Assembly (NCBI RefSeq): GCF_004403065.1
Contig: NZ_SOHA01000005.1
Coordinates: forward strand, 62,001 to 126,000
Direction: 5' to 3'
DNA: 64,000 nucleotides
Source: Cryobacterium cryoconiti
Lineage (GTDB): Bacteria > Actinomycetota > Actinomycetes > Actinomycetales > Microbacteriaceae
This document shows positions 1 to 64,000 of this stretch, piece by piece (position 1 is the first letter of the stretch; every line of letters begins with the position of its first letter). The notes under the pieces are model-generated. The model was given only the letters and a program-made list of their open reading frames with translations. It made no database searches and had not been told where the DNA came from. Made by a program: the position numbers and the translations under genes.

Positions 1-1
1 T

Positions 2-1687
2 CAGATCCTGCTCGGCGCCCTGACCTACCTGCTGCCGGTCGTACTCGGCGGGGGGCCGCGGGTGTCCAAGGCCACGACCCTTGAACTCGAGCGCGGCGGC
101 CTGTTCCGGGCGATCGTCGTCAACGGTGGACTGGTCCTGTACCTGCTGCCGGTGCCCAGCCTGGTGAAGGTCACCGTCTCCCTCCTGGTCGTCGGTGCGC
201 TCGCCTCCTTCCTGGTGCTGATGACGAGGGCCCTGCGGCAGAATCGTCGGCTGCGCCGGGCGACGGATGCGACGGTTCCGCCGAGCCCGGCGTCGCCGCC
301 GGTCGCCGTGTCACCGCCACGACGCACCGGCCCGACCGTCACGGCCGTCGGCGCCCTGCTCCTGGCCGTGACCCTCGGGATCGCCCTGGACCCGTCCGCC
401 GCCGGCATCCCGAGCATCGGGGCCACCGGCGCCGCGGCATCCGTCGACGTGGCGGCGACCGGCAGGACGACCACGGTCGACGTCGTCATGAAGGACACCC
501 TGTTCAGCCCCGACACCATCGAGGTGCCCGCCGGGGACACCCTGGTGATCAACCTGACCAACGCCGACGACATGGTGCACAACCTCGTGCTCGCCACCGG
601 CGTGGTCTCCGGTTCCATCGCCCCCGGCGCCAGCGCTCGGGTTGACGTCGGGGTCGTGGCGGCCGACGTCGAGGGTTGGTGTTCGATCGCCGGACACAAG
701 CTCCTGGGCATGGTGCTCACGGTCGTGGCCGTCGGGGGAGAGTCTGCCGACCACGGGGATACGGGCCACGGCTCCGCGGCCCCCGCCGGCTCGGCCGGCG
801 CGGCGGACGACCTCGACCTGATGCGGGAACCCGACGCCGACTTCACGGCGCGGGAGGCGGCGCTCGGAGCGGCGGGCGCGGAGACCGTGCACACCCTGAC
901 CATGCGGGTGGAGGACGTCGAAATCGAGGTGTCGCCCGGCGTCACCCAGACCCTGTGGACGTTCAACGGTACGGCTCCCGGCCCCACTCTGCGGGGGAAG
1001 GTCGGCGACGTCTTCGACGTGACCTTCGTCAACGACGGGTCGATCCAGCACTCCATCGACTTCCATGCGGGTGCCCTCGCGCCCGACCGACCCATGCGCA
1101 GCATCAACCCGGGGGAGAGCCTGACCTACCGCTTCACCGCGACCCGGTCGGGGATCTGGCTCTACCACTGCAGCACGATGCCCATGTCGGTGCACATCGC
1201 GAACGGCATGTTCGGGGCCGTGATCATCGATCCACCCGGGCTCATCCCGGTCGACCGGGAGTACGTGCTGGTGCAGTCCGAGTTCTACCTCGGTGTGCAG
1301 GGCGGGGAGGCCGACGCCGACAAGGTGGCGGCGCAGTTCCCCGACCTGGTGGTGTTCAACGGCATCGCCAACCAGTACGGCGCCCGCCCGCTCGCGGCGA
1401 AGGTCGGCGAGAAGGTGCGTATCTGGGTACTCGACGCCGGGCCGAACGTGGGCAGTTCCTTCCACATCGTGGGCGGCCAGTTCGACACCGTCTACAAGGA
1501 GGGCGACTACCTGCTGCGGGACGGCGGCAGCACCGGGACGGGTGGTTCCCAGGTGCTCGACCTGGCCGTGGCCCAGGGCGGCTTCGTTGAGCTGACGTTC
1601 CCCGAGGCCGGCAACTACCCCTTCGTCAGCCACGTCATGTCCGACGCCGAGAAGGGCGCCCGGGGGGTCGTCCGGGTGGCGCCCTGA
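2..1687 (+). CDS. nirK: NirK-like copper nitrite reductase, membrane-anchored with extra N-terminal cupredoxin (5' end outside window)
   Basis: The frame is open to the left edge, so the N-terminus is missing; the first in-window start is GTG 62, and residue numbers count from it. Visible in order: membrane segments near 20-55 and 92-112, a cupredoxin with type-1 copper ligands His173, Cys207, His212 and Met217, a linker, then a NirK-type two-domain core. In the core the type-1 ligands are His330, Cys370, His378 and Met383, the type-2 ligands are His335, His369 and His468, and the catalytic Asp is Asp333. The family reduces nitrite to NO outside the membrane, and adjacency to narGHJI fits. 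Odd: the second catalytic His (His255 of Alcaligenes NirK, before VFNG) appears to be Leu429. It could therefore be a related multicopper oxidase. Confidence 0.82.
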   Translation, partial: QILLGALTYLLPVVLGGGPRVSKATTLELERGGLFRAIVVNGGLVLYLLPVPSLVKVTVSLLVVGALASFLVLMTRALRQNRRLRRATDATVPPSPASPPVAVSPPRRTGPTVTAVGALLLAVTLGIALDPSAAGIPSIGATGAAASVDVAATGRTTTVDVVMKDTLFSPDTIEVPAGDTLVINLTNADDMVHNLVLATGVVSGSIAPGASARVDVGVVAADVEGWCSIAGHKLLGMVLTVVAVGGESADHGDTGHGSAAPAGSAGAADDLDLMREPDADFTAREAALGAAGAETVHTLTMRVEDVEIEVSPGVTQTLWTFNGTAPGPTLRGKVGDVFDVTFVNDGSIQHSIDFHAGALAPDRPMRSINPGESLTYRFTATRSGIWLYHCSTMPMSVHIANGMFGAVIIDPPGLIPVDREYVLVQSEFYLGVQGGEADADKVAAQFPDLVVFNGIANQYGARPLAAKVGEKVRIWVLDAGPNVGSSFHIVGGQFDTVYKEGDYLLRDGGSTGTGGSQVLDLAVAQGGFVELTFPEAGNYPFVSHVMSDAEKGARGVVRVAP

Positions 1688-1691
1688 GATC

Positions 1692-1715
1692 GGAGCGGCC
1701 GTCCGGTCCCGCTCC
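1692..1715 (+). terminator. possible weak terminator after nirK
   Basis: GGAGCGG at 1692-1698 can pair with CCGCTCC at 1709-1715 across a 10-base loop. The nearest T-run (TTGTTTTT) lies 9-16 bases further on and is also close to the next gene, where it could be part of an AT-rich promoter. Weak evidence. Confidence 0.3.
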
Positions 1716-1758
1716 CGGTGCGGTTGTTTTTACGACATTGATAAGGAAAACTAGTCTC

Positions 1759-2523
1759 GTGCCCACCGAATCGCTCGACGCCCGAACCCACCACGCCCTG
1801 TCCGGCATCAGCCGGGTCGCCATCCTCGAACTGCTCCGTTCCAGCGATGAGCCTCTGGACGTTCCCGCCCTTGCCGCGCGGGTGGGGTTGCATCCGAGCA
1901 CGGTGCGTTCGCATCTGGATCGACTGGTGGCGGTCGGCCTGGCCGTCGAATCCGTCGAGGCACGGTCCCGACCGGGCCGCCCGAGACTGTTGTACAGTGC
2001 CGCCGCGCCCGTGGGCGAGGTCCCCGACGACTCCTACCGTCTGCTGGCCGGCGTCCTCGCGGGCAGCCTGGCGGCGAGCGGGAACTCGGGCGTCACGGCG
2101 GCAACGGCTGCCGGGCGCAACTGGGGAAGCGAGTTGGTCCAGCGCGGTGACGCGCGCCCTGCCGCAGACTCCGCCGCAGGCTCCGCCGCGGACTCCGGGC
2201 CGGCCGCGCCGGTGGACGGCGGCACCGCGACCCTGCGCGTCGTGGAGATTCTCGACGAGATCGGGTTCGCGCCGAAGCTCCAGGTGCCGGGGCCTGGGCA
2301 CACGGCCGGAACAGACCCCGCTCCTACCGTGATCGAACTCCACCGCTGCCCGTTCCTAGACGTGGCGACGGAGAACAGCGACGTCGTCTGCTCGGTGCAT
2401 CGCGGACTCATGGAGGGTGCCCTCGAGCGCCTGCACGCGCCTGCTGTCAGCGTCAGACTCGAGCCGTTCGCCCGGCCCGGCGTGTGTCTGGCGCATCTCA
2501 CCCGCGCGGTGGAGGCATCGTGA
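1759..2523 (+). CDS. Winged-helix transcriptional regulator with C-terminal cysteine cluster (SufR-like)
   Basis: 254 aa from GTG 1759, chosen because AAGGAAAA (1743-1750) sits at ribosome-binding distance; the upstream TTG at 1738 lacks this. Residues about 10-85 form an ArsR/MarR-like winged helix (recognition region near LHPSTVRSHLDRL, then a GRPRLLY wing). The C-terminal part carries Cys197, Cys211 and Cys243 in the pattern H-x-C-P-[FY], V-C-x-V-H-x-G-L, C. This resembles Fe-S-sensing regulators of the SufR type. A paralogue with the same spacing lies at 5523, the other side of the metal ATPase. It overlaps the FNR-like gene by GTGA, implying translational coupling. Inference: a redox, NO or Fe-S sensor for the denitrification block. 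Target genes are not known. Confidence 0.75.
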   Translation: MPTESLDARTHHALSGISRVAILELLRSSDEPLDVPALAARVGLHPSTVRSHLDRLVAVGLAVESVEARSRPGRPRLLYSAAAPVGEVPDDSYRLLAGVLAGSLAASGNSGVTAATAAGRNWGSELVQRGDARPAADSAAGSAADSGPAAPVDGGTATLRVVEILDEIGFAPKLQVPGPGHTAGTDPAPTVIELHRCPFLDVATENSDVVCSVHRGLMEGALERLHAPAVSVRLEPFARPGVCLAHLTRAVEAS

Positions 2524-3269
2524 CCGGTGCCCGGCGCACCGTGCCGTTGCGCAGCACCTGTGCGCAGCCGCATCCGTGCGGTGCCGCCATGCGGCTCACC
2601 ATCCTGGGCCAGATCCCGATCTTCCAGGATCTCTCGGCCGAAGCGCTGGCCGACCTGGCCGACCGGATGCCGTCGCTCTCCTGGGGCCCTGGGGACACCC
2701 TGTTCGCCGCCGGTGAGCCGGCCGAGCACGTGTACCTGCTCGCGGCCGGCCAGGCGAAGGCGTTCCGATCGACGTCGACCGGGCAGTCCACCAGCCTCGA
2801 CTTCCTAGGCCCGGGAGACGTGCTGGGTTCCCTGACGGCTCTCGACGAGGGCCGGTACCCCGAGACGGCCGTCGCGCTGGTCACCACCTGCGCCCTGCGC
2901 CTCGAATCGGCTGCCTTCCGGGAGCTGCTGCTCACGCATCCATCGGTGGCGCTGCGCGTGCTCGACGTCGTCGTCGAGCGTCTGCACCGGGCCCGGTCGA
3001 TGGAGGCCGAGCAGGCCTCCGTCACCGTGACCACGCGGGTGGCAGCCACCCTGCTGCGCCTCGCCGACACCTTCGGTGTGCCGGGGGACAGCGTGGGAAC
3101 GACCCTGATCCAGCTGCCCCTGACCCGCGCCGACCTGGCCGCCATGACCGGCACGAGCGCCGAGTCGGTGTCCCGTGCCATGAGCGGCCTGCGCCGGCAC
3201 GGGCTCATCGAGTCCGGGCGGCGGTGGACCGCCGTGCTCGACCGTCCCGGCCTGCTTGCGGCAAAGTGA
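2520..3269 (+). CDS. Crp/Fnr-family regulator with FNR-like cysteines
   Basis: 249 aa from GTG 2520, which overlaps the previous stop (GTGA). An internal ATG at 2589 is possible, but the longer form keeps Cys14 and Cys20. A cyclic-nucleotide-binding-like beta-roll covers about 30-145 and a C-terminal HTH about 195-235. The recognition helix reads ESVSR, the E-x-x-S-R pattern that gives E. coli FNR its TTGAT specificity. Cys14-x5-Cys20 resembles FNR Cys23-x5-Cys29, and Cys124 aligns with FNR Cys122; the FNR Cys20 equivalent is missing. Likely an oxygen- or NO-responsive regulator for the nir/nar genes around it. The [4Fe-4S] cluster is inferred, not shown. Confidence 0.82.
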   Translation: MTGARRTVPLRSTCAQPHPCGAAMRLTILGQIPIFQDLSAEALADLADRMPSLSWGPGDTLFAAGEPAEHVYLLAAGQAKAFRSTSTGQSTSLDFLGPGDVLGSLTALDEGRYPETAVALVTTCALRLESAAFRELLLTHPSVALRVLDVVVERLHRARSMEAEQASVTVTTRVAATLLRLADTFGVPGDSVGTTLIQLPLTRADLAAMTGTSAESVSRAMSGLRRHGLIESGRRWTAVLDRPGLLAAK

Positions 3270-3278
3270 CGCGCGTCA
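3267..3278. promoter_or_regulatory. Perfect palindrome, candidate Crp/Fnr-type operator
   Basis: TGACGCGCGTCA spans the stop codon of the FNR-like gene and lies 36 bases before the HMA-protein start. Extended to GTGAC-GCGC-GTCAT it has the 5-4-5 layout of Crp/Fnr sites. The FNR-like protein encoded just upstream is an obvious candidate binder, but its ExxSR helix would predict TTGAT half-sites, so the link is tentative. Confidence 0.4.
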
Positions 3279-3314
3279 TGGTTGCCTGCGCCCCGGGTTC
3301 GTAACGTCGTAGAC

Positions 3315-3584
3315 ATGACAACACACACTGCAACCCCGACCTCCACCCCGACATCGACCCCGGCCACCGTGCACACCATCCTGCGTGCCGACGGCTTCTC
3401 CTGCCCGTCCTGCGTCGCCAAGATCGAGAAGCAGATCGGCCGCCTCGCCGGAGTCACCGGCGTGACCGTGTTCTTCGCCACCGCCCGGATCGAGATCGAC
3501 CACGACCCGGCCGTCGTCAGCACGGATGCCCTCATCGCCGCCGTCGGCAAGGCCGGCTACACCGCCCGCCTGGCCGCGTTCTGA
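3315..3584 (+). CDS. Heavy-metal-associated (HMA) domain protein
   Basis: 89 aa from ATG 3315. After a Thr/Pro-rich N-terminus (about 4-18) comes a ferredoxin-like HMA domain with the metal-binding motif GFSCPSCVAKIE (Cys30, Cys33). The family binds Cu(I), Zn or similar soft metals as a chaperone or as the detached N-terminal domain of a P1B ATPase. The ATPase starts 22 bases downstream and has no HMA domain of its own, so this protein probably serves it. The operator-like palindrome at 3267-3278 lies upstream. Confidence 0.82.
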   Translation: MTTHTATPTSTPTSTPATVHTILRADGFSCPSCVAKIEKQIGRLAGVTGVTVFFATARIEIDHDPAVVSTDALIAAVGKAGYTARLAAF

Positions 3585-3606
3585 CCGCCGGTCCCGGGGG
3601 AGTGAC

Positions 3607-5523
3607 ATGACCATCCTGCGCCGCTACCTGATCCCCATCGCCTCCGGCGGTTTAATCGCCGTCGCCTGGCTGCTCGGCCTCCTGCCGGTGCCGCCCATCG
3701 TCGCCGACGCGGCGATGGTGGCGGCCGCGGTCGTGGCCGGGACCCCGATCCTGCGGACCGCCGGACGGGCGCTGCTCGCCCGGGTGGTCGGCATCGACCT
3801 GCTCGTCTCGGTCGCTGCGGTCGGCGCGATCGTGCTCGGCGAATACTGGGAGGCCGCCGCCGTGACCTTCCTGTTCGCGATCGGGCACGCCCTCGAAACG
3901 GCCACCCTCAACCGCACCCGCTCCGCCCTGACCGCGCTCGTGGCCCTGGCCCCGGACGTCGCCCTCGTGCTGCGGAACAATGAGCAGCTCGAGGTCCCGG
4001 CCGGGTCGGTGCTGACCGGGGAGACCGTGCTGATCAAGAACGGCGCCCGGGTACCCGTCGACGGTACCGTGGCGCAGGGTGCCGGCACCCTCGACGAGGC
4101 CTCGATCACGGGGGAGTCCCTCCCGGCCGAGAAGACCGTCGGAGACCGCGTCTTCGCCGGCACGATCTCCACCGGCGGCTTGCTGCAGGTGCGGGCCACC
4201 GAGGTCGGCGCCGCCACCACCCTGGCCCACATCGTGCACCGGGTCGAGGAGGCCCAGGAGGCCACGGCCCCGACCCAGGTCTTCATGGACCGGTTCTCGG
4301 CCTGGTACACCCCCGGCATCCTGGTGCTCGCCCTCGTGGTCGGCCTGGTGACGGGCGACGTGTTCCTGGCGCTGACCCTGCTCGTGATCGGCTGCCCGGG
4401 TGCCCTGGTCATCTCGATCCCGGTCGCGATCGTCGCCGGGATCGGCCGTGCCGCCCAGCTCGGAATCCTGATCAAGGGCGGCGAGTTCCTCGAGACCGCT
4501 GCGAAGATCACGGTCGTCGCGGTCGACAAGACCGGCACCCTCACCCGCGGCCGCCCGGTCCTGACGGACGTCGTGGTGCTCGACCCCGCCCTGACCCGGG
4601 CCGAGCTGCTCGACTGGGCTTCCCGGGCGGAGGCCGGCTCGGAGCATCCGCTGGCCGGAGCGATCGTGCAGGCCGCCGCGCGCGAGGGATCGTCGGGGCT
4701 CGTCCCTCTGCCCGAACACGTGCTGAACGTGCCCGGCCAGGGCATCGTGGCCGGCGTGGCCGGCCGGACCGTGCTGATCGGCAACCCGGCCCTGCTCCGC
4801 GCCCACTCCATCGCGGGCACGGATGCCGCCGCCACGGTGGCTGCCGGTCTCGCCGCCCGCGGGCGCACGCCGCTGATCGTCGTTCTCGACGGCATCATCG
4901 CCGGTGTCCTGGCCGTGGCCGACGAGGTGCGCCCCGACGCCGCCGACATGGTCACCCGGCTGCACGCGGCCGGGGTCACCCGGGTCGTCATGCTCACCGG
5001 CGACGGTCCACTGGTGGCGCAGGCCGTGGGCGACGCCGTCGGGATCGACGAGCTGCGCTCGTCGCTGCTGCCGGAGGACAAACTCGACGTCGTCGCCGGA
5101 CTCCGGCGGGACGGCCACGTCGTGGCGATGGTGGGAGACGGCGTCAACGACGCCCCGGCCCTGGCCACCGCGCACATCGGCATCGCGATGGGCGCGGCCG
5201 GTTCGGCCGTGGCGGTCGAGACCGCCGACATCGCGCTGATGGGCGACAATCTGCTGATGCTCCCCGCCGCCATCGACCTGGCCCGCCGCACGGTGCGCGT
5301 GATGCACCAGAACGTGGCCCTCGCCCTGATCACGGTGGCCCTGCTGCTGGCCGGGGTGCTGCTGGGCGGCGTGACGATGGCCGTCGGCATGCTCGTGCAC
5401 GAGGCCTCCGTGCTGATCGTGATCGTGAACGCGATGCGCCTGCTGCGCCGGCCCGGGCAGCGCGCACAACTAAAAATGCTGGATAAGTCAGATAAGTCAG
5501 AGAGAAGAGAGATGATGGCCTGA
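3607..5523 (+). CDS. P1B-type heavy-metal-translocating ATPase with CPG motif
   Basis: 638 aa from ATG 3607, behind GGGGGAG. Seen: transmembrane helices near 10-100, actuator motif TGES (168-171), two helices around 235-280, phosphorylation motif DKTGT (Asp307), the SEHPL nucleotide-domain His, GDGVNDAP, and two C-terminal helices. The family exports metal ions using ATP. Odd: the intramembrane metal motif, normally CPC, SPC or CPH, is CPG here (Cys263-Gly265). The last helix has HEAS, like the HEGS of some zinc/cobalt-type P1B pumps. Substrate is therefore unclear; copper is tempting next to NirK. It overlaps the next regulator by one base (TGATG). Confidence 0.85.
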   Translation: MTILRRYLIPIASGGLIAVAWLLGLLPVPPIVADAAMVAAAVVAGTPILRTAGRALLARVVGIDLLVSVAAVGAIVLGEYWEAAAVTFLFAIGHALETATLNRTRSALTALVALAPDVALVLRNNEQLEVPAGSVLTGETVLIKNGARVPVDGTVAQGAGTLDEASITGESLPAEKTVGDRVFAGTISTGGLLQVRATEVGAATTLAHIVHRVEEAQEATAPTQVFMDRFSAWYTPGILVLALVVGLVTGDVFLALTLLVIGCPGALVISIPVAIVAGIGRAAQLGILIKGGEFLETAAKITVVAVDKTGTLTRGRPVLTDVVVLDPALTRAELLDWASRAEAGSEHPLAGAIVQAAAREGSSGLVPLPEHVLNVPGQGIVAGVAGRTVLIGNPALLRAHSIAGTDAAATVAAGLAARGRTPLIVVLDGIIAGVLAVADEVRPDAADMVTRLHAAGVTRVVMLTGDGPLVAQAVGDAVGIDELRSSLLPEDKLDVVAGLRRDGHVVAMVGDGVNDAPALATAHIGIAMGAAGSAVAVETADIALMGDNLLMLPAAIDLARRTVRVMHQNVALALITVALLLAGVLLGGVTMAVGMLVHEASVLIVIVNAMRLLRRPGQRAQLKMLDKSDKSERREMMA

Positions 5524-6209
5524 TGACGTCTTCCTACCCCTCATCGAGCTACCGCACGCTCGCGTCGTTCAGCAGGATCCAGCTGCTGTACTTCCTGCAG
5601 CAACGCGGGACGATGACGGTTGGAGACCTGGCGGAGGCCACCGGTCTGCACCACAACACGGCCCGCGAGCATCTGCAACGCCTGATCGGGGATGGTTTCG
5701 TCACCTGCCGGCCGGAACGAAAGGAATCCAAGGGCCGGCCCCGGATGCTGTACAGCGCCGCCGCCGGCCCGGACTACGCCGACGGTTCCATCCGGGCGGC
5801 GAAGGCGGAGGCTGCCGAGCGCCACGGCGATCAGGTGCGACGGATGCTGCGGGTCGAGGCCGTCATCCACTCGCCGCTGCAGCGGCAACTGGACGCCCTC
5901 GACGACCACCTCGACGGGTCCGGCTTCGACGCGCGGCTCGAGATCGACGGTGCCGAAGGGGACCACGTGCACCTGCACGAGTGCCCGTACAGCGAGATGG
6001 TCAAGGCGCACCCGGAGGTCTGCCGGGTGCACTTCGGGCTGCTGAAGAGCCTGCTCGAAGCGACCGAGGGCCCGCTGAGCGCCGACGCGCTGCATCCGCT
6101 GGTCGAACCCAACACCTGTGTCCTCGACCTGCACCGCTCCGACGCCGAACCCACCCCCGACGTGCAGCCTCAGTCGGCAATCATTTGTCACGGTGTTTCC
6201 GGCTTGTAG
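5523..6209 (+). CDS. Winged-helix regulator with C-terminal cysteine cluster, paralogue of the 1759 gene
   Basis: 228 aa from ATG 5523, overlapping the ATPase stop by one base. Winged helix at about 10-80 (LHHNTAREHLQRL recognition region, GRPRMLY wing). Cys154, Cys167 and Cys199 sit in HECPY, EVCRVHFGLLK and NTCV, matching the spacing in the 1759 paralogue (C-x12/13-C-x31-C). Likely Fe-S or metal binding, SufR-like. The 3' end overlaps the CATTTGTCAC element in front of narG, so the narG control region begins inside this gene. Its placement directly upstream of narGHJI suggests control of nitrate respiration; this is inferred. Confidence 0.75.
   Translation: MTSSYPSSSYRTLASFSRIQLLYFLQQRGTMTVGDLAEATGLHHNTAREHLQRLIGDGFVTCRPERKESKGRPRMLYSAAAGPDYADGSIRAAKAEAAERHGDQVRRMLRVEAVIHSPLQRQLDALDDHLDGSGFDARLEIDGAEGDHVHLHECPYSEMVKAHPEVCRVHFGLLKSLLEATEGPLSADALHPLVEPNTCVLDLHRSDAEPTPDVQPQSAIICHGVSGL
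6182..6193 (+). promoter_or_regulatory. Conserved CATTTGTCACGG element upstream of narG
   Basis: Twelve bases, ending 95 bases before the narG start. Nearly the same element lies before narK (17875-17886, reverse strand) and moaA (23720-23731). Between narG and narK the similarity extends on both sides (AATCATTTGTCACGGTGTT versus ATTCATTTGTCACGGCGTT). TTGTCA could act as a -35, with TAGCGT 16 bases on at 6207-6212, or the element could be an activator site. Confidence 0.6.
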
Positions 6210-6288
6210 CGTTTTTTCCCGCCCCTGAGACTGGACTGCGAGGGTGGTTGCCGGCCATGGCGACCCCGGGCAGTGCAAGGGGCACGTT

Positions 6289-9200
6289 GTGAAGACACTC
6301 AAGAATTCGGCCTTCTCGAAGCCGTCTAAGACCGTGCCGGCCAAACCCGGCATCGACGGCCCGATCGACGACACGATCCTGAAACTCGGGCGCTTCCTGC
6401 GCCGCGGCAAGGCGTCGCCCGACCTGCGCTCCGTGTTCCTTGAGGGCGGCCGCGACGCCGACTCGTTCTACCGCGACCGCTGGACCCACGACAAAGAGGT
6501 GCGGTCCACCCACGGAGTGAACTGCACCGGCTCCTGCTCCTGGAAGGTGTACGTCAAGGACGGCATCATCACCTGGGAGACCCAGCAGACCGACTACCCC
6601 TCCGTCGGCCCCGACTCACCCGAATACGAGCCCCGCGGCTGCCCCCGCGGCGCCGCCTTCAGCTGGTACACCTACTCGCCGACGCGCGTGAAATACCCCT
6701 ACGTCCGCGGGGTGCTGCTCGACCTGTACCGTGCCGCGAAGGCCCGCACGGGCGACCCGGTGCTCGCCTGGGCCGAGGTCACCGGTGACCCCGAGAGCGC
6801 ACGCGCCTACAAGAGCGCCCGCGGCAAGGGCGGTCTGGTGCGTGCCAGCTGGGACGAGGCCGCCGAGATCGTCGCGGCCGCCCACGTGCACACCATCAAG
6901 AAGTACGGCCCCGACCGCATCGCCGGCTTCTCGCCGATCCCCGCCATGTCGATCGTCTCCCAGGGGGTGGGCAACCGGTTCATCTCCATGCTCGGCGGCA
7001 CCATGCTCTCGTTCTACGACTGGTACGCCGACCTGCCCGTCGCCTCCCCGCAGGTGTTCGGCGACCAGACCGACGTGCCCGAATCGGCCGACTGGTGGAA
7101 CTCGTCCTACCTGATCATGTGGGGCTCCAACGTGCCGGTCACCCGCACGCCCGATGCGCACTTCATGGTCGAGGCTCGGTACAAGGGCCAGAAGGTCATC
7201 ACCGTCTCACCCGACTACGCCGACAACTCCAAGTTCGCCGACGAGTGGCTGGCCGTGCACCCCGGCACCGACGGCGCTCTCGCGCTGGCCATGGGCCACG
7301 TCGTGCTCAAGGAATTCCTCGTCGACCGCCGCACGCCCCGCTTCGTCGACTACATGAAGCGCTACAGCGACTCTGCCTACCTGATCAGCCTCACCAAGCG
7401 CGGCGACGCGTACGTGCCCGGCAAGTTCGTGACCGCGGATGCCCTGCCCGGCCTCGACCCGACGGTCGCCAGCGCCGCGTTCAAGCCGGTGCTTCTCGAC
7501 CAGAACGGCCAGGTGGTCGTGCCCAACGGTTCGATCGGGCACCGCTTCTCCGAGACCGACGCCGGCAAGTGGAATCTCGACCTCGAGGGAGTCGACCCGC
7601 TCCTGTCCATCGCGGACGCCCCCGACTACGACCAGGCCTCCGTCGCCATCGACATGCCCCGGTTCGACGTGGCACCGGAGAGCGACGAGATCGGCGAGCA
7701 GCACGCCGGCGGCGCGGGCGTCATCCGTCGCGGCGTGCCCGTGCGGATGGTGGCCGGCCAGCTGGTCACCACCGTGTTCGACCTGCTGCTCGCGCAGTAC
7801 GGCGTGGGCCGGCCGGGCCTGCCCGGCGTCTGGCCCACCGGCTACGACGACGCCACCTCGCCCGGAACCCCGGCCTGGCAGGAGGGCATCACCTCGGTGC
7901 CGATGCAGGCCGCCGAGCGGATCGGCCGCGAGTTCGCGCAGAACGCGGAAGACTCCGGTGGGCGCTCGATGATCCTGATGGGCGCCGGAACCAACCACTG
8001 GTTCCACTCCGACACCATCTACCGGGCCTTCCTCGCCCTGACCACCATGACCGGTTGCCAGGGCGTCAACGGCGGCGGCTGGGCCCACTACGTCGGTCAG
8101 GAGAAGGTGCGCCCGCTGACCGGGTACGGCCAGTACGCATTCGGCCTGGACTGGGTGCGCCCGCCCCGCCAGATGATCGGCACGGGTTTCTTCTACCTCG
8201 CCACCGACCAGTGGCGTTACGACGGCCTCTCCGCCGACACCCTGTCCAGCCCGCTCGGCGTGGGTACCTTCAAGGACCGCACCACCGCCGACTGCCTGGT
8301 CGAGTCGACCAAGCGCGGCTGGATGCCCGGCTACCCCACCTTCAACCGCAACTCGCTCGACCTCGTCGACGACGCCGTGGCCGCGGGCGTCGACCCGGCC
8401 CAGTACGTGGTCGAGTCCCTCGGCGACGGCACCCTGGAATACGCCATCGAAGACCCGGACGCGCCGGAGAACTTCCCGCGGGTGCTCGTGGTCTGGCGGG
8501 CCAACGTGATCGGCTCGTCCGGCAAGGGCAACGAGTACTTCCTCAAGCACCTGCTCGGCACCAAGAACGCCGTGCGTGCCCCCGAATCGCCGCCGGAGAA
8601 GCGACCGAAGACCATGAAGTGGCACGAGACCGCGCCCGAGGGCAAGCTCGACCTGATGGTCACCAGCGATTTCCGCATGACGAGCACCACCATCTTCAGC
8701 GACGTGGTGCTGCCGCCGGCCACCTGGTACGAGAAGAACGACCTGTCGACGACCGACATGCATCCGTTCATCCACTCGTTCAACCCGGCGATCGCCCCGC
8801 CGTGGCAGGCGAAGACCGACTTCGACATCTTCCACATCCTCGCCGAGAAGATCTCCGAGATGAGCGTGGAGCACCTCGGGGTGCGGAGCGACCTCGTCGC
8901 CGTGCCGCTGCTGCACGACACCCCGGATGCGATGAGCGCCCCGCACGGCATCGTCGAGTACGACCAGGTGCTGGTGCCCGGCGTGACCATGCCCAAGCTC
9001 GTCGTGGTCGAACGCGACTATCCGGCCTTCGCCGCGCGGCTCGGGGCCCTCGGGCCGCTGACCGAGAAGCTCGGCATGGTCACCAAGGGCGTCAAGTTCA
9101 ACCCCGACGTCGAGGTGGCCTACCTGGCGAAGAAGAACGGCCTCGTTACGAGCGGCCCCGCCGCGGGCCGGCCGCAGCTGAAGACCGCCATCCAGGCCTG

Positions 9201-10074
9201 CGAGATGGTGCTGGCGCTCTCCGGAACGACCAACGGCCGACTCGGCACGCAGGGCTTCCGCCAGATGGAGGAGCGCACCGGCATGAAGCTGGCGCACCTG
9301 GCCAGCGACAACGAGGGCCGCCGCTTCTCCTACCCGGATGTGCAGGGAGCCCCGGTGCCGGTGCTCACCTCCCCGGAGTGGTCCGGCAGCGAGCACGGAG
9401 GCCGCCGCTACAGCGCGTTCACGATCAACGTGGAGCACCTGAAGCCGTGGCACACGCTCACCGGGCGGCAGCACTTCTACCTCGACCATGACTGGATGAT
9501 CGAGCTGGGGGAGACCCTGCCGATCTTCCGGCCGCCGCTGGACATGCACCGTTTGTTCGAGGATTCCATCGTCGGGTCGACCTCCGCCACCGGGGCGACC
9601 GGGTCGAAGGGCCGCGCCGAGGTGGCCGTGCGCTACCTCACCCCGCACTCCAAGTGGTCGATCCACTCCGAGTACCAGGACAACCTGATGATGCTGTCGC
9701 TGTCCCGCGGCGGACCCACCATCTGGATGTCCCCACTCGACGCCGACAAGATCGGCGTGCGCGACAACGAGTGGATCGAGTCCTACAACCGCAACGGCGT
9801 CGTCGTGGCCCGTGCGGTCGTGTCGCACCGGATGCCCGAGGGCACCGTGTACATGTACCACGCGAAGGACCGCACCATCAACGTGCCCATCGCGGAGACG
9901 AGCGGCATGCGCGGTGGAACGAACAATTCGCTCACCCGCATCCTGCTGAAGCCGAGCCACCTGATCGGTGGCTACGCGCAGTTGTCCTTCGCTTTCAATT
10001 ACCTCGGCCCGACCGGGAACCAACGCGACGAGGTCACCGTGATCCGTCGACGCAGCCAGGAGGTTGAGTACTAA
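6289..10074 (+). CDS. narG: Respiratory nitrate reductase alpha subunit
   Basis: 1261 aa. GTG 6289 is chosen for the AAGGGG at 6277-6282. NarG reduces nitrate to nitrite at a Mo-bis(MGD) centre on the cytoplasmic face of the membrane. The FS0 cluster motif His75-Cys79-Cys83-Cys118 has the same spacing as E. coli His50/Cys54/Cys58/Cys93. The Mo-ligand Asp lies in SFYDWYADLP (about residue 247). Near-identical blocks to E. coli NarG run the whole length (for example THGVNCTGSCSWK, SIGHRF, GGWAHYVGQEK). narH follows with no gap. Control probably involves the element at 6182-6193. Confidence 0.98.
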   Translation: MKTLKNSAFSKPSKTVPAKPGIDGPIDDTILKLGRFLRRGKASPDLRSVFLEGGRDADSFYRDRWTHDKEVRSTHGVNCTGSCSWKVYVKDGIITWETQQTDYPSVGPDSPEYEPRGCPRGAAFSWYTYSPTRVKYPYVRGVLLDLYRAAKARTGDPVLAWAEVTGDPESARAYKSARGKGGLVRASWDEAAEIVAAAHVHTIKKYGPDRIAGFSPIPAMSIVSQGVGNRFISMLGGTMLSFYDWYADLPVASPQVFGDQTDVPESADWWNSSYLIMWGSNVPVTRTPDAHFMVEARYKGQKVITVSPDYADNSKFADEWLAVHPGTDGALALAMGHVVLKEFLVDRRTPRFVDYMKRYSDSAYLISLTKRGDAYVPGKFVTADALPGLDPTVASAAFKPVLLDQNGQVVVPNGSIGHRFSETDAGKWNLDLEGVDPLLSIADAPDYDQASVAIDMPRFDVAPESDEIGEQHAGGAGVIRRGVPVRMVAGQLVTTVFDLLLAQYGVGRPGLPGVWPTGYDDATSPGTPAWQEGITSVPMQAAERIGREFAQNAEDSGGRSMILMGAGTNHWFHSDTIYRAFLALTTMTGCQGVNGGGWAHYVGQEKVRPLTGYGQYAFGLDWVRPPRQMIGTGFFYLATDQWRYDGLSADTLSSPLGVGTFKDRTTADCLVESTKRGWMPGYPTFNRNSLDLVDDAVAAGVDPAQYVVESLGDGTLEYAIEDPDAPENFPRVLVVWRANVIGSSGKGNEYFLKHLLGTKNAVRAPESPPEKRPKTMKWHETAPEGKLDLMVTSDFRMTSTTIFSDVVLPPATWYEKNDLSTTDMHPFIHSFNPAIAPPWQAKTDFDIFHILAEKISEMSVEHLGVRSDLVAVPLLHDTPDAMSAPHGIVEYDQVLVPGVTMPKLVVVERDYPAFAARLGALGPLTEKLGMVTKGVKFNPDVEVAYLAKKNGLVTSGPAAGRPQLKTAIQACEMVLALSGTTNGRLGTQGFRQMEERTGMKLAHLASDNEGRRFSYPDVQGAPVPVLTSPEWSGSEHGGRRYSAFTINVEHLKPWHTLTGRQHFYLDHDWMIELGETLPIFRPPLDMHRLFEDSIVGSTSATGATGSKGRAEVAVRYLTPHSKWSIHSEYQDNLMMLSLSRGGPTIWMSPLDADKIGVRDNEWIESYNRNGVVVARAVVSHRMPEGTVYMYHAKDRTINVPIAETSGMRGGTNNSLTRILLKPSHLIGGYAQLSFAFNYLGPTGNQRDEVTVIRRRSQEVEY

Positions 10075-11754
10075 ATGCGCGTAATGGCTCAGATGTCGAT
10101 GATCATGAATCTCGACAAGTGCATCGGCTGCCACACCTGTTCGGTGACCTGCAAGCAGGTGTGGACCAACCGCACCGGCGTCGAATACGTCTGGTTCAAC
10201 AACGTGGAGACCAAGCCCGGCGTCGGCTACCCGCGCCGTTACGAAGACCAGGAGAAGTGGAAGGGCGGTTGGCAGCGCAACAAGCGCGGACGCCTGAAAC
10301 TGCGCTCCGGCGGCCGGATCAAGCGCCTCGCCACCATCTTCAACAACCCGGATCTCCCGGTGATCGATGACTACTACGAGCCGTGGACCTACGACTACGA
10401 CATGCTGACCAAGGCTCCGCTGAGCACGGAGAGCCCCGTCGCCCGGCCCAAGTCGCTGCTCACCGGCCAGAACATGGACATCAAATGGTCCGGCAACTGG
10501 GACGACGACCTCGGTGGCTCCCAGGAGACCGCGGCCGACGACCCCATCCTCGCCACCATGAGCGAGCACGTGAAGATGGAGTTCGAGAACACCTTCATGT
10601 TCTACCTGCCGCGCATCTGCGAGCACTGCCTGAACCCTGCCTGCGTCGCGGCCTGCCCCTCGGGCGCCATGTACAAGCGCGAGGAGGACGGCATCGTCCT
10701 CGTCGACGAAGACGGATGCCGCGGCTGGCGCATGTGCGTCTCCGCCTGCCCCTACAAGAAGGTCTACTTCAACCACAAAACGGGCAAGGCCGAGAAGTGC
10801 ACCCTCTGCTACCCGCTGATCGAGCAGGGCAAGCCCACCATCTGCTCGGAGACCTGCGTCGGCCGGCTCCGCTACCTCGGCCTGATGCTCTACGACGCCG
10901 ACGCGGTTCTCGCACAGGCCTCGGTCGAGAACGAGCACGACCTGCTGGACGCCCAGCGCGCCTGCTTCCTCGACCCGTTCGACCCGGAGGTCATCGCCGC
11001 GGCGAAGGCCGAAGGCATGGAGGACGACTGGATCCTCGCGGCCCAGAACAGTCCGATCTACAAGCTCATCTCCGAGTACAAGGTGGCACTGCCGCTGCAC
11101 CCGGAGTACCGCACCATGCCCATGGTCTGGTACATCCCCCCGCTGTCCCCGGTGGTCGACGTCATCTCGACCACCAACAACGACGGTGAGGATGCCCGCA
11201 CCCTGTTCGCCGCGATCGACAAGCTCCGCATCCCGGTGGAGTACCTCGCCGGACTGTTCTCCGCCGGGGATGTCGTCCCCGTCGAGGACTCGCTTCGGAA
11301 GCTCGCCGCCATGCGGTCCTACATGCGCGACATCAACCTGGGCCGCGACCGTGACGAGTCCATCCCGGAAGCGGTCGGCATGACCGGCACCGAGATCGAG
11401 GCCATGTACCGGCTGCTGGCCATCGCCAAGTACGAGGACCGGTACGTCATCCCCAAGGCGCACGTCGAGACGGCGCGTGAACTGGAGGAACTCGCCTGCT
11501 CGCTCGACACCGACGGCGGCCCCGGTATGGGCGGCCCCACCGCCGCCACGGCGGCCGGCCCCTACGGAAAGACCCCCGGGATGCCGCTGAACGCGACCGT
11601 CGACAACTACAACCAGATGGTCGGCAAGGGCGGCGAACGCACCAAACCCACCACCCCGGGCCGGGTCAACCTGCTCAACTGGACCGGCGGAGGCGTGCCC
11701 GACGGCATGTTCCCGCCCCGGACCATCGATGGCGCCACCGGGAGTCCCGCATGA
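10075..11754 (+). CDS. narH: Respiratory nitrate reductase beta subunit
   Basis: 559 aa; the start is directly after the narG stop (a second ATG lies three codons in). It carries electrons through four Fe-S clusters from NarI to NarG. Cluster motifs seen: Cys16-x2-Cys19-x2-Cys22-x3-Cys26, then ICEHCLNPACVAACP and CRGWRMC, where Trp in place of Cys marks the [3Fe-4S] cluster, and CTLC. The tail (about 500-559) is Gly/Pro-rich, as in other actinobacterial NarH. It overlaps narJ by four bases. Confidence 0.98.
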   Translation: MRVMAQMSMIMNLDKCIGCHTCSVTCKQVWTNRTGVEYVWFNNVETKPGVGYPRRYEDQEKWKGGWQRNKRGRLKLRSGGRIKRLATIFNNPDLPVIDDYYEPWTYDYDMLTKAPLSTESPVARPKSLLTGQNMDIKWSGNWDDDLGGSQETAADDPILATMSEHVKMEFENTFMFYLPRICEHCLNPACVAACPSGAMYKREEDGIVLVDEDGCRGWRMCVSACPYKKVYFNHKTGKAEKCTLCYPLIEQGKPTICSETCVGRLRYLGLMLYDADAVLAQASVENEHDLLDAQRACFLDPFDPEVIAAAKAEGMEDDWILAAQNSPIYKLISEYKVALPLHPEYRTMPMVWYIPPLSPVVDVISTTNNDGEDARTLFAAIDKLRIPVEYLAGLFSAGDVVPVEDSLRKLAAMRSYMRDINLGRDRDESIPEAVGMTGTEIEAMYRLLAIAKYEDRYVIPKAHVETARELEELACSLDTDGGPGMGGPTAATAAGPYGKTPGMPLNATVDNYNQMVGKGGERTKPTTPGRVNLLNWTGGGVPDGMFPPRTIDGATGSPA

Positions 11755-12440
11755 GACTGAAGCTCCCGACCCGGAAGATCACCGCACTGCCCCTGTCCGC
11801 GGAGGACGGCCGCCTGGCGCATATGGCGGCGTCCATTCTGCTCGACTACCCCAACGAGGAACGACGGTCGCGCTTCGCGGCCGCCGCCGCCTCGGTGGCT
11901 CTGCTGCCGGATCCGCTCCGCCACGCCTTCGAGGCGTTCCTCAGCGCAGCGGATGCGATGACGCAGCAGGAGCTGGAGATCCACTTCACGGCCACGTTCG
12001 ACCTCAAGCGCAAGTGCTGCCCGTACCTGAGCTACTACGCGGCGGGCGACACCCGCCGCCGCGGCATGGCGCTGGTGCGCTTCGTCGAGGCCTACCGCGC
12101 TGCCGGCTGGGAGGTCGCGGCCGATGAACTGCCCGACTACCTGCCGATGGTGCTCGAATTCTCCGCGTTGAGTGACTCACCCATCGCCCAGGAGCTGCTC
12201 GCCGCACACCGGGACGGGATCGAGGTGCTCCGCACGGCACTCGAGGCCGTGCCGAGTCCCTACTCCCATGTCGTCGAGGCGGTCTCCCTGTCGCTGCCGA
12301 AGATCGACGAGGAAACGCGTCAGCGCTACCTCAACCTGGTGAACGAAGGTCCGCCGACCGAGACGGTCGGCATGACCTTCCTCGGCAATCTCAAACCGTT
12401 CTCGCCCTCCGGCGCGAACACAGAGGACGTACGAGTATGA
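11751..12440 (+). CDS. narJ: Nitrate reductase assembly chaperone
   Basis: 229 aa. It overlaps narH and narI by ATGA at both ends, giving translational coupling. NarJ is a helical chaperone that holds apo-NarGH while the molybdenum cofactor is inserted, and is not part of the final enzyme. The family signature TFDLKRKCCPYLSYYAAGDTR is present near residues 83-103. Length is usual for the family. Confidence 0.96.
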   Translation: MRLKLPTRKITALPLSAEDGRLAHMAASILLDYPNEERRSRFAAAAASVALLPDPLRHAFEAFLSAADAMTQQELEIHFTATFDLKRKCCPYLSYYAAGDTRRRGMALVRFVEAYRAAGWEVAADELPDYLPMVLEFSALSDSPIAQELLAAHRDGIEVLRTALEAVPSPYSHVVEAVSLSLPKIDEETRQRYLNLVNEGPPTETVGMTFLGNLKPFSPSGANTEDVRV

Positions 12441-13210
12441 ATCCGCTCGACATTCTGCTCTGGGTGGCGTTCCCCTACGCCGCCGCCGGGGTCTTCATCG
12501 TCGGCCACCTGCTGCGCTACCGGTTCGACCAGTTCGGCTGGACGTCCCGGTCGAGCCAGACCTACGAGAACAAGTGGCTCCGCTGGGGCTCGCCCCTGTT
12601 CCACTACGGCATCCTGATGGTCTTCGGCGGGCACATCGTCGGACTCTTCATCCCCAAGCCGTGGCTCGAATTCTTCGGCGTCACCGAGCACATCTACCAC
12701 CTCGGGGCCACCTGGCTGGGTAGCATCGCCGCGGTGCTGACCATCGCCGGCCTGGTCATCCTGCTGGTGCGTCGCCGCCTGGTCGCCCGGGTCAAACTGG
12801 TCACAACCGTGATGGACAAGGTCATGTACCTGTTCCTCACCGGCACGATCGCGTTCGGCACGACCGCGACCGTGCTCTACCAGGTGCTCGGGGCCGGTTA
12901 CGACTACCGCGGGTCGATCTCACCGTGGATCCGCAGCCTCTACGGCTTCCAGCCGGACCCGGCGCTGATGAGCGACGTGCCGTTCTTCTTCCAGCTGCAC
13001 GTGCTCTGTGCGACCAGCCTGTTCCTGCTGTGGCCGTTCACCCGCCTGGTGCACGTCTTCTCGGCGCCGCTCGGCTACTTCGTCCGGCCCTACATCGTCT
13101 ACCGCTCGCGCGACGGCCACCGCGGCACCGGCGCCGTGAAGGCACGCCGGGGCTGGGAGAAGAGCGAGTTGCCGCGCGGCACCCGTGACAAGGAGGGCAG
13201 CCGCCGGTAG
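12437..13210 (+). CDS. narI: Respiratory nitrate reductase gamma subunit (cytochrome b)
   Basis: 257 aa, five predicted membrane helices. NarI oxidises the quinol and passes electrons to NarH. His56, His66, His188 and His206 match the four axial haem ligands of E. coli NarI (His56, His66, His187, His205) almost number for number. The C-terminal tail is basic and probably cytoplasmic. Last gene of the nar operon; a hairpin follows at 13213. Confidence 0.97.
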   Translation: MNPLDILLWVAFPYAAAGVFIVGHLLRYRFDQFGWTSRSSQTYENKWLRWGSPLFHYGILMVFGGHIVGLFIPKPWLEFFGVTEHIYHLGATWLGSIAAVLTIAGLVILLVRRRLVARVKLVTTVMDKVMYLFLTGTIAFGTTATVLYQVLGAGYDYRGSISPWIRSLYGFQPDPALMSDVPFFFQLHVLCATSLFLLWPFTRLVHVFSAPLGYFVRPYIVYRSRDGHRGTGAVKARRGWEKSELPRGTRDKEGSRR

Positions 13211-13212
13211 AA

Positions 13213-13251
13213 GCCCGGCCCGGAGACGTTGACTCCGGCGCGCGGCCGGGC
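13213..13251 (+). terminator. Nested hairpin after narI
   Basis: GCCCGGCC (13213-13220) pairs with GGCCGGGC (13244-13251), enclosing CGGAG/CTCCG. There is no T-run, as is common in high-GC actinobacteria. Position between narI and the DUF2252 gene fits termination. Confidence 0.5.
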
Positions 13252-13306
13252 AATCGTGGAGGCGTCCTCACTCCTCGCTTGCCCCGCAGCAGAAAGGTCG
13301 CCGATC

Positions 13307-14740
13307 ATGACCGCACCCAAGGTCCAGCACCTCAGCGTCGCGGAGCGGAAGGCTCGCGGCAAGGGCGCGCGCGAACACACGCCCCTCACCAGCCACCGAG
13401 GCTGGGTCCCCGCCGCCGACCGCCCCGACCCGGTCACCGTGCTGGAGGCCCAGAACATCACCCGGGAGCAGGACCTGGTGCCGGTGCGCCACGGCCGGAT
13501 GCTGGTCTCACCCTTCACCTTCTATCGGGGATCGGCCAAGGTGATGGCGACCGACCTGAAGGACACCCCGCGGGCGGGCCTGATCACCCAGCTCTGCGGT
13601 GACGCCCACCTGTCGAATTTCGGCATATTCGCGTCCCCCGAGCGGCTGCTCCTCTTCGACCTCAACGACTTCGATGAGACGCTCCCCGGTCCGTTCGAGT
13701 ACGACGTGCTGCGGATGACCGCCAGTTTCACGATCGCGTCCCGGAACAACGGGTTCAGCGCGTCGGACGCACGGGATGTGACCCTCGCGGCGGTCCGCGC
13801 GTATCGGGAGACCATGGCCTCGTTCGCCCAGATGCGCACCATGGACATCTGGTACGCAAGGTTGTCCCAGGAGGACCTGACGAAGGCCCTCCAGCAGTCT
13901 GTGGGCACCGGGACCGGCAAGCAGCGGAAACTGAACCGGACCATCGAGAAGACGATGAAGCGCAACTCGGCGAAAGCCCGCACCAGGGACAGCCTGCAGG
14001 CTCTCTCCAAACTCGCCGAGTTCGACGACGGGCAGTACCGGATCGTGAGTCAGCCGCCGATCGTGATCCCCGCCCGAGAACTCCTCGACGCGTTCGGGAT
14101 GTCAGCCGAGGAGACCCGGCGCGCTATCCTCGACCAGTTGCGCGCCTACCGGGCCACCCTTCCGGACGACCGCCGTCATCTGCTCGAGCAGTTCCAGCTG
14201 GTCGACGTGGCCCGCAAGGTGGTGGGTGTCGGCAGTGTCGGCACCCGCTCCTTCATCGCCCTGCTCCAGGGGCGAGATCAACAGGACCCGCTCTTCCTGC
14301 AGATCAAGGAGGCCACGGCATCCGTTCTGGAAGACCACCTGCCGAAGAGTCGTTACAAGCAACCGGGGGAGCGGGTCGTACAGGGCCAACGGCTGATGCA
14401 GGCCGCCAGCGACATCTACCTGGGCTGGACGAAGGGCGTGCAGGAGAACCGCTTCATGTACTGGCGGCAACTGCGCGACATGAAGGGGTCTGCCGAGGTC
14501 GAGTCGATGAAACCGGCCGGGCTGTCGCTCTACGCCCACGCCTGCGGCTGGACGCTCGCCCGGGCGCACGCCCGCTCGGGCGACCCGATCGCGATCGCGG
14601 CCTACCTCGGCAAGAGCGACAAGTTCGACAAGTCGGTCACCGACTTCTCCGAGCGCTACGCCGACCAGAACGACCGGGACTATGCCCGGTTCGCCGAGGC
14701 GGTGCGTTCCGGCCGCCTGCAGGCGGTCGAGGGCGTTTAA
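13307..14740 (+). CDS. DUF2252 family protein
   Basis: 477 aa from ATG 13307 (AGAAAGG upstream). It matches the DUF2252 family, including YRGSAKVMATDL near 75, GDAHLSNFGIFASPE near 100 and LFDLNDFDET near 120. The HxN and D residues of these motifs resemble the catalytic loop of kinase/aminoglycoside-phosphotransferase-like folds. Function is unknown. It follows narI by 96 bases with a hairpin between, so it is probably its own unit rather than part of nar. Confidence 0.85.
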   Translation: MTAPKVQHLSVAERKARGKGAREHTPLTSHRGWVPAADRPDPVTVLEAQNITREQDLVPVRHGRMLVSPFTFYRGSAKVMATDLKDTPRAGLITQLCGDAHLSNFGIFASPERLLLFDLNDFDETLPGPFEYDVLRMTASFTIASRNNGFSASDARDVTLAAVRAYRETMASFAQMRTMDIWYARLSQEDLTKALQQSVGTGTGKQRKLNRTIEKTMKRNSAKARTRDSLQALSKLAEFDDGQYRIVSQPPIVIPARELLDAFGMSAEETRRAILDQLRAYRATLPDDRRHLLEQFQLVDVARKVVGVGSVGTRSFIALLQGRDQQDPLFLQIKEATASVLEDHLPKSRYKQPGERVVQGQRLMQAASDIYLGWTKGVQENRFMYWRQLRDMKGSAEVESMKPAGLSLYAHACGWTLARAHARSGDPIAIAAYLGKSDKFDKSVTDFSERYADQNDRDYARFAEAVRSGRLQAVEGV

Positions 14741-14854
14741 ACGAGCCGATGAGGGAAGGCTGCACTTCGTGGCGGGGTGCGGTAACGGTGCCTAGCATTG
14801 CAAATATGCAGGCTCACCTCCGTGTCTGCCCGGTATACCCTCGCAGGGAGTCCC

Positions 14855-15376
14855 ATGTTCGAAGCGTTACTCGACACCATTGCAGGCCTGCCCGTGCACC
14901 CGCTCGTGGTGCACGCGACCGAGGTCGTCGTTCCCACCGCAGCCCTCGTCGTCGTCGTCGCCGCCCTCTGGCCCCGGTTCCGAAAGTGGGCCAAATTCCT
15001 GCCGCTGCTCCTCGCCCTGGCCGCCGTCGTGCTCGTGCCGCTGGCCACCGAATCCGGAGAGGCGCTCGAAGAGCGGGTCGCCGAGACCGCCCTCGTCGAG
15101 ACCCACACCGAGATGGCCGAGGGGCTGCTGCCCTGGGTGGCCGGACTGGTCGTTGTCGCCGCCGTGCTGCTCTGGTGGAATTACCGGGAGATCGTCGGCC
15201 GCTCATCCGTTGCCCGCGCCCCGAAATGGGTTGCCATCGTGCTGGCCGTGGCCGCGCTGGTCGCCGCCACCGGCACGACCGTGCAGGCCGTCCGGATCGG
15301 ACACAGCGGGGCTGCCTCCGTCTGGTCCGAGGTCGGGGGAGTGCCGGCGCCCACGGACGGCGGAGACGAGGACTAA
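14855..15376 (+). CDS. DUF2231-like membrane protein
   Basis: 173 aa from ATG 14855 (CAGGGAG upstream). Four hydrophobic segments are visible (about 20-40, 47-65, 90-110, 125-145). The N-terminal GLPVHPLVVHATEV and the C-terminal GHSGAASVW are typical of DUF2231 membrane proteins. The His residues suggest metal or haem binding, but that is speculative. It converges with the flavodoxin-like gene. Function unknown. Confidence 0.7.
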   Translation: MFEALLDTIAGLPVHPLVVHATEVVVPTAALVVVVAALWPRFRKWAKFLPLLLALAAVVLVPLATESGEALEERVAETALVETHTEMAEGLLPWVAGLVVVAAVLLWWNYREIVGRSSVARAPKWVAIVLAVAALVAATGTTVQAVRIGHSGAASVWSEVGGVPAPTDGGDED

Positions 15377-15400
15377 GACGAGCACCGGGCCGCGCTGAGC

Positions 15401-15919
15401 TCAGTCGGTCACGGAGCTGCCGGTGCCCAGACCGGTGGCGACCTCGCGGGCCCACTCGGCCGCGCGCTCGAGTTCGCCGTCCACCAGCGGGCCGCCGTAG
15501 CCGTGCACGTGGAAGCTCCTCTGCCTGGTCACGATCTTGAAGCCGAGGCTCTTCAGCTCCTGCTTCGCCGCCCGCGCCGCCGAGCCCGGCAGGCGCGGCG
15601 CGTTCGTGCGGGTGTCGAAGGTCGCGGCCTTGACGCCCGGTGCGGGGGCGAGCTCGTTCAGCCATTCCCGGATGCCGTGGGTCGGTATCCGGGGTGCGTC
15701 GTGCTGGCGCACGGCATCCTCCCGGGTACCCGGCCGCGTCATCGAGAAGGCATGTGTCGGACCGCCCGCCAGCACGAGATCGAAGCCGTCGACGGATGCC
15801 GGTGCGGCGTCGGAATCGACGATCTCCACCTCCATCGTGGTGCCGAGTTCCGCGGCGATCGCCTGGGCGACCTTCTCCGTGTTGCCCCATTGGGATTCGT
15901 AGACCACGAGTGCACGCAT
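15401..15919 (-). CDS. Flavodoxin-like protein
   Basis: 172 aa from ATG 15919. The N-terminal beta strand and loop ALVVYESQWGNTEKVAQAI match the flavodoxin FMN-phosphate loop (SQWGNT in place of T/S-x-T-G-x-T), and VLAGGPTHAFSM matches the second FMN loop. Probably an FMN-binding electron carrier or flavodoxin-domain oxidoreductase. It reads in the same direction as the SRPBCC gene and narK, 55 bases after the former, and could be co-transcribed with narK. No partner can be named. Confidence 0.75.
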   Translation of the reverse strand: MRALVVYESQWGNTEKVAQAIAAELGTTMEVEIVDSDAAPASVDGFDLVLAGGPTHAFSMTRPGTREDAVRQHDAPRIPTHGIREWLNELAPAPGVKAATFDTRTNAPRLPGSAARAAKQELKSLGFKIVTRQRSFHVHGYGGPLVDGELERAAEWAREVATGLGTGSSVTD

Positions 15920-15974
15920 GACGACCTCCGGTTTTTCGACCCAGAGTACGTCGACGAGGCTGACGGAGAAAGCT

Positions 15975-16442
15975 CTAGTCGGCGGTCGAGGCGCGTTCCT
16001 CGGCGAGTTCGGTGAGCCGGGCGAGGGCACGAGGCCATTGCGCGGCGAACATGGCCGTGAACTCTTCGTCGGTGTCGACCTCCACCACCAGGGTCGTCAC
16101 CCCGTCGGACTCCCTGAAGGAGTAATCCTCGTGGGCGCCCGCGAATCGCTGCGCGTGTGCGCTCGTGGTGTCGTTGATACCCCCGGAGACTTCGCCCAGG
16201 TATTCCAGAGAGATCAACTCGTCCGGCCGGAGGTCGACGACCCTCGCCACCAGCCCCCTGAGGGTGCCGTCGTCGCCCGGGGCGAGGAAACGAATCACCT
16301 GCCCCGGGTTCCAGCTGCCGACGAAGTGGGAACCGTCGTGGAACAGCCGGGTCCATTCCCGGTAGGTCGACTGGTCCAGCATGGTGGTCCAGACCGTGTG
16401 CACCGGAGCGTCGATCCGGGTCGTGAAGTGCAGCTTGTCCAT
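15975..16442 (-). CDS. SRPBCC (START-like/AHSA1) domain protein
   Basis: 155 aa from ATG 16442; an ATG five codons upstream is possible. The N-terminus (DKLHFTTRIDAPVHTVWTTMLD) and the W-x-P-G-Q-x-I-R-F region are typical of SRPBCC proteins, which bind hydrophobic ligands or act as Hsp90 co-chaperones (AHSA1). It begins 15 bases after the narK stop, so it is likely in the narK transcript. Specific role unknown. Confidence 0.72.
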   Translation of the reverse strand: MDKLHFTTRIDAPVHTVWTTMLDQSTYREWTRLFHDGSHFVGSWNPGQVIRFLAPGDDGTLRGLVARVVDLRPDELISLEYLGEVSGGINDTTSAHAQRFAGAHEDYSFRESDGVTTLVVEVDTDEEFTAMFAAQWPRALARLTELAEERASTAD

Positions 16443-16457
16443 GCCGGGATCGTACAA

Positions 16458-17783
16458 CTAGCTGGGGAAGGGTGCATCCTTGCGGGCGTAGTAGAACCAG
16501 GCGAGCCAGGTGCAGAAGACGCAGAACACGGCGCAGCCGGCGAAGAACGCGGTCGGGCTGATGACGGTGAGCGAGATTCCCACCACGAACGGTCCGAAGG
16601 CGGCGATCGCGGATGTCCAGGCGATGGCGCCGCCGGCCTGGCGCTTCGGGAAGATCATCGGCATCTGCTTGAACGTGCCGGCGTTGGCCAGCCCGGCGAA
16701 GAAGAAGATGATCAGCATCCCGGTGAGGAAGCCCCAGAACTCATCCACGCTGGTCGGGGTGAGGAAGAACGCGGTGAGGGTCGTGCCTGCCACCATGCCG
16801 AGCCCGCCGATGAAGGTGAAGATCGCACCGCCCCACTTGTCGCAGAACGGGCCGCTCGCCGCTCGCACCAGGGCGCCGAGGACGGGACCGATGAAGGCGA
16901 AGGCCAGCGGGTTCGGGGCATCCGGGAAGTCGCCGTAGACGTTGAGGATGATCAGGCCCATCTGCGCGGCCAGGCCGCTGTAGGCGCCGAAGCTCATCAG
17001 GTAGATGGCCGTCATGATCCAGGTGTGCTTTACCCGGAAGATGTCCATCTGCTGGCGGAAATTCGCCGTGATGGGAACCCGGCGCAGGTAGACGACGGCC
17101 AGGACCACGGCCAGCAGGGCCCAGGGGATGAGCACCAGACCGCCGTTGTGCAGCCAGACGAGGTCACCCTCGGCGCTGCTCTGCGGGGTGAGGGCGGCGG
17201 TGCCGAGCAGACCGAATCCGACCACCCAGGGCAGGATCAGCTGCATCAGGCCGATGCCGAAGTTGCCGAGGCCAGCCTGCAGGCCCAGGGCCGTTCCGGC
17301 GAGGCGCTTGGGAAAGAAGTAACTGGTCGAGGCCATGAAACCGGAGAATGTGCCGCCGCCGATGCCGGCCGCGAAGGCCAGGGCGAGGAGCACCCAGTAG
17401 GGCGTGGACGTGTCCCGGGCGGCGAGGGTCCAGCCGAGCATGGGGATCACGAGGAGGGCCGACGACATGGCGACGAGCGATCGGGTGCCCATGATCGGCG
17501 GCAGGAACATGAAGACCAGGCGCAGCAGCCCACCCGCGAGGCCGGGGAGGGCGACGAGCCAGTACAGCTGGCTGGGCTCGAGGGAATAGCCGATGTCGTT
17601 CAGGCGCGGCGCGATCGCACTGACGAGGTACCAGGCGGCGAAGCTGAGCGTCAGGCTGAAGGTGGTGATCCACAGGGTGCGCCAGGCGAGCTTCGGATCC
17701 CAGGTCTCGTCGTTCTCCGGATCCCAGTTGGACAGATCCGGCTTGAGCTTCGAGGCGAACTGCGGTGTCGTGTCGACTGACAT
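16458..17783 (-). CDS. narK: MFS nitrate/nitrite transporter
   Basis: 441 aa from ATG 17783. Twelve hydrophobic segments. It carries both nitrate signatures of the NarK family: GIGGGTFSGFMASTSYFFPK (about 137-157) and GLANAGTFKQMPMIFPK (about 365-381). The substrate-binding arginines are in LLRLVF and LVRAASGPFCDK. It moves nitrate in and/or nitrite out. The CATTTGTCAC element shared with narG lies 91 bases upstream, so joint regulation with the reductase is likely. Confidence 0.95.
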   Translation of the reverse strand: MSVDTTPQFASKLKPDLSNWDPENDETWDPKLAWRTLWITTFSLTLSFAAWYLVSAIAPRLNDIGYSLEPSQLYWLVALPGLAGGLLRLVFMFLPPIMGTRSLVAMSSALLVIPMLGWTLAARDTSTPYWVLLALAFAAGIGGGTFSGFMASTSYFFPKRLAGTALGLQAGLGNFGIGLMQLILPWVVGFGLLGTAALTPQSSAEGDLVWLHNGGLVLIPWALLAVVLAVVYLRRVPITANFRQQMDIFRVKHTWIMTAIYLMSFGAYSGLAAQMGLIILNVYGDFPDAPNPLAFAFIGPVLGALVRAASGPFCDKWGGAIFTFIGGLGMVAGTTLTAFFLTPTSVDEFWGFLTGMLIIFFFAGLANAGTFKQMPMIFPKRQAGGAIAWTSAIAAFGPFVVGISLTVISPTAFFAGCAVFCVFCTWLAWFYYARKDAPFPS

Positions 17784-17874
17784 TGTGTTTCCTTGGCCTG
17801 GGTGGGCTGCCGGGCACACGGCCCGCGTAGCTTCCACCCTCGCGGTGCGGCCGGATTGCGACAACGCGCGAACG

Positions 17875-17886
17875 CCGTGACAAATG
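17875..17886 (-). promoter_or_regulatory. Conserved CATTTGTCACGG element upstream of narK
   Basis: Reading leftward, the same twelve bases as before narG, with further similarity on both sides. It ends 91 bases before the narK start, almost the same distance as in narG (95), which argues for a shared regulator or promoter architecture. Confidence 0.6.
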
Positions 17887-17932
17887 AATCGGCTGGATTC
17901 GAACCCGAACCGCCGGGCTCAGCCGGTAAGGA

Positions 17933-18172
17933 TCAGCCGCCGGCGAAGGGCGGCAGCACGTCGACGGTGTCGCCGCCGGAGAGGGTTACCGTGTCATCCG
18001 TCGCCCGCGTGCCGTTCACGAGCAGGGAGCACCGGCCGAGGATGCGCTCGAACTCGGCGCCGTAGAGGCCGGTGAGCTGGGCGCGCAGGTCGCCGACGCT
18101 GGTCGCGTCGATCGCGGCCGCGTCGGCGGCGGCGGCCTCGGCGGCCGCGGCGAAGAAACGGATGGTCGCCAT
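17933..18172 (-). CDS. moaD: Molybdopterin synthase small subunit
   Basis: 79 aa. Ubiquitin-like sulfur carrier ending in Gly-Gly, the residue that is thiocarboxylated. Its start overlaps the DUF6457 stop by one base. MoaD with MoaE converts precursor Z (cPMP) to molybdopterin; no moaE is in the window. It is the last gene of the leftward moeZ-moeA-moaC-mobA-DUF6457-moaD operon. The N-terminal half is unusually alanine-rich. Confidence 0.9.
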   Translation of the reverse strand: MATIRFFAAAAEAAAADAAAIDATSVGDLRAQLTGLYGAEFERILGRCSLLVNGTRATDDTVTLSGGDTVDVLPPFAGG

Positions 18173-18459
18173 CAGCGGACCTCCACCGGCTGGTCGGGCG
18201 GCCAGCTGAGCGCGAGCTGGGTGGCCAGTGCGCTGGCAGCCTCGATGTCGGCGGCCGTGCCGCCGTTGCGGGCCGCGGCCAGCCCGACCAGGAACGTGCT
18301 CAGCGGGGCGGCGGGCCGGGCCACGTTGTGGGCCACGTCGCGAGCCACGTCGAGCAGGGTGCCCACGGGCACGTCGGCCGGATCGAGGCCGAGTGCGGCG
18401 GCGAGGGCGGCAAGCCACTCGTCGAGAGCCTCGGGGGGAAGCGGGGTTGAGGTGCTCAT
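18172..18459 (-). CDS. DUF6457 domain protein
   Basis: 95 aa small, mostly helical, acidic protein (LDEWLAALAAALGLD at the start, LDVARDVAHNVARPAAPLSTFLVGLA in the middle), matching the DUF6457 family seen next to actinobacterial molybdenum-cofactor genes. It overlaps mobA by ATGA and moaD by one base, so it is made together with them. Function is not established; a role in nucleotide attachment or cofactor handover is only inference from context. Confidence 0.72.
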   Translation of the reverse strand: MSTSTPLPPEALDEWLAALAAALGLDPADVPVGTLLDVARDVAHNVARPAAPLSTFLVGLAAARNGGTAADIEAASALATQLALSWPPDQPVEVR

Positions 18460-19169
18460 TCGGTATCACTCCTCGGGGAGATGCTCCGCGGTGGGGTGCT
18501 GGTCAGCAGTGCGGAACTCCTCTCCACATCCTGCCATGTGTCCACGTCGGCGCCGGTGCCGCCTTCGTCGGTGACGCCGCGCAGCTCGAGCGGGGCGAGC
18601 AGCGCGCGCATGCTGGCGCCGTGAGCGTCGGCCCCGAGTCGTCGGGCGGCCGCGCCGAGGGGTGCCTGCCGATAGATCCCCGCGAGCCACTGCGCGCGGC
18701 CCCCCGTGTCGATCAGGTGCAGGCCGTCAACGGATGCCGGCAGCGCCGGGTCGGTCGCCGCCGGCACCAGCAGACGGGCGGCATCTGCTGCCCAGGGAAG
18801 GTCGCAGGCCAGTACCAGCACCCAGCCGGCCGGGGCGTCGGAGGCAGAGACGCGCACGCGCTCGAGCGCGGCGAGCCCCGCTACGATCCCGGCGACCGGG
18901 CCTCCGAACGGCGGGTCCTCGAGGGTCCAGGTCGACTCGGCCCGGTGGCCGGCCGGGACGGCCGCCCGGGCCTCCTCCGGCCCGACCACGACGACGTGCC
19001 GGGCGAGGCTCCGGGCGTCCAGCACGCGGGACAGCAGGGTGCGGCCGGCCACCTCGACCGCGGGTTTGACCGCGCCGTCGAGCCTCCGGGCGCGGCCGCC
19101 GGCCAGCACGATCAGGTCGATCGGGTCGATCGGCTCGATCGGGTCGATCAGTTCGGTGGCCACGACCAC
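18456..19169 (-). CDS. mobA: Molybdenum cofactor guanylyltransferase
   Basis: 237 aa from GTG 19169. A Rossmann-like nucleotidyltransferase: VLAGGRARRLDGAVKP (nucleotide loop and Lys), then ACDLPW (metal-binding Asp). It would attach GMP to Mo-molybdopterin, giving the MGD cofactor needed by NarG and the FdhF-like enzyme. The N-terminus before the loop is encoded by a 9-base tandem repeat (19115-19150, reading IDPIEPIDPID). It begins two bases after moaC ends. Confidence 0.82.
   Translation of the reverse strand: MVVATELIDPIEPIDPIDLIVLAGGRARRLDGAVKPAVEVAGRTLLSRVLDARSLARHVVVVGPEEARAAVPAGHRAESTWTLEDPPFGGPVAGIVAGLAALERVRVSASDAPAGWVLVLACDLPWAADAARLLVPAATDPALPASVDGLHLIDTGGRAQWLAGIYRQAPLGAAARRLGADAHGASMRALLAPLELRGVTDEGGTGADVDTWQDVERSSALLTSTPPRSISPRSDTE
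19115..19150. repeat. 9-bp tandem repeat inside mobA
   Basis: Four in-frame copies of GGTCGATCG (two with one change) encode the repeated Ile-Asp/Glu-Pro N-terminal stretch of MobA. Length variation here would not shift the frame. Confidence 0.85.
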
Positions 19170-19171
19170 GG

Positions 19172-19669
19172 CTACGCGTTCGGGCGGTGCCAGTCGCCGG
19201 ACTTACCGCCCGTCTTGGTGATCAGGCGCACGTTCTCGATCATGACGGACTTGTCGAGACCCTTCACCATGTCTACGACGGCGAGGGCGGCCACCGACAC
19301 CGCGGTCAGTGCCTCCATCTCGACGCCCGTGCGGTCGGCGGTGCGCACGGTGGCCGTGACGCGCACGCCGGTGTCCTCGATGACGAGGTCGACGGCGGCG
19401 CCGTGCACCCCGATCACATGCGCGAGGGGGAGCAGGTCGGCGCACTTCTTGGCACCCTGGATGCCGGCGATCCGGGCCACGGCCAGCACATCGCCCTTGG
19501 GGGTGCTGCCGTCGCGGAGCGCGGCGATGACCTTCGGGCCGCAGGCCACGAAGCCGGCCGCCGTGGCGCTGCGCACGGTGGGCTGCTTCTCGGTCACGTC
19601 GACCATGCGAGCCTGGCCGGCGGAATCGAGGTGCGTGAAGGGGTGTGCGGTCGGGTCGGGAGCGGTCAT
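19172..19669 (-). CDS. moaC: Cyclic pyranopterin monophosphate synthase
   Basis: 165 aa from ATG 19669, overlapping the moeA stop by ATGA. MoaC completes cPMP formation after MoaA. Signatures: [22 protein letters not shown] at the N-terminus and [19 protein letters not shown] near residue 70, then [20 protein letters not shown]. Full length. Confidence 0.95.
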
Positions 19670-21006
19670 GACAACAGCATGACAGTGACCCGGTCGCCCT
19701 CGGCAATCCGGGTCACGTTCTCCGGCACGATGGCCAACCCGACCGCCTGGCCGAGGCCCGCGACGAGATGCGATCCCGAGCCGCCCGCCGCGGCGCGGCG
19801 CACCACGCTCCGGGTGCCCTCGCCCTCGAGGGTCACCGGCATGTACTGGGCGCGTCCGAGCGGGGAGTTCCAGCTCTCCGCGGTGGTCGCGGAGATGGTG
19901 GTGCGGAACAGGTCGGTGTGGCCGCCGAGCCGGCGCAGGGCCGGCCGCACGAAGACCTCGAACGAGACGAAGGCACTGACCGGGTTGCCGGGAAGGGCGA
20001 AGATGAGTGGCCCGTCGATTGCCGGAGCACCGTCGGCGGTGGCCGGGGCGGCCGGCCACCGGCCGAAGCCCTGGGGCTTGCCCGGTTGCATCTTCACGGG
20101 GCCGAACCGTACGGTGCCGAGCGGGGCGAGCACGGCCTTGACCACGTCGTAGGCTCCGACGCTCACCCCGCCGGAGAGCACGATGGCGTCGACGGTGCCG
20201 GCCAGGCCGGCCAGCAGGCTGCGGAGCGTGCTCTCATCGTCGGGAACGGCGCCGAGCCGGATCGGCACCCCGCCGGCGGCGGCGACGGCCGCGGCGAGGA
20301 GATACGAGTTGGAGTCGGGGATCTGGCCGCGCCGGGTGGGCTCACCGGGGGTGACGAGCTCGCTGCCGGTGGAGATGACGGCCACGCGGGGGGCCGGATG
20401 CGCCAGCAGCCTCGACGTGCCGGCGCTGGCAGCGGCGGCCACCCGGGTCGGCCAGAGCACGCAGCCGCGGGCGAGCACGGTGTCGCCGGCGTGGGCGTCT
20501 TCGCCGGAACGACGGATGTGCGCTGCCGGAGCCGGTGCCCGGAGGATGGTGACCGTGACGGTGCCCTGATCGGTGTCCTCGATCGGCACCACGGCGTCCG
20601 CTCCGTCGGGGAGCGGCGCGCCCGTCATGATCCGGGCGACCTGACCGGTCTCCAGGTGCGGATTCTGGCTGGTTCCGGCCGCAAGGTCGGCGACCACCGT
20701 CAGCGTGACCGGATGATCCGGAGCAGCCTCGAGCAGGTCGGCGCGCATGACGGCGTAGCCGTCCATGGCCGAGTTGTCGAAGGGGGGAGTGTCCGTGGCG
20801 CTCCGCACGTCGTCGGCGAGAACGAGGCCGAGGGCCGCGTCGAGCGACACCAGCACGGGCGGCAGCGGGGCGACCGCGGCCAGCACGAAGGCGAGCTGGT
20901 CGGCGACGCTGCGGGCCGAGACGGGTGGGGCGCAGGCGTCAGCGGCCGTCCCGGGCTCGGATTCGTGCCGGTGCTCCTGCTGGTGCGTCGTCCCCGTCAT
21001 GGTCAC
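19666..21006 (-). CDS. moeA: Molybdopterin molybdenumtransferase
   Basis: 446 aa from GTG 21006 (GTGA overlap with moeZ; an ATG lies two codons in). MoeA inserts molybdate into adenylylated molybdopterin. Seen: [59 protein letters not shown] and [15 protein letters not shown]. The N-terminal 25 residues are His-rich and acidic and may extend the family core. It overlaps moaC by ATGA. Confidence 0.95.
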
Positions 21007-22244
21007 GTCCTCGCTGTGGTCGTCGATTCGCTGGTGACGGCGTCACCGTGCCATTTATGGCCCACTCCGGGAGCGGTGCCGTCGGCTACGGCGGCGTCCC
21101 AGGCGATCATGCCGCCGTCGAGCAGGGTGAGGTCGGTGAACCCGGCGGCGGTGAGGGCCGCCGCGGCGCGTTCGGCCCGCGGGCCCACGTGGCAGTGCAG
21201 GACCAGCGGCAGATCACGCGGCAGGGTCGCCGTTCCGGCCTCGGTGAGAAGCTCGCCCAGAGGCAACAGCACGGCATCCGGGATCGCACTCTCGGCATGC
21301 TCGTCGGGCTCGCGCACGTCGACGACCACGAACGGGTCGGTGCCCGCGGCGCGGGCGGTGAGGCGCGTGACGAGCTGCACCGGGGTGAGCGACGGCCACG
21401 CCTGTGCCTGCGCGTGTGTCTGCGCCGCGGCGAGCGTCGCGGCCGGGTTCGGGTCGGTGGCGGCCACGCCGGTGCCGATCAGGGGAACCTCGGTGAACCG
21501 ACCCGAGAGGGCGTCGATCACGAGGATGCGCCCGATCAGCGGGGTGCCGATCCCGGCGATCAGCTTGATCGCCTCGGTGGCCATCAGCGAGCCCACCTGA
21601 CCGCAGAGCGCACCGAGCACGCCGGCCTCGGCGCAGTTGGGCACCTCGCCCTCGGCGGGCGGGGTCGGGAACAGGTCGCGCAGGTGCACCCCCGTCACTC
21701 CGCTTCCGGCGGGCGGGTTGGCCCAGAACACCGACAGCTGCGCGTCGAAGCGCAGAACGGATGCCCACACCAGCGGCAGGCCGAGGGTCGCGCAGGTGTC
21801 GTTGACCAGGAACCGGGTGGGGAAGTTGTCCGTGCCGTCGATGATGACGTCGTACCCGCCGAGGATCGCGGCGGCGTTGCCCGCATCGAGGCGTTCCGCG
21901 TGCTGCACGACAACGGCTTCGGGCGCGATCCCGGCGATCGTCTCGGCGGCGCTGACCACCTTGGGCCGGCCGACATCCGCCTGGCCGTGCACGATCTGTC
22001 GCTGCAGGTTGCTCGGCTCCACGTCGTCGCTGTCGACGATGCCGATCGTTCCGACGCCGGCCGCGGCCAGGTAGACCAAGGCCGGCGAGCCCAGGCCGCC
22101 GGCGCCGAGCACGAGCACCCGGGCATTGGCGAGGCGGCGTTGGCCGAGCTCGTTGAGCTGGGGCAGGCGGCGCTGGCGTGCGGTGCGAATGGATTCGGCG
22201 CCGCTGAGGCGGTCGATGGGCTCGACGAGAGGGGGAATGGCCAT
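21003..22244 (-). CDS. moeZ: MoeB/MoeZ-type adenylyltransferase-sulfurtransferase (ThiF + rhodanese)
   Basis: 413 aa from ATG 22244. The E1-like domain (about 30-270) has the ATP loop LGAGGLGSP, DSDDVEPSNLQRQ, DGTDNFPTRFLVND and C-x-E-AGVLG. A rhodanese domain (about 310-395) has the persulfide Cys in LHCHVGPRAE. It activates the C-terminal glycine of MoaD and loads it with sulfur. First gene of the leftward cofactor operon, with moeA overlapping its stop. A related role for other sulfur carriers is possible. Confidence 0.9.
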   Translation of the reverse strand: MAIPPLVEPIDRLSGAESIRTARQRRLPQLNELGQRRLANARVLVLGAGGLGSPALVYLAAAGVGTIGIVDSDDVEPSNLQRQIVHGQADVGRPKVVSAAETIAGIAPEAVVVQHAERLDAGNAAAILGGYDVIIDGTDNFPTRFLVNDTCATLGLPLVWASVLRFDAQLSVFWANPPAGSGVTGVHLRDLFPTPPAEGEVPNCAEAGVLGALCGQVGSLMATEAIKLIAGIGTPLIGRILVIDALSGRFTEVPLIGTGVAATDPNPAATLAAAQTHAQAQAWPSLTPVQLVTRLTARAAGTDPFVVVDVREPDEHAESAIPDAVLLPLGELLTEAGTATLPRDLPLVLHCHVGPRAERAAAALTAAGFTDLTLLDGGMIAWDAAVADGTAPGVGHKWHGDAVTSESTTTART

Positions 22245-22303
22245 GGTTACCACGCTAGGCGCTGGTGGGGTCCGGCGGGTACCCATCCCGGAGTGCCCCT
22301 TGA

Positions 22304-22318
22304 ATTCCCAGCCGGAAT
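22304..22318. promoter_or_regulatory. ATTCC-N5-GGAAT dyad between moeZ and formaldehyde dehydrogenase
   Basis: A perfect dyad (ATTCC CAGCC GGAAT), 111 bases before the formaldehyde dehydrogenase start and 59 bases before moeZ on the other strand. The same spacer and left arm recur at 29471-29485 before the formate-dehydrogenase-like gene, suggesting a shared regulator. Confidence 0.5.
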
Positions 22319-22429
22319 GTAGTCCAGTAGGAGGGCACCAAGGAACCAACTAGAGAAATCCATGCAGTCTCGCGCGGCCGGATCGGCCCCGCTCTGAGGA
22401 ACGCAATCAGGAACTAGGAAGGTACTTTC

Positions 22430-23644
22430 ATGACAGGGAACAGGGCAGTTGCCTACAAGAGCCCGGGCGTCGTCGAGGTCATCGACATCGACTACCCGAC
22501 GTTCGAGCTGAAGGACGGGCCGGGTGTGAACCCGGCGAACGTGGGCCGCAAGGTGCCGCACGGGGTCATCCTCAGAACCGTGACGACCAATATCTGCGGC
22601 TCGGACCAGCACATGGTCCGGGGGCGCACGACCGCACCGTCGGACCTGGTGCTGGGCCACGAGATCACCGGCGAGGTGGTCGAATGCGGGCCCGACGTCG
22701 AATTCATCAAGGTCGGCGACATCGTCTCGGTGCCGTTCAACATCTCCTGCGGCCGGTGCCGCAACTGTAAGGAGCGCAAGACCGGGATCTGTCTCAACGT
22801 CAACCCCGACCGCCCGGGCAGTGCCTACGGCTACGTCGACATGGGTGGCTGGGTGGGCGGCCAGGCGGAGTACGTGCTGGTGCCGTATGCGGACTGGAAC
22901 CTCCTGAAGTTCCCGGACCGGGACCAGGCGCTGGAGAAGATCATGGATCTGACCATGCTCTCCGACATCTTCCCGACCGGCTTCCACGGAGCGTACAGTG
23001 CCGGCGTCGGCGTCGGATCGACCGTCTACGTCGCCGGAGCCGGCCCGGTGGGTTTGGCTGCGGCGGCATCCGCTCAGTTGCTCGGGGCGGCCGTCGTCAT
23101 CGTGGCCGACCTGAACGAGGAGCGGCTGGCGCAGGCCCGCAGCTTCGGCTGCGAGACCATCGACCTGCGGAACGGCGAACCGCAGGACCAGATCGAGCAG
23201 ATCCTCGGTGAGCCCACCGTCGACTGCGGCGTGGATGCGGTCGGCTTCGAAGCCCGCGGCCACGGCAAGGACGCCGGTCAGGAGCGCCCGGCCACGGTGC
23301 TGAACTCGCTGATGACGGTCACGGCCGCCGGTGGAGGCCTGGGTATCCCGGGGCTCTACGTCACCGGTGACCCGGGCGGGGTCGACGAGGCGGCGAAGGT
23401 CGGCTCGCTGTCCATCCGGCTGGGACTCGGCTGGGCCAAGTCCCTCTCCTTCACCACCGGTCAGTGCCCGGTGATGAAGTACAACCGGGGGCTGATGATG
23501 GCGATCCTGCACGACAAGGTGCAGATCGCCAAGGCCGTCAACGCCCAGGCGATCAGCCTCGAGGATGCCCCGCGCGGGTACGCGGAGTTCGACGCGGGCA
23601 AGTCGGTCAAGTACGTGTTGAACCCGAACAAGTACGTCAAGTAG
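22430..23644 (+). CDS. fdhA: Glutathione-independent formaldehyde dehydrogenase
   Basis: 404 aa from ATG 22430 (AGGAAGG upstream). A zinc alcohol dehydrogenase-family enzyme that oxidises formaldehyde to formate with NAD, resembling the Pseudomonas putida enzyme along its length. Seen: CGSDQHM and GHEITGEVV (catalytic zinc site), the structural zinc cluster in CGRCRNCKERKTGIC, and a GAGPVG nucleotide fold near 205. The long insert (about 240-310) is typical of this subclass. The formate made could feed the FdhF-like enzyme at 27061. A strong terminator follows. Confidence 0.93.
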   Translation: MTGNRAVAYKSPGVVEVIDIDYPTFELKDGPGVNPANVGRKVPHGVILRTVTTNICGSDQHMVRGRTTAPSDLVLGHEITGEVVECGPDVEFIKVGDIVSVPFNISCGRCRNCKERKTGICLNVNPDRPGSAYGYVDMGGWVGGQAEYVLVPYADWNLLKFPDRDQALEKIMDLTMLSDIFPTGFHGAYSAGVGVGSTVYVAGAGPVGLAAAASAQLLGAAVVIVADLNEERLAQARSFGCETIDLRNGEPQDQIEQILGEPTVDCGVDAVGFEARGHGKDAGQERPATVLNSLMTVTAAGGGLGIPGLYVTGDPGGVDEAAKVGSLSIRLGLGWAKSLSFTTGQCPVMKYNRGLMMAILHDKVQIAKAVNAQAISLEDAPRGYAEFDAGKSVKYVLNPNKYVK

Positions 23645-23659
23645 CCGAATTCGACCAGT

Positions 23660-23704
23660 AACAGCACACCCGGCCGGCGGTTCGCCCCGGCCGGGTGTGC
23701 TGTT
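23660..23704 (+). terminator. Strong hairpin after formaldehyde dehydrogenase
   Basis: An 18-base perfect inverted repeat (23660-23677 and 23687-23704) with a 9-base loop, starting 16 bases after the stop. The moaA element begins 15 bases after it, so it separates two transcripts. Confidence 0.85.
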
Positions 23705-23719
23705 CTCCCGGGGCCTCGG

Positions 23720-23731
23720 CATTTGTCACCG
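23720..23731 (+). promoter_or_regulatory. Conserved CATTTGTCACCG element upstream of moaA
   Basis: Eleven of twelve bases match the narG and narK elements; it ends 44 bases before moaA. This ties cofactor synthesis to nitrate reductase expression if the element is functional. Confidence 0.55.
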
Positions 23732-23775
23732 TCCCCGGGACTTTTGCCGCGCGGGGCGGCGGTTAGTGTGGAGAG

Positions 23776-24804
23776 ATGATTGATCAGTTCCAACGCCCGC
23801 TGCACGATCTGCGCATCTCGGTCACCGACCGCTGCAACTTCCGCTGCGTCTACTGCATGCCCACAGAGGTGTTCGGCAAGGACTTCGCGTTCATGGAGCG
23901 TGATGAGCTGCTCTCGTTCGAGGAGATCACCCGGCTGGCGCGGATCAGCGTGGCGCACGGGGTGGAGAAGATCCGCCTCACCGGCGGTGAGCCGCTGCTG
24001 CGCAAGGGGATCGAAGAACTCGTGGCGATGCTGGCCGCACTCCGCACCCCAGACGGCCGTCCGATCGACATCGCGATGACCACCAACGGTTCGGTGCTGG
24101 CACTGAAGGCGCAGGCTCTGAAAGACGCGGGGCTGAAGCGCGTCACGGTGTCGCTGGACTCGCTCGACGACGCCACGTTCCAGGCCATGAATGACGTGAA
24201 GTTCCCGGTCTCGAAGGTGCTGAACAGCCTCGACGTGGCCCACTCGGTGGGGCTCGGCCCGATCAAGATCAACATGGTGCTCAAGCGCGGGCAGAACGAT
24301 CAGGACGTGGTGGCCATGGCGCGTCACTTCAAGGGCACGCCGTACATCCTCCGGTTCATCGAGTACATGGACGTGGGATCGAGCAACGGCTGGGAGATGG
24401 CGGACGTCGTGCCCTCGAGCGAGGTCGTGGCGCGCATCAACGCCGAACTGCCTCTCGACGAGGTGGCCCCCAACTACAACGGCGAGACCAGCCGCCGGTG
24501 GCGGTACCGCGACGGCGACGGGGAGATCGGCGTCATCTCCAGCGTCACCCAGTCGTTCTGCCACTCCTGTTCGCGGGCCAGGGTGTCCACCGACGGCAAG
24601 CTGTTCACCTGCCTGTTCGCGACCGAGGGGCACGACCTGCGCGCCCTGATGCGCGGCGGCTGCACCGACGAGCAGCTGTCCGCCGTGATGGCCCGGATCT
24701 GGAGCGAGCGCACGGACCGGTACTCCGAACTGCGCAGCATTGAGACCGGCAAGCTGCGGGCATCCGGGAAGAAGAAAATCGAGATGTCGTACATCGGTGG
24801 GTGA
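23776..24804 (+). CDS. moaA: GTP 3',8-cyclase
   Basis: 342 aa from ATG 23776. Radical-SAM enzyme that starts molybdenum-cofactor synthesis from GTP. The N-terminal cluster motif CNFRCVYCM and the C-terminal cluster cysteines ([19 protein letters not shown]) are present, LTGGEPLLR marks SAM binding, and the protein ends in the conserved Gly-Gly. fdhD follows after six bases. Confidence 0.97.
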
Positions 24805-24810
24805 ATCGAG

Positions 24811-25680
24811 ATGAGCAGGATCACGGCGCGACGCAAGGTCGTGCGGATGACGGTGGGCAGGGCGCCCACCACCCGGGAAGACGTTCTGGCAGTGGAAGAG
24901 CCCCTCGAAATCCGCGTGAACGGGCGTTCTCTCGCCGTCACGATGCGCACGCCCGGCAACGATTACGACCTGGCCGCCGGGTTCCTGGTGTCCGAGGGCG
25001 TGATCACCCGGGGCGAGCACTTTTTCGCGGCCCGGTACTGTGCGGGCGCGACCGTCGAGGGGCTGAACACCTACAACGTGCTCGACGTGTCGCTTGCCCC
25101 CGGCGTCACGCCGCCCGACCCGAGCCTGGAACGGTCGTTCCTGACGACGAGTTCCTGCGGCCTCTGCGGTAAGGCGAGCATCGACGCCGTGCGCACCAAA
25201 TCGGCGTTCCCGGTCGTGGACGACCCGGTGCGGGTTGATGCGGCGCTCCTGTCGACCTTCCCCGACACCCTGCGCGACGCCCAGGCCGTGTTCGAGAAGA
25301 CCGGCGGCATCCACGCGGCCGCCCTCTTCGACGGCGCCACCGGGCGGATGCTGGTGCTGCGCGAAGACGTCGGCCGCCACAACGCGGTCGACAAGGTGAT
25401 CGGCTGGGCGGTGAAGGAAGACCTGCTGCCGCTGGCCGGCACGGTGCTGATGGTGTCCAGCCGGGCGAGCTTCGAGCTGGCGCAGAAGGCGCTGATGGCC
25501 GGGATCCCGGTGCTGGCCGCCGTGTCGGCGCCGTCGTCGCTGGCTGCCGAGTTCGCGGACGAGGTGGGCATGACGCTGGTCGGTTTCCTGCGCGGCGACT
25601 CCATGGTGGTTTACGCCGGGGCCGAGCGCATCGAGAGCGGCGAACCGAGCGAACCGAGCCTGGCCGGCGTCACGGGCTGA
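24811..25680 (+). CDS. fdhD: Formate dehydrogenase accessory sulfurtransferase
   Basis: 289 aa. FdhD passes sulfur from a cysteine desulfurase to the molybdenum cofactor of formate dehydrogenases. The catalytic Cys-x2-Cys is in [10 protein letters not shown] (about residue 112), with [14 protein letters not shown] and [15 protein letters not shown] also typical. Its client is presumably the FdhF/YdeP-type enzyme at 27061. It converges with the PAP2 gene; the two coding ends overlap by 11 bases. Confidence 0.95.
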
Positions 25681-27060
25681 CGCGTGCCTGGGGCTCGACC
25701 ACCCGTCCGGCGTGCCAGGTGTCGACCGCGATCACGCTACCCACGACCACCAGGGAGATCGAAACGGAGGCCAGGGCATCCGTGGCGAAGTGGTAGCCGA
25801 GGTACAGGCGGCTGATGGCGGCCAGCACGATGCCGACCACGGCCAGGGTGAGGCCGACGGCGGTGTTGCGCGCGCTGAGACGGCGCGAGAGCACGAGGTA
25901 GGCGGTCACCAGCAGGAAATCGGACGCGCCCAGCACGTGGCCGGACGGGAAGGAGAACGTGAGGTCCGTGCCGTGGAGCATGAGGTCGATCGGCGGCCGC
26001 TCACGGCCGACCGTGCGCCCGATCAGCTGGGCCAGAACCACGCCGGTGGCCATGGCGCCGGCGAGGAGCAGCGGACGCCAGGCGTGCCGGGCGCCGAAGC
26101 CCCAGCCGACGCAGACCGCCAGCACGATCACGGGCAGAGCGATCGGCCCGAACACGACCGCCAGCACGATCATCACGGTCGTCAGAACGGGGGAACGGGA
26201 CTCCAGCAGCCACTCCAGCACGGGAAGGTCGATCGCGGTCACACCGCTATCGCTGAGCACACTGACCAGCATGAGCGTGAAGACGACGGCACCGGATCCC
26301 ACGCAGGCGATCGCGATGACTCGAAACCGGCGGCGGGAACCGGCGTCCAGCTCCCGCGTCTCGACGACGTACCGGTCGTGGAACGTGCGCCACGGATGCG
26401 CCGCGCGGCTCCGTCGGCGTTCCGCCGCGAGTCTCGCGGCCAGGGGAGCCCAGACCGCCACCGCGATGCCGATCACCAGTAGTGCCGCCCCGATCGTGTC
26501 GGTCAGCCAGTGCGCGCCCAGATAGGTGCGGCTGAGCATCATGGTGACCGTGTAGAGGGCCCCCGCCAGCCACACCCACCAGAACGGGAAGAGCACCGCC
26601 AGAACCATCGCCAGCACCGCCGCATTGGCGACATGGCCGGAGGGGAACGACCCGAAGTCAACACTGACCAGGAGGTCTTCGAGGTCCTGTGGGCGTGCCC
26701 GGCCGAACAGCCACTTGAGCAGGCGCACGGCGGCCCCGGACAGGACGATCACCAAGAGGGCGTACCCCGCGGCCCAGGGGCGCTTCAGGAACAGGAGCAG
26801 GCCGATGAGCAGACCGGGCACGACGACGGAGGCGACGAGACCGCCGCCCAGGCTGTTCATCACCAGGGCGAGGGAATCCCACACCGGTGCCCGGTTTCCG
26901 GACACCAGTGTCAGCCACCGCGTGTCGAGGGCGAACGGCTGGCCGTTCCTGGCGATGATCGCCCCCAGACCGACCGCGAGCACCACGGCGACCAGGCCGC
27001 TGAGTAGCGGCCACCAGCGCGTGACGCGCCGCAACGCGGCGCCCGGTTTCACACCCCGGC

Positions 27061-27064
<4 letters not shown>
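25670..27064 (-). CDS. Membrane protein with two PAP2 phosphatase domains
   Basis: 464 aa from GTG 27064, overlapping the stop of the FdhF-like gene by GTGA. About 12 membrane segments in two PAP2 halves. The first has the complete set [14 protein letters not shown] and [12 protein letters not shown]. The second has [14 protein letters not shown] and [12 protein letters not shown], but the Lys that opens the first motif is Gly. The family removes phosphate from lipid phosphates such as undecaprenyl pyrophosphate. Why it is coupled to a molybdoenzyme is unclear. Confidence 0.88.
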
Positions 27065-29376
<2,312 letters not shown>

Positions 29377-29470
29377 ACCCCCATCCTGCTCCCTTTGGCC
29401 GGGCCTGCCGACACGGGGCGAGTGTATGTTCCGAGTGGACGCCGGCGGATGCCCGGTGGATGCCCGGTGG

Positions 29471-29485
29471 ATTCCCAGCCGGATA
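29471..29485. promoter_or_regulatory. ATTCC-N5-GGATA, second copy of the formaldehyde/formate dyad
   Basis: ATTCC CAGCC GGATA, matching the 22304 site at 13 of 15 bases including the spacer. It is 94 bases before the FdhF-like gene (leftward) and about 110 before the rightward glycosyltransferase gene. Confidence 0.45.
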
Positions 29486-29593
29486 CTTCGCTGTTGGTCA
29501 GGGATATGGCGTTGGATGAGAGGGCACGATGCCGTGCTCGACGCAGAAGACTTCACGATGGACAACTGCTTGATTCACTACAGAGAGGGCACC

Positions 29594-31792
29594 GTGGGAA
29601 CTCACACGACGCTGGACACGATGCGGCAGACCCGATCGATTCTGGACGGCATCCGTTGCGCCGACGACCTGACGATCGCGGCGAGCCGCGACGGCGGCGT
29701 GCGCGCCGTGCGCCTGCTTGCCCAGGCGGCGACGGACCCGGGTGACCAGCTGACTGCGATCGCCGCCATCCACTCGCTGGGGCAGGTGTTCGACGAGTCC
29801 GCGGACGACGTGCTCGTGTCGCTGCTCACCCACGGCTCACTCTTCATCAGGGAGCACGCGGCCTGGGCCTTCGGCGCCCGACTGCCCCGGTTCGAGGCGC
29901 TCTCCGGGCTTCTGAGCATGGTCGTCGACGGAGGCTTCTCCGGGATGATCGCCCAGCGCACCCTCGAGCAGTGGAGCTCGTCGGTGCCCGATCATGTGGC
30001 GCTGGCCATCGAGGGTGCCCTGATCGGCGTGCACGAGTGCGGCGCCCGCGCCCGACTGGTGGAGACGATGGGGATCATCCCCGGCCGCATCCCCGAGCGG
30101 CTGCTGCGCCGCGTCGCCGTCGACGAGGCCGAGGCGGTCGAGGTTCGCGCGGCCGCGATCGCGGCCCTCGGCGATCTCGGGCCGAACGACGCCAGCATCC
30201 GGATCGTGAGCGATCTGGCACAGGAGGCCGGCGTGCTCGCCGACGTGGCCCGTCTGGCCCTGATCGACCTGACCGTGCCTACCTATCCGCGCCCGCCGTG
30301 GAGCCAGGGACTCACGGTGGCCCAGCTCTTCCTGCACGCCGACATCGACCGCGAACTCAGCCAGGTCGGGGCCGGCGACAACGGCGGCATCGCCACACTG
30401 CTGGTGCGGCTGGGCGACGCGCTCGTCGCCGGCAGCGGCGCGAGCGCCAGCGGCAGCGTGGAGCGCGTGCTGACCCTCTCCCGGGGCAGCTTCGCCGGGG
30501 CGCTGACCTGCCTGCCCGAGGTCGGGTCCACCCTCGCGGGGCATGCCTTCGCGACCGTGCCCTTCCTCGGCGATCCGGTGGCGTCGGTCGACGCGTGGCC
30601 GAGGCGCATTGCAACGCAGCGCGGCATCCGTCGCATTCTGCGTGCCGCGGGAACGGTCGACGCGATCCACCTGCGCATGGCCGACATCGGCACTCTCGCC
30701 GCCTCCACGGTGGCCCGCGAGCTCGACATTCCGATCGTGTTCACGGTGGCTCCCGACCCGCACAGCGTCATCCACTCCCTGGACACCTCGAGGGCGCTCA
30801 CCCGGGAGAACTTCGGCACGGTCGACGAGACCGAGCACTTCTGGTTTCGGGCCCGGCTGGTGCAACGGCTGGCCGCGGATGCCGCGCACACCGTGCTCTT
30901 CCCCCGCCCCGATCTGCAGCGCGACATGCGCGATCTCGTGGGCATCGACATCGAGCAGCACCCGGAACGCCACTCCGTGATCGCGGAGGGCATCGACCTG
31001 GCCGTGATCGAGCGGGCCCTGGCGGATGCGCGCGCGACGTCCGGCGCCGAGCCGACCGAGCCTGCAGCAGAGATCAGCCCGACCGGCGCCGTGGCGCTGG
31101 CCGAACTCGACGCCCTGCTCGCCACGCTCCCGCCGAGCCGGCGCGGACTGCCGCTCGCCGTCACGGTGGGACGGCTCCACCGGGTGAAAGGCATGGCGGC
31201 GCTCACTCAGGCCTGGGCAGCGGATGCCGGCCTGCGAGCCCGCTGCAATCTGCTCATCCTCGGTGGGGACCTGCTGAGCCCCTCCCTCGACGAGAAGAGC
31301 CAACTCGACCAGATGGCGCAGGCCGTCAACCTCGACGACGCCGCGAACGAGGGGCTGCTGCTCGCCGGGCACCGCACCAACGACACCGTCGCCCACTGGC
31401 TCGCTGCGGCCCGGTACGGTCGGCCCGGTCTGGCGGCCCCGGGCGGCGCGTATGTCTGCGCGAGCATGAAAGAGGAATTCGGGATCGCCCTGCTCGAGGC
31501 CATGGCGACCGGGCTCACGGTCGTCGCACCGAACTCCGGGGGACCGGCCACCTATGTGGAGCACGGAGTGACGGGCTTCCTCGTCGACACCGGCAACCGG
31601 GCAGCCCTGGCCGGGGGGATCAGCGCCGCTCTGGACCTGGCCTCCGGTCCGCTCGGCCCGGACTACGCCGAGCGGGCGGGGGAGATGGTGGCGCGATCCT
31701 TCACCATCCAAGCCATGGCGAACACCCTGACCCGGGTCTACCGCGACGTCGCCAGCGCGAACGAGACCAGCGCGTGGATGGTGAGCGTCTGA
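29594..31792 (+). CDS. Glycosyltransferase (GT-B, family 4-like) with N-terminal HEAT-like repeats
   Basis: 732 aa from GTG 29594, chosen for AGAGGG (29583-29588); ATG 29558 and ATG 29516 are alternatives. Residues about 15-210 are short paired helices with HEAT-like character (QLTAIAAIHSLGQVF, VRAAAIAALGDLG). The GT-B fold follows: HLRMADIG in the acceptor half, then VGRLHRVKG and the donor motif EEFGIALLEAMATG (about 626-640). It should transfer a sugar from a nucleotide donor; acceptor unknown. Fusion of HEAT repeats to a glycosyltransferase is unusual. It overlaps the next glycosyltransferase by one base. Confidence 0.78.
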   Translation: MGTHTTLDTMRQTRSILDGIRCADDLTIAASRDGGVRAVRLLAQAATDPGDQLTAIAAIHSLGQVFDESADDVLVSLLTHGSLFIREHAAWAFGARLPRFEALSGLLSMVVDGGFSGMIAQRTLEQWSSSVPDHVALAIEGALIGVHECGARARLVETMGIIPGRIPERLLRRVAVDEAEAVEVRAAAIAALGDLGPNDASIRIVSDLAQEAGVLADVARLALIDLTVPTYPRPPWSQGLTVAQLFLHADIDRELSQVGAGDNGGIATLLVRLGDALVAGSGASASGSVERVLTLSRGSFAGALTCLPEVGSTLAGHAFATVPFLGDPVASVDAWPRRIATQRGIRRILRAAGTVDAIHLRMADIGTLAASTVARELDIPIVFTVAPDPHSVIHSLDTSRALTRENFGTVDETEHFWFRARLVQRLAADAAHTVLFPRPDLQRDMRDLVGIDIEQHPERHSVIAEGIDLAVIERALADARATSGAEPTEPAAEISPTGAVALAELDALLATLPPSRRGLPLAVTVGRLHRVKGMAALTQAWAADAGLRARCNLLILGGDLLSPSLDEKSQLDQMAQAVNLDDAANEGLLLAGHRTNDTVAHWLAAARYGRPGLAAPGGAYVCASMKEEFGIALLEAMATGLTVVAPNSGGPATYVEHGVTGFLVDTGNRAALAGGISAALDLASGPLGPDYAERAGEMVARSFTIQAMANTLTRVYRDVASANETSAWMVSV

Positions 31793-33108
31793 TGACCCTG
31801 TTGATCATCAGCCCCGACTATGCGTCGCACCTGTTCCCGCTCGCGACGCTCGGCACCGCCTGGCTGGAAGCGGGGGAACGCGTCGTCGTGGCCAGCGGCC
31901 CCGCCACCGCCGACATCGTCGCCGCCTTCGGATTCGAACGGGTCAACCTGCAGCTGGGCCGCGGGTCCAACCCCGGCACGATCCGGGCCGAGGACCAGCC
32001 GACGGGAGAGGACGACGCCCTCCGCGGGTTCTTCGACGCCACCCGGCTGGGCATGGTCGAGACCCTCACGTTCCAGGCCGAGGCCCGCAGCAATGACCTG
32101 CTCTGGAACCCGGTGGAGGTGGCCCGCGCGGTGCAGCAGATCGTGGCCGACGTGCAACCCGACCACGTGATCGTCGACCATCTCGCGTTCAGTGCGCGGC
32201 TGGCGCTGATCAGTGCCGGCATCCGTCACGCCGATGTGGTGCTCGGTCACCCGTCGGCCCTTCCGGTGGGCCTGGAGGTCTACGGCTACCCGCCCGACTG
32301 GCCGGATGCGTTCGCGCCCGCCGGAGACGACCTGGTCGCCCTGATGGGGATCTGCGAGAACGTGCGCGACTCCTTCACCGGCCAGTGGAACGCCGCCCTG
32401 CAGGTTCTGGACCCGACCGCCACGCCGAGCGCGGACGCGTTCATGGAGTGCGGGGACATCCTGCTGCTCAATTACCCGGCGGAACTTCACGACGCGGCGC
32501 GCGGCGAGCTGCTTCCCCCGCACGCCTTCCTCGGCTCGGCGGTGCGCGACGAGGCCGCCGACGCCGACGTCGACCGTTGGCTGGCCGACGGCAGTGACCT
32601 GCCCATCGTCTATGTCAGCTTCGGCAGCTTCCTGTCGGTGCGCGGGGACGTGCTGGCCCGGGTCGCCGAGGCCCTGCGCGGACTCGACGTGCGGGTCGCC
32701 ATCGCCACCGGGGCCACCGACCCGGCCGAGCTCGGCACGATCCCCGACTCCTGGCTGGTGCGCGCGTTCCTGCCGCAGGTGACCGTGCTGGAGAGGTCCG
32801 TCCTGGCCGTCTCGCACGGTGGCAACAACAGTGTCACCGAGGCGATGACCCACGGGGTGCCGCTGCTGCTGCTGCCCTTCTCCACTGACCAGTTCGCCGG
32901 AGCAGCCGCGGTCGAAACGGCCGGTTTCGGGCTGTCCCTCGCGCCGAACACCGCCACGGCCGCCGAACTGCGCGTGGCCATGGCCGCGCTGCTCGCCCTC
33001 GGTGGCGATGCCCGGCAGAGCCTGGACCGGCTGGGTGCATCGCTGCAGGGCGGCGCCGGGCCGAAGCGGGCCTACGCGGCCCTTCTGGCGGTGCCGGTCG
33101 AGTTGTAG
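31792..33108 (+). CDS. UGT-like (GT1/MGT family) glycosyltransferase
   Basis: 438 aa from ATG 31792 (TGATG overlap with the gene before). Two Rossmann halves. The C-terminal donor-site signature SHGGNNSVTEAMTHGVPLLLLPF (about 342-364) marks the GT1 family that glycosylates lipids or small molecules. YVSFGSF (about 274-280) is the start of the C-terminal half. Coupled with the HEAT-glycosyltransferase, so both probably act on one glycoconjugate. Substrate unknown. Confidence 0.86.
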   Translation: MTLLIISPDYASHLFPLATLGTAWLEAGERVVVASGPATADIVAAFGFERVNLQLGRGSNPGTIRAEDQPTGEDDALRGFFDATRLGMVETLTFQAEARSNDLLWNPVEVARAVQQIVADVQPDHVIVDHLAFSARLALISAGIRHADVVLGHPSALPVGLEVYGYPPDWPDAFAPAGDDLVALMGICENVRDSFTGQWNAALQVLDPTATPSADAFMECGDILLLNYPAELHDAARGELLPPHAFLGSAVRDEAADADVDRWLADGSDLPIVYVSFGSFLSVRGDVLARVAEALRGLDVRVAIATGATDPAELGTIPDSWLVRAFLPQVTVLERSVLAVSHGGNNSVTEAMTHGVPLLLLPFSTDQFAGAAAVETAGFGLSLAPNTATAAELRVAMAALLALGGDARQSLDRLGASLQGGAGPKRAYAALLAVPVEL

Positions 33109-33134
33109 GGCGCCGGTTTCGGCAGGCCGGGTGG

Positions 33135-33746
33135 TCAGACGTCGATGGCGTAGACGAGTGATTCCTGCACCATGCCGAACCAGTCGTAGACGTCGTGCAG
33201 GAACGGCGCCTCGTCGTCGCTGAGCCGCGGCACACCGTCGGGCCCGATCTCGAGCCGCTCCGCGAGCGTGAGGCGCAGGTCGGTGAGCGTACGCAGCCAG
33301 GATTGCACGTCGTCGGGGTCGAGCGCGATGGTCACCGGCTGCTCGGCGGCCGCGGCCGCGCTCAACTCCGCGTCTCCGGGCTCGTCGGCGATCTCGTCGA
33401 GCGGTTCCTCGCCGAGGCTGGCGAGCACGCACCGTGCGTTCCGCACCTTGCGCTCGAGCAGGTCGTCGGCCGTGAACCGACGGAATTCCGCGGCGGCCGC
33501 CGGGTCATCCGTGTAGGCGTCCGGCAGCAGCCGGCGCAGGGCCGGGTCGTCGGAGGTGCCGAGCGCGTGCGTCTCCGCGGCTTCGAGCAGGTCGATCAGC
33601 TGGCTCGCGGCCAGGCGCAGCAGACCGATCTCCACATGTTCGAACTGTGCGCTCACGGTGCCGGCGCTTTCGCTGCCCGCACCTTCGCTGCCCGCACCCT
33701 CGCTGCCCGCACCTTCGCTGCCCGCGCCCGCGCGCTCGAACTGCAT
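33135..33746 (-). CDS. DUF2017 family protein
   Basis: 203 aa from ATG 33746, overlapping the clpS stop by one base. DUF2017 proteins regularly follow clpS in actinobacteria and have no assigned function. The C-terminal LSDDEAPFLHDVYDWFGMVQESLVYAI and LTDLRLTLAERLEIG blocks are typical. Residues about 7-28 are a low-complexity Gly-Ala-Gly-Ser-Glu repeat encoded by four 15-base copies (33667-33726), probably a recent expansion. Confidence 0.82.
   Translation of the reverse strand: MQFERAGAGSEGAGSEGAGSEGAGSESAGTVSAQFEHVEIGLLRLAASQLIDLLEAAETHALGTSDDPALRRLLPDAYTDDPAAAAEFRRFTADDLLERKVRNARCVLASLGEEPLDEIADEPGDAELSAAAAAEQPVTIALDPDDVQSWLRTLTDLRLTLAERLEIGPDGVPRLSDDEAPFLHDVYDWFGMVQESLVYAIDV
33667..33726. 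repeat. 15-bp tandem repeat inside the DUF2017 gene
   Basis: Four in-frame copies of CCTTCGCTGCCCGCA with one or two changes encode repeated GAGSE near the N-terminus. Confidence 0.9.
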
Positions 33747-34030
33747 CACGAGTCGGCCTTGGCGAGGGTGGCCCACAGCCCGTAGCCGTGCATGGCCTCG
33801 ACGTGGCGTTCCATCGCTTCCCGGTTGCCGGTGGCGACGACGGCCTTGCCGTTGTTGTGCACCTGCAGCATCAGCCGCTCGGCCTGCTCGGCGGAGACAC
33901 CGAAGTAGCTGCGGAACACGTAGGAGACGTAGGACATCAGATTCACCGGGTCGTCCCAGACGATGGTGATCCAGGGGCGATCCAGGGACACGGCGTCCCG
34001 CAGATCGAGTCGTTCGTCAGTCTTGGGCAC
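33746..34030 (-). CDS. clpS: ATP-dependent Clp protease adaptor
   Basis: 94 aa from ATG 34030. ClpS delivers N-degron proteins to the Clp protease. The signature [20 protein letters not shown] (about 20-39) and the [20 protein letters not shown] region bind the N-degron and the Clp ATPase. One-base overlap with the DUF2017 gene. Confidence 0.95.
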
Positions 34031-34077
34031 GGATCAAGCCTCACATGGAGTCGGCACAATTCCAACCGGGTGCCGGG

Positions 34078-34788
34078 TCAGGGCGCGTGGTGCGGTCGCC
34101 CCGCCGCGTGGCCGATGGCGGTCACGCAGAGGGTGATCACGGCCGAGAGGGCCACACCCCAGGCCACGCCCTGCGTCAGCAGCAGCGCCCCCACACCGGC
34201 TCCCACCAGGATGAGCACGATCGCGGCCAGTCTGCGAAACCAGGGCTGGCCCTTGCCGCCGCCGAGCCGGGAGTCCGCGGCGAAGCCCGTGATGGTCGAG
34301 GTCACGACGACCGTCGTGACATCCTTCACTCCGATATGGCGGGCCACGGATGCCTGCAGCCCCATCACGGCCGCCAGCGAACCGGTGATCGCGAGGTCGA
34401 ACGGTGCGGGCGGCACGCCGCCTCCCGCGAAGAGCACGAGCGCCAGCGCCAGCATGATCAGGCCCTGGGCGCCGAACAGGACGGTGGCGTGCGTGGTCCA
34501 GCCGATGGCGACCGGGCGCAGCACGCGTCCGCCGACGGCGGCACCGAGCATGAAGGTGAACAGGGCCAGCAGGGGGCCGACCACGGGGAGTCCGGGGGCG
34601 CCGGCGATGGCCATGCCGAGGATGACGACGTTGCCGGTCATGTTGCCGGTGAAGACCTTGTCCAGGCCGAGGTAGCCCACGGCATCCGCCACGCCCGTGG
34701 AGAAGGTGAGGGCCAGCATCAGGCCCAGGTGCAGGTTGGCGGGATGGCGGCGGAGGAACTCGAGCACGGGGGTCCTAACGGAGGGCAC
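34078..34788 (-). CDS. YoaK-family (DUF1275) membrane protein
   Basis: 236 aa, six hydrophobic segments. The family hallmark FTGNMTGNVVILG is at about residues 46-58, with GLQASVARHIGVKDVTTVVVTSTITG later. Function is unknown for the family. It reads leftward alone between clpS and the MocA-like gene. Confidence 0.85.
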   Translation of the reverse strand: MPSVRTPVLEFLRRHPANLHLGLMLALTFSTGVADAVGYLGLDKVFTGNMTGNVVILGMAIAGAPGLPVVGPLLALFTFMLGAAVGGRVLRPVAIGWTTHATVLFGAQGLIMLALALVLFAGGGVPPAPFDLAITGSLAAVMGLQASVARHIGVKDVTTVVVTSTITGFAADSRLGGGKGQPWFRRLAAIVLILVGAGVGALLLTQGVAWGVALSAVITLCVTAIGHAAGRPHHAP

Positions 34789-34906
34789 GACTGCGATGTG
34801 GTGCTGCGTGGGGGCAGGTGGTGGTGCTTACCCGGGTGCCGGGCACGTTGGTCCATGATTCCACGGATGCCGGTCGCGACGGCGCAGGCTCGGGCTTGCT
34901 CCTCGG

Positions 34907-35569
34907 TCAGTCGCGGGTGTCGACGTCGAGCCCGGTTTCAAGGTCGGTGCAGTCGACCAGCCGGGTGTCATGGGCTTGCAGGTAGGGACGTGCGCCGGTA
35001 TCGCCGGCGGCGGAGTCGATGAGCGCGGCCCAGTGTTCTCGCCCGATCACCACCGGGTGTCCCGGACGTGCATGGAAGCTCGCCTGCCGCAGCGTGTGCG
35101 GGCCGACGGATGACGTGTCGGAACCCGTCGCGCCGGAACCTGCCGCGCCGGACACACTGCCGATCAGTCGCGCGACAGTGCTCGTGCGCAGGCCCGGCAC
35201 ATCGACGGGAACAATCGCCACAGCGATGGGAGCCGGCGGTAGTCCGGTGGTGGGGAGTGCAGTGGCCTGGCGGAGGCCCGCACGCAGGGAGGCCGAGAGC
35301 CCTTCGGTCCAGTCTTCGGCGAGGGCGATGACGACCGACGGGGTGAGGCCGAAGTCGTCGAGCAGGGCTCGAGCTTTCGCGGCCTGGGCGCCGAGCACGA
35401 CGATCACGGGGGTGCATCCGGCATCCGTGAGGGTACCGATCGTGCGCACCAGCCAGGGGGTGCCGTCGTCGTCGCGAGCGAGTGCCTTGGGCATGCCGTA
35501 ACGGGATCCGGCGCCGGCCGCGAGCACCAGGCCGGCGATCGGCGCGGAAGAGGTGGGCATGCCTGCCAT
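34907..35569 (-). CDS. MocA/MobA-like molybdopterin nucleotidyltransferase
   Basis: 220 aa from ATG 35569; ATG 35560 is an alternative. LAAGAGSRYGMPKAL is the nucleotide-binding loop, PVDVPGL the metal-binding Asp, and RPGHPVVIGREHW a block characteristic of MocA-like CTP:molybdopterin cytidylyltransferases. It lies just downstream of the xanthine dehydrogenase operon on the same strand, so it likely completes that enzyme's cofactor. Which nucleotide it uses cannot be read from the sequence. Confidence 0.8.
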   Translation of the reverse strand: MAGMPTSSAPIAGLVLAAGAGSRYGMPKALARDDDGTPWLVRTIGTLTDAGCTPVIVVLGAQAAKARALLDDFGLTPSVVIALAEDWTEGLSASLRAGLRQATALPTTGLPPAPIAVAIVPVDVPGLRTSTVARLIGSVSGAAGSGATGSDTSSVGPHTLRQASFHARPGHPVVIGREHWAALIDSAAGDTGARPYLQAHDTRLVDCTDLETGLDVDTRD

Positions 35570-35663
35570 CGTAGGGCGGTGTGGGTCACCGGTGGCCAAC
35601 CCGGGCGACCGACCCCCGGGTTGGACACGTTGACGGTGGTCGAGCCTCACGCTAGCGAGGAGA

Positions 35664-35714
35664 TTTTCGTGACACACCGGGATTACTGACGACGGACACG
35701 GCGTGTCGCGAAAA
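35664..35714. repeat. Long imperfect inverted repeat
   Basis: TTTTCGTGACACACCG (35664-35679) pairs with CGGCGTGTCGCGAAAA (35699-35714), 14 of 16 bases, across 19 bases. It lies between the guanine deaminase and MocA-like genes. There is no T-run outside the stem, so it is more likely a dispersed intergenic element than a terminator. Confidence 0.55.
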
Positions 35715-35770
35715 ACTCCGCAGTTAGCGACGGGCACGGATGCCGCGGCGCGGGTTCAGGCGATGGCGCG

Positions 35771-35860
35771 CCGGGTTTCGACGGGCTCAACCACCGGGTT
35801 TCGGCGGGCTCAACCACCGGTTTCGGCGGGCTCAACCGCCGGTTTCGGCGGGCTCAACCA
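35771..35860. repeat. Tandem repeat of 22-23 bp at the 3' end of guanine deaminase
   Basis: Four head-to-tail units, CCGG(G)TTTCGRCGGGCTCAACCR, at 35771-35793, 35794-35816, 35817-35838 and 35839-35860. The last contains the guanine deaminase stop. There are no spacers, so this is not CRISPR. The non-coding region 35570-35853 holds only this and the inverted repeat. Confidence 0.9.
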
Positions 35861-37275
35861 CCGGCGGGGGCGAGCACCCGGCGGCCGCGCACGAACACGG
35901 CGGAGATCGCGGGCTGACGGAGGGCCAACAGCAGCGCGAAGAGGGTCTGGTCGGTCGCCATCTCCTCGTCATCGGCCCGGATGCCGCGCTCGAGAACGGT
36001 GGCCAGGGGCTCCCAGCGGTCCGGCTCGATCAGCAGGAAGTCGGCATCCTTGCCTGCGTCGAAGTTGCCGAACCGGGCCTCCATGTCGAGGGCGCGCGCC
36101 CCGGCCAGGGTGCCGGTGAACAGCAGGGCGGCCGGGTCCAGCGAGAGGCCGGCGTCTCCGGGCTCGGAGAGGTGCACCTTGAAGCAGTCGTTGAGCACCC
36201 GGGAGATGAGCCACTCGTCGCCCGCGCCGACATCCGACCCGATCGCCACGTTCACGCCGGACGACGTCGTTCGCAGCCACGGCATGGTGCCCGACCCCAG
36301 GAACTGCTGCGAGGTGGGGCAGTGCGCCACGCTCGTTCCCGTCTCGGCCAGGCGGGCCAGCTCGCTGTCCTCGCAGTGCACGGCGTGGGCGAGGATGCTG
36401 CGCCGCCCCAGCAGGCTCGACCCGCCCCGGGTCGACCCCGGCAGGAAGCGCCCGTCGTAGGTGTCGAGGTAGGTGTCGACCTGGTAGACCGATTTCACGG
36501 CGTCGATCTCGCCCGTGCCGGGCCGGTTGTTCTCGTTCAGATGACTGTGGAAGTAGACCCCCCGGTCGCGCACGTCGTCATAGAGCTCGCCGAGACCCGC
36601 CAGGGTCGTCGGGGTGACCGACAGGCTGAACCGCGGCACCACGGCCACCTGGAGCAGCGCGGTCGCGGGGTCGCCGGTGTCCACCGCGTGCCAGCGGTCG
36701 ATCTCGGCTGCCACCAGCTCCAGAGCCCGGGCCTCAGTGGTGAGCAGTGGATGCGACGGCTCCGAACCGACGGTCTGGATGCCGCGCCCGCTGACCAGGC
36801 GCAGCCCGGCCCGCTGCGACTCCTCGAACAGGGCGTCCTGCGCGTGCGGGAACGCCGAACCGAAGACCAGGGCGCTGGTCGTGCCCGCGGCAACCCGGCG
36901 GCGGGTGAAGTCCCGGGCGATCCGCTCACCGAATTCGGGGTCGTGCAACCGGGACTCGGCCGGGAAGACGCAGTTGTCCAGCCACTCGAGCAGCTGGCCG
37001 CCGCCGTAGGCGTCCGTGGAATAGGTCTGCGGGAAGTGCACGTGCGTGTCGACGAAGCCAGGCAGGATGAACCCGCCCCGGTTGTCGACGACCGGCAGGC
37101 CCCGGTAGATGGCCGGGAGGTCGGCGAACGACCCGACCCAGGCGATCTGGCCGGCCGCGGTGGTGACGAGGGCGCCATCGGGATGGGACACGAGGTGCAG
37201 GTGGGCGGTGGCCACGGTGGGGGAGCCGGCAATGTGGAAGATGTGGCCGCGGTAGACCCGGCTGGACGGTGTCAC
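35854..37275 (-). CDS. guaD: Guanine deaminase
   Basis: 473 aa from GTG 37275, overlapping the xanthine dehydrogenase stop by GTGA. An amidohydrolase converting guanine to xanthine, the substrate of the enzyme encoded upstream. Metal and substrate motifs: GFVDTHVHFPQT, HSHLNENNRPGTGEI, AHAVHCED and GSDVGAG. Length is usual. Confidence 0.92.
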   Translation of the reverse strand: MTPSSRVYRGHIFHIAGSPTVATAHLHLVSHPDGALVTTAAGQIAWVGSFADLPAIYRGLPVVDNRGGFILPGFVDTHVHFPQTYSTDAYGGGQLLEWLDNCVFPAESRLHDPEFGERIARDFTRRRVAAGTTSALVFGSAFPHAQDALFEESQRAGLRLVSGRGIQTVGSEPSHPLLTTEARALELVAAEIDRWHAVDTGDPATALLQVAVVPRFSLSVTPTTLAGLGELYDDVRDRGVYFHSHLNENNRPGTGEIDAVKSVYQVDTYLDTYDGRFLPGSTRGGSSLLGRRSILAHAVHCEDSELARLAETGTSVAHCPTSQQFLGSGTMPWLRTTSSGVNVAIGSDVGAGDEWLISRVLNDCFKVHLSEPGDAGLSLDPAALLFTGTLAGARALDMEARFGNFDAGKDADFLLIEPDRWEPLATVLERGIRADDEEMATDQTLFALLLALRQPAISAVFVRGRRVLAPAGG

Positions 37276-40169
37276 GACTGGTCAGGTTCCGTCGTCGGTG
37301 CCGCCGGGCTTGAACTCTGCCCAGCGGGGTGCAGCAGGCGCCAGATCCGGTCGCGGGACATGGGCAGTTCGGTGGGACGGATGCCGATGGCGTCGCGCAC
37401 CGCGTTCGCCAGCGCCGGCGCCACCGGGTTGTACGGCGACTCGCTCATCGACTTCGCCCCGAACGGGCCGAGCACATCGCTCGTCTGGGCGAAATACACC
37501 TCGGTCACGGGCAGGTCGGCCAGAAGCGGGATGTGGTAGTTGCGCAGCACACTCGTGGTCACGGTGCCCGCGCCGTCGAGGATGACCTCCTCGTAGAGCG
37601 CGGTGCCGATCGCCTGCGCGACCCCACCCTCGATCTGCCCGCGGCACTGCTCCGGGTTCATCACGACCCCGGCATCCGCGGCCTGGATCGATTGCAGGAT
37701 GCGCACCTCGCCGGTCTGCGTGTTCACGGCCACCCGGAAGGCGTGCACGTTGAACGCCACCGAGCGGCGGGCGCCGTCTTCCGCGCCGACACCGCGCAGA
37801 ACGGATGCCTCGGCCAGCTCCGCCAGCGTCACGAACGTCTCCGCGCTGCGGAGACCGTCGGGTTCCAGCGTCCAGGAGTCGGCGGGGATCTCCCCGTGCC
37901 TCTCCGTGGCGGCCTGCCGCAGCGTGTCGGCGAGGTCGTTGGCCGCCGCGAGCACGGCCTTGCCGGCGATCACGACGCCCGCGGAGCCGAACGCGCCGGT
38001 GTCGTAGCCGATCGCATCCGTGTCGGATTGCAGGATCGTGATCCGGTCGGGGGTCGTGTTCAGGGCGGTGGCGGCCAGCTGCGCGTGCACGGTGGTGGTG
38101 CCGTTGCCGAACTCGGCCGTGCCGACGCGCACGGTGTAGCGCGCACCGGTACGACCAACTGCCGCGGTGTCCAGGGTGACCGAGGCCTGAGCGTAGTGCC
38201 CGCGCGGCGGGGTGGTCGCGATCATGGCGGTGGCCATGCCCTCGCCCACCGTCCAGTGCGCGCCCGGCGGCACCGGGGCGTCGTTGCCGCGGGCCAGGGC
38301 AGCCTGGGCGAGGTCGAGGCACTGGTCGAGGCCGTAGCTGCCGAAGATCAGGTCCGGGCCCTCCTCGTGGGTGACCACGAGCGGGTCGGTCGGTCCGACC
38401 GAGTTGAGCCTGCGCAGGTCGAACGGGTTCTGCCCGACCGTGCGGGCGAGCTCGTCGAGCGCGGATTCGACCCCGAAGATGACCTGGCCGAGACCATAGC
38501 CGCGGAAGGCGCCCGACGGGAGGTTGTTCGTGTAGACGCTCTGGGCATCCACCCGCTTGTTGGGCACCCGGTACAGGCTGACCGACTCGGAGCTGCCGTG
38601 GAACATCACTCCGGGTGCGTGGTTGCCGTAGGCGCCGGTGTCGGCGAGCACGCCGAGCTTCAGCGCGGTGAGGCGTCCGGCGTCGTCGGCGCCGAGGGTG
38701 ACCTGGATCTGCATGGGGTGCCGGGCGGGGGAGAGGGTGAACTCGTCGGAGCGGCTGAACTCGTACTGCACGGGACGCCCGGTCTTCAGCACGGCGAGGG
38801 CGACGACATCCTCGGTCAGGATTTCCTGCTTGCCGCCGAAGCCGCCGCCGACCCGCGCCGTGAAGACCCGCAGCCTGGCCGGGTCGAGGTCGAACAGGCG
38901 GCAGATCTCCCGGTGCACCAGGAACGGCACCTGGGAGCTGGTGCGCAGGATGAGCCGCTCTCCGGTTTCTGCGCCGGTCCCGGTTCCATTCTCGGCGCCG
39001 GGCTCCAGCCAGCCGATGGTGGCGTGCGTCTCCAGGTGGGTGTGCGCCACCCGCTGGGTCTGCCAGCTGCCGGTCACGACGTGGGTTGCCTCGGCCAGCC
39101 CGGCCGCGACATCGCCGTATTCACCGTGCAGCTCGGCCACCAGGTTGCGGGACGGGTCGGCCAGCCGGCTCGCGGCCGCATCCTTGTCGCCGTGCACGAG
39201 GGGAGCGCCGGGCCGGAGGGCGTCGTGCGGGTCGAAGACGGCGGGCAGCGGTTCGTAGTCGATCTCGATCAGCCGGCAGGCGGCCTCGGCGATGGCGAGG
39301 GTGTCGGCGACGACGGCCGCGACCCGCTGACCACGGAAGCGCACGACCGAATCGAACACGAGGGTGTCGTCGGGGTCGTCGAGGCGGTCCTCGTGTCGGG
39401 CGGTGGAGTACAGCGTGGCGGGGGAGTCGGCGTGGGTGAGCACGCTGTGCACCCCGGGCAGGGCGGCGGCCAAGTCGGTCTTCATCGAACGGATGCGCGC
39501 GTGCGCCTGCGTGCTCTGCAGCACACTGAGGTGCAGGAGGCCCGGCACCTCGACGTCGAGGGTGTACGGCTCCTGCCCGCTCACCACGCGTTCGCTCGCC
39601 GGGGCCGCCAGGGAAGTGCCGACCGTGCCCGGGCGCGGGGTCGTTCGCGGCGCTGTCCTGGGTGATGTCCTGGGCGACGTCGTGACGACCGGCCCCATGC
39701 CCGTGCGGCAGGCGTCGGAGCCGGCCGAGCCGTCCTGCGGGGTGTGCGTGCCCCGGATGGCGTCCGCGATGGAACGGTAGCCCGTGCACCGGCACAGGTT
39801 GCCCTTGAGCAGGCGGGGGAGGTCGTCCAGGTCGGTCTCGGTCAGGGTGGAGGCGGTCACGATCATGCCGGCGGTGCAGAACCCGCACTGGAATCCCGCG
39901 GCGTCGACGAACCGCTGCTGAATCGGGGCCAGGTCGCCGGGGAGGCCGATCCCGGCCACAGTGGTGACCTGCGTGCCCTCGGCCCGGAACGCCGGGTAGA
40001 TGCAGGAGTGCACGGGGGTGCCGTCGACCAGCACGGAGCAGGCGCCGCAGTCGCCGGTGTCGCAGCCCTTCTTGACCTCGAAATGCTCCTGGTCGCGGAT
40101 GAAGGAACGCAGGCACTGCCCGGGGGCCGGGGAGGCGTCGATCGGTTCGCCGTTGATCTGCAGTCTCAT
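37272..40169 (-). CDS. xdh: Xanthine dehydrogenase, fused 2Fe-2S and molybdenum-binding subunit
   Basis: 965 aa from ATG 40169. Residues 1-145 are the small subunit: plant-type cluster Cys36, Cys41, Cys44, Cys56 and the second cluster in FQCGFC and NLCRC. A Ser-Pro-Arg-Thr-rich linker (about 163-182) leads to the molybdenum domain, with GGGFGGKQE near 465 and the putative active-site Glu in GAKSMSESPYNPV near the end. It oxidises purines, most likely xanthine to urate given the linked guanine deaminase. Overlaps on both sides (TGATG, GTGA). Confidence 0.88.
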   Translation of the reverse strand: MRLQINGEPIDASPAPGQCLRSFIRDQEHFEVKKGCDTGDCGACSVLVDGTPVHSCIYPAFRAEGTQVTTVAGIGLPGDLAPIQQRFVDAAGFQCGFCTAGMIVTASTLTETDLDDLPRLLKGNLCRCTGYRSIADAIRGTHTPQDGSAGSDACRTGMGPVVTTSPRTSPRTAPRTTPRPGTVGTSLAAPASERVVSGQEPYTLDVEVPGLLHLSVLQSTQAHARIRSMKTDLAAALPGVHSVLTHADSPATLYSTARHEDRLDDPDDTLVFDSVVRFRGQRVAAVVADTLAIAEAACRLIEIDYEPLPAVFDPHDALRPGAPLVHGDKDAAASRLADPSRNLVAELHGEYGDVAAGLAEATHVVTGSWQTQRVAHTHLETHATIGWLEPGAENGTGTGAETGERLILRTSSQVPFLVHREICRLFDLDPARLRVFTARVGGGFGGKQEILTEDVVALAVLKTGRPVQYEFSRSDEFTLSPARHPMQIQVTLGADDAGRLTALKLGVLADTGAYGNHAPGVMFHGSSESVSLYRVPNKRVDAQSVYTNNLPSGAFRGYGLGQVIFGVESALDELARTVGQNPFDLRRLNSVGPTDPLVVTHEEGPDLIFGSYGLDQCLDLAQAALARGNDAPVPPGAHWTVGEGMATAMIATTPPRGHYAQASVTLDTAAVGRTGARYTVRVGTAEFGNGTTTVHAQLAATALNTTPDRITILQSDTDAIGYDTGAFGSAGVVIAGKAVLAAANDLADTLRQAATERHGEIPADSWTLEPDGLRSAETFVTLAELAEASVLRGVGAEDGARRSVAFNVHAFRVAVNTQTGEVRILQSIQAADAGVVMNPEQCRGQIEGGVAQAIGTALYEEVILDGAGTVTTSVLRNYHIPLLADLPVTEVYFAQTSDVLGPFGAKSMSESPYNPVAPALANAVRDAIGIRPTELPMSRDRIWRLLHPAGQSSSPAAPTTEPDQS

Positions 40170-41059
40170 CAGAGGTCTCCGGTCGGGTGTTCGGTGGCGT
40201 CGAGTGCGGTGGGTTCGAGTTCGGTCCGGATCTCCTCGCCGAGCACGCCGCTCACGGCGCGGCGCCAGTCGGCGGCGCCGTGGGCATCCGTGAACCAGCA
40301 GTCGATGCCGGCCACGTCCCTGGCCAGGGTGCCCGCGTCAGGCAGGGAGGAATAACGCAGCTGCACCGGGCGAACCGTGCCGGCGGTGACGGTGAGCACG
40401 AAGCGGCGATCCCGGTCGAGCCGGCCGATCAGCACAGCGCCGGAGCGGCCCAGCGGGGAGAGGGAGATCTTGCGGTACGCCGTGCGGGCCGCCAACGACG
40501 ACGCGGGAACCTCGATCGACCGCAGCACATCGCCCGGGCCGAGCACGTTGGTGGTGTTGCCGGTGACGAAGGCGCTCGCAGGCATCCGTTCGTCGCTGCC
40601 GTCGCGGCGCCAGATCAGCACCTCCGCGTCGAGGGCGGCGGCCAGGCTGGTCATCGGGCCGGCCGGCAGGGACGCGCAGAGGTTGCCGCCGACGGTGGCG
40701 ACGTTCCAGATCTTGAACGAGCCGTAGAGGGCGGTGGCGCACTGGAAGAACAGCGGATGCGCCGCCCAGCCGGGCGCGGCCGGCAGCCGGGAAAGTTCGG
40801 CGATGGTGCAGGTGGCGGCGATCGAGAGGCCGGGGACGGCGGTAGTGCCGGCATCCGCGGTCAGGCTCTCGGTCAGCGTCTCGGTCAGGGTCAGAGCAGG
40901 CCAGCCGAGCGTCTGCAGGTCGACCAGGCCGGTGAGGTGCGTCTGCGGGTCGCCGAACAGGTCGGAACCGCCCGCGAGCGGGGCTACCTGGGGGCCGAGC
41001 AGTGCCAGGTCGTCCCGGTGACGGGCGGCGGTGATCGTGAGCACGGTGTTGAGGTCCAT
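40169..41059 (-). CDS. FAD-binding subunit of the xanthine dehydrogenase
   Basis: 296 aa from ATG 41059 (GAGGGAAACA upstream). PCMH-type FAD fold: LAGGSDLFGD and WNVATVGGNLCASLPAGPM contact FAD. It hands electrons from the 2Fe-2S domain to NAD. First gene of the leftward purine operon. The 125 bases upstream hold an AT-rich patch (GGATAATTTG, reading leftward near 41098-41108) that could be the -10. Confidence 0.88.
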   Translation of the reverse strand: MDLNTVLTITAARHRDDLALLGPQVAPLAGGSDLFGDPQTHLTGLVDLQTLGWPALTLTETLTESLTADAGTTAVPGLSIAATCTIAELSRLPAAPGWAAHPLFFQCATALYGSFKIWNVATVGGNLCASLPAGPMTSLAAALDAEVLIWRRDGSDERMPASAFVTGNTTNVLGPGDVLRSIEVPASSLAARTAYRKISLSPLGRSGAVLIGRLDRDRRFVLTVTAGTVRPVQLRYSSLPDAGTLARDVAGIDCWFTDAHGAADWRRAVSGVLGEEIRTELEPTALDATEHPTGDL

Positions 41060-41184
41060 TGTTTCCCTCACTCGACCGCCCGGTGCAGGTCGCACCACAA
41101 ATTATCCGCGTACCGGGGTCGCCCCGCGAGTCGACGCGCTCGCTCGCGGCATCCTCACGGCAAGTCGAAGTGGTTCGGGCGGAG

Positions 41185-41787
41185 CTAGTGGTCCACGCCG
41201 TGGAGCTGGTCGAGGATGTGGTTGACGACCTCGTCAAGGAGACCCAGGCCATCCTTCACGCCGTTGGGGGAGCCGGGGAGGTTGATCACCAGGGTGCGCC
41301 CGCGGGCGATTCCGGCGTGGCCGCGGGAGATGAGGGCCAGGGGCGTGGAGGCGGCGCCGCGGCGACGGAACTCCTCCATCAACCCGGGAAGGAGCCGGTC
41401 GAGGTGTGGGAGGGTCTGCTCGGGGGTGAGGTCGTGGGGGCTGACGCCCGTGCCGCCCGTGGTGATCACCAGGTCGACGCCCGCGTCGAGAGCCGTCCGC
41501 AGGGCGGCGCCGACCGGGTCGCCGTCGGGCACCACGCGGCGCTCGCCGAGGGTGAAGCCGCGCTCGCCGAGCCACGCGTCGATGACCGGCCCGGTGCGGT
41601 CGGGGTAGACGCCGGCCGCGGCTCGCGTGGAGGCCACGATGACCTGCGCGGTGCGGGGCGTACGCGGCCCGTTCGGAGCGGATGGCCCGGTCGGCGGGCT
41701 CGTCTCGGTCGTCTCGGTCGCCCGGTGCGGTTCGCCGGGGTGGGACGGATTCGACGGATGGTTCGCTGCGGCACTCACGCGCTCCAT
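41185..41787 (-). CDS. MogA/MoaB-family molybdopterin adenylyltransferase
   Basis: 200 aa from ATG 41787. The core (from about 45) has VASTRAAAGVYPDRTGPVI, TTGGTGVSPHDLTPEQT and INLPGSPNGVKDGL, the motifs of the domain that adenylylates molybdopterin before MoeA acts. The first 45 residues are Pro/Ser/Thr-rich and may be disordered or a start misassignment. It ends 125 bases before the purine operon, on the same strand, and diverges from sufS. Confidence 0.85.
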   Translation of the reverse strand: MERVSAAANHPSNPSHPGEPHRATETTETSPPTGPSAPNGPRTPRTAQVIVASTRAAAGVYPDRTGPVIDAWLGERGFTLGERRVVPDGDPVGAALRTALDAGVDLVITTGGTGVSPHDLTPEQTLPHLDRLLPGLMEEFRRRGAASTPLALISRGHAGIARGRTLVINLPGSPNGVKDGLGLLDEVVNHILDQLHGVDH

Positions 41788-41865
41788 CCTGCCGCACTGC
41801 GGGCTGCGCGCCGGTGTGTGACGCGGCCGGTGGGCAACGCCCGGGGGAGGGAATACGCTGGATCA

Positions 41866-43182
41866 ATGACGTCTCCCGGTTCATCGTCCACCCGTGCGAT
41901 CGCTCGCCCGCTGACGGACGAGGAAGTCGCTCGCATCCGCAACGACTTCCCGATCCTGGATCAGCTGGTGAACGGGCATCCGCTCAACTACCTCGACTCG
42001 GGTGCCACCTCGCAGAACCCGCTCAGCGTGATGGAGGCCGAGCAGGAGTTCTACGAGCAGCGCAACTCGGCCGTGCACCGCGGGGCGCACACGCTCGCCT
42101 TCGGCGCCACCGAGACGTTCGAGGCGGCGCGGGCCACCGTGGCCGCGTTCATCGGAGCCGAGGCCGACGAGATCGTCTGGACCTCGAACGCGACCGAGGG
42201 CATCAACCTCGTTGCCTATTCGTTCTCCAACGCCTCCCTGGGGCTCGGCGGCCCGGCCGCGCGGCGGTTCGCGCTCGGCGCGGGGGACGAGATCGTCGTC
42301 ACCGAGATGGAGCACCACGCCAACCTGATCCCGTGGCAGCAGCTCGCCCTGCGCACCGGCGCGACCCTGCGGTTCATCCCGGTGCAGGACGACGGCACGC
42401 TCGACCTGGCCGCGGCGGCGGGTGTCATCGGAGCCCGCACCCGCCTGCTCGCGGTCACCCACGCGTCCAATGTGCTGGGCACGATCAACCCGGTCGCCGA
42501 ACTCGTGGCCCTGGCCCGCGGGGTGGGCGCCCTCGTGCTGCTGGACGCCTGCCAGTCCGTGCCGCACCTGCCCGTGGACGTGGCCGCCCTCGATGTGGAC
42601 TTCGCCGTCTTCTCGGGCCACAAGATGCTCGGCCCCACCGGAATCGGCGTGCTCTTCGGCAAGGCCGAACTGCTCGCCGACATGCCCCCGTTCCTCACCG
42701 GCGGATCCATGATCACCACCGTGGACATGCACACCGCCGAGTTCCTCGCCCCGCCGCAGCGGTTCGAGGCCGGCACCCAGCGCATCTCCCAGGCGATCGC
42801 CCTCGCCGCCGCCGTCGACTACCTGACCGAGACCGGCATGGCGCGCATTGCCGCGCGCGAGGCCGAACTGGGGCAGCGCCTCGTGGAAGGGCTGGACCAG
42901 ATCCCCGGTGTGCGCCTGCTCGGGCCGCCCGCCGGAGTGGAACGTATCGGGCTGGCCAGCTTCGACCTGGCCGGGGTGCATGCCCATGACGTGGGACAGT
43001 ACCTCGACGAGGCCGGCATCGCGGTGCGCATCGGACACCACTGCGCCCAGCCGCTGCACCGCCGCCTCGGCGTGACCGCGTCGACCCGCGCGAGCACCTA
43101 CCTCTACACGACCACCGACGAGGTGGACCGGTTCCTCGCCACCCTGGCCGAGGTAGCCCCGTTCTTCGGAGTGACGACATGA
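41866..43182 (+). CDS. sufS: Cysteine desulfurase, SufS type
   Basis: 438 aa from ATG 41866. PLP enzyme that takes sulfur from cysteine for Fe-S assembly. The PLP Lys is in FSGHKMLGPTGIG, the substrate loop in TEMEHHANLIPW, and the persulfide Cys in RIGHHCAQPLH. It overlaps sufU by ATGA. These genes could supply clusters to the many Fe-S proteins in this window. Confidence 0.95.
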   Translation: MTSPGSSSTRAIARPLTDEEVARIRNDFPILDQLVNGHPLNYLDSGATSQNPLSVMEAEQEFYEQRNSAVHRGAHTLAFGATETFEAARATVAAFIGAEADEIVWTSNATEGINLVAYSFSNASLGLGGPAARRFALGAGDEIVVTEMEHHANLIPWQQLALRTGATLRFIPVQDDGTLDLAAAAGVIGARTRLLAVTHASNVLGTINPVAELVALARGVGALVLLDACQSVPHLPVDVAALDVDFAVFSGHKMLGPTGIGVLFGKAELLADMPPFLTGGSMITTVDMHTAEFLAPPQRFEAGTQRISQAIALAAAVDYLTETGMARIAAREAELGQRLVEGLDQIPGVRLLGPPAGVERIGLASFDLAGVHAHDVGQYLDEAGIAVRIGHHCAQPLHRRLGVTASTRASTYLYTTTDEVDRFLATLAEVAPFFGVTT

Positions 43183-43742
43183 CCTCGACCGCCATGCAGC
43201 AGCTGTACCAGCAGATCATCCTGGACCACGCCAAGGCCCGCCACGGCGCCCCGGCGGAGGGTCTGCCGCCGCTGGAGGCGGCCGGCAGGGTCGATCCGGC
43301 CGCTGCCGGCCTGCGGGTGACCGAGTCGCACCAGGTGAACACGACCTGCGGCGACGAGGTGACCGTGCGTATCGGCCTGCGCGCCGCCGACGAGTCCGGC
43401 ACGTCAGCCGGTGAGTCAGCCGGTGACGCGATCGGCGACGCGATCGGCGACGAGGTCGGCGACGCCGTGATCGAAGAGTTCGCCTGGGCCGGCGACGGAT
43501 GCTCGATCTCCATGGCCTCGGCATCCGTGCTGCACGACACCGTACGGGGCGAGAGCGTCGCCACGGCGCGGGCACTGCTGGACACCTACCGCGAGATGCT
43601 GCGCTCCCGCGGCACCATCGAACCCGACGAGGAGGTTCTCGGCGACGCCGCCGCCTTCGCCGGTGTCTCCCGCTACCCGGCTCGCGTCAAATGCGCCATG
43701 CTCGCCTGGGTGGCGTTCGAGGCGGCCCTGCTCGCGGAGTAG
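43179..43742 (+). CDS. sufU: Iron-sulfur cluster assembly protein SufU
   Basis: 187 aa. Zinc-dependent partner that takes the persulfide from SufS. Conserved Cys are in NTTCGDEVT, GDGCSIS and RVKCAMLAW. Compared with usual SufU it has an insert (about 70-97) encoded by four 12-base tandem units (43422-43469) reading GDAI, GDAI, GDEV, GDAV. Confidence 0.93.
   Translation: MTSTAMQQLYQQIILDHAKARHGAPAEGLPPLEAAGRVDPAAAGLRVTESHQVNTTCGDEVTVRIGLRAADESGTSAGESAGDAIGDAIGDEVGDAVIEEFAWAGDGCSISMASASVLHDTVRGESVATARALLDTYREMLRSRGTIEPDEEVLGDAAAFAGVSRYPARVKCAMLAWVAFEAALLAE
43422..43469. repeat. 12-bp tandem repeat inside sufU
   Basis: Four in-frame copies of GGCGACGCGATC with changes encode a Gly-Asp-Ala-Ile/Val run in a loop between conserved cysteines. 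Confidence 0.85.
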
Positions 43743-43771
43743 CCGACGCGGTTCCCTCCCGCGGCCCGTCC

Positions 43772-43816
43772 GCGAGTTCCGCGAGTTCTGCGAGTTCTGC
43801 GAGTTCTGCGAGTTCC
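43772..43816. repeat. 9-bp tandem repeat downstream of sufU
   Basis: Five copies of GCGAGTTCY in a row in non-coding DNA, just before the large hairpin at 43824. Confidence 0.9.
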
Positions 43817-43823
43817 GCTATCT

Positions 43824-43884
43824 CGCGAGAGCGCACAATCTGCCCCTTGGCGTGCGCCGAAGGGGCAGATTGTGCGCTCTCGCG
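43824..43884. terminator. Perfect 25-bp hairpin between sufU and the guanidine riboswitch
   Basis: Arms 43824-43848 and 43860-43884 are exact reverse complements, with an 11-base loop. There is no T-run. It probably ends the sufSU transcript and may belong to a dispersed family of intergenic palindromes. Confidence 0.55.
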
Positions 43885-43966
43885 GGGGGTGGGGTCCTGG
43901 AGTCGGGCTGCTGAGGTCTTGCTCAGGATCGACCGCTACGGTGGGGGCAAGTCGCCAGAGGCGGCT

Positions 43967-44007
43967 CCGGACGACGGTTCAGTACCCGGCACGCGACAAG
44001 ACTGGCC
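43967..44007 (+). promoter_or_regulatory. Guanidine-III riboswitch (ykkC-III) upstream of the SugE/Gdx exporter
   Basis: A 41-base segment with the invariant blocks CCGGACGA (43967-43974), ACCCGG (43984-43989) and ACAAGAC (43996-44002), the same order and total length as the structurally known Thermobifida fusca RNA, recalled from memory. CCGG can pair with CCGG (P1), and CAGT (43979-43982) with ACTG (44001-44004) as the pseudoknot helix. The 3' end abuts GGGAG (44010-44014), the ribosome-binding site of the exporter, so ligand binding probably frees or blocks translation. The riboswitch class senses guanidinium. Confidence 0.9.
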
Positions 44008-44022
44008 ACGGGAGTCGTAGTC

Positions 44023-44346
44023 ATGTCGTGGATCATTCTCATTCTGTCCGGGGTTCTGGAAGCCGTCTGGGCCACCGCCCTGGGCAAGTCGGAGGGGTTC
44101 ACGCGACTGTGGCCATCCGTCGTTTTCGCGGTGGCGCTCGTGCTCAGCATGGGCGGGCTCGCCTTCGCTATGCGGGACATCTCGACCGGCACCGCCTACG
44201 CCGTCTGGGTCGGGATCGGCGCGGCGCTCACCGTGCTCTACGCCATGGTCTTCGGTGCGGAGCCGGCCTCGCTGATCAAGGTGCTGCTCATCGTCGGCCT
44301 GGTGGGCTGCGTCGTCGGTCTGAAATTCGTCGACGCCTCGCACTGA
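44023..44346 (+). CDS. sugE: SMR-family guanidinium exporter (Gdx/SugE type)
   Basis: 107 aa from ATG 44023, four membrane helices. Gdx features: Glu13 (the proton/guanidinium-binding carboxylate) and Trp16 in SGVLEAVWA, and GTAYAVWVGIG in helix 3. It works as a dimer exchanging guanidinium for protons. The riboswitch directly upstream supports guanidinium export over general quaternary-amine resistance. Confidence 0.93.
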   Translation: MSWIILILSGVLEAVWATALGKSEGFTRLWPSVVFAVALVLSMGGLAFAMRDISTGTAYAVWVGIGAALTVLYAMVFGAEPASLIKVLLIVGLVGCVVGLKFVDASH

Positions 44347-44651
44347 CCTCCGGTGCCGTGCGCCCCGCGGCGTGTGCCCCGCGCCGCGGCGCACCTTATG
44401 GAAGCCGGCGCACGGTACATCATGCGCCCGCTTCCACAGGGTGCGCCGCGAGGTGGTGAGGCGTATATTCGACGTGTAAAAAGCGAATAGTCACTGAGGA
44501 GTTCCGGCCACGATTCGCGCCCACCGCTTCGCCTGCGGTCGGCACTCCGCCTCGGAAGCAGTCCAGATCGTCATCCGTCGGGCGCGGGATCCTCGACCGT
44601 GGCGGCTTCCAGATCTGCACTCCACCAGCGCCTACAAGGAGGCGTTTCACA
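44347..44651. other. Non-coding stretch between sugE and the VOC gene
   Basis: It holds a large hairpin (44386-44449) and a dyad TATTCG-N12-CGAATA (44465-44488) next to an AT-rich patch, CGTATATTCG, that may contain a -10. No gene is supported here. Confidence 0.6.
44386..44449. terminator. Large hairpin after sugE
   Basis: GCGGCGCACC/GGTGCGCCGC, then GGAAGC/GCTTCC, then GCGCA/TGCGC form three stacked stem parts separated by small internal loops. There is no T-run. Confidence 0.55.
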
Positions 44652-45023
44652 ATGCTCAAGGAACTGCACACTGTGTTACCGGCGGCGGACCTCAAGCGAG
44701 CCCAGTCGTTCTACCATGACGCGCTCGGCCTCGACCCGGACGAAATCCACGAGGGTACCCTCGTCTACCACGTCGGGTCGGGTTCGGTCTTCGAGATCTA
44801 CGAGACCAGCAACGCCGGCACGGCCCAGAACACCCAGATGGGCTGGATCACGGATGACCTCGATGCCGAGATGAGCGGGCTCCGCGAACGCGGGGTCGTG
44901 TTCGAAGAGTTCGACATCCCGGGAATGAAGACCGAGAACGGGGTGGTCACGGCCGAGGACATGAAATCGGCCTGGTTCCGCGACACCGAAGGCAACTTCA
45001 TCTGCATTTCGCAGACGATCTGA
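44652..45023 (+). CDS. VOC-family (glyoxalase-like) protein
   Basis: 123 aa from ATG 44652 (AAGGAGG upstream, near consensus). One vicinal-oxygen-chelate domain: LHTVLPAADLKRAQSFYHDALGLD at the start and WFRDTEGNFICISQ at the end. Metal-binding residues of the family would be His6, Glu48 and Glu/Asp near the C-terminus, but activity cannot be assigned. Confidence 0.82.
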   Translation: MLKELHTVLPAADLKRAQSFYHDALGLDPDEIHEGTLVYHVGSGSVFEIYETSNAGTAQNTQMGWITDDLDAEMSGLRERGVVFEEFDIPGMKTENGVVTAEDMKSAWFRDTEGNFICISQTI

Positions 45024-45120
45024 CAACGGATGCGGCCGGCCAGGGCCGGTTCCGGGCGGTGCGTGAGCATCGCCCGGACCTCTGATCGGCCGAGCCGACC
45101 GCCGACCGCCGACAGCCGGC

Positions 45121-45531
45121 TCAGGCCCAGCGGGCACCCAGCTCGGCACGCAGCGGCCAGTCCTGGCCGTCGAGGATGATCTGGGCGCAACGGCCGGTGC
45201 CGGAGTTGACCACGATCGGGGCCATCAGGTTCACGGTGGTGCCGTCTTCACCAGGGTTCGTCACCACGAGCAGCAGGGCGTCCTCCGGGCCGGCCAGGTC
45301 GAGCGCCGCCGCATGGTCGTCGCCGATCACGGGGGAGTAGTCGGGCAGGTAGACGGAGGCGTCGAGCACGAACATCCGGGTGCGCTGGTTGTCGGCGGAC
45401 TCGAGGGTGAACAGGCCGTCCGCGCCGGAAATCTCGGTGAGCGCGAACTCGGTCAGCGGGTCGAGGCCGGGCGGCGGGGAGACGAAGCTCAGGGCGACGG
45501 ACACCGGACCGGTGGACACGGCGGCCGTCAT
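45121..45531 (-). CDS. fliW: Flagellar assembly factor
   Basis: 136 aa from ATG 45531, overlapping flgL by ATGA. FliW binds flagellin and, in other bacteria, CsrA. GLDPLTEFALTEISGADGLFTLES and LLLVVTNPGEDGTTVNLMAPIVVNSGTGRCAQIILD match the family. No csrA follows in this window. Confidence 0.9.
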   Translation of the reverse strand: MTAAVSTGPVSVALSFVSPPPGLDPLTEFALTEISGADGLFTLESADNQRTRMFVLDASVYLPDYSPVIGDDHAAALDLAGPEDALLLVVTNPGEDGTTVNLMAPIVVNSGTGRCAQIILDGQDWPLRAELGARWA

Positions 45532-46415
45532 CGGAGAAAGTCCATCAGTGTCGGCTGAAGCACCCGGGCGGTGACCGAGAGGGCCGCCTGGTAGCTGACC
45601 TCCTGAATTTTCAGGTCCAGGATGGCCTGGCCGAGGTCCACATCCTCGATTCCGGCCCGCTGGGCCTCGAGGTTTCCTTTGTGCTGCACGAGAGTGTCCC
45701 CGGCTTTCTGGATCTGGGCCTGGCGCACACCGACATCGGTCTGCGCCGTGAGCACGGTTTTCATTCGCAAGTCTATGGCGGCGAGGTGGGTGCCGACGTT
45801 CTGGGCTCCCGAGCGCAGGTCCCCGGCGATGGTGTCGATCAGGGCGAAGACCGAAGCGGCGCCCTGGCCGAAGACGGCGGCACCGTCGGCGTCGACCCTC
45901 ACGGTGGTGTCGGCGCCGATGCGGCGGTCGACGCTGGCGGTCGGGGTGCCGGTGAACGTGAAGCCGGGGGTGAAGGCGACACCGGCATCCGAGTTGCCGG
46001 CGAAGACGGTGCGACCGAGGAAACGGGCGTTCGCCTGGGCGAGCAGGCCGTCCTTGAGGCTGTCGAGGCGAATCGCGAGGGCCTCCGTCGCGGCGGGGGA
46101 GAGGGTGCCCGTGTTGGCACCCTGCACGGTCACGTCGCGCACCTGGTTGAGCAGGTCGGTCACTGCGGACAGGGCCGTGTCGGCCGTGGTCAGCCAGCCG
46201 TCGGCGTTGTCGGCATTGCTGATGTACTGCGTCAGCGCCCGCTGCTCGGCCCGCACCGTGAGGGAGTCGGCCGTGCGCGCCGGGTCGTCGGAGGGCCGGT
46301 TGATGGCCTTCAGCGACGTGGCCCGCTCCTGCAGCTCGGCCATCCGGGCCAGGTTGGTCTGCAGGTTGGCCTGCGCGGTGCGCATCTGCGTGTGGGTGGT
46401 GACTCGGTTCAACAT
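45528..46415 (-). CDS. flgL: Flagellar hook-filament junction protein FlgL (HAP3)
   Basis: 295 aa from ATG 46415. The N-terminal flagellin-like helices (RVTTHTQMRTAQANLQTNL, INRPSDDPARTADSL) and the C-terminal helix (ALSVTARVLQPTLMDFLR) are typical. It starts two bases after flgK ends. Confidence 0.93.
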   Translation of the reverse strand: MLNRVTTHTQMRTAQANLQTNLARMAELQERATSLKAINRPSDDPARTADSLTVRAEQRALTQYISNADNADGWLTTADTALSAVTDLLNQVRDVTVQGANTGTLSPAATEALAIRLDSLKDGLLAQANARFLGRTVFAGNSDAGVAFTPGFTFTGTPTASVDRRIGADTTVRVDADGAAVFGQGAASVFALIDTIAGDLRSGAQNVGTHLAAIDLRMKTVLTAQTDVGVRQAQIQKAGDTLVQHKGNLEAQRAGIEDVDLGQAILDLKIQEVSYQAALSVTARVLQPTLMDFLR

Positions 46416-46417
46416 GG

Positions 46418-47884
46418 TTACCTTCCGACCAGTCCGGTGCGGTTGATCAGGGTGTCGAGCATCTCGTCCACGGCCGTGAGCACCCGGGCGGCACCCTGGT
46501 AGGCGTGCTGGAACATCAGCAGGTTCACGTTCTCCTCGTCGAGGTCGACCGAGGAGTTCGCCAGCTGCGCGTTCACCGCGGTGGTCGCGGTGACATCGGC
46601 GAGGGATGCCTGACGCAGTTCGCTCTTGGTCTTCACGGCCAGCGAGGTGACGAAGTTCGCCCAGTCGGTGCTGGGGGACCGCACCGGGTTGCCGGTGCCG
46701 TCCACGGCCTTGCCGGCGCCGAGCTGGGCGATCTGGTCGGCGATGGAGCCGTCGAGGGCTCCGTTCGCGCTGACCCCGGTCGTGAGTTCGGCGGCGGCCG
46801 TCGGGATGACGGACAGGCCGAGCGCGGCCGGACCGGTGGCTGCCGTGCCGAAGAAGGCGCCCGGCAGGGAGGAGTTGTCGCCGGCGGAGTAGATCGTGTT
46901 GACCTTCGCCGCCAGGTTCGTGGCGAAGGTGTTGTAGGCCGTCGCGGCTTCGGCGAGGGCGCCGCCGGTGCCGCCGGCATCCGCTCGGGCCAGCAGGGAG
47001 AGCGACCCGGCGAGCTCGCCGCCGTCGATGCCGATCGCACCGGCGCGGTCGGCCCACTCCACGCGCACCGCGCCGGAGGTGCCGGCTGGGTCGGTGAGCC
47101 CGTTCGGGCCGTCGAGGGTGCGCGGACCGCGGGCCACCAGGGCCCGGGCGGAGTCCCCGGCGACCAGGGCGTTGCCGCCCACGAGCACGTCGACGGTTCC
47201 GTCGGAACGGTCGACGACGCTGCCGCCGGTGAGGGCCGCGAGGGTCGTGGTGAGCAGGCTGCGCTGGTCGATGAGCTCGTTGGCGTTGCCGCCGCCGGCG
47301 ACCGTCTGGCGGATGCGCGCATTCAGCTCGGCCACCTGCCCGGCGGCTCCGTTGATCTCGGCCACCATGGTGTCGACGCTGCCGCGCTCGGCGGACCACT
47401 GGGCTGCGACCGCCTGGTAGCCCGTGCGGATCTGCGCGGTGAGGAGCCCGGCCTGGCCGAGCAGCACCCCGGCCGGGGCGGAGTCGTCGGCGGAGTTCGC
47501 CACGCCCTGCCAGCCGGCCCAGAACTCCTGCAGTTGGGCGGAGAGCCCGTTCTCGCCGGGTTCGTTCATCGAGACCTCGACCGCGCTCAGCGCGTTGGCC
47601 CGCACCGCGGAGTAGCCGGCGACGGCGGCGCTGGAGCGCACCTGGGCGTCCAGCGAGGCGCTGCCGAGGCGGGCGATCCCGTCGACGGAGACACCCTGGC
47701 CGGGGCGCACGCCGGCGCTCATCAGGCCGAGCCGGACCGCGGCATCCACGGCGGATGTCGTCACGCGCTGCCGCGTGTAACCGTCGGTGTTGGCGTTGGC
47801 GATGTTCTGGCCCACGACCTCGAGCCCCTGGCGGGCGGCAACCAGGCCGGTGTACGCGGTGTTGAGTCCTCCGAAGGTGCTCAT
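46418..47884 (-). CDS. flgK: Flagellar hook-associated protein FlgK (HAP1)
   Basis: 488 aa from ATG 47884. The N-terminal rod/hook motif LEVVGQNIANANTDGYTRQRV and the C-terminal VDLDEENVNLLMFQHAYQGAARVLTAVDEMLDTLI are hallmarks. It lies seven bases after flgN. Confidence 0.95.
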   Translation of the reverse strand: MSTFGGLNTAYTGLVAARQGLEVVGQNIANANTDGYTRQRVTTSAVDAAVRLGLMSAGVRPGQGVSVDGIARLGSASLDAQVRSSAAVAGYSAVRANALSAVEVSMNEPGENGLSAQLQEFWAGWQGVANSADDSAPAGVLLGQAGLLTAQIRTGYQAVAAQWSAERGSVDTMVAEINGAAGQVAELNARIRQTVAGGGNANELIDQRSLLTTTLAALTGGSVVDRSDGTVDVLVGGNALVAGDSARALVARGPRTLDGPNGLTDPAGTSGAVRVEWADRAGAIGIDGGELAGSLSLLARADAGGTGGALAEAATAYNTFATNLAAKVNTIYSAGDNSSLPGAFFGTAATGPAALGLSVIPTAAAELTTGVSANGALDGSIADQIAQLGAGKAVDGTGNPVRSPSTDWANFVTSLAVKTKSELRQASLADVTATTAVNAQLANSSVDLDEENVNLLMFQHAYQGAARVLTAVDEMLDTLINRTGLVGR

Positions 47885-47891
47885 GGGGGCG

Positions 47892-48377
47892 CTACACCGT
47901 CTGGTCGAACAGTCGGGACCCGGTCGTGCGCAGGTCGGCGGTGCCGTGGGCGTCGTAGGTGTGGGAGTTCGTGCGCACGTCGGCCAGGGTCTCCTGGCTG
48001 GAACGCGCGGCGGAACGCAGCAGCTGCTCGTTGGCGTCGCGCAGCTCCTTGATCTGGCTGGTGAGTTCGCCCATGGCCTTGAGGTGGGCCGCCATGATCT
48101 CGGTCCAGGGGCCGGCGGGGGCGTGGGCCACGAGTTCGCGCAGCGTGGCGTCTTCAGTGGTGCCCCAGCCGAGGGCGACGGCGGCCACCTCGACCGAACG
48201 GGCCAGGCCGGCCTCGCGCACATGGCCGAGCACCTGCTCCACCTCGCGGGTGCCCTGCTGCAGCCAGCGGGTCTTGCCGTTGGTCAGGAGCAGCTGTTCC
48301 TCGTCGAGTTTGAAGACGAGCAGTTCGAGAAGCTCTCGCTCACGCCACAGCAACGCTGATAGTTCATTGGCGCCCAT
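47892..48377 (-). CDS. flgN: FlgN-like flagellar export chaperone
   Basis: 161 aa from ATG 48377. An all-helical protein of the FlgN type (ALLWRERELLELLVFKLDEEQLLLTNGKTRWL at the start), which holds FlgK and FlgL before export. First gene of the leftward operon; a FliA-type promoter lies upstream at 48453-48479. Confidence 0.85.
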   Translation of the reverse strand: MGANELSALLWRERELLELLVFKLDEEQLLLTNGKTRWLQQGTREVEQVLGHVREAGLARSVEVAAVALGWGTTEDATLRELVAHAPAGPWTEIMAAHLKAMGELTSQIKELRDANEQLLRSAARSSQETLADVRTNSHTYDAHGTADLRTTGSRLFDQTV

Positions 48378-48452
48378 GTGTCCTCCACCTGCCCTTCGTC
48401 TGGTGCGGCGGCCTCTCGCGCGGAACGCGCACGCCACCGGTTCACAGCATGA

Positions 48453-48479
48453 CTATCGACCGGTGAGCGCGCCCGGTAA
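48453..48479 (-). promoter_or_regulatory. FliA (sigma-28) type promoter of the flgN-flgK-flgL-fliW operon
   Basis: Reading leftward: TTAC-N15-GTCGATAG, the same layout as the fliC and flgB promoters here, 75 bases before flgN. It matches the sigma-28/sigma-D form TAAA-N15-GCCGATAA with substitutions. Confidence 0.65.
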
Positions 48480-48579
48480 GGGGCCGTATCGATTCAGCCT
48501 GTCAGCCGGGCCTGTGCGTGTCCACTGAAAGGGGGACAGAATCGGTGCAGATTCGCGGTCGTTCGACGAAAATCGCGGG

Positions 48580-48619
48580 TTTGCCCCGTTCTGGGGGTTC
48601 ATTTGCCCCGTTGTGGGGG
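48580..48619. repeat. Two 18-bp direct repeats, candidate operator pair
   Basis: TTTGCCCCGTTCTGGGGG (48580-48597) and TTTGCCCCGTTGTGGGGG (48602-48619) differ at one base and start 22 bases apart, about two helical turns. Each is itself a dyad (CCCC...GGGG). Position between the divergent flagellar units suggests a binding site for a flagellar master regulator. Confidence 0.7.
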
Positions 48620-48822
48620 CGATCCGGCGCTGACCGCTCCCGGAGGGGCCTCTATTTTTAACTCAGGCAGATAAGTAAGTTTTTTGCCTGGGGCCCCGAA
48701 ACCCCGCAACACCTCCCTGTTTTCTGTTCATGCGTTCCCGTGCTTACCCGGCAATTCCGCGAGTCGAGGCCCCCGCCTCACTGTCGGCACAACGTAGGTA
48801 TCAAGCACCCAGGGAGTTCGCA

Positions 48823-49683
48823 GTGAATCGGGCAGAACGCAATCAGCTGGTGATCGAGAATCTCCCGCTCGTGGGCTACCTCGTCTCCGAGACCTGGGCC
48901 AAGGCCCGCCACCTCTCCCGCGACGACCTGGCCTCGGCCGGAGCTCTCGCCCTGGTCACCTCCGCGGATGCCTTCAACGCCGACCTCGGCGTGCCCTTCG
49001 GCGCGTTCGCACGCCGCCGCATCATCGGCGCTTTCGCCGACGAGATGCGCTCCAACGACTGGGCCACCCGGATGGCCCGCCGCCGCATCAAGGAGACCCG
49101 CGCCGTGCAGCAGACGCTGGCCGGCGCCCTCGGCCGGGCGGCATCCGTCGACGAGGTCGCCGCCGCCCTCGGCGTGGACCGGGAGACCGCCATCGCTGGT
49201 CTCACCGACTCCGAGCGCACCGTGTCGACCCTCGACGACGCCACCGCCGAGTTCCTGGTCTCCGACGCCGAACTTCCCGGCGACTCCCTGCTCTCCGCCG
49301 AGCGACTGGCCTACCTGCACGCCGCCATCGCGGCGCTGCCGGAGAAGATGCGCGTGATCGTGCAGCAGGTGTACTTCGACGACCGCACGGTCAAGGAGAT
49401 CGCTGCGGAGCTCGGGATCACCCACTCGGCGGTGTCCCAGCAGCGGGCGGAGGCCATCCGTCTGCTCCGCGACGGCCTCGGCACGCACTATGCCGACGAC
49501 GCCGAGGTGGAGTACGTGCCCGAGTCCCGCATCGCGCCGGCCCGCCGCAGCGCCTACCTGGCCCGGCTCGCCGACCAGGCCATGCTCGGCCTGGCCACCG
49601 CGAGCGGGGCGGCGTACGCCGATTCCGAGGGCGTCGATTCCGCCGGTTCGGAAACCCGCAAAGTTTTTTCGGTCAACGGCTAA
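48823..49683 (+). CDS. fliA: Flagellar sigma factor (sigma-28/FliA-WhiG type)
   Basis: 286 aa from GTG 48823 (AGGGAG upstream). Region 2 (LVIENLPLVGYLVSE to FARRRIIGAFADEMRSNDW), region 3 (VQQTLAGALGRAASVDEVAAALG) and region 4 (LPEKMRVIVQQVYFDDRTVKEIAAELGITHSAVSQQRAEAIRLLRDG) are complete. A tail of about 55 residues follows region 4. It would read the TNAC-N15-GYCGATAG promoters found here. Its own stop TAA is the start of the fliC -35. Confidence 0.92.
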   Translation: MNRAERNQLVIENLPLVGYLVSETWAKARHLSRDDLASAGALALVTSADAFNADLGVPFGAFARRRIIGAFADEMRSNDWATRMARRRIKETRAVQQTLAGALGRAASVDEVAAALGVDRETAIAGLTDSERTVSTLDDATAEFLVSDAELPGDSLLSAERLAYLHAAIAALPEKMRVIVQQVYFDDRTVKEIAAELGITHSAVSQQRAEAIRLLRDGLGTHYADDAEVEYVPESRIAPARRSAYLARLADQAMLGLATASGAAYADSEGVDSAGSETRKVFSVNG

Positions 49684-49707
49684 CGCGGTCTCGTCAGAGG
49701 CCGATAG
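49681..49707 (+). promoter_or_regulatory. FliA (sigma-28) type promoter of fliC
   Basis: TAAC-N15-GCCGATAG; the -35 overlaps the fliA stop codon. It lies 60 bases before fliC. The flgB promoter has the same 4 + 8 bases and the same spacer length. Confidence 0.8.
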
Positions 49708-49767
49708 CTCTCAACGTCAGGCCATGGATGGCCAGACGCTCACCACCCAATCACGGAGGATTTCATC

Positions 49768-50610
49768 ATGGGTATGCAGATCAACACCAACCTCGCGGCC
49801 AACAACACGTACCGCAACCTGGCCGCCACGCAGAACGACATGTCCAAGTCCCTGGAGAAGCTGTCCAGCGGCCTCCGCATCAACCGCGCAGCGGATGACG
49901 CGGCCGGCCTGGCCATCTCCGAGGGCCTCAAGTCGCAGGTCGGTGGCCTCACGGTCGCCAGCCGCAACGCCCAGGACGCCGTCTCGGTCATCCAGACCGC
50001 AGAAGGCTCCTTGAACGAGGTCACCTCGATCCTGCAGCGCGTCCGTGACCTCGCCGTTCAGGCCGGTAACGACTCGAACAGCGTCAAGTCTCGTGAGGCG
50101 ATCGCTACCGAGGTCACCGCACTCGGTAAAGAACTTACGCGGATCAGCGAGTCGACCAACTTCAACGGCACCAAATTGCTTGACGCCGCGGCCGGGACCA
50201 CGCCAATGACCTTCCAGATCGGTGCCGGCGGAGTCGCAGCAGCTGACCAGATCGACGTCGAACTGACTGACGTCGCTGCGATTGGCACGTTGGTGTCAGG
50301 TATGGCGGCAACCGGGTTCTCGACTTCGGCCCTTGCTCTCGCGACGATCAACGCGGTTGATGGCCACATCTCCGCTGTTTCCACCTCGCGCGCCTCGCTC
50401 GGTGCGGACCAGAACCGCTTCGAGTCCGTCATCAAGAACCTGGCCGTCTCCAAGGAGAACCTGTCGGCAGCCGGCTCGCGTATCCGCGACACCGACATGG
50501 CCGAGGAAATGGTCAAGTACACCCGTTCCAGCATCCTCTCGCAGGCCGGTACCGCCATGCTCGCGCAGGCCAACCAGTCCAACCAGGGCGTGCTGCAGCT
50601 CCTCCGCTAA
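49768..50610 (+). CDS. fliC: Flagellin
   Basis: 280 aa from ATG 49768 (GGAGG upstream). D0/D1 helices at both ends (INTNLAANNTYRNL, LSSGLRINRAADDAAGLAISE; C-terminal QAGTAMLAQANQSNQGVLQLLR), with a short variable centre (about 145-200). The centre uses more AT-rich codons than the rest of the window. Short for a flagellin, but within the known range. Confidence 0.97.
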   Translation: MGMQINTNLAANNTYRNLAATQNDMSKSLEKLSSGLRINRAADDAAGLAISEGLKSQVGGLTVASRNAQDAVSVIQTAEGSLNEVTSILQRVRDLAVQAGNDSNSVKSREAIATEVTALGKELTRISESTNFNGTKLLDAAAGTTPMTFQIGAGGVAAADQIDVELTDVAAIGTLVSGMAATGFSTSALALATINAVDGHISAVSTSRASLGADQNRFESVIKNLAVSKENLSAAGSRIRDTDMAEEMVKYTRSSILSQAGTAMLAQANQSNQGVLQLLR

Positions 50611-50650
50611 ACCGGTGAGCTGAACCTTTCGGGAAACCGCACGGTGAACT

Positions 50651-50709
50651 ATGGCTGGTGGTGACTCAAGAGATGAACTGGACCTCATCCCTCGGGCGCC
50701 ACCAGCCAT
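50651..50709 (+). terminator. Hairpin after fliC
   Basis: ATGGCTGGTGG (50651-50661) and CCACCAGCCAT (50699-50709) are exact complements, 41 bases after the fliC stop. The 37-base loop is long. Confidence 0.55.
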
Positions 50710-50794
50710 TCACGTTTCACCGGCCACACCCAGCCTGACCCACGCCTGACCCAGCAGCATCCAGCACGACCCGGCACGAGAAGGAGGTGACGAC

Positions 50795-52114
50795 ATGGTC
50801 ACAGCGATCGACGGCCTCGTCAGCGGCCTCGACACCACCAGCCTGATCAACTCGCTGATGCAGGTCGAGGCGGTTCCGCAGACCCAGCTCAAGGCCAAGG
50901 TCTCGTCGGCTCAGACCATGATCTCGGCGCTCCAGGGTCTGAACACCCAGGTTGCCGCCCTCGCCGACCTCGCCACGAAGGCGGCCAAACCGGCCGCCCT
51001 CGACGTCTACTCCGCCACCAGCAGCTCCACCGGCGTCACGGTGGCCACCTCGGCCGGCGCCGCCGCCGGCCAGCTCGACCTGGTCGTGAGCAAGCTCGCC
51101 CAGACCCAGGTCACGGTCTCCGGACCGGTCACGGTCTGGCCCGACACCAACCTCACCTTCACCAAGGCCGACGGCACCGTCACCACGGTCACGGGTGCTT
51201 CTACCTCGCTCGACGACATGGTCTCCGCCGTCAACGCGGCCGGCGCCGGCGTCACCGCCACCAAGGTCGCCGTGGGCGTCGACGGCTTCCGCCTGCAGTT
51301 CACGGCCACCGCGCCCGGCGCCGCCGCGGGCGTCACCATCTCCGGCACCACCGTGCCGATGACCCAGACCAAGGCCGCGCAGGATGCCGAGGTCACGCTC
51401 TGGGCCGGCACCCCCGCCGAGCAGAAAATCACCTCCGCGACCAACACGTTCGCCGGCATCCTGCCCGGCATGACGCTCACGGTCTCCGCAGTGTCGGTCG
51501 ATCCGGTGAGCGTGACCGTGGCCCGGGACGACGCCCGGATCAGCACGACGGCCTCAGAGATTGTCACCTCGCTCAACGGCATCTTCGCGGTGATCACGAA
51601 TCGCTCGGCGGTGAGCACCACCACCAACTCCTCCGGGGTCACCAGCACGACCGCGGGGATCTTCTCCGGCGACAGCACCATCCGCGACACCAGGCAGCGC
51701 ATCCTGTCGGCGGCCTCGATGCCCGTGAACGGGCGTTCTCCGTCGGAATACGGCATCAGTATCACCCGCTCGGGCACCATGGAGTTCGACGCGGCCAAGT
51801 TCGCGGCCGCCCTGGCCAAGGACCCATCCACGGTGAAGGCCGCCGTGACGGAGATCGCCAGCCGGGTCGCCGCCGCCGCGACCACGGCCTCCGACAAATA
51901 CGACGGGCAGCTCACCCAGAAGATCACCGGGCAGCAGTCCACCGTGCGCAACCTCGGCGACCGCATCGCCGACTGGGACCGCAGCCTGGCCACGCGCCGG
52001 GCAACCCTGCAAAGCACCTACACCGCACTGGAAACCCAGCTCGCCGCCCTGAAAGCCCAGTCCTCGTGGCTGAGCGCCCAGGTTGCCGGGCTCCCGACCT
52101 CGAGCACAGGATGA
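50795..52114 (+). CDS. fliD: Flagellar filament cap protein (HAP2)
   Basis: 439 aa from ATG 50795 behind AAGGAGGTG, a near-perfect ribosome-binding site. N-terminal DGLVSGLDTTSLINSLMQVEAVPQ and C-terminal RIADWDRSLATRRATLQSTYTALETQLA are family hallmarks. It caps the filament and folds flagellin. Overlaps fliS by ATGA. Confidence 0.95.
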   Translation: MVTAIDGLVSGLDTTSLINSLMQVEAVPQTQLKAKVSSAQTMISALQGLNTQVAALADLATKAAKPAALDVYSATSSSTGVTVATSAGAAAGQLDLVVSKLAQTQVTVSGPVTVWPDTNLTFTKADGTVTTVTGASTSLDDMVSAVNAAGAGVTATKVAVGVDGFRLQFTATAPGAAAGVTISGTTVPMTQTKAAQDAEVTLWAGTPAEQKITSATNTFAGILPGMTLTVSAVSVDPVSVTVARDDARISTTASEIVTSLNGIFAVITNRSAVSTTTNSSGVTSTTAGIFSGDSTIRDTRQRILSAASMPVNGRSPSEYGISITRSGTMEFDAAKFAAALAKDPSTVKAAVTEIASRVAAAATTASDKYDGQLTQKITGQQSTVRNLGDRIADWDRSLATRRATLQSTYTALETQLAALKAQSSWLSAQVAGLPTSSTG

Positions 52115-52554
52115 TGATGGCAGTGATGAGCATGATGGGTGGGGCCCAGGCCCGACGCGCACAGTTGAACCGCGAAGCAGTGCTCTCGGCCACGCCGGTG
52201 CGCCTGCTGACGATGCTGTACGACCGGCTGCTGCTCGACCTCGGCCGCGCCGAGATCGCGCAGAACATCGAGGACTGGGCGGTCGCCTCCGAGAACCTGC
52301 TGCACGCCCAGGCGATCGTTGCCGAACTGTCGACCTCGCTCAACGTGGACGCCTGGGAGGGCGGCGAAGGTCTGTTCGCCCTGTACACCTACGCCTCGAA
52401 CGCGTTGATGAGCGCCAACATCCATCGGGATGTCGCCCGCACCCGCGAGGCGATCGCCCTGCTCGAGCCGCTGCGGCAGACCTGGCACGAAGCCGCCGGC
52501 CTGCTGCCGGCCCAGCCCATGCAGCGTGCCGGCGGGGAGTACGGACTTGCCTAG
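52111..52554 (+). CDS. fliS: Flagellin export chaperone
   Basis: 147 aa. ATG 52111 overlaps the fliD stop; ATG at 52114, 52117 or 52126 is equally possible. Helical FliS core: VLSATPVRLLTMLYDRLLLDLGRAE and LFALYTYASNALMSANIHRD. It binds the flagellin C-terminus before export. Confidence 0.9.
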   Translation: MMMAVMSMMGGAQARRAQLNREAVLSATPVRLLTMLYDRLLLDLGRAEIAQNIEDWAVASENLLHAQAIVAELSTSLNVDAWEGGEGLFALYTYASNALMSANIHRDVARTREAIALLEPLRQTWHEAAGLLPAQPMQRAGGEYGLA

Positions 52555-52894
52555 GCAGGTGGTGCAGATCGGCGAAGGGACGAACGCACGCCGGGCGTGG
52601 CTGGAGGTTCTCGACCAGCTCGAGTCCAGCCTCGGCTCCGGTGCCCGCGACGCCGTGCTGGCCGCACCGGGGGAGCGGTTCTCCACCGGCGTGCAGTGGC
52701 GCGCCCCCGATCACCTGGGCCAGTTGCCTGCCGACCTGGAGAAGCGCGCCCGGAGCCTGATCGCCGGCCAGATCGCCCTGATCGCCACGATCGAGGATGC
52801 CCGGCGCTCCGCCGGTCTGCACCTCGCCGCCGTGCACACCATCATCTCGGCGCAGCACACCGACCAGGCCGTCTACCTCGACGTGGCCGGCTGA
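52547..52894 (+). CDS. Unknown helical protein in the FliT position
   Basis: 115 aa from TTG 52547, which has GGGGAG at 52534-52539; GTG 52559 or 52562 are alternatives. It overlaps fliS. Mostly helical, with no motif I recognise. The order fliD-fliS-X suggests a FliT-like export chaperone, but sequence similarity is not apparent. Real because it is tightly packed and followed by a terminator-like hairpin. Confidence 0.6.
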   Translation: MPRQVVQIGEGTNARRAWLEVLDQLESSLGSGARDAVLAAPGERFSTGVQWRAPDHLGQLPADLEKRARSLIAGQIALIATIEDARRSAGLHLAAVHTIISAQHTDQAVYLDVAG

Positions 52895-52947
52895 CCCTCG
52901 CCCGTTACCCTCGCCCGCGACCGTAACCACGTTCCAACTGTTCCCCG

Positions 52948-52989
52948 ATCGGACAAGTGTTGCCCGTGCGCGGGCGACACTTGTCCGAT
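52948..52989. terminator. 19-bp hairpin after the fliDS unit
   Basis: Arms 52948-52966 and 52971-52989 pair at 18 of 19 positions (plus one G-T) across a 4-base loop. There is no T-run. Confidence 0.6.
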
Positions 52990-53062
52990 TCGGCGACAGT
53001 TGCGGGGTTCGGGCCGGCGGCGTGCGGCAGGGCGTGCGGGAGAAAGTTTCGCGAGAAACTTC

Positions 53063-53089
53063 TAACGCAGCGCGGCCACCGGCCGATAG
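53063..53089 (+). promoter_or_regulatory. FliA (sigma-28) type promoter of the flgB operon
   Basis: TAAC-N15-GCCGATAG, identical in both boxes to the fliC promoter, 75 bases before flgB. Confidence 0.8.
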
Positions 53090-53164
53090 CTAGGAACGAG
53101 CAGGGATTGCTCGACCACAGGCCACGGATCGGCCGCCCTCGTTTTGCCGACGAATCGGGTATCC

Positions 53165-53506
53165 GTGTTCCAATCCGTGACCGCCACCGCCATTGTCAGT
53201 GCCCTGGACGGCCTGGCGCTGCGCCAGCGCACCATCGCGAACAACATCGCGAACGTCAACACCCCCAACTACCAGGCCAAGCGCGTGGCGTTCGAGGAGG
53301 CCCTGGCCAAATCGGTCGAAGCCGGCAGCGGCAGCACCGTCGCCACCACGGCGAGCTCGCTCGAGCCCACCCGCCTCGACGGCAATAACGTGAATCTCGA
53401 CACCGAGACCCTCTCCAACATCGACACCGTGCTGCGGTACCAGTTCGCGACGCAGGCCGCCAACGGTCCGTTCACCTCACTGCGCTCCGCGATGCGGACC
53501 AGCTGA
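53165..53506 (+). CDS. flgB: Flagellar basal-body rod protein FlgB
   Basis: 113 aa. GTG 53165 is chosen because FlgB proteins start M-F-x-S-V-T; a TTG seven codons upstream is possible. The rod motif RTIANNIANVNTPNYQAKRVAFEEAL is clear. First gene of the rod/hook operon, overlapping flgC by one base. Confidence 0.93.
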   Translation: MFQSVTATAIVSALDGLALRQRTIANNIANVNTPNYQAKRVAFEEALAKSVEAGSGSTVATTASSLEPTRLDGNNVNLDTETLSNIDTVLRYQFATQAANGPFTSLRSAMRTS

Positions 53507-53898
53507 TGACCTTCGACGCGATCGGGATCGCCGGCTCCGGCCTCACCCTGCACCGCAAGTGGCTCGACGCCGTCGCGGACAACATCGCCAACGTCAACAC
53601 GGTCACCGCCACCGACGGGGATGCCTTCCAGGCGCGCTACATCGTGGCCCAGGCCGGCCAGGGCACCACGGGCGCCTACGTCGCCGGCGCCGCTCTCGGC
53701 GACGCCGAGGGGATCCTGACCTTCGACCCGAGCAACCCTCTCGCCGACGAAGCCGGCTATGTGCGCCGTCCGGACATCGACCTGGCCGAGCAGATGAGTG
53801 CGCTGATCATGGCGCAGCGCGGCTACCAGGCCAACGCCGCCGTCGTCGACCGGGCCAAGACATCCTATGAAGCCGCACTCCAGATTGGACGCTCCTGA
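53506..53898 (+). CDS. flgC: Flagellar basal-body rod protein FlgC
   Basis: 130 aa. N-terminal GIAGSGLTLHRKWLDAVADNIANVNT and C-terminal YVRRPDIDLAEQMSALIMAQRGYQANAAVV define FlgC. One-base overlaps on both sides. Confidence 0.95.
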   Translation: MTFDAIGIAGSGLTLHRKWLDAVADNIANVNTVTATDGDAFQARYIVAQAGQGTTGAYVAGAALGDAEGILTFDPSNPLADEAGYVRRPDIDLAEQMSALIMAQRGYQANAAVVDRAKTSYEAALQIGRS

Positions 53899-54221
53899 TG
53901 ACGATCGGATCGATCAACCCGCTCCAGGCCGTGAGCGGAACAGGCTACCTCTCCGGCGTGCAGGGCGTGCAGGGTGCACCGGGCGTGCAGGGCACCGACG
54001 GCTCGGGCTTCGGCAGCGCGCTCGTCGGTGCGGTCGACAACCTGCAGCAGCTGCAGGCCACGTCCAACACCCTCGCGGTGCAGGCCGTCACCGGCAACCT
54101 GACCGACATCCACTCCGCCACCCTGGCGTCCACCCGCGCGCAGGTCACCCTCGAACTCGTCGCCGCCGTGCGTAATAAGGGTGTCGACGCGTTCAACGAG
54201 ATCATGAGGATGCAGGCCTGA
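53898..54221 (+). CDS. fliE: Flagellar hook-basal body complex protein FliE
   Basis: 107 aa. The C-terminal half (TGNLTDIHSATLASTRAQVTLELVAAVRNKGVDAFNEIMRMQ) is the FliE signature. The N-terminus has a short repeat, VQGVQGAPGVQG. FliE joins the MS ring to the rod. Confidence 0.93.
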   Translation: MTIGSINPLQAVSGTGYLSGVQGVQGAPGVQGTDGSGFGSALVGAVDNLQQLQATSNTLAVQAVTGNLTDIHSATLASTRAQVTLELVAAVRNKGVDAFNEIMRMQA

Positions 54222-55822
54222 TGCCCCGTCCGATCACGTCGGCGTTCGAACGCCTCGGCCGCGGCATCAGCTCGTTCTCCGTCGCGCAGCGCACAGTCGC
54301 CATCATCGGGGTCGCCGTGCTCGCCCTGGGCATCGCCGCCCTCAGCATGTGGGCCACCAAACCGGCCTTCACGCCCCTGTTCTCCGGCCTCAGCGGCTCC
54401 GACGCGAGCACCATCGTCGAGCAACTCCGCACCGACGGCGTCGCCTACGAGCTCAGCGACGGCGGCGGCACCATCCTGGTTCCGCAGGAGCACGTCTACG
54501 ACGAGCGCCTCAAGGCCGCCGCGGCCGGCCTGCCGTCCTCCAGCACGAGCGGCTACGGGCTGCTCGACAGCATGGGCGTCACCTCCAGCGAGTTCCAGCA
54601 GTCGGTCACCTACAAGCGGGCGCTCGAGGGCGAGATCGCGAACACCGTCAAGGCCATGAAGGGCGTCAAGAACGCCTCGGTACGCCTGGCGATCCCCGAG
54701 GAGACCGTGTTCGCGTCGGAGCAGAGCGACCCCACGGCATCCGTCTTCGTGGAAACGGCCACCGGCAGCACCCTCAACACCGAACAGGTGCAGGCCATCG
54801 TGCACCTGACCTCCGCTTCGATCGAGGGTATGGCCCCCACCGATGTGGCCGTCATCGACTCCGCCGGCGTCGTGTTGTCGGCGGTCGGAGTGGGTGCCAC
54901 CGGTTCTGCCGACCAGCAGGCCGGCGCCTATGAGGACCGCGTGCGCGGAGCCGTGCAGGCCATGCTGGACAAGGTCGTCGGGCCCGGAAACGCCACCGTC
55001 GTGGTGGCCGCCGACATGAGCTACCAGTCGGCCCAGCGGGTCGAGGAATCCTTCACCACCCCCGAGGACGCCCCCGCCCTCAACGAGGCCGTCAAGACCG
55101 AGTCGTACTCGGGAGCCGGCGGCGCCGGCGGTGCCGCCGGGGTTCTCGGCCCGGACAACATCGCCGTTCCGGCCGCCGCCGAAGGAGACGGCACCTTCAC
55201 GTCGGAGGACACCACCAAGAACAACGCCGTCAACAAGGTCACCGAAACCCGCACCATCCCGGCCGGGGAGATCAACCGGCAGACGGTGTCCGTGGCCGTG
55301 AACGCCGACGTCGTCGGCAATCTCAACGTCGCCGACATCACCTCGCTCGTGGCCTCCGCAGCCGGCATCGACGCCCAGCGCGGCGACGCCGTCACGGTCG
55401 AGGTCGTCGGTTTCAACGGTGGCGCGGCAGCGGATGCCGCTGCCGCCCTCGCTGCGGCGGAGGCGGAGGCCGCCGCCGATCGGTTCGCCGAGATCGTGCG
55501 CATCGCCATCATCACCGCGGGAATCGTCATCACCCTCGTGCTGGGCCTCATCCTGTATGCGCGCCGTTCGCGCCGCCAGAGCCGCGAAGCGATCGAGCTC
55601 GACGAGCTGATGGAGGTGCGTCCCGCGTTGAACGCGCCCGGGATGCCTTTCCCACTGACCGCGCCGATCGCACCGATCATGATCGATCCCACGCCGACGG
55701 TGGCCTACCAGCCGCCCGCGGCCGACCGGATGCGCGTCGAGATCGATTCCCTCGCCCAGCGCGACCCTGCGAAAACAGCGGAGCTCCTGCGCGGCCTGAT
55801 GGATGACCGGCAGCCCGCATGA
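54221..55822 (+). CDS. fliF: Flagellar MS-ring protein
   Basis: 533 aa. Membrane segments near 27-46 and 425-445; the ring-building region LFSGLSGSDASTIVEQL follows the first. The C-terminal RDPAKTAELLRGLMDD binds FliG. Overlaps fliG by four bases. Confidence 0.96.
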   Translation: MPRPITSAFERLGRGISSFSVAQRTVAIIGVAVLALGIAALSMWATKPAFTPLFSGLSGSDASTIVEQLRTDGVAYELSDGGGTILVPQEHVYDERLKAAAAGLPSSSTSGYGLLDSMGVTSSEFQQSVTYKRALEGEIANTVKAMKGVKNASVRLAIPEETVFASEQSDPTASVFVETATGSTLNTEQVQAIVHLTSASIEGMAPTDVAVIDSAGVVLSAVGVGATGSADQQAGAYEDRVRGAVQAMLDKVVGPGNATVVVAADMSYQSAQRVEESFTTPEDAPALNEAVKTESYSGAGGAGGAAGVLGPDNIAVPAAAEGDGTFTSEDTTKNNAVNKVTETRTIPAGEINRQTVSVAVNADVVGNLNVADITSLVASAAGIDAQRGDAVTVEVVGFNGGAAADAAAALAAAEAEAAADRFAEIVRIAIITAGIVITLVLGLILYARRSRRQSREAIELDELMEVRPALNAPGMPFPLTAPIAPIMIDPTPTVAYQPPAADRMRVEIDSLAQRDPAKTAELLRGLMDDRQPA

Positions 55823-56838
55823 TCGACGCCCAGCCGGCCCTGACCGGCACGCAGAAGGTGGCGGTCGTTCTGATGAGCATGGAACATCAGCGTGCCACCG
55901 AGGTGATGAAGCAGTTCACCGAAGCCGAGGCGGCCGACATCGCCGCGGAAATGGTGCAGTTGCGCCGGGTCGACCCCGACGTGACCGAGACCACCGTGCT
56001 CGAGTTCCACGAACTCACGGTCAAGGGCAACCGGGCCGGCCGCGGCGGGCACGCCTACGCGATCGGCCTGCTGGAGGCATCCTTCGGAGCGGAGAAAGCC
56101 GCCGGGGTCATGGTCAAGGTGGCCTCCTCGATGGCCGGCAAGGCCTTCGAGTTCCTGGACGCCACCGAGCCGCTGCAGATCCTCACCCTGCTCGACGGCG
56201 AGCTGCCGCAGACCATCGCCCTGGTGCTGGCGCACCTGCGCCCCGGGCACGCCTCAGCCGTGCTCGGCGGACTGGACACCGATCTCCGCGCCGAGGTAGC
56301 CCAGCGCATCGCCGGCATGGGCACCACCACCCCGGAAGCCGTTCGCGTGGTCACCGAGACGCTCAAGGCCCGGGTCGGCGCCGTCTCCTCGACCCGCGAC
56401 TCCGTCGAAACGGTCGGCGGCATCCAGCCGCTGGTCGAGATCATCAACCGGGCCGATGTGGCCACCGAACGTGCCCTCCTGGAGGCCCTCGACGCGCGCG
56501 ACCCCGCGCTGGCCGAGGACGTGCGGTCACGGATGCTGACCTTCGCCGACATCGTCAAGCTCGAGAACCGTGATGTGCAGCAGGTCCTCCGCGGCATCGA
56601 CGCGGCGGTCCTGGCCATCGCCCTCAAAGGCTCGACCGACGGCGTGGTCACCACCATCCGCACCAATCTCTCCGAACGCAACCGCGAGATCCTCGACGAC
56701 GAGGTCAAGGCCCTGGCGCCCGTGCGGGTGTCGCAGGTCGAGGAGGCGCGCGCCACGATCGTGCGCGCCATCCGCGACCTCGAGGCTCAGGGCAGCATCA
56801 CCGTGCAGCGTGCCGAGGAGGACGACTATGTCGTCTAG
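55819..56838 (+). CDS. fliG: Flagellar motor switch protein FliG
   Basis: 339 aa. GTQKVAVVLMSM at the start, the middle-domain EVAQRIAGM, and the C-terminal torque-helix region FADIVKLENRDVQQVLRGID, with Arg/Glu/Asp residues for stator contact. No fliM or fliN is in the window. Overlaps fliH by 11 bases. Confidence 0.96.
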   Translation: MIDAQPALTGTQKVAVVLMSMEHQRATEVMKQFTEAEAADIAAEMVQLRRVDPDVTETTVLEFHELTVKGNRAGRGGHAYAIGLLEASFGAEKAAGVMVKVASSMAGKAFEFLDATEPLQILTLLDGELPQTIALVLAHLRPGHASAVLGGLDTDLRAEVAQRIAGMGTTTPEAVRVVTETLKARVGAVSSTRDSVETVGGIQPLVEIINRADVATERALLEALDARDPALAEDVRSRMLTFADIVKLENRDVQQVLRGIDAAVLAIALKGSTDGVVTTIRTNLSERNREILDDEVKALAPVRVSQVEEARATIVRAIRDLEAQGSITVQRAEEDDYVV

Positions 56839-57457
56839 TGCGCAGTCGATGCCGTTCTCCGCCGTGAGCTTCCCCAGCCTGCGCAACGAGCGAGGCGCCG
56901 GGGACGAGTCCTCGCGGGCCCGCGGCCACGCCGCCGGGTACACCGCGGGTCTGCGGGCGGCAGCCGCCGAAATCGACGCCCGGATCGCCCTCCACGATGC
57001 CGAGCACGCCGCTGCGATGCTGCACCAGCAGACACGGGTGGACCGGGCGGTCGCCCTCCTCGGTGCCGCCGCCGCCGCACTGCACCAGCGCACCCTCCCT
57101 GTGCTCCAGGACGTGGAGGACACCCTCGTCGCCACCGCCGTGGAACTGGCTGAAGCCATCCTCGGGCACGAACTCGGCGACACGGAGACCTCCGCCCGCG
57201 CCGCCCTGAGCCGGGCCCTGATCCCCGGCACTGACGCCATCGCCGGCAGCGGTCGCCCGCATGCGGTTCGGATGCACCCGGCCGACCTTGCCCTGATCGA
57301 CCAGATCACCCGAACGGATGCCGGCGTCGACCTCATCGCCGACGCGGGCCTCGCCCGCGGCGACGCGATCGCCGAATTCCCGGACGGGTTCCTCGACGCC
57401 CGGATCGGCACGGCCCTGGCCCGCGCGAAGGCCGCGCTCGGGAGCGCAGCCTCATGA
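56828..57457 (+). CDS. fliH: FliH-like export ATPase regulator
   Basis: 209 aa from ATG 56828. An Ala-rich helical middle (ARGHAAGYTAGLRAAAAEIDARI) and C-terminal features (AVELAEAILGHELGD, VRMHPADLALI, ADAGLARGDAIAEFPDGFLDARIGTAL) fit FliH. It binds and restrains FliI. Called by these features and position. Confidence 0.85.
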   Translation: MSSSAQSMPFSAVSFPSLRNERGAGDESSRARGHAAGYTAGLRAAAAEIDARIALHDAEHAAAMLHQQTRVDRAVALLGAAAAALHQRTLPVLQDVEDTLVATAVELAEAILGHELGDTETSARAALSRALIPGTDAIAGSGRPHAVRMHPADLALIDQITRTDAGVDLIADAGLARGDAIAEFPDGFLDARIGTALARAKAALGSAAS

Positions 57458-58827
57458 CTCTGCTGCAGACCCCGTCCGCCTCCGCCACGGCCACTGCTAC
57501 CCGCGCTCCGGGCTGGCGCCCGCAGGCCGGGAAAATCCGTTCCGCGGTGGCCGCGTCCCGGCCCGAACGGGTCGGCGTGGTGTCCTCGATCGTCGGACTC
57601 GGCCTCGAGGTGCGCGGGCTGAACTCCGCGATCGGCGATCTCGTCACGGTCGGCGACGGCGGGGAGGTCGACGCCGAGGTCGTCGCCACGACGCGCGACG
57701 GCATCCGGTGCATGCCCCTCGGCCGGATGACCGGCATCCGGGTCGGAGCCCCCGTGCGCTCCGGCGGAGCCCCGCACCTCGTCCCCACCGGTGCGGGCCT
57801 GTTCGGACGCGTCATCGACGGTCTGGGTCGTCCCATCGACGGTAAGGGGCCACTGATCGTCGAACGGTTCGTCGGCATCGATCACGACAGCCCGTCGGCC
57901 ATGGCCCGCGCCCGGATCCTGGAACCGCTGCAGCTCGGCGTGCGTGTGCTCGACACCCTCACCACCGTCGGCAAGGGGCAGCGGATGGGCCTGTTCGCCG
58001 GTTCCGGCGTGGGCAAGTCCTCGCTGCTGTCGATGATCGCCCGCGGCACCGAAGCGGAGGTGTCGGTGATCGCCCTGGTGGGGGAGCGCGGCCGTGAAGT
58101 GCGTGAATTCCTGGAGGACGACCTCGGCCCTGCCGGGCTCGCCCGCTCGATCGTGGTCGTGTCCACCTCCGACGAACCGGCGATGATGCGCCTGCGGGCC
58201 GCCTTCCTGGCCACCCGGATCGCGGAGTCCTTCCGCGACGACGGCGCCGACGTCATGCTGATGATGGATTCGCTCACCCGGGTGGCGATGGCGCAGCGGG
58301 AGATCGGGCTGTCGGTGGGCGAGCCCCCGGCCACCCGAGGCTATCCGCCGTCGACCTTCTCCCTGCTCGCCCGACTGCTCGAGCGGGCCGGCACCGACGA
58401 AACCGGGTCGATCACGGGCATCTACACGGTGCTCGTCGACGGCGACGACCACAACGAGCCCATCGCGGATGCCGCCCGTTCGATTCTGGACGGACACGTC
58501 GTCCTCGACCGCAAACTGGCCGTCCTCGGCCATTTCCCATCCGTCGACGCGCTCTCCTCGATTTCCCGGGTGGCGTACCGGGTCAACAGCCCCGCGCAGA
58601 ACCAGGTCGCCGGACTGCTGCGCCGGGTGCTCGCCGCCCGCCGCAACGCGCAGGACCTGCTCGACGTGGGGGCCTACCGCCGGGGCACCAACCCGCTGGT
58701 CGACGCGGCAGTCGACCATGAGGGCGCCATCAACGCATTCCTCCAGCAGCGCATGGACGACCAGACCTCATCCCGGCACGCCTGGGACCACCTGACCACA
58801 CTCACTCGAACGCTGGGGGCCCTCTGA
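57454..58827 (+). CDS. fliI: Flagellum-specific ATPase
   Basis: 457 aa. F1-beta-like fold: P-loop GLFAGSGVGKSS (about 180-191), ALVGERGREVREF, DSLTRVAMAQREIGL and EPPATRGYPPSTFSLL. Powers unfolding of export substrates. Overlaps fliH by ATGA. Confidence 0.97.
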   Translation: MTLLQTPSASATATATRAPGWRPQAGKIRSAVAASRPERVGVVSSIVGLGLEVRGLNSAIGDLVTVGDGGEVDAEVVATTRDGIRCMPLGRMTGIRVGAPVRSGGAPHLVPTGAGLFGRVIDGLGRPIDGKGPLIVERFVGIDHDSPSAMARARILEPLQLGVRVLDTLTTVGKGQRMGLFAGSGVGKSSLLSMIARGTEAEVSVIALVGERGREVREFLEDDLGPAGLARSIVVVSTSDEPAMMRLRAAFLATRIAESFRDDGADVMLMMDSLTRVAMAQREIGLSVGEPPATRGYPPSTFSLLARLLERAGTDETGSITGIYTVLVDGDDHNEPIADAARSILDGHVVLDRKLAVLGHFPSVDALSSISRVAYRVNSPAQNQVAGLLRRVLAARRNAQDLLDVGAYRRGTNPLVDAAVDHEGAINAFLQQRMDDQTSSRHAWDHLTTLTRTLGAL

Positions 58828-59267
58828 TGGCACGCACTTTCGCTCTCGCCGGCCTGTTGCGCCTGCGGCATCTGCAACAGGACCAGGCGGCCGGAGACCT
58901 GGCAGCGGCCAACGCCGTCGCCCAGGCGAACGCGGCCCGACGCGCGGATGCCCGGGCAGGCCTCCAGCGGATGCCCAGCACAGCGAACGGAGCCGACATG
59001 CTCTCCACCATCGCCGCGGCCCGCGCCTCGGCCCGCAGCATGCTCGCCGACATGGAGGCTCTCGGCCGCAACTACCAGGTTGCCGTGGGCGAGGCACAGG
59101 TCGCCTTTGATGCGACACGAGCCGACTCGGTGCGGCTCGAAAAGCTCGAGGGGCGGCACGGAGCCCTGGTCGTCGCCGAGGATCTGCACCGGGAACAGAC
59201 CGTGCTCGACGAGATCGCCGGGGCGGGCTGGCACCGTAACCGTTCAGTGGACGGTGGCCCGCGATGA
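58827..59267 (+). CDS. fliJ: FliJ-like export protein
   Basis: 146 aa, predicted long antiparallel coiled coil (heptads throughout, LEGRHGALVVAEDLHREQTVLDEIAGAGW at the end). Place between fliI and fliK, plus coiled-coil character, supports FliJ, which links FliI to the export gate. Confidence 0.8.
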   Translation: MARTFALAGLLRLRHLQQDQAAGDLAAANAVAQANAARRADARAGLQRMPSTANGADMLSTIAAARASARSMLADMEALGRNYQVAVGEAQVAFDATRADSVRLEKLEGRHGALVVAEDLHREQTVLDEIAGAGWHRNRSVDGGPR

Positions 59268-59905
59268 CGATGATCGCGGCGATGAGCCGGGTCAGCGAGA
59301 TCCAGGCGACGCTGGTGCAGCTCTCGGCCGGGGCGAGCTCCCAGAAGACGGCTGCGACGACGACAGCGGCGTCGGCGAACACCTTCGCCGACGCTCTCGC
59401 CACCGCGTCGAGCGCTGCCTCGGGTGCCGCCGCCGTCACGCCGGCGGCCCCGTCGACCGGCGGTGCCACCGGCACCGACGTTGTCGACGGCGCGAAGAAG
59501 TACCTCGGTGTGCCCTACGTCTTCGGCGGCGAAGACGCCAGCGGCATGGATTGCTCCGGGCTCGTGCAGACCGTGTATGCCGAACTCGGCATAGACGTGC
59601 CGCGTCTCGTCTCCGGACAGATGAAGATCGGCACCGAGGTCGGCTCCCTCGCCGAGGCCAGGCCCGGCGACCTCATCGTCACTGCTGGTGGCGACCACAT
59701 CCTGATCTACGCCGGCGACAACAAGGTCATCCACGCCCCCTACGAGGGACGCACGGTCTCCCTGGTCGAGGCCTACATGGACGACTCCGAGATCACCACC
59801 ATCCGCCGCGTGATCCCGGATGCTCCGGCAGCCCCCGCAAGCACGGCCGCCGGCAGCCAGCTCAGCGCCGCACTGGCCTCCTTCATGAACGGAGCAGCCC
59901 GGTGA
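59264..59905 (+). CDS. NlpC/P60 peptidoglycan hydrolase in the flagellar operon
   Basis: 213 aa. Residues 1-75 are helical and Ala/Thr-rich with no clear signal peptide; about 76-185 form an NlpC/P60 domain with catalytic Cys in MDCSGLVQTVY, His in GGDHILIYAG and a second His in VIHAP. It likely cuts cell-wall peptide links so that the rod can pass, the job FlgJ does in other bacteria. Export may be through the flagellar system itself, since no Sec signal is visible. Confidence 0.88.
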   Translation: MTMIAAMSRVSEIQATLVQLSAGASSQKTAATTTAASANTFADALATASSAASGAAAVTPAAPSTGGATGTDVVDGAKKYLGVPYVFGGEDASGMDCSGLVQTVYAELGIDVPRLVSGQMKIGTEVGSLAEARPGDLIVTAGGDHILIYAGDNKVIHAPYEGRTVSLVEAYMDDSEITTIRRVIPDAPAAPASTAAGSQLSAALASFMNGAAR

Positions 59906-61167
59906 ACGCCCTGCTCGGCCGGATGGCCGCCACGATGCCGGCGGGCCCGGCCCACGCCGTCGCGCCGGCTCCCCGCACCGGCCGCTCCGACACGTCCGGC
60001 GTGTCCGGAGCGGGGTCGTTCGCCGCTGTGCTGCAGGGCACGCTCGACGCCGCACCGGCCGAGAGGCCGGCTGTGCCTGCCGAGAAGCCCGCCGGGCCGG
60101 CCGAGCCGACGACGGATGCGGGGACGGACCGCGTTCTCGACGCAGGTTCTGTCGCGGGGGAGCCAGAACCGGGCACCGAGCCGGGCACGGAGCCGCAGTC
60201 GGTGCAGAACCTTGCGGCGCACCCGCTGACCGCCCTGCTCGCGCCCGCCGGAACGGCTCTGTCGGCGATGTTGTCCGGCACCGGCACCGGCACCGGCACG
60301 GTCGTGGCGGATCCTGCCGCGGCCGACGCCGGGACGGTTCCTGTGTCCGCCGCCGCTTCTGCCCTCGAGGGCGCGGCTCCCGCCGCCGGCATTTCGAGTG
60401 CCGTCCCCGGTGCCGTCCCGGGTGCCGTCCCGAGTACAGTCCAGGGAACTCCCGCGACGCCCGCCGCCGGGGGACCGGCGACCGTGCCTGCCGCCCTGCC
60501 CGGCTCCGCCGAGCAGCTCGGGACCGCGCCGGTCGTGTCCACGTCGTCGCCCGCCGCACTGCCGGCCTCGGCCGTCTCCGCCGGAGCCGCGCGGCCCGGG
60601 CCCGGCGACCCGGTCACCCTCCGGCCCGCGGACTCCGCCACCGACGTGACGGCCCCCGTCGCCCTGCTCGTCCCGGTCGGCACTCCGGCACCGGCTGCGG
60701 CGCCCGTCGCCGGCATTCCGGCACCGGCGGCGGTCGTTCCCACCCCGCACGTTCCCCTCACCGGCCAGGTCTCCCGCCCCCTGTTCACCCTGGTGGGTGC
60801 GGCCAACGGCGACCATGTGATGACCATCAGCGTCAGCCCCGACAACCTGGGACCGGTCACCGTGCGCGCCCATGTGAGCGGTGACGGCATCCGGGTCGAG
60901 CTGTTCGCCCCCACCGACCTGGCCCGGGACGCGCTCCGTGCCATCCTGCCGGACCTGCGCCGGGATCTGACCGGCGGCGGGCTGAACGCCCAGCTCACCC
61001 TGTCGGCCGACGACCAGGCGTCCGACTCCGCCGCGCAGTGGCACGACCGCACCGGTGCCGGGCGTGATCGGGAAGCCGGGGAAACCCGACCCGACGCATC
61101 CGCTGCCGGTACCCGGACCGCCGTGCTGCGGACCGCCGGCTCGCACACCATCGACGTCTTCGCCTGA
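59902..61167 (+). CDS. fliK: Flagellar hook-length control protein
   Basis: 421 aa from GTG 59902 (GTGA overlap). Long Ala/Pro/Thr-rich ruler region (about 20-295) with Gly-Thr and VPGAVPGAVP repeats, then the folded C-terminal domain SVSPDNLGPVTVRAHVSGDGIRVELFAP (about 308-335), which signals the export switch. Overlaps the hydrolase gene. Confidence 0.9.
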   Translation: MNALLGRMAATMPAGPAHAVAPAPRTGRSDTSGVSGAGSFAAVLQGTLDAAPAERPAVPAEKPAGPAEPTTDAGTDRVLDAGSVAGEPEPGTEPGTEPQSVQNLAAHPLTALLAPAGTALSAMLSGTGTGTGTVVADPAAADAGTVPVSAAASALEGAAPAAGISSAVPGAVPGAVPSTVQGTPATPAAGGPATVPAALPGSAEQLGTAPVVSTSSPAALPASAVSAGAARPGPGDPVTLRPADSATDVTAPVALLVPVGTPAPAAAPVAGIPAPAAVVPTPHVPLTGQVSRPLFTLVGAANGDHVMTISVSPDNLGPVTVRAHVSGDGIRVELFAPTDLARDALRAILPDLRRDLTGGGLNAQLTLSADDQASDSAAQWHDRTGAGRDREAGETRPDASAAGTRTAVLRTAGSHTIDVFA

Positions 61168-61222
61168 CCCGCACACCCTGACCCGCAGCCCCCGACCCGC
61201 CACCACCAGAAGAGAGAACCTT

Positions 61223-61708
61223 GTGACCATCGACGCAGTGGCAGCAGCCGCCCCGGCCGGGATGTACTCGACCACTCCCGTGCGCACCCCGAAACAGTCC
61301 CTGGACTCCGAGGCCTTCATGTCGCTGCTGGTGACCCAGCTGCGCAACCAGGACCCCAGCTCTCCCATGGACACCAACCAGATGATCTCGCAGACCACGC
61401 AGCTGGCCATGATGGAGAAGATGGCGGCGCTGTCGACCACCGCCGACGAGAACTTCTCCCTGCAGATGCGCGTCGCCGCGGCCGCACTGGTCGGCCAGGA
61501 CGTCACCTACACCCGGGCCGACGGCACGACCGGCACCGGCACCGCATCGAGTGTCTCCTATGCCGGGGCCGTGCCCCAGGTCACCGTGGGCGGCACGACC
61601 ATCGCGCTCGACCTGGTGACCGGCGTCACCTCCGGCACCACGCCCGGCGTCACGCCCGGCGTCACGCCCGGCGTCACCTCCGGCACCGCTCCCGGCCTCT
61701 CCGCGTAA
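61223..61708 (+). CDS. flgD: Flagellar hook-capping protein
   Basis: 161 aa from GTG 61223 (AGAGAGAA upstream). The N-terminal LDSEAFMSLLVTQLRNQDPSSPMDTNQMISQTTQLAMMEKM is the family hallmark. The C-terminal hook-scaffold domain is shortened and ends in a run of GVTPGVTPGVT from a 12-base tandem repeat (61642-61677). Confidence 0.93.
   Translation: MTIDAVAAAAPAGMYSTTPVRTPKQSLDSEAFMSLLVTQLRNQDPSSPMDTNQMISQTTQLAMMEKMAALSTTADENFSLQMRVAAAALVGQDVTYTRADGTTGTGTASSVSYAGAVPQVTVGGTTIALDLVTGVTSGTTPGVTPGVTPGVTSGTAPGLSA
61642..61677. repeat. 12-bp tandem repeat at the flgD 3' end
   Basis: Three exact copies of GCCCGGCGTCAC, in frame. Confidence 0.9.
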
Positions 61709-61753
61709 ATCCTGCTTCTCCGCCCGTCTCGCATCCACCGAAAGGCAGCACCC

Positions 61754-62926
61754 ATGCTTCGCTCCCTGTACTCCGGAATCTCCGGCCTCCGTTCGCACCA
61801 GACCATGCTCGACGTCACCGGCAACAACATCGCCAACGTCAACACCACGGCGTTCAAGGCGTCCGCCGTTCAGTTCCAGGACACCCTGTCGCAGCTCAAG
61901 CAGGGTGCCGGCGGACCGCAGGCGGAGGTCGGCGGCACAAACCCGGCCCAGATCGGACTCGGCGTGCAGGTGGCCGGCATCTCGACCAATTTCTCCCAGG
62001 GCTCCGCGCAGTCGACGGGTCGGGCCACCGACGTCGCAATCTCCGGTGACGGGTTCTTCGTCACCCAACTCGGCGGCGAGACGCTGTACAGCCGTGCGGG
62101 CGCCTTCGACTTCGACGCCGAGGGTCGCCTGGTCTCGCCGGACGGCGCGATCGTGCAGGGCTGGAACGGCGTCAACGGACAAATCAACGAGGGTGGCCCG
62201 GTGGGCAACATCACTCTGCCGCTGCAGGCCATGATCCCCGCAGCAGCGACGAACACGGCGACCATGGTGGGCAACCTGCCGGCCGACGCCGCGGCAGGGG
62301 AATCCCTCGTGCGCGACATCAAGATCTACGACGCTGTGGGCGCCGCGCGCACGCTCTCCCTGACCTTCACCCGCTCGGGCTCCGGTTGGGACGTCGCCGG
62401 CAGCGACGGAATCGGCACCGGTTCCACCGCCCTGACGCTCGACGCGGCGGGAAACCTCACGCCGACCGGAGCGCTGACGGTGAACGGGGTCAACGTCGAC
62501 CTGACCGAGCTGACCGGACAGGCCGGTCTCACCACGGCGACCGCCAGCAGCCAGAACGGCTCCGCCGCCGGAACGCTGCAGTCGTTCACGCTCGGCAAGG
62601 ACGGCACCCTGGTGGGCCTGTTCAGCAACGGAAGCCAGGCATCCATCGCCCGCATCGCCCTCGCGACCTTCACCAACCCGGGTGGCCTGGAGAAGGCCGG
62701 CTCGTCGGCCTACCGGGCCACGTTCAACTCGGGGAACGCTGCCCTCGGCGCCCCCGGCGACGGCGGCTTCGGCTCGCTCAGCGGCGGAACCCTGGAAATG
62801 TCCAACGTGGACCTGTCGCAGGAGTTCACCAATCTGATCGTCGCCCAGCGCGGCTTCCAGGCGAACGCGCGCATCATCACCACCTCCGACGAGGTGCTTC
62901 AGGAGCTCACCAACCTGAAGCGGTAG
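61754..62926 (+). CDS. flgE: Flagellar hook protein
   Basis: 390 aa from ATG 61754 (GAAAGG upstream). LRSLYSGISGLRSHQTMLDVTGNNIANVNTTAFKAS at the start, SGDGFFVTQ near 100, and VDLSQEFTNLIVAQRGFQANARIITTSDEVLQELTNLKR at the end. Last flagellar gene here. The expected neighbours (flbD, motAB, fliL, fliM, fliN) do not follow. Confidence 0.96.
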   Translation: MLRSLYSGISGLRSHQTMLDVTGNNIANVNTTAFKASAVQFQDTLSQLKQGAGGPQAEVGGTNPAQIGLGVQVAGISTNFSQGSAQSTGRATDVAISGDGFFVTQLGGETLYSRAGAFDFDAEGRLVSPDGAIVQGWNGVNGQINEGGPVGNITLPLQAMIPAAATNTATMVGNLPADAAAGESLVRDIKIYDAVGAARTLSLTFTRSGSGWDVAGSDGIGTGSTALTLDAAGNLTPTGALTVNGVNVDLTELTGQAGLTTATASSQNGSAAGTLQSFTLGKDGTLVGLFSNGSQASIARIALATFTNPGGLEKAGSSAYRATFNSGNAALGAPGDGGFGSLSGGTLEMSNVDLSQEFTNLIVAQRGFQANARIITTSDEVLQELTNLKR

Positions 62927-63017
62927 CCGCCGGGCGGATGATCAGCGTCGGCATCGTGTCAGGCGCCAGATTTCTGCGCGCATACTGGAATGACCGACGT
63001 TCAACTGAGGAGCAAAG

Positions 63018-63368
63018 ATGCAAATCCTGGTCAACACCGACAACAACATCAAGGGCACGGAAACCATCCGCCAGGAGGTTGAATCGTCGGTCGAAACGGT
63101 CCTGGCCCGGTTCGACTCCCGGTTGACGCGAGTGGTGGTTCACCTCAGCGACCAGAGTGCCGGCCGGGAGACGACCGACGACATCCGTTGCGTGCTCGAG
63201 GCGCGTCCCGCCGGAGGGAATCCGCTCGCGGCAACCGGCAATGCGGAGAGCGTGAACGCGGCCGTCAACGGGGCACTCCACAAGCTGGTCAGCGTTCTCG
63301 AGACCGAATTCGGTCGGTTGGACGAACACAAGGGTGCCTCTGCCATGGGTGACGAGCCCATGCCGTGA
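63018..63368 (+). CDS. HPF/RaiA-like ribosome-associated protein (short form)
   Basis: 116 aa from ATG 63018 (TGAGGAG upstream). ILVNTDNNIKGTETIRQEVESSVETVLARF resembles the N-terminal beta-alpha fold of hibernation-promoting factors, without the long C-terminal dimerisation domain. A role on idle ribosomes is inferred from family only. Confidence 0.65.
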   Translation: MQILVNTDNNIKGTETIRQEVESSVETVLARFDSRLTRVVVHLSDQSAGRETTDDIRCVLEARPAGGNPLAATGNAESVNAAVNGALHKLVSVLETEFGRLDEHKGASAMGDEPMP

Positions 63369-63443
63369 ACCGGCGGCCGGCACGGTAAAGTTGGCGGTCC
63401 GCCTCGCCCGGGGCTTGAACCCCCACCCGAGAGGACGGCCGCA

Positions 63444-64000
63444 ATGAGCCTGATCAGGCTGAACGACGTCAGCATCCGTTTCGAGAACACCCAGATCCTG
63501 CGCGAGGCCTTCTTCCGGCTCGAACCGGGGGACCGGGTGGGCCTGATCGGCCGTAACGGGTCCGGCAAGTCGACCATCCTGAAACTGGCCCTCGGCCAGG
63601 TGACAGCGGATGCCGGCACCGTCACCCTCGACCCCGGGATCCGGGTGGGCTACTTCTCCCAGTTCTCCGAGCTGAACGGGGAATCCACCATCACCGAGGT
63701 GCTCGACGGCCTGTTCGCCCCGATCAAGGCCATCGAATCGGAGCTTTCGTCGATCGACGCCCGGATCGCGGCGGATTCCTCGCAGAGCGCCGAACTGGAC
63801 CGGCTGATCCACCGCCAGGCCGAACTGTTCGAGGACATGGACCGCCTCGACGGGTGGGACTATCCCCGGCGCATCGACACCGCGCTGACCACCCTCGGGT
63901 TCGACGAGGCCCACCGCGTCTGCGCCATCGACGAGCTGTCCGGAGGCTGGCGCAACCGGGCCGCGCTGGCCAAGATCCTGCTCGAACAGCCCGATGTGCT
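63444..64000 (+). CDS. ABC-F family ATPase (3' end outside window)
   Basis: ATG 63444 opens a frame with no stop to the window end (185 complete codons seen). First ABC domain: Walker A GRNGSGKS (about 37-44), the linker helix pair after GYFSQFSELNG, and signature LSGGWRNRAALAKILLEQPDVL at the edge. Soluble ABC-F proteins act on the ribosome (translation factors or antibiotic protection). The second ATPase half would lie beyond 64000. Confidence 0.9.
   Translation, partial: MSLIRLNDVSIRFENTQILREAFFRLEPGDRVGLIGRNGSGKSTILKLALGQVTADAGTVTLDPGIRVGYFSQFSELNGESTITEVLDGLFAPIKAIESELSSIDARIAADSSQSAELDRLIHRQAELFEDMDRLDGWDYPRRIDTALTTLGFDEAHRVCAIDELSGGWRNRAALAKILLEQPDV

Follow-up and report, generated by a model that had tools for sequence, protein, structure and literature searches.

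The window, by which we mean the whole 64,000-nt stretch of DNA that was analysed, carries a Guanidine-III (ykkC-III) aptamer of 41 nt (43967-44007, + strand) ahead of a gdx-type gene (44023, ATG, to 44346, TGA, + strand) for a predicted SMR guanidinium exporter of 107 aa. The genes sufS and sufU lie upstream of gdx, and a VOC/glyoxalase-like gene lies downstream. This arrangement of predicted riboswitch and gdx is a typical case within a published class, located on a gene type known for it; SMR genes near guanidine riboswitches are described in the same arrangement in PMC7695847 and PMC8492726.

The Guanidine-III aptamer and the exporter gene

RF01763 (Guanidine-III) was matched by cmscan at 43947-44010 on the + strand over the full model (1-67), with 54.3 bits against a gathering score of 36 and an E-value of 1.9e-8 for the window against the 4227 families of Rfam 15. 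This was the sole Rfam match at gathering thresholds in the whole window, and the 3.43-Mb genome held no second match at E <= 0.001. An earlier note, made from the letters of the sequence, had placed a 41-base segment of this class at 43967 and had named an Rfam covariance-model scan as a check; its coordinates are exact, and the scan came out well above the curated cut-off. The RNA at 43947-44010 is a genuine Guanidine-III riboswitch of an already known kind.

The core letters CCGGACGA...ACCCGG...ACAAGAC follow in this order within 43967-44007 (+), and a 5' hairpin that is part of the Rfam model (43950-43966, +) abuts the aptamer. We follow the nomenclature of Huang et al. 2017 (PMC5696562), in which the pseudoknot helix, formed by nt 1-4 and 21-24, is called P1; in the window this helix is CCGG:CCGG. 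The hairpin helix P2 is CAGU:ACUG, with a 5' strand that ends in CAGU at 43983 and a 3' strand that runs from A at 44001; it holds one U-G pair and, by eye, a bulge. The binding core is intact, with the CG dimer in ACGA, G17 and the conserved ACAAGAC of the third strand all present; the roles of these bases are given in PMC7736828 and PMC5696562. A Shine-Dalgarno-like GGGAG (44010-44014, +) lies 2 nt beyond the aptamer, which bears out the earlier placement of the aptamer immediately before the ribosome-binding site, and the ATG follows 15 nt beyond the aptamer end. Folded as a single strand without pseudoknots, 43944-44040 gained no stability over its shuffles (z -0.69, with 50 of the 200 shuffles equally stable), and folding energy by itself therefore lends the aptamer no support.

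The window aptamer shares the H-type pseudoknot core of the Thermobifida fusca structure 5NWQ, and it has in common with the Guanidine-III class the conserved ACGA, UACCCGG and ACAAGAC and a place upstream of a gene start. The pseudoknot helix had been thought to form with bases unlike those of Thermobifida. This did not hold: P1 of the window has the same letters as T. fusca P1, CCGG:CCGG, and it is P2 that differs in sequence from the Thermobifida helix and that has the bulge. The Shine-Dalgarno sequence lies 2 nt from the aptamer in the window compared with 16 nt in T. fusca (PMC5696562).

The 107-aa protein scores 77.9 bits with PF00893 (SMR), for which the Pfam cut-off is 23.7, and it is 91% identical over its length to a Cryobacterium sinapicolor protein, so that the genome is most likely one of Cryobacterium or of a close relative. 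All of the Gdx residues E13, W16, S42, Y59 and W62 are present, among them the Glu13 and Trp16 that the earlier note had named. The best PDB match of the exporter is 6wk5 (E 6e-20), the structure of Gdx-Clo, and both 6wk5 and 8vxu stand ahead of the EmrE entries. The five binding residues are common to the window protein and the Gdx/SugE subtype of SMR proteins (PF00893), such as Gdx-Clo, and their roles in Gdx are described in PMC7695847. The NCBIfam SugE equivalog NF008512 scored 89.6 bits, below its curated cut-off of 126, and the protein is therefore named a Gdx-type SMR and not SugE under that equivalog. By its binding-site residues the downstream protein is assigned to the Gdx subtype, and guanidinium would be its substrate.

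An SMR protein could also export other cations, such as quaternary ammonium compounds, with guanidinium acting merely as the inducer. Qac-type NCBIfam models do match the exporter, all of them far under their cut-offs, and PMC12186494 mentions Gdx proteins that confer tolerance to quaternary ammonium compounds. Position 16 argues against this reading, as W is conserved there in Gdx while Gly or Ala is found in Qac proteins (PMC7695847), and so do the ranking of the solved structures and the fact that this protein was the only SMR match found in the genome. We consider export of other cations very unlikely and retain guanidinium as the predicted substrate. An SMR relative in another locus (L314, 20001-20315), 76.5% identical over residues 1-81, is carried on a mobilizable Kocuria rosea plasmid.

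Occurrence and covariation among relatives

Of the 199 family genomes sampled, 100 have an RF01763 match at E <= 0.001 (93 above the cut-off), and these represent 52 of 85 genera; in the taxonomic class, 175 of 394 genomes have one (168 above the cut-off). After the remaining family loci had been fetched, the family set comprised 100 loci in all. When loci were fetched with nothing but the exporter protein as the query, 77 of the best 80 had a GACGA...TACC motif no more than 130 nt upstream of the start, and it is absent upstream of the other three (L073, L076 and L089). The spread through the family bears on whether the window aptamer is degenerate, that is, a sequence match that does not bind guanidinium and leaves the exporter constitutive. 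The U-G pair and the bulge in P2 would fit such decay; against it stand the unbroken letters of the conserved core, a score well above the cut-off and the matches in 52 of 85 sampled genera of the family. Degeneration is extremely improbable, and the aptamer is predicted to bind guanidinium; PMC5696562 cites an affinity of 60 uM from Sherlock et al. 2017.

Helix arms were readable in 173 of 177 leaders (L230, L250, L251 and L074 were dropped), giving 68 distinct arm combinations. The pseudoknot helix occurs in relatives as CCGG:CCGG, GCGG:CCGC, UCGG:CCGA, CUGG:CCAG and CCCG:CGGG. Its pair 1 (CG 55, GC 8, TA 3, unpaired 2) was paired in 66 of the 68 combinations, where shuffles averaged 49.0 and never exceeded 56, and pairs 2-4 are too invariant for the shuffle to test. 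In the hairpin helix, pair +2 (CG 33, AT 28, TG 1, unpaired 6) was paired in 62 of 68 against a shuffle mean of 31.7 and maximum of 45; pair +3 was paired in 58 against a maximum of 51, and pair +4 in 55 against a maximum of 41. The two innermost hairpin pairs (65 of 68 paired) did no better than shuffled ones and vary too little to test. Both aptamer helices, P1 and P2, covary in the sequences of the relatives. Covariation, as the earlier note had suggested, is thus upheld among homologues, but within the window the pseudoknot helix is the common CCGG:CCGG, and the difference from Thermobifida is limited to the hairpin helix.

Some relatives have another gene behind the RNA. In eight of the 100 family loci (L192, L201, L221, L228, L237, L238, L248 and L251) the gene after Guanidine-III encodes a small membrane protein (about 85 aa) in place of an SMR. 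In other families this protein was also found in L282, and in L301 by its N-terminus only, with the frame departing after the first residues. The two proteins that were scanned (L201 and L251) score as the CBU_0592 family, NF047864, of NCBIfam. A Pfam scan of this small membrane protein family gave nothing at 1e-3, and the family name CBU_0592 was not found in the literature searched. The CBU_0592-type protein behind Guanidine-III is possibly another guanidine transporter.

Other relatives have a changed aptamer core. The core GACAAGAC is shortened or GACGAC-like in L228, L237, L238, L248, L247, L252, L044, L046 and L067, and likewise changed in L261, L262 and L282; the helices seem to be kept, by eye. 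The genes behind these aptamers are of the SMR and CBU_0592 types, and in L261 and L262 they are, by eye, isochorismatase-like. Changed-core aptamers may have either lost their function or changed their ligand specificity. Variants with GACGAC-like cores in place of ACAAGAC were considered as a possible separate class; a pattern search for them listed 45 places, of which 4 were aptamer-like by eye, and the 4 genomes with these aptamers also have RF01763 matches. In L181, from a small (1.4 Mb) relative, a tandem SMR pair lies behind one Guanidine-III RNA with an exact two-box promoter of the kind described below. In the Gordonia effusa leader (L074, near 2930-2990), the CCGG and ACAAGAC parts of the aptamer are separated by about 30 additional nt.

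Predicted pairing around the start codon

Published work on related riboswitches describes an ON switch whose H-type pseudoknot is stabilised by guanidine. In the account of Huang et al. 2017, the fold is probably stabilised when guanidine binds, so that the ribosome-binding site becomes exposed, and the mechanisms of guanidine classes II and III are called 'less well established' (PMC5696562). A review predicts translational control for the class and, with reference to Richards and Belasco 2021, adds that the mRNA is protected against RNase E (PMC12186494). The earlier note had described control in the window as translational, and this would be its predicted mode.

Thermodynamic prediction for the ligand-free leader gives a helix around the start codon (43992-44030, +), in which CGCGACA (43992-43998) pairs with UGUCGUG (44024-44030) and GACUG (44000-44004) pairs with UAGUC (44018-44022). 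The ACAAGAC third strand and the P2 3' strand would in this way sequester GUC-AUG-UC, the start codon and its flanks, as long as no ligand is bound; once it is, the third strand would be held in the pseudoknot and the start codon released. In the predicted ligand-free fold of the window, pairing of the start region with ACAAGAC reaches 0.87, the last two AUG bases and the three preceding bases are paired, and GGGA lies in a loop (unpaired 0.93-1.0). The ligand-bound state was modelled by enforcing P2 and withholding the pseudoknot strands. In this model the AUG opens in part (unpaired 0.95, 0.50 and 0.62), the three bases before it open (0.75-0.92) and GGGAG becomes partly paired. The ligand-free fold lies 13 kcal/mol below the constrained fold, which receives no credit for the pseudoknot, triplex or ligand, and switching would therefore probably have to be co-transcriptional. 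Published probing found both helices intact without ligand (PMC5696562), which counts against a ligand-free fold that opens P2.

The start region was compared between leaders and other genes. The SMR start was readable in 165 of 177 leaders, with non-SMR genes and unreadable cores dropped, and these gave 153 distinct leaders; as controls, a crude filter on codon position picked 111 starts that belong to other genes and have a Shine-Dalgarno-like sequence (20 from the window and 91 from named loci). The three bases next to the start are GTC in 92 of the 153 leaders and in 4 of the 111 controls. The base at -1 is C in 141 of 153 leaders compared with 51% of control starts. Serine at codon 2 is encoded by TCN in 86 leaders and by AGY in 1, while AGY makes up 291 of 1007 serine codons elsewhere in the same genes and 8 of 17 codon-2 serines in the controls; because the leaders are related, the contrasts are inflated. 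GTC is absent from 61 of the 153 leaders, and codon 2 is GCN in 47, which breaks half of the start pairing. A later set of 30 loci of the taxonomic class from other families (22 SMR starts, 7 of another gene and 1 unread) showed a weaker bias, with GTC before 8 of the 22 SMR starts and absent from 14. Counted by genus label, 27 of 39 have at least one locus with GTC (four MAGs being lumped as one label).

In ligand-free folding of the leaders, ACAAGAC is the main partner of the start region (0.37 of its total), which is unpaired at 0.26; in a slightly wider count, this pairing was 0.43 against 0.13 in local shuffles, and it exceeded 0.3 in 93 of 153 leaders against 18 in shuffles.

The switch may instead act mainly by exposing the Shine-Dalgarno sequence or by shielding the mRNA from RNase E, the start-codon pairing being incidental. 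Both mechanisms are given for the class in PMC12186494, and the aptamer ends only 2 nt before GGGAG. The predicted ligand-free fold, by contrast, leaves GGGA in a loop and pairs the start codon, and the excess of GTC before the start over the controls is also at odds with an incidental role. We regard this alternative as quite possible, if somewhat short of an even chance. Start-codon sequestration as the OFF state is likelier than Shine-Dalgarno sequestration in these models, and we hold it to be about evenly balanced between right and wrong. It makes a precise and mutable prediction for the Guanidine-III mechanism. Pairing of GGGAG with the CUCC before the pseudoknot strand was also considered as an anti-Shine-Dalgarno helix and was dropped, as relatives with GCGG seem, by eye, to lose the pairing.

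The putative promoter element and the genomic surroundings

In the 100 family loci, the aptamer is preceded at a distance of 26-38 nt by a NANNNT hexamer, whose A and T are fixed by the anchoring; in the window this hexamer is the putative -10 TACGGT (43937-43942, +). Upstream of it are two direct boxes, TGCTGAGG (43909-43916) and TGCTCAGG (43920-43927), 11 bp apart (together 43909-43927, +), which form a putative transcription-factor site. Across the family loci the boxes TGNNCAGG stand at -28 and -17 from the -10, with almost no information upstream of them. Of 99 distinct family loci, 45 have both boxes at this fixed offset with a match of 4 of 5 or better; other offsets gave at most 3 loci, and 54 loci have no clear boxes. 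None of 41 named loci of other actinobacteria (from 77, minus 32 Microbacteriaceae and 4 MAGs) had boxes at the fixed offset. The exact two-box pattern matched 17 times in 199 genomes, 13 times directly upstream of a Guanidine-III match, and the remaining 4 matches are near the level of the reversed control (5 matches). This pattern is strict and recovers just these 13 from the 100 loci of the family; among them, the match in L228 has a different gene behind it.

In the window genome, the gdx site was the only match of the box pattern with no more than one mismatch. A search for a box regulon in that genome with up to two mismatches gave 25 matches against 26 for the reversed control, so that only the gdx site, with 1 mismatch, stands out. 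The two-box element appears nearly confined to the guanidine-exporter unit and is possibly the site of a transcription factor. The geometry of the gdx boxes, with 7-bp cores and an 11-bp period, resembles that of sites of OmpR/PhoB-type regulators. No conserved regulator gene was found beside gdx within 3 kb in 80 loci and the window: the three largest neighbourhood clusters consist of gdx and overlapping frames, one (21 loci) of frames that run into the gdx start, and the other clusters have at most 10 loci each, all unannotated, so that a regulator shared by few loci could be missed. A sigma-70 promoter scan of 43700-44500 gave no consensus match. A limited literature search found no description of the element, which is a feature of the window leader beyond the arrangement of SMR genes and guanidine riboswitches given in PMC7695847 and PMC8492726.

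With a transcription start about 7 nt beyond the -10, near 43949, the riboswitch would lie at the very 5' end of the mRNA, which is probably short and covers a single gene. In the presence of guanidinium, the gene for a Gdx guanidinium/proton antiporter would be turned on. We are strongly confident in this explanation, in which a Guanidine-III riboswitch at the mRNA 5' end serves as the guanidinium ON switch of the Gdx antiporter. In Microbacteriaceae, transcription would start just upstream of the riboswitch from a two-box promoter nearly dedicated to the gdx unit, and on account of this near dedication a transcription factor would probably add a second control. Control in this family may accordingly have two layers, an almost gene-specific transcription factor on two TGNNCAG boxes with an 11-bp spacing, and a riboswitch in which the conserved aptamer strand is also the anti-start-codon strand and nucleotides are thus shared between aptamer and platform; we put this joint scheme forward tentatively and think it rather less probable than not. 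The promoter boxes and the start-codon pairing are both leads from comparison; if the boxes are real, guanidine export would also be under protein control.

A palindrome like TGGTACnnTnGTACCA overlaps the gdx -10 in L069, L081, L082, L086, L087 and L030, mainly Rhodococcus relatives. It may be a repressor site, distinct from the two-box element.

Between sufU and gdx lies a 25-bp perfect palindrome (61-nt hairpin; 43824-43884, unstranded) that belongs to a dispersed hairpin family. About 15 paired copies occur in the genome, and both arms often differ together. Among 60 genomes searched (its own included), 15 have palindrome half-sites, all 15 in the source genus; the sample held 37 genomes of the source genus, the rest being from other families, with no other genus of the same family. 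A U-tract terminator scan of 43700-44500 gave no result, and the window palindrome has no terminator-type T-tract. Crude gene calling, which overlooked sufU in the window, put the end of an adjacent gene no more than about 90 bp from the position of the copy in 8 of 13 examined copies, and on this basis the palindrome is probably a terminator and would insulate gdx. Between sufU and the palindrome, 43769-43818 holds five to six copies of a 9-bp unit, TCYGCGAGT.
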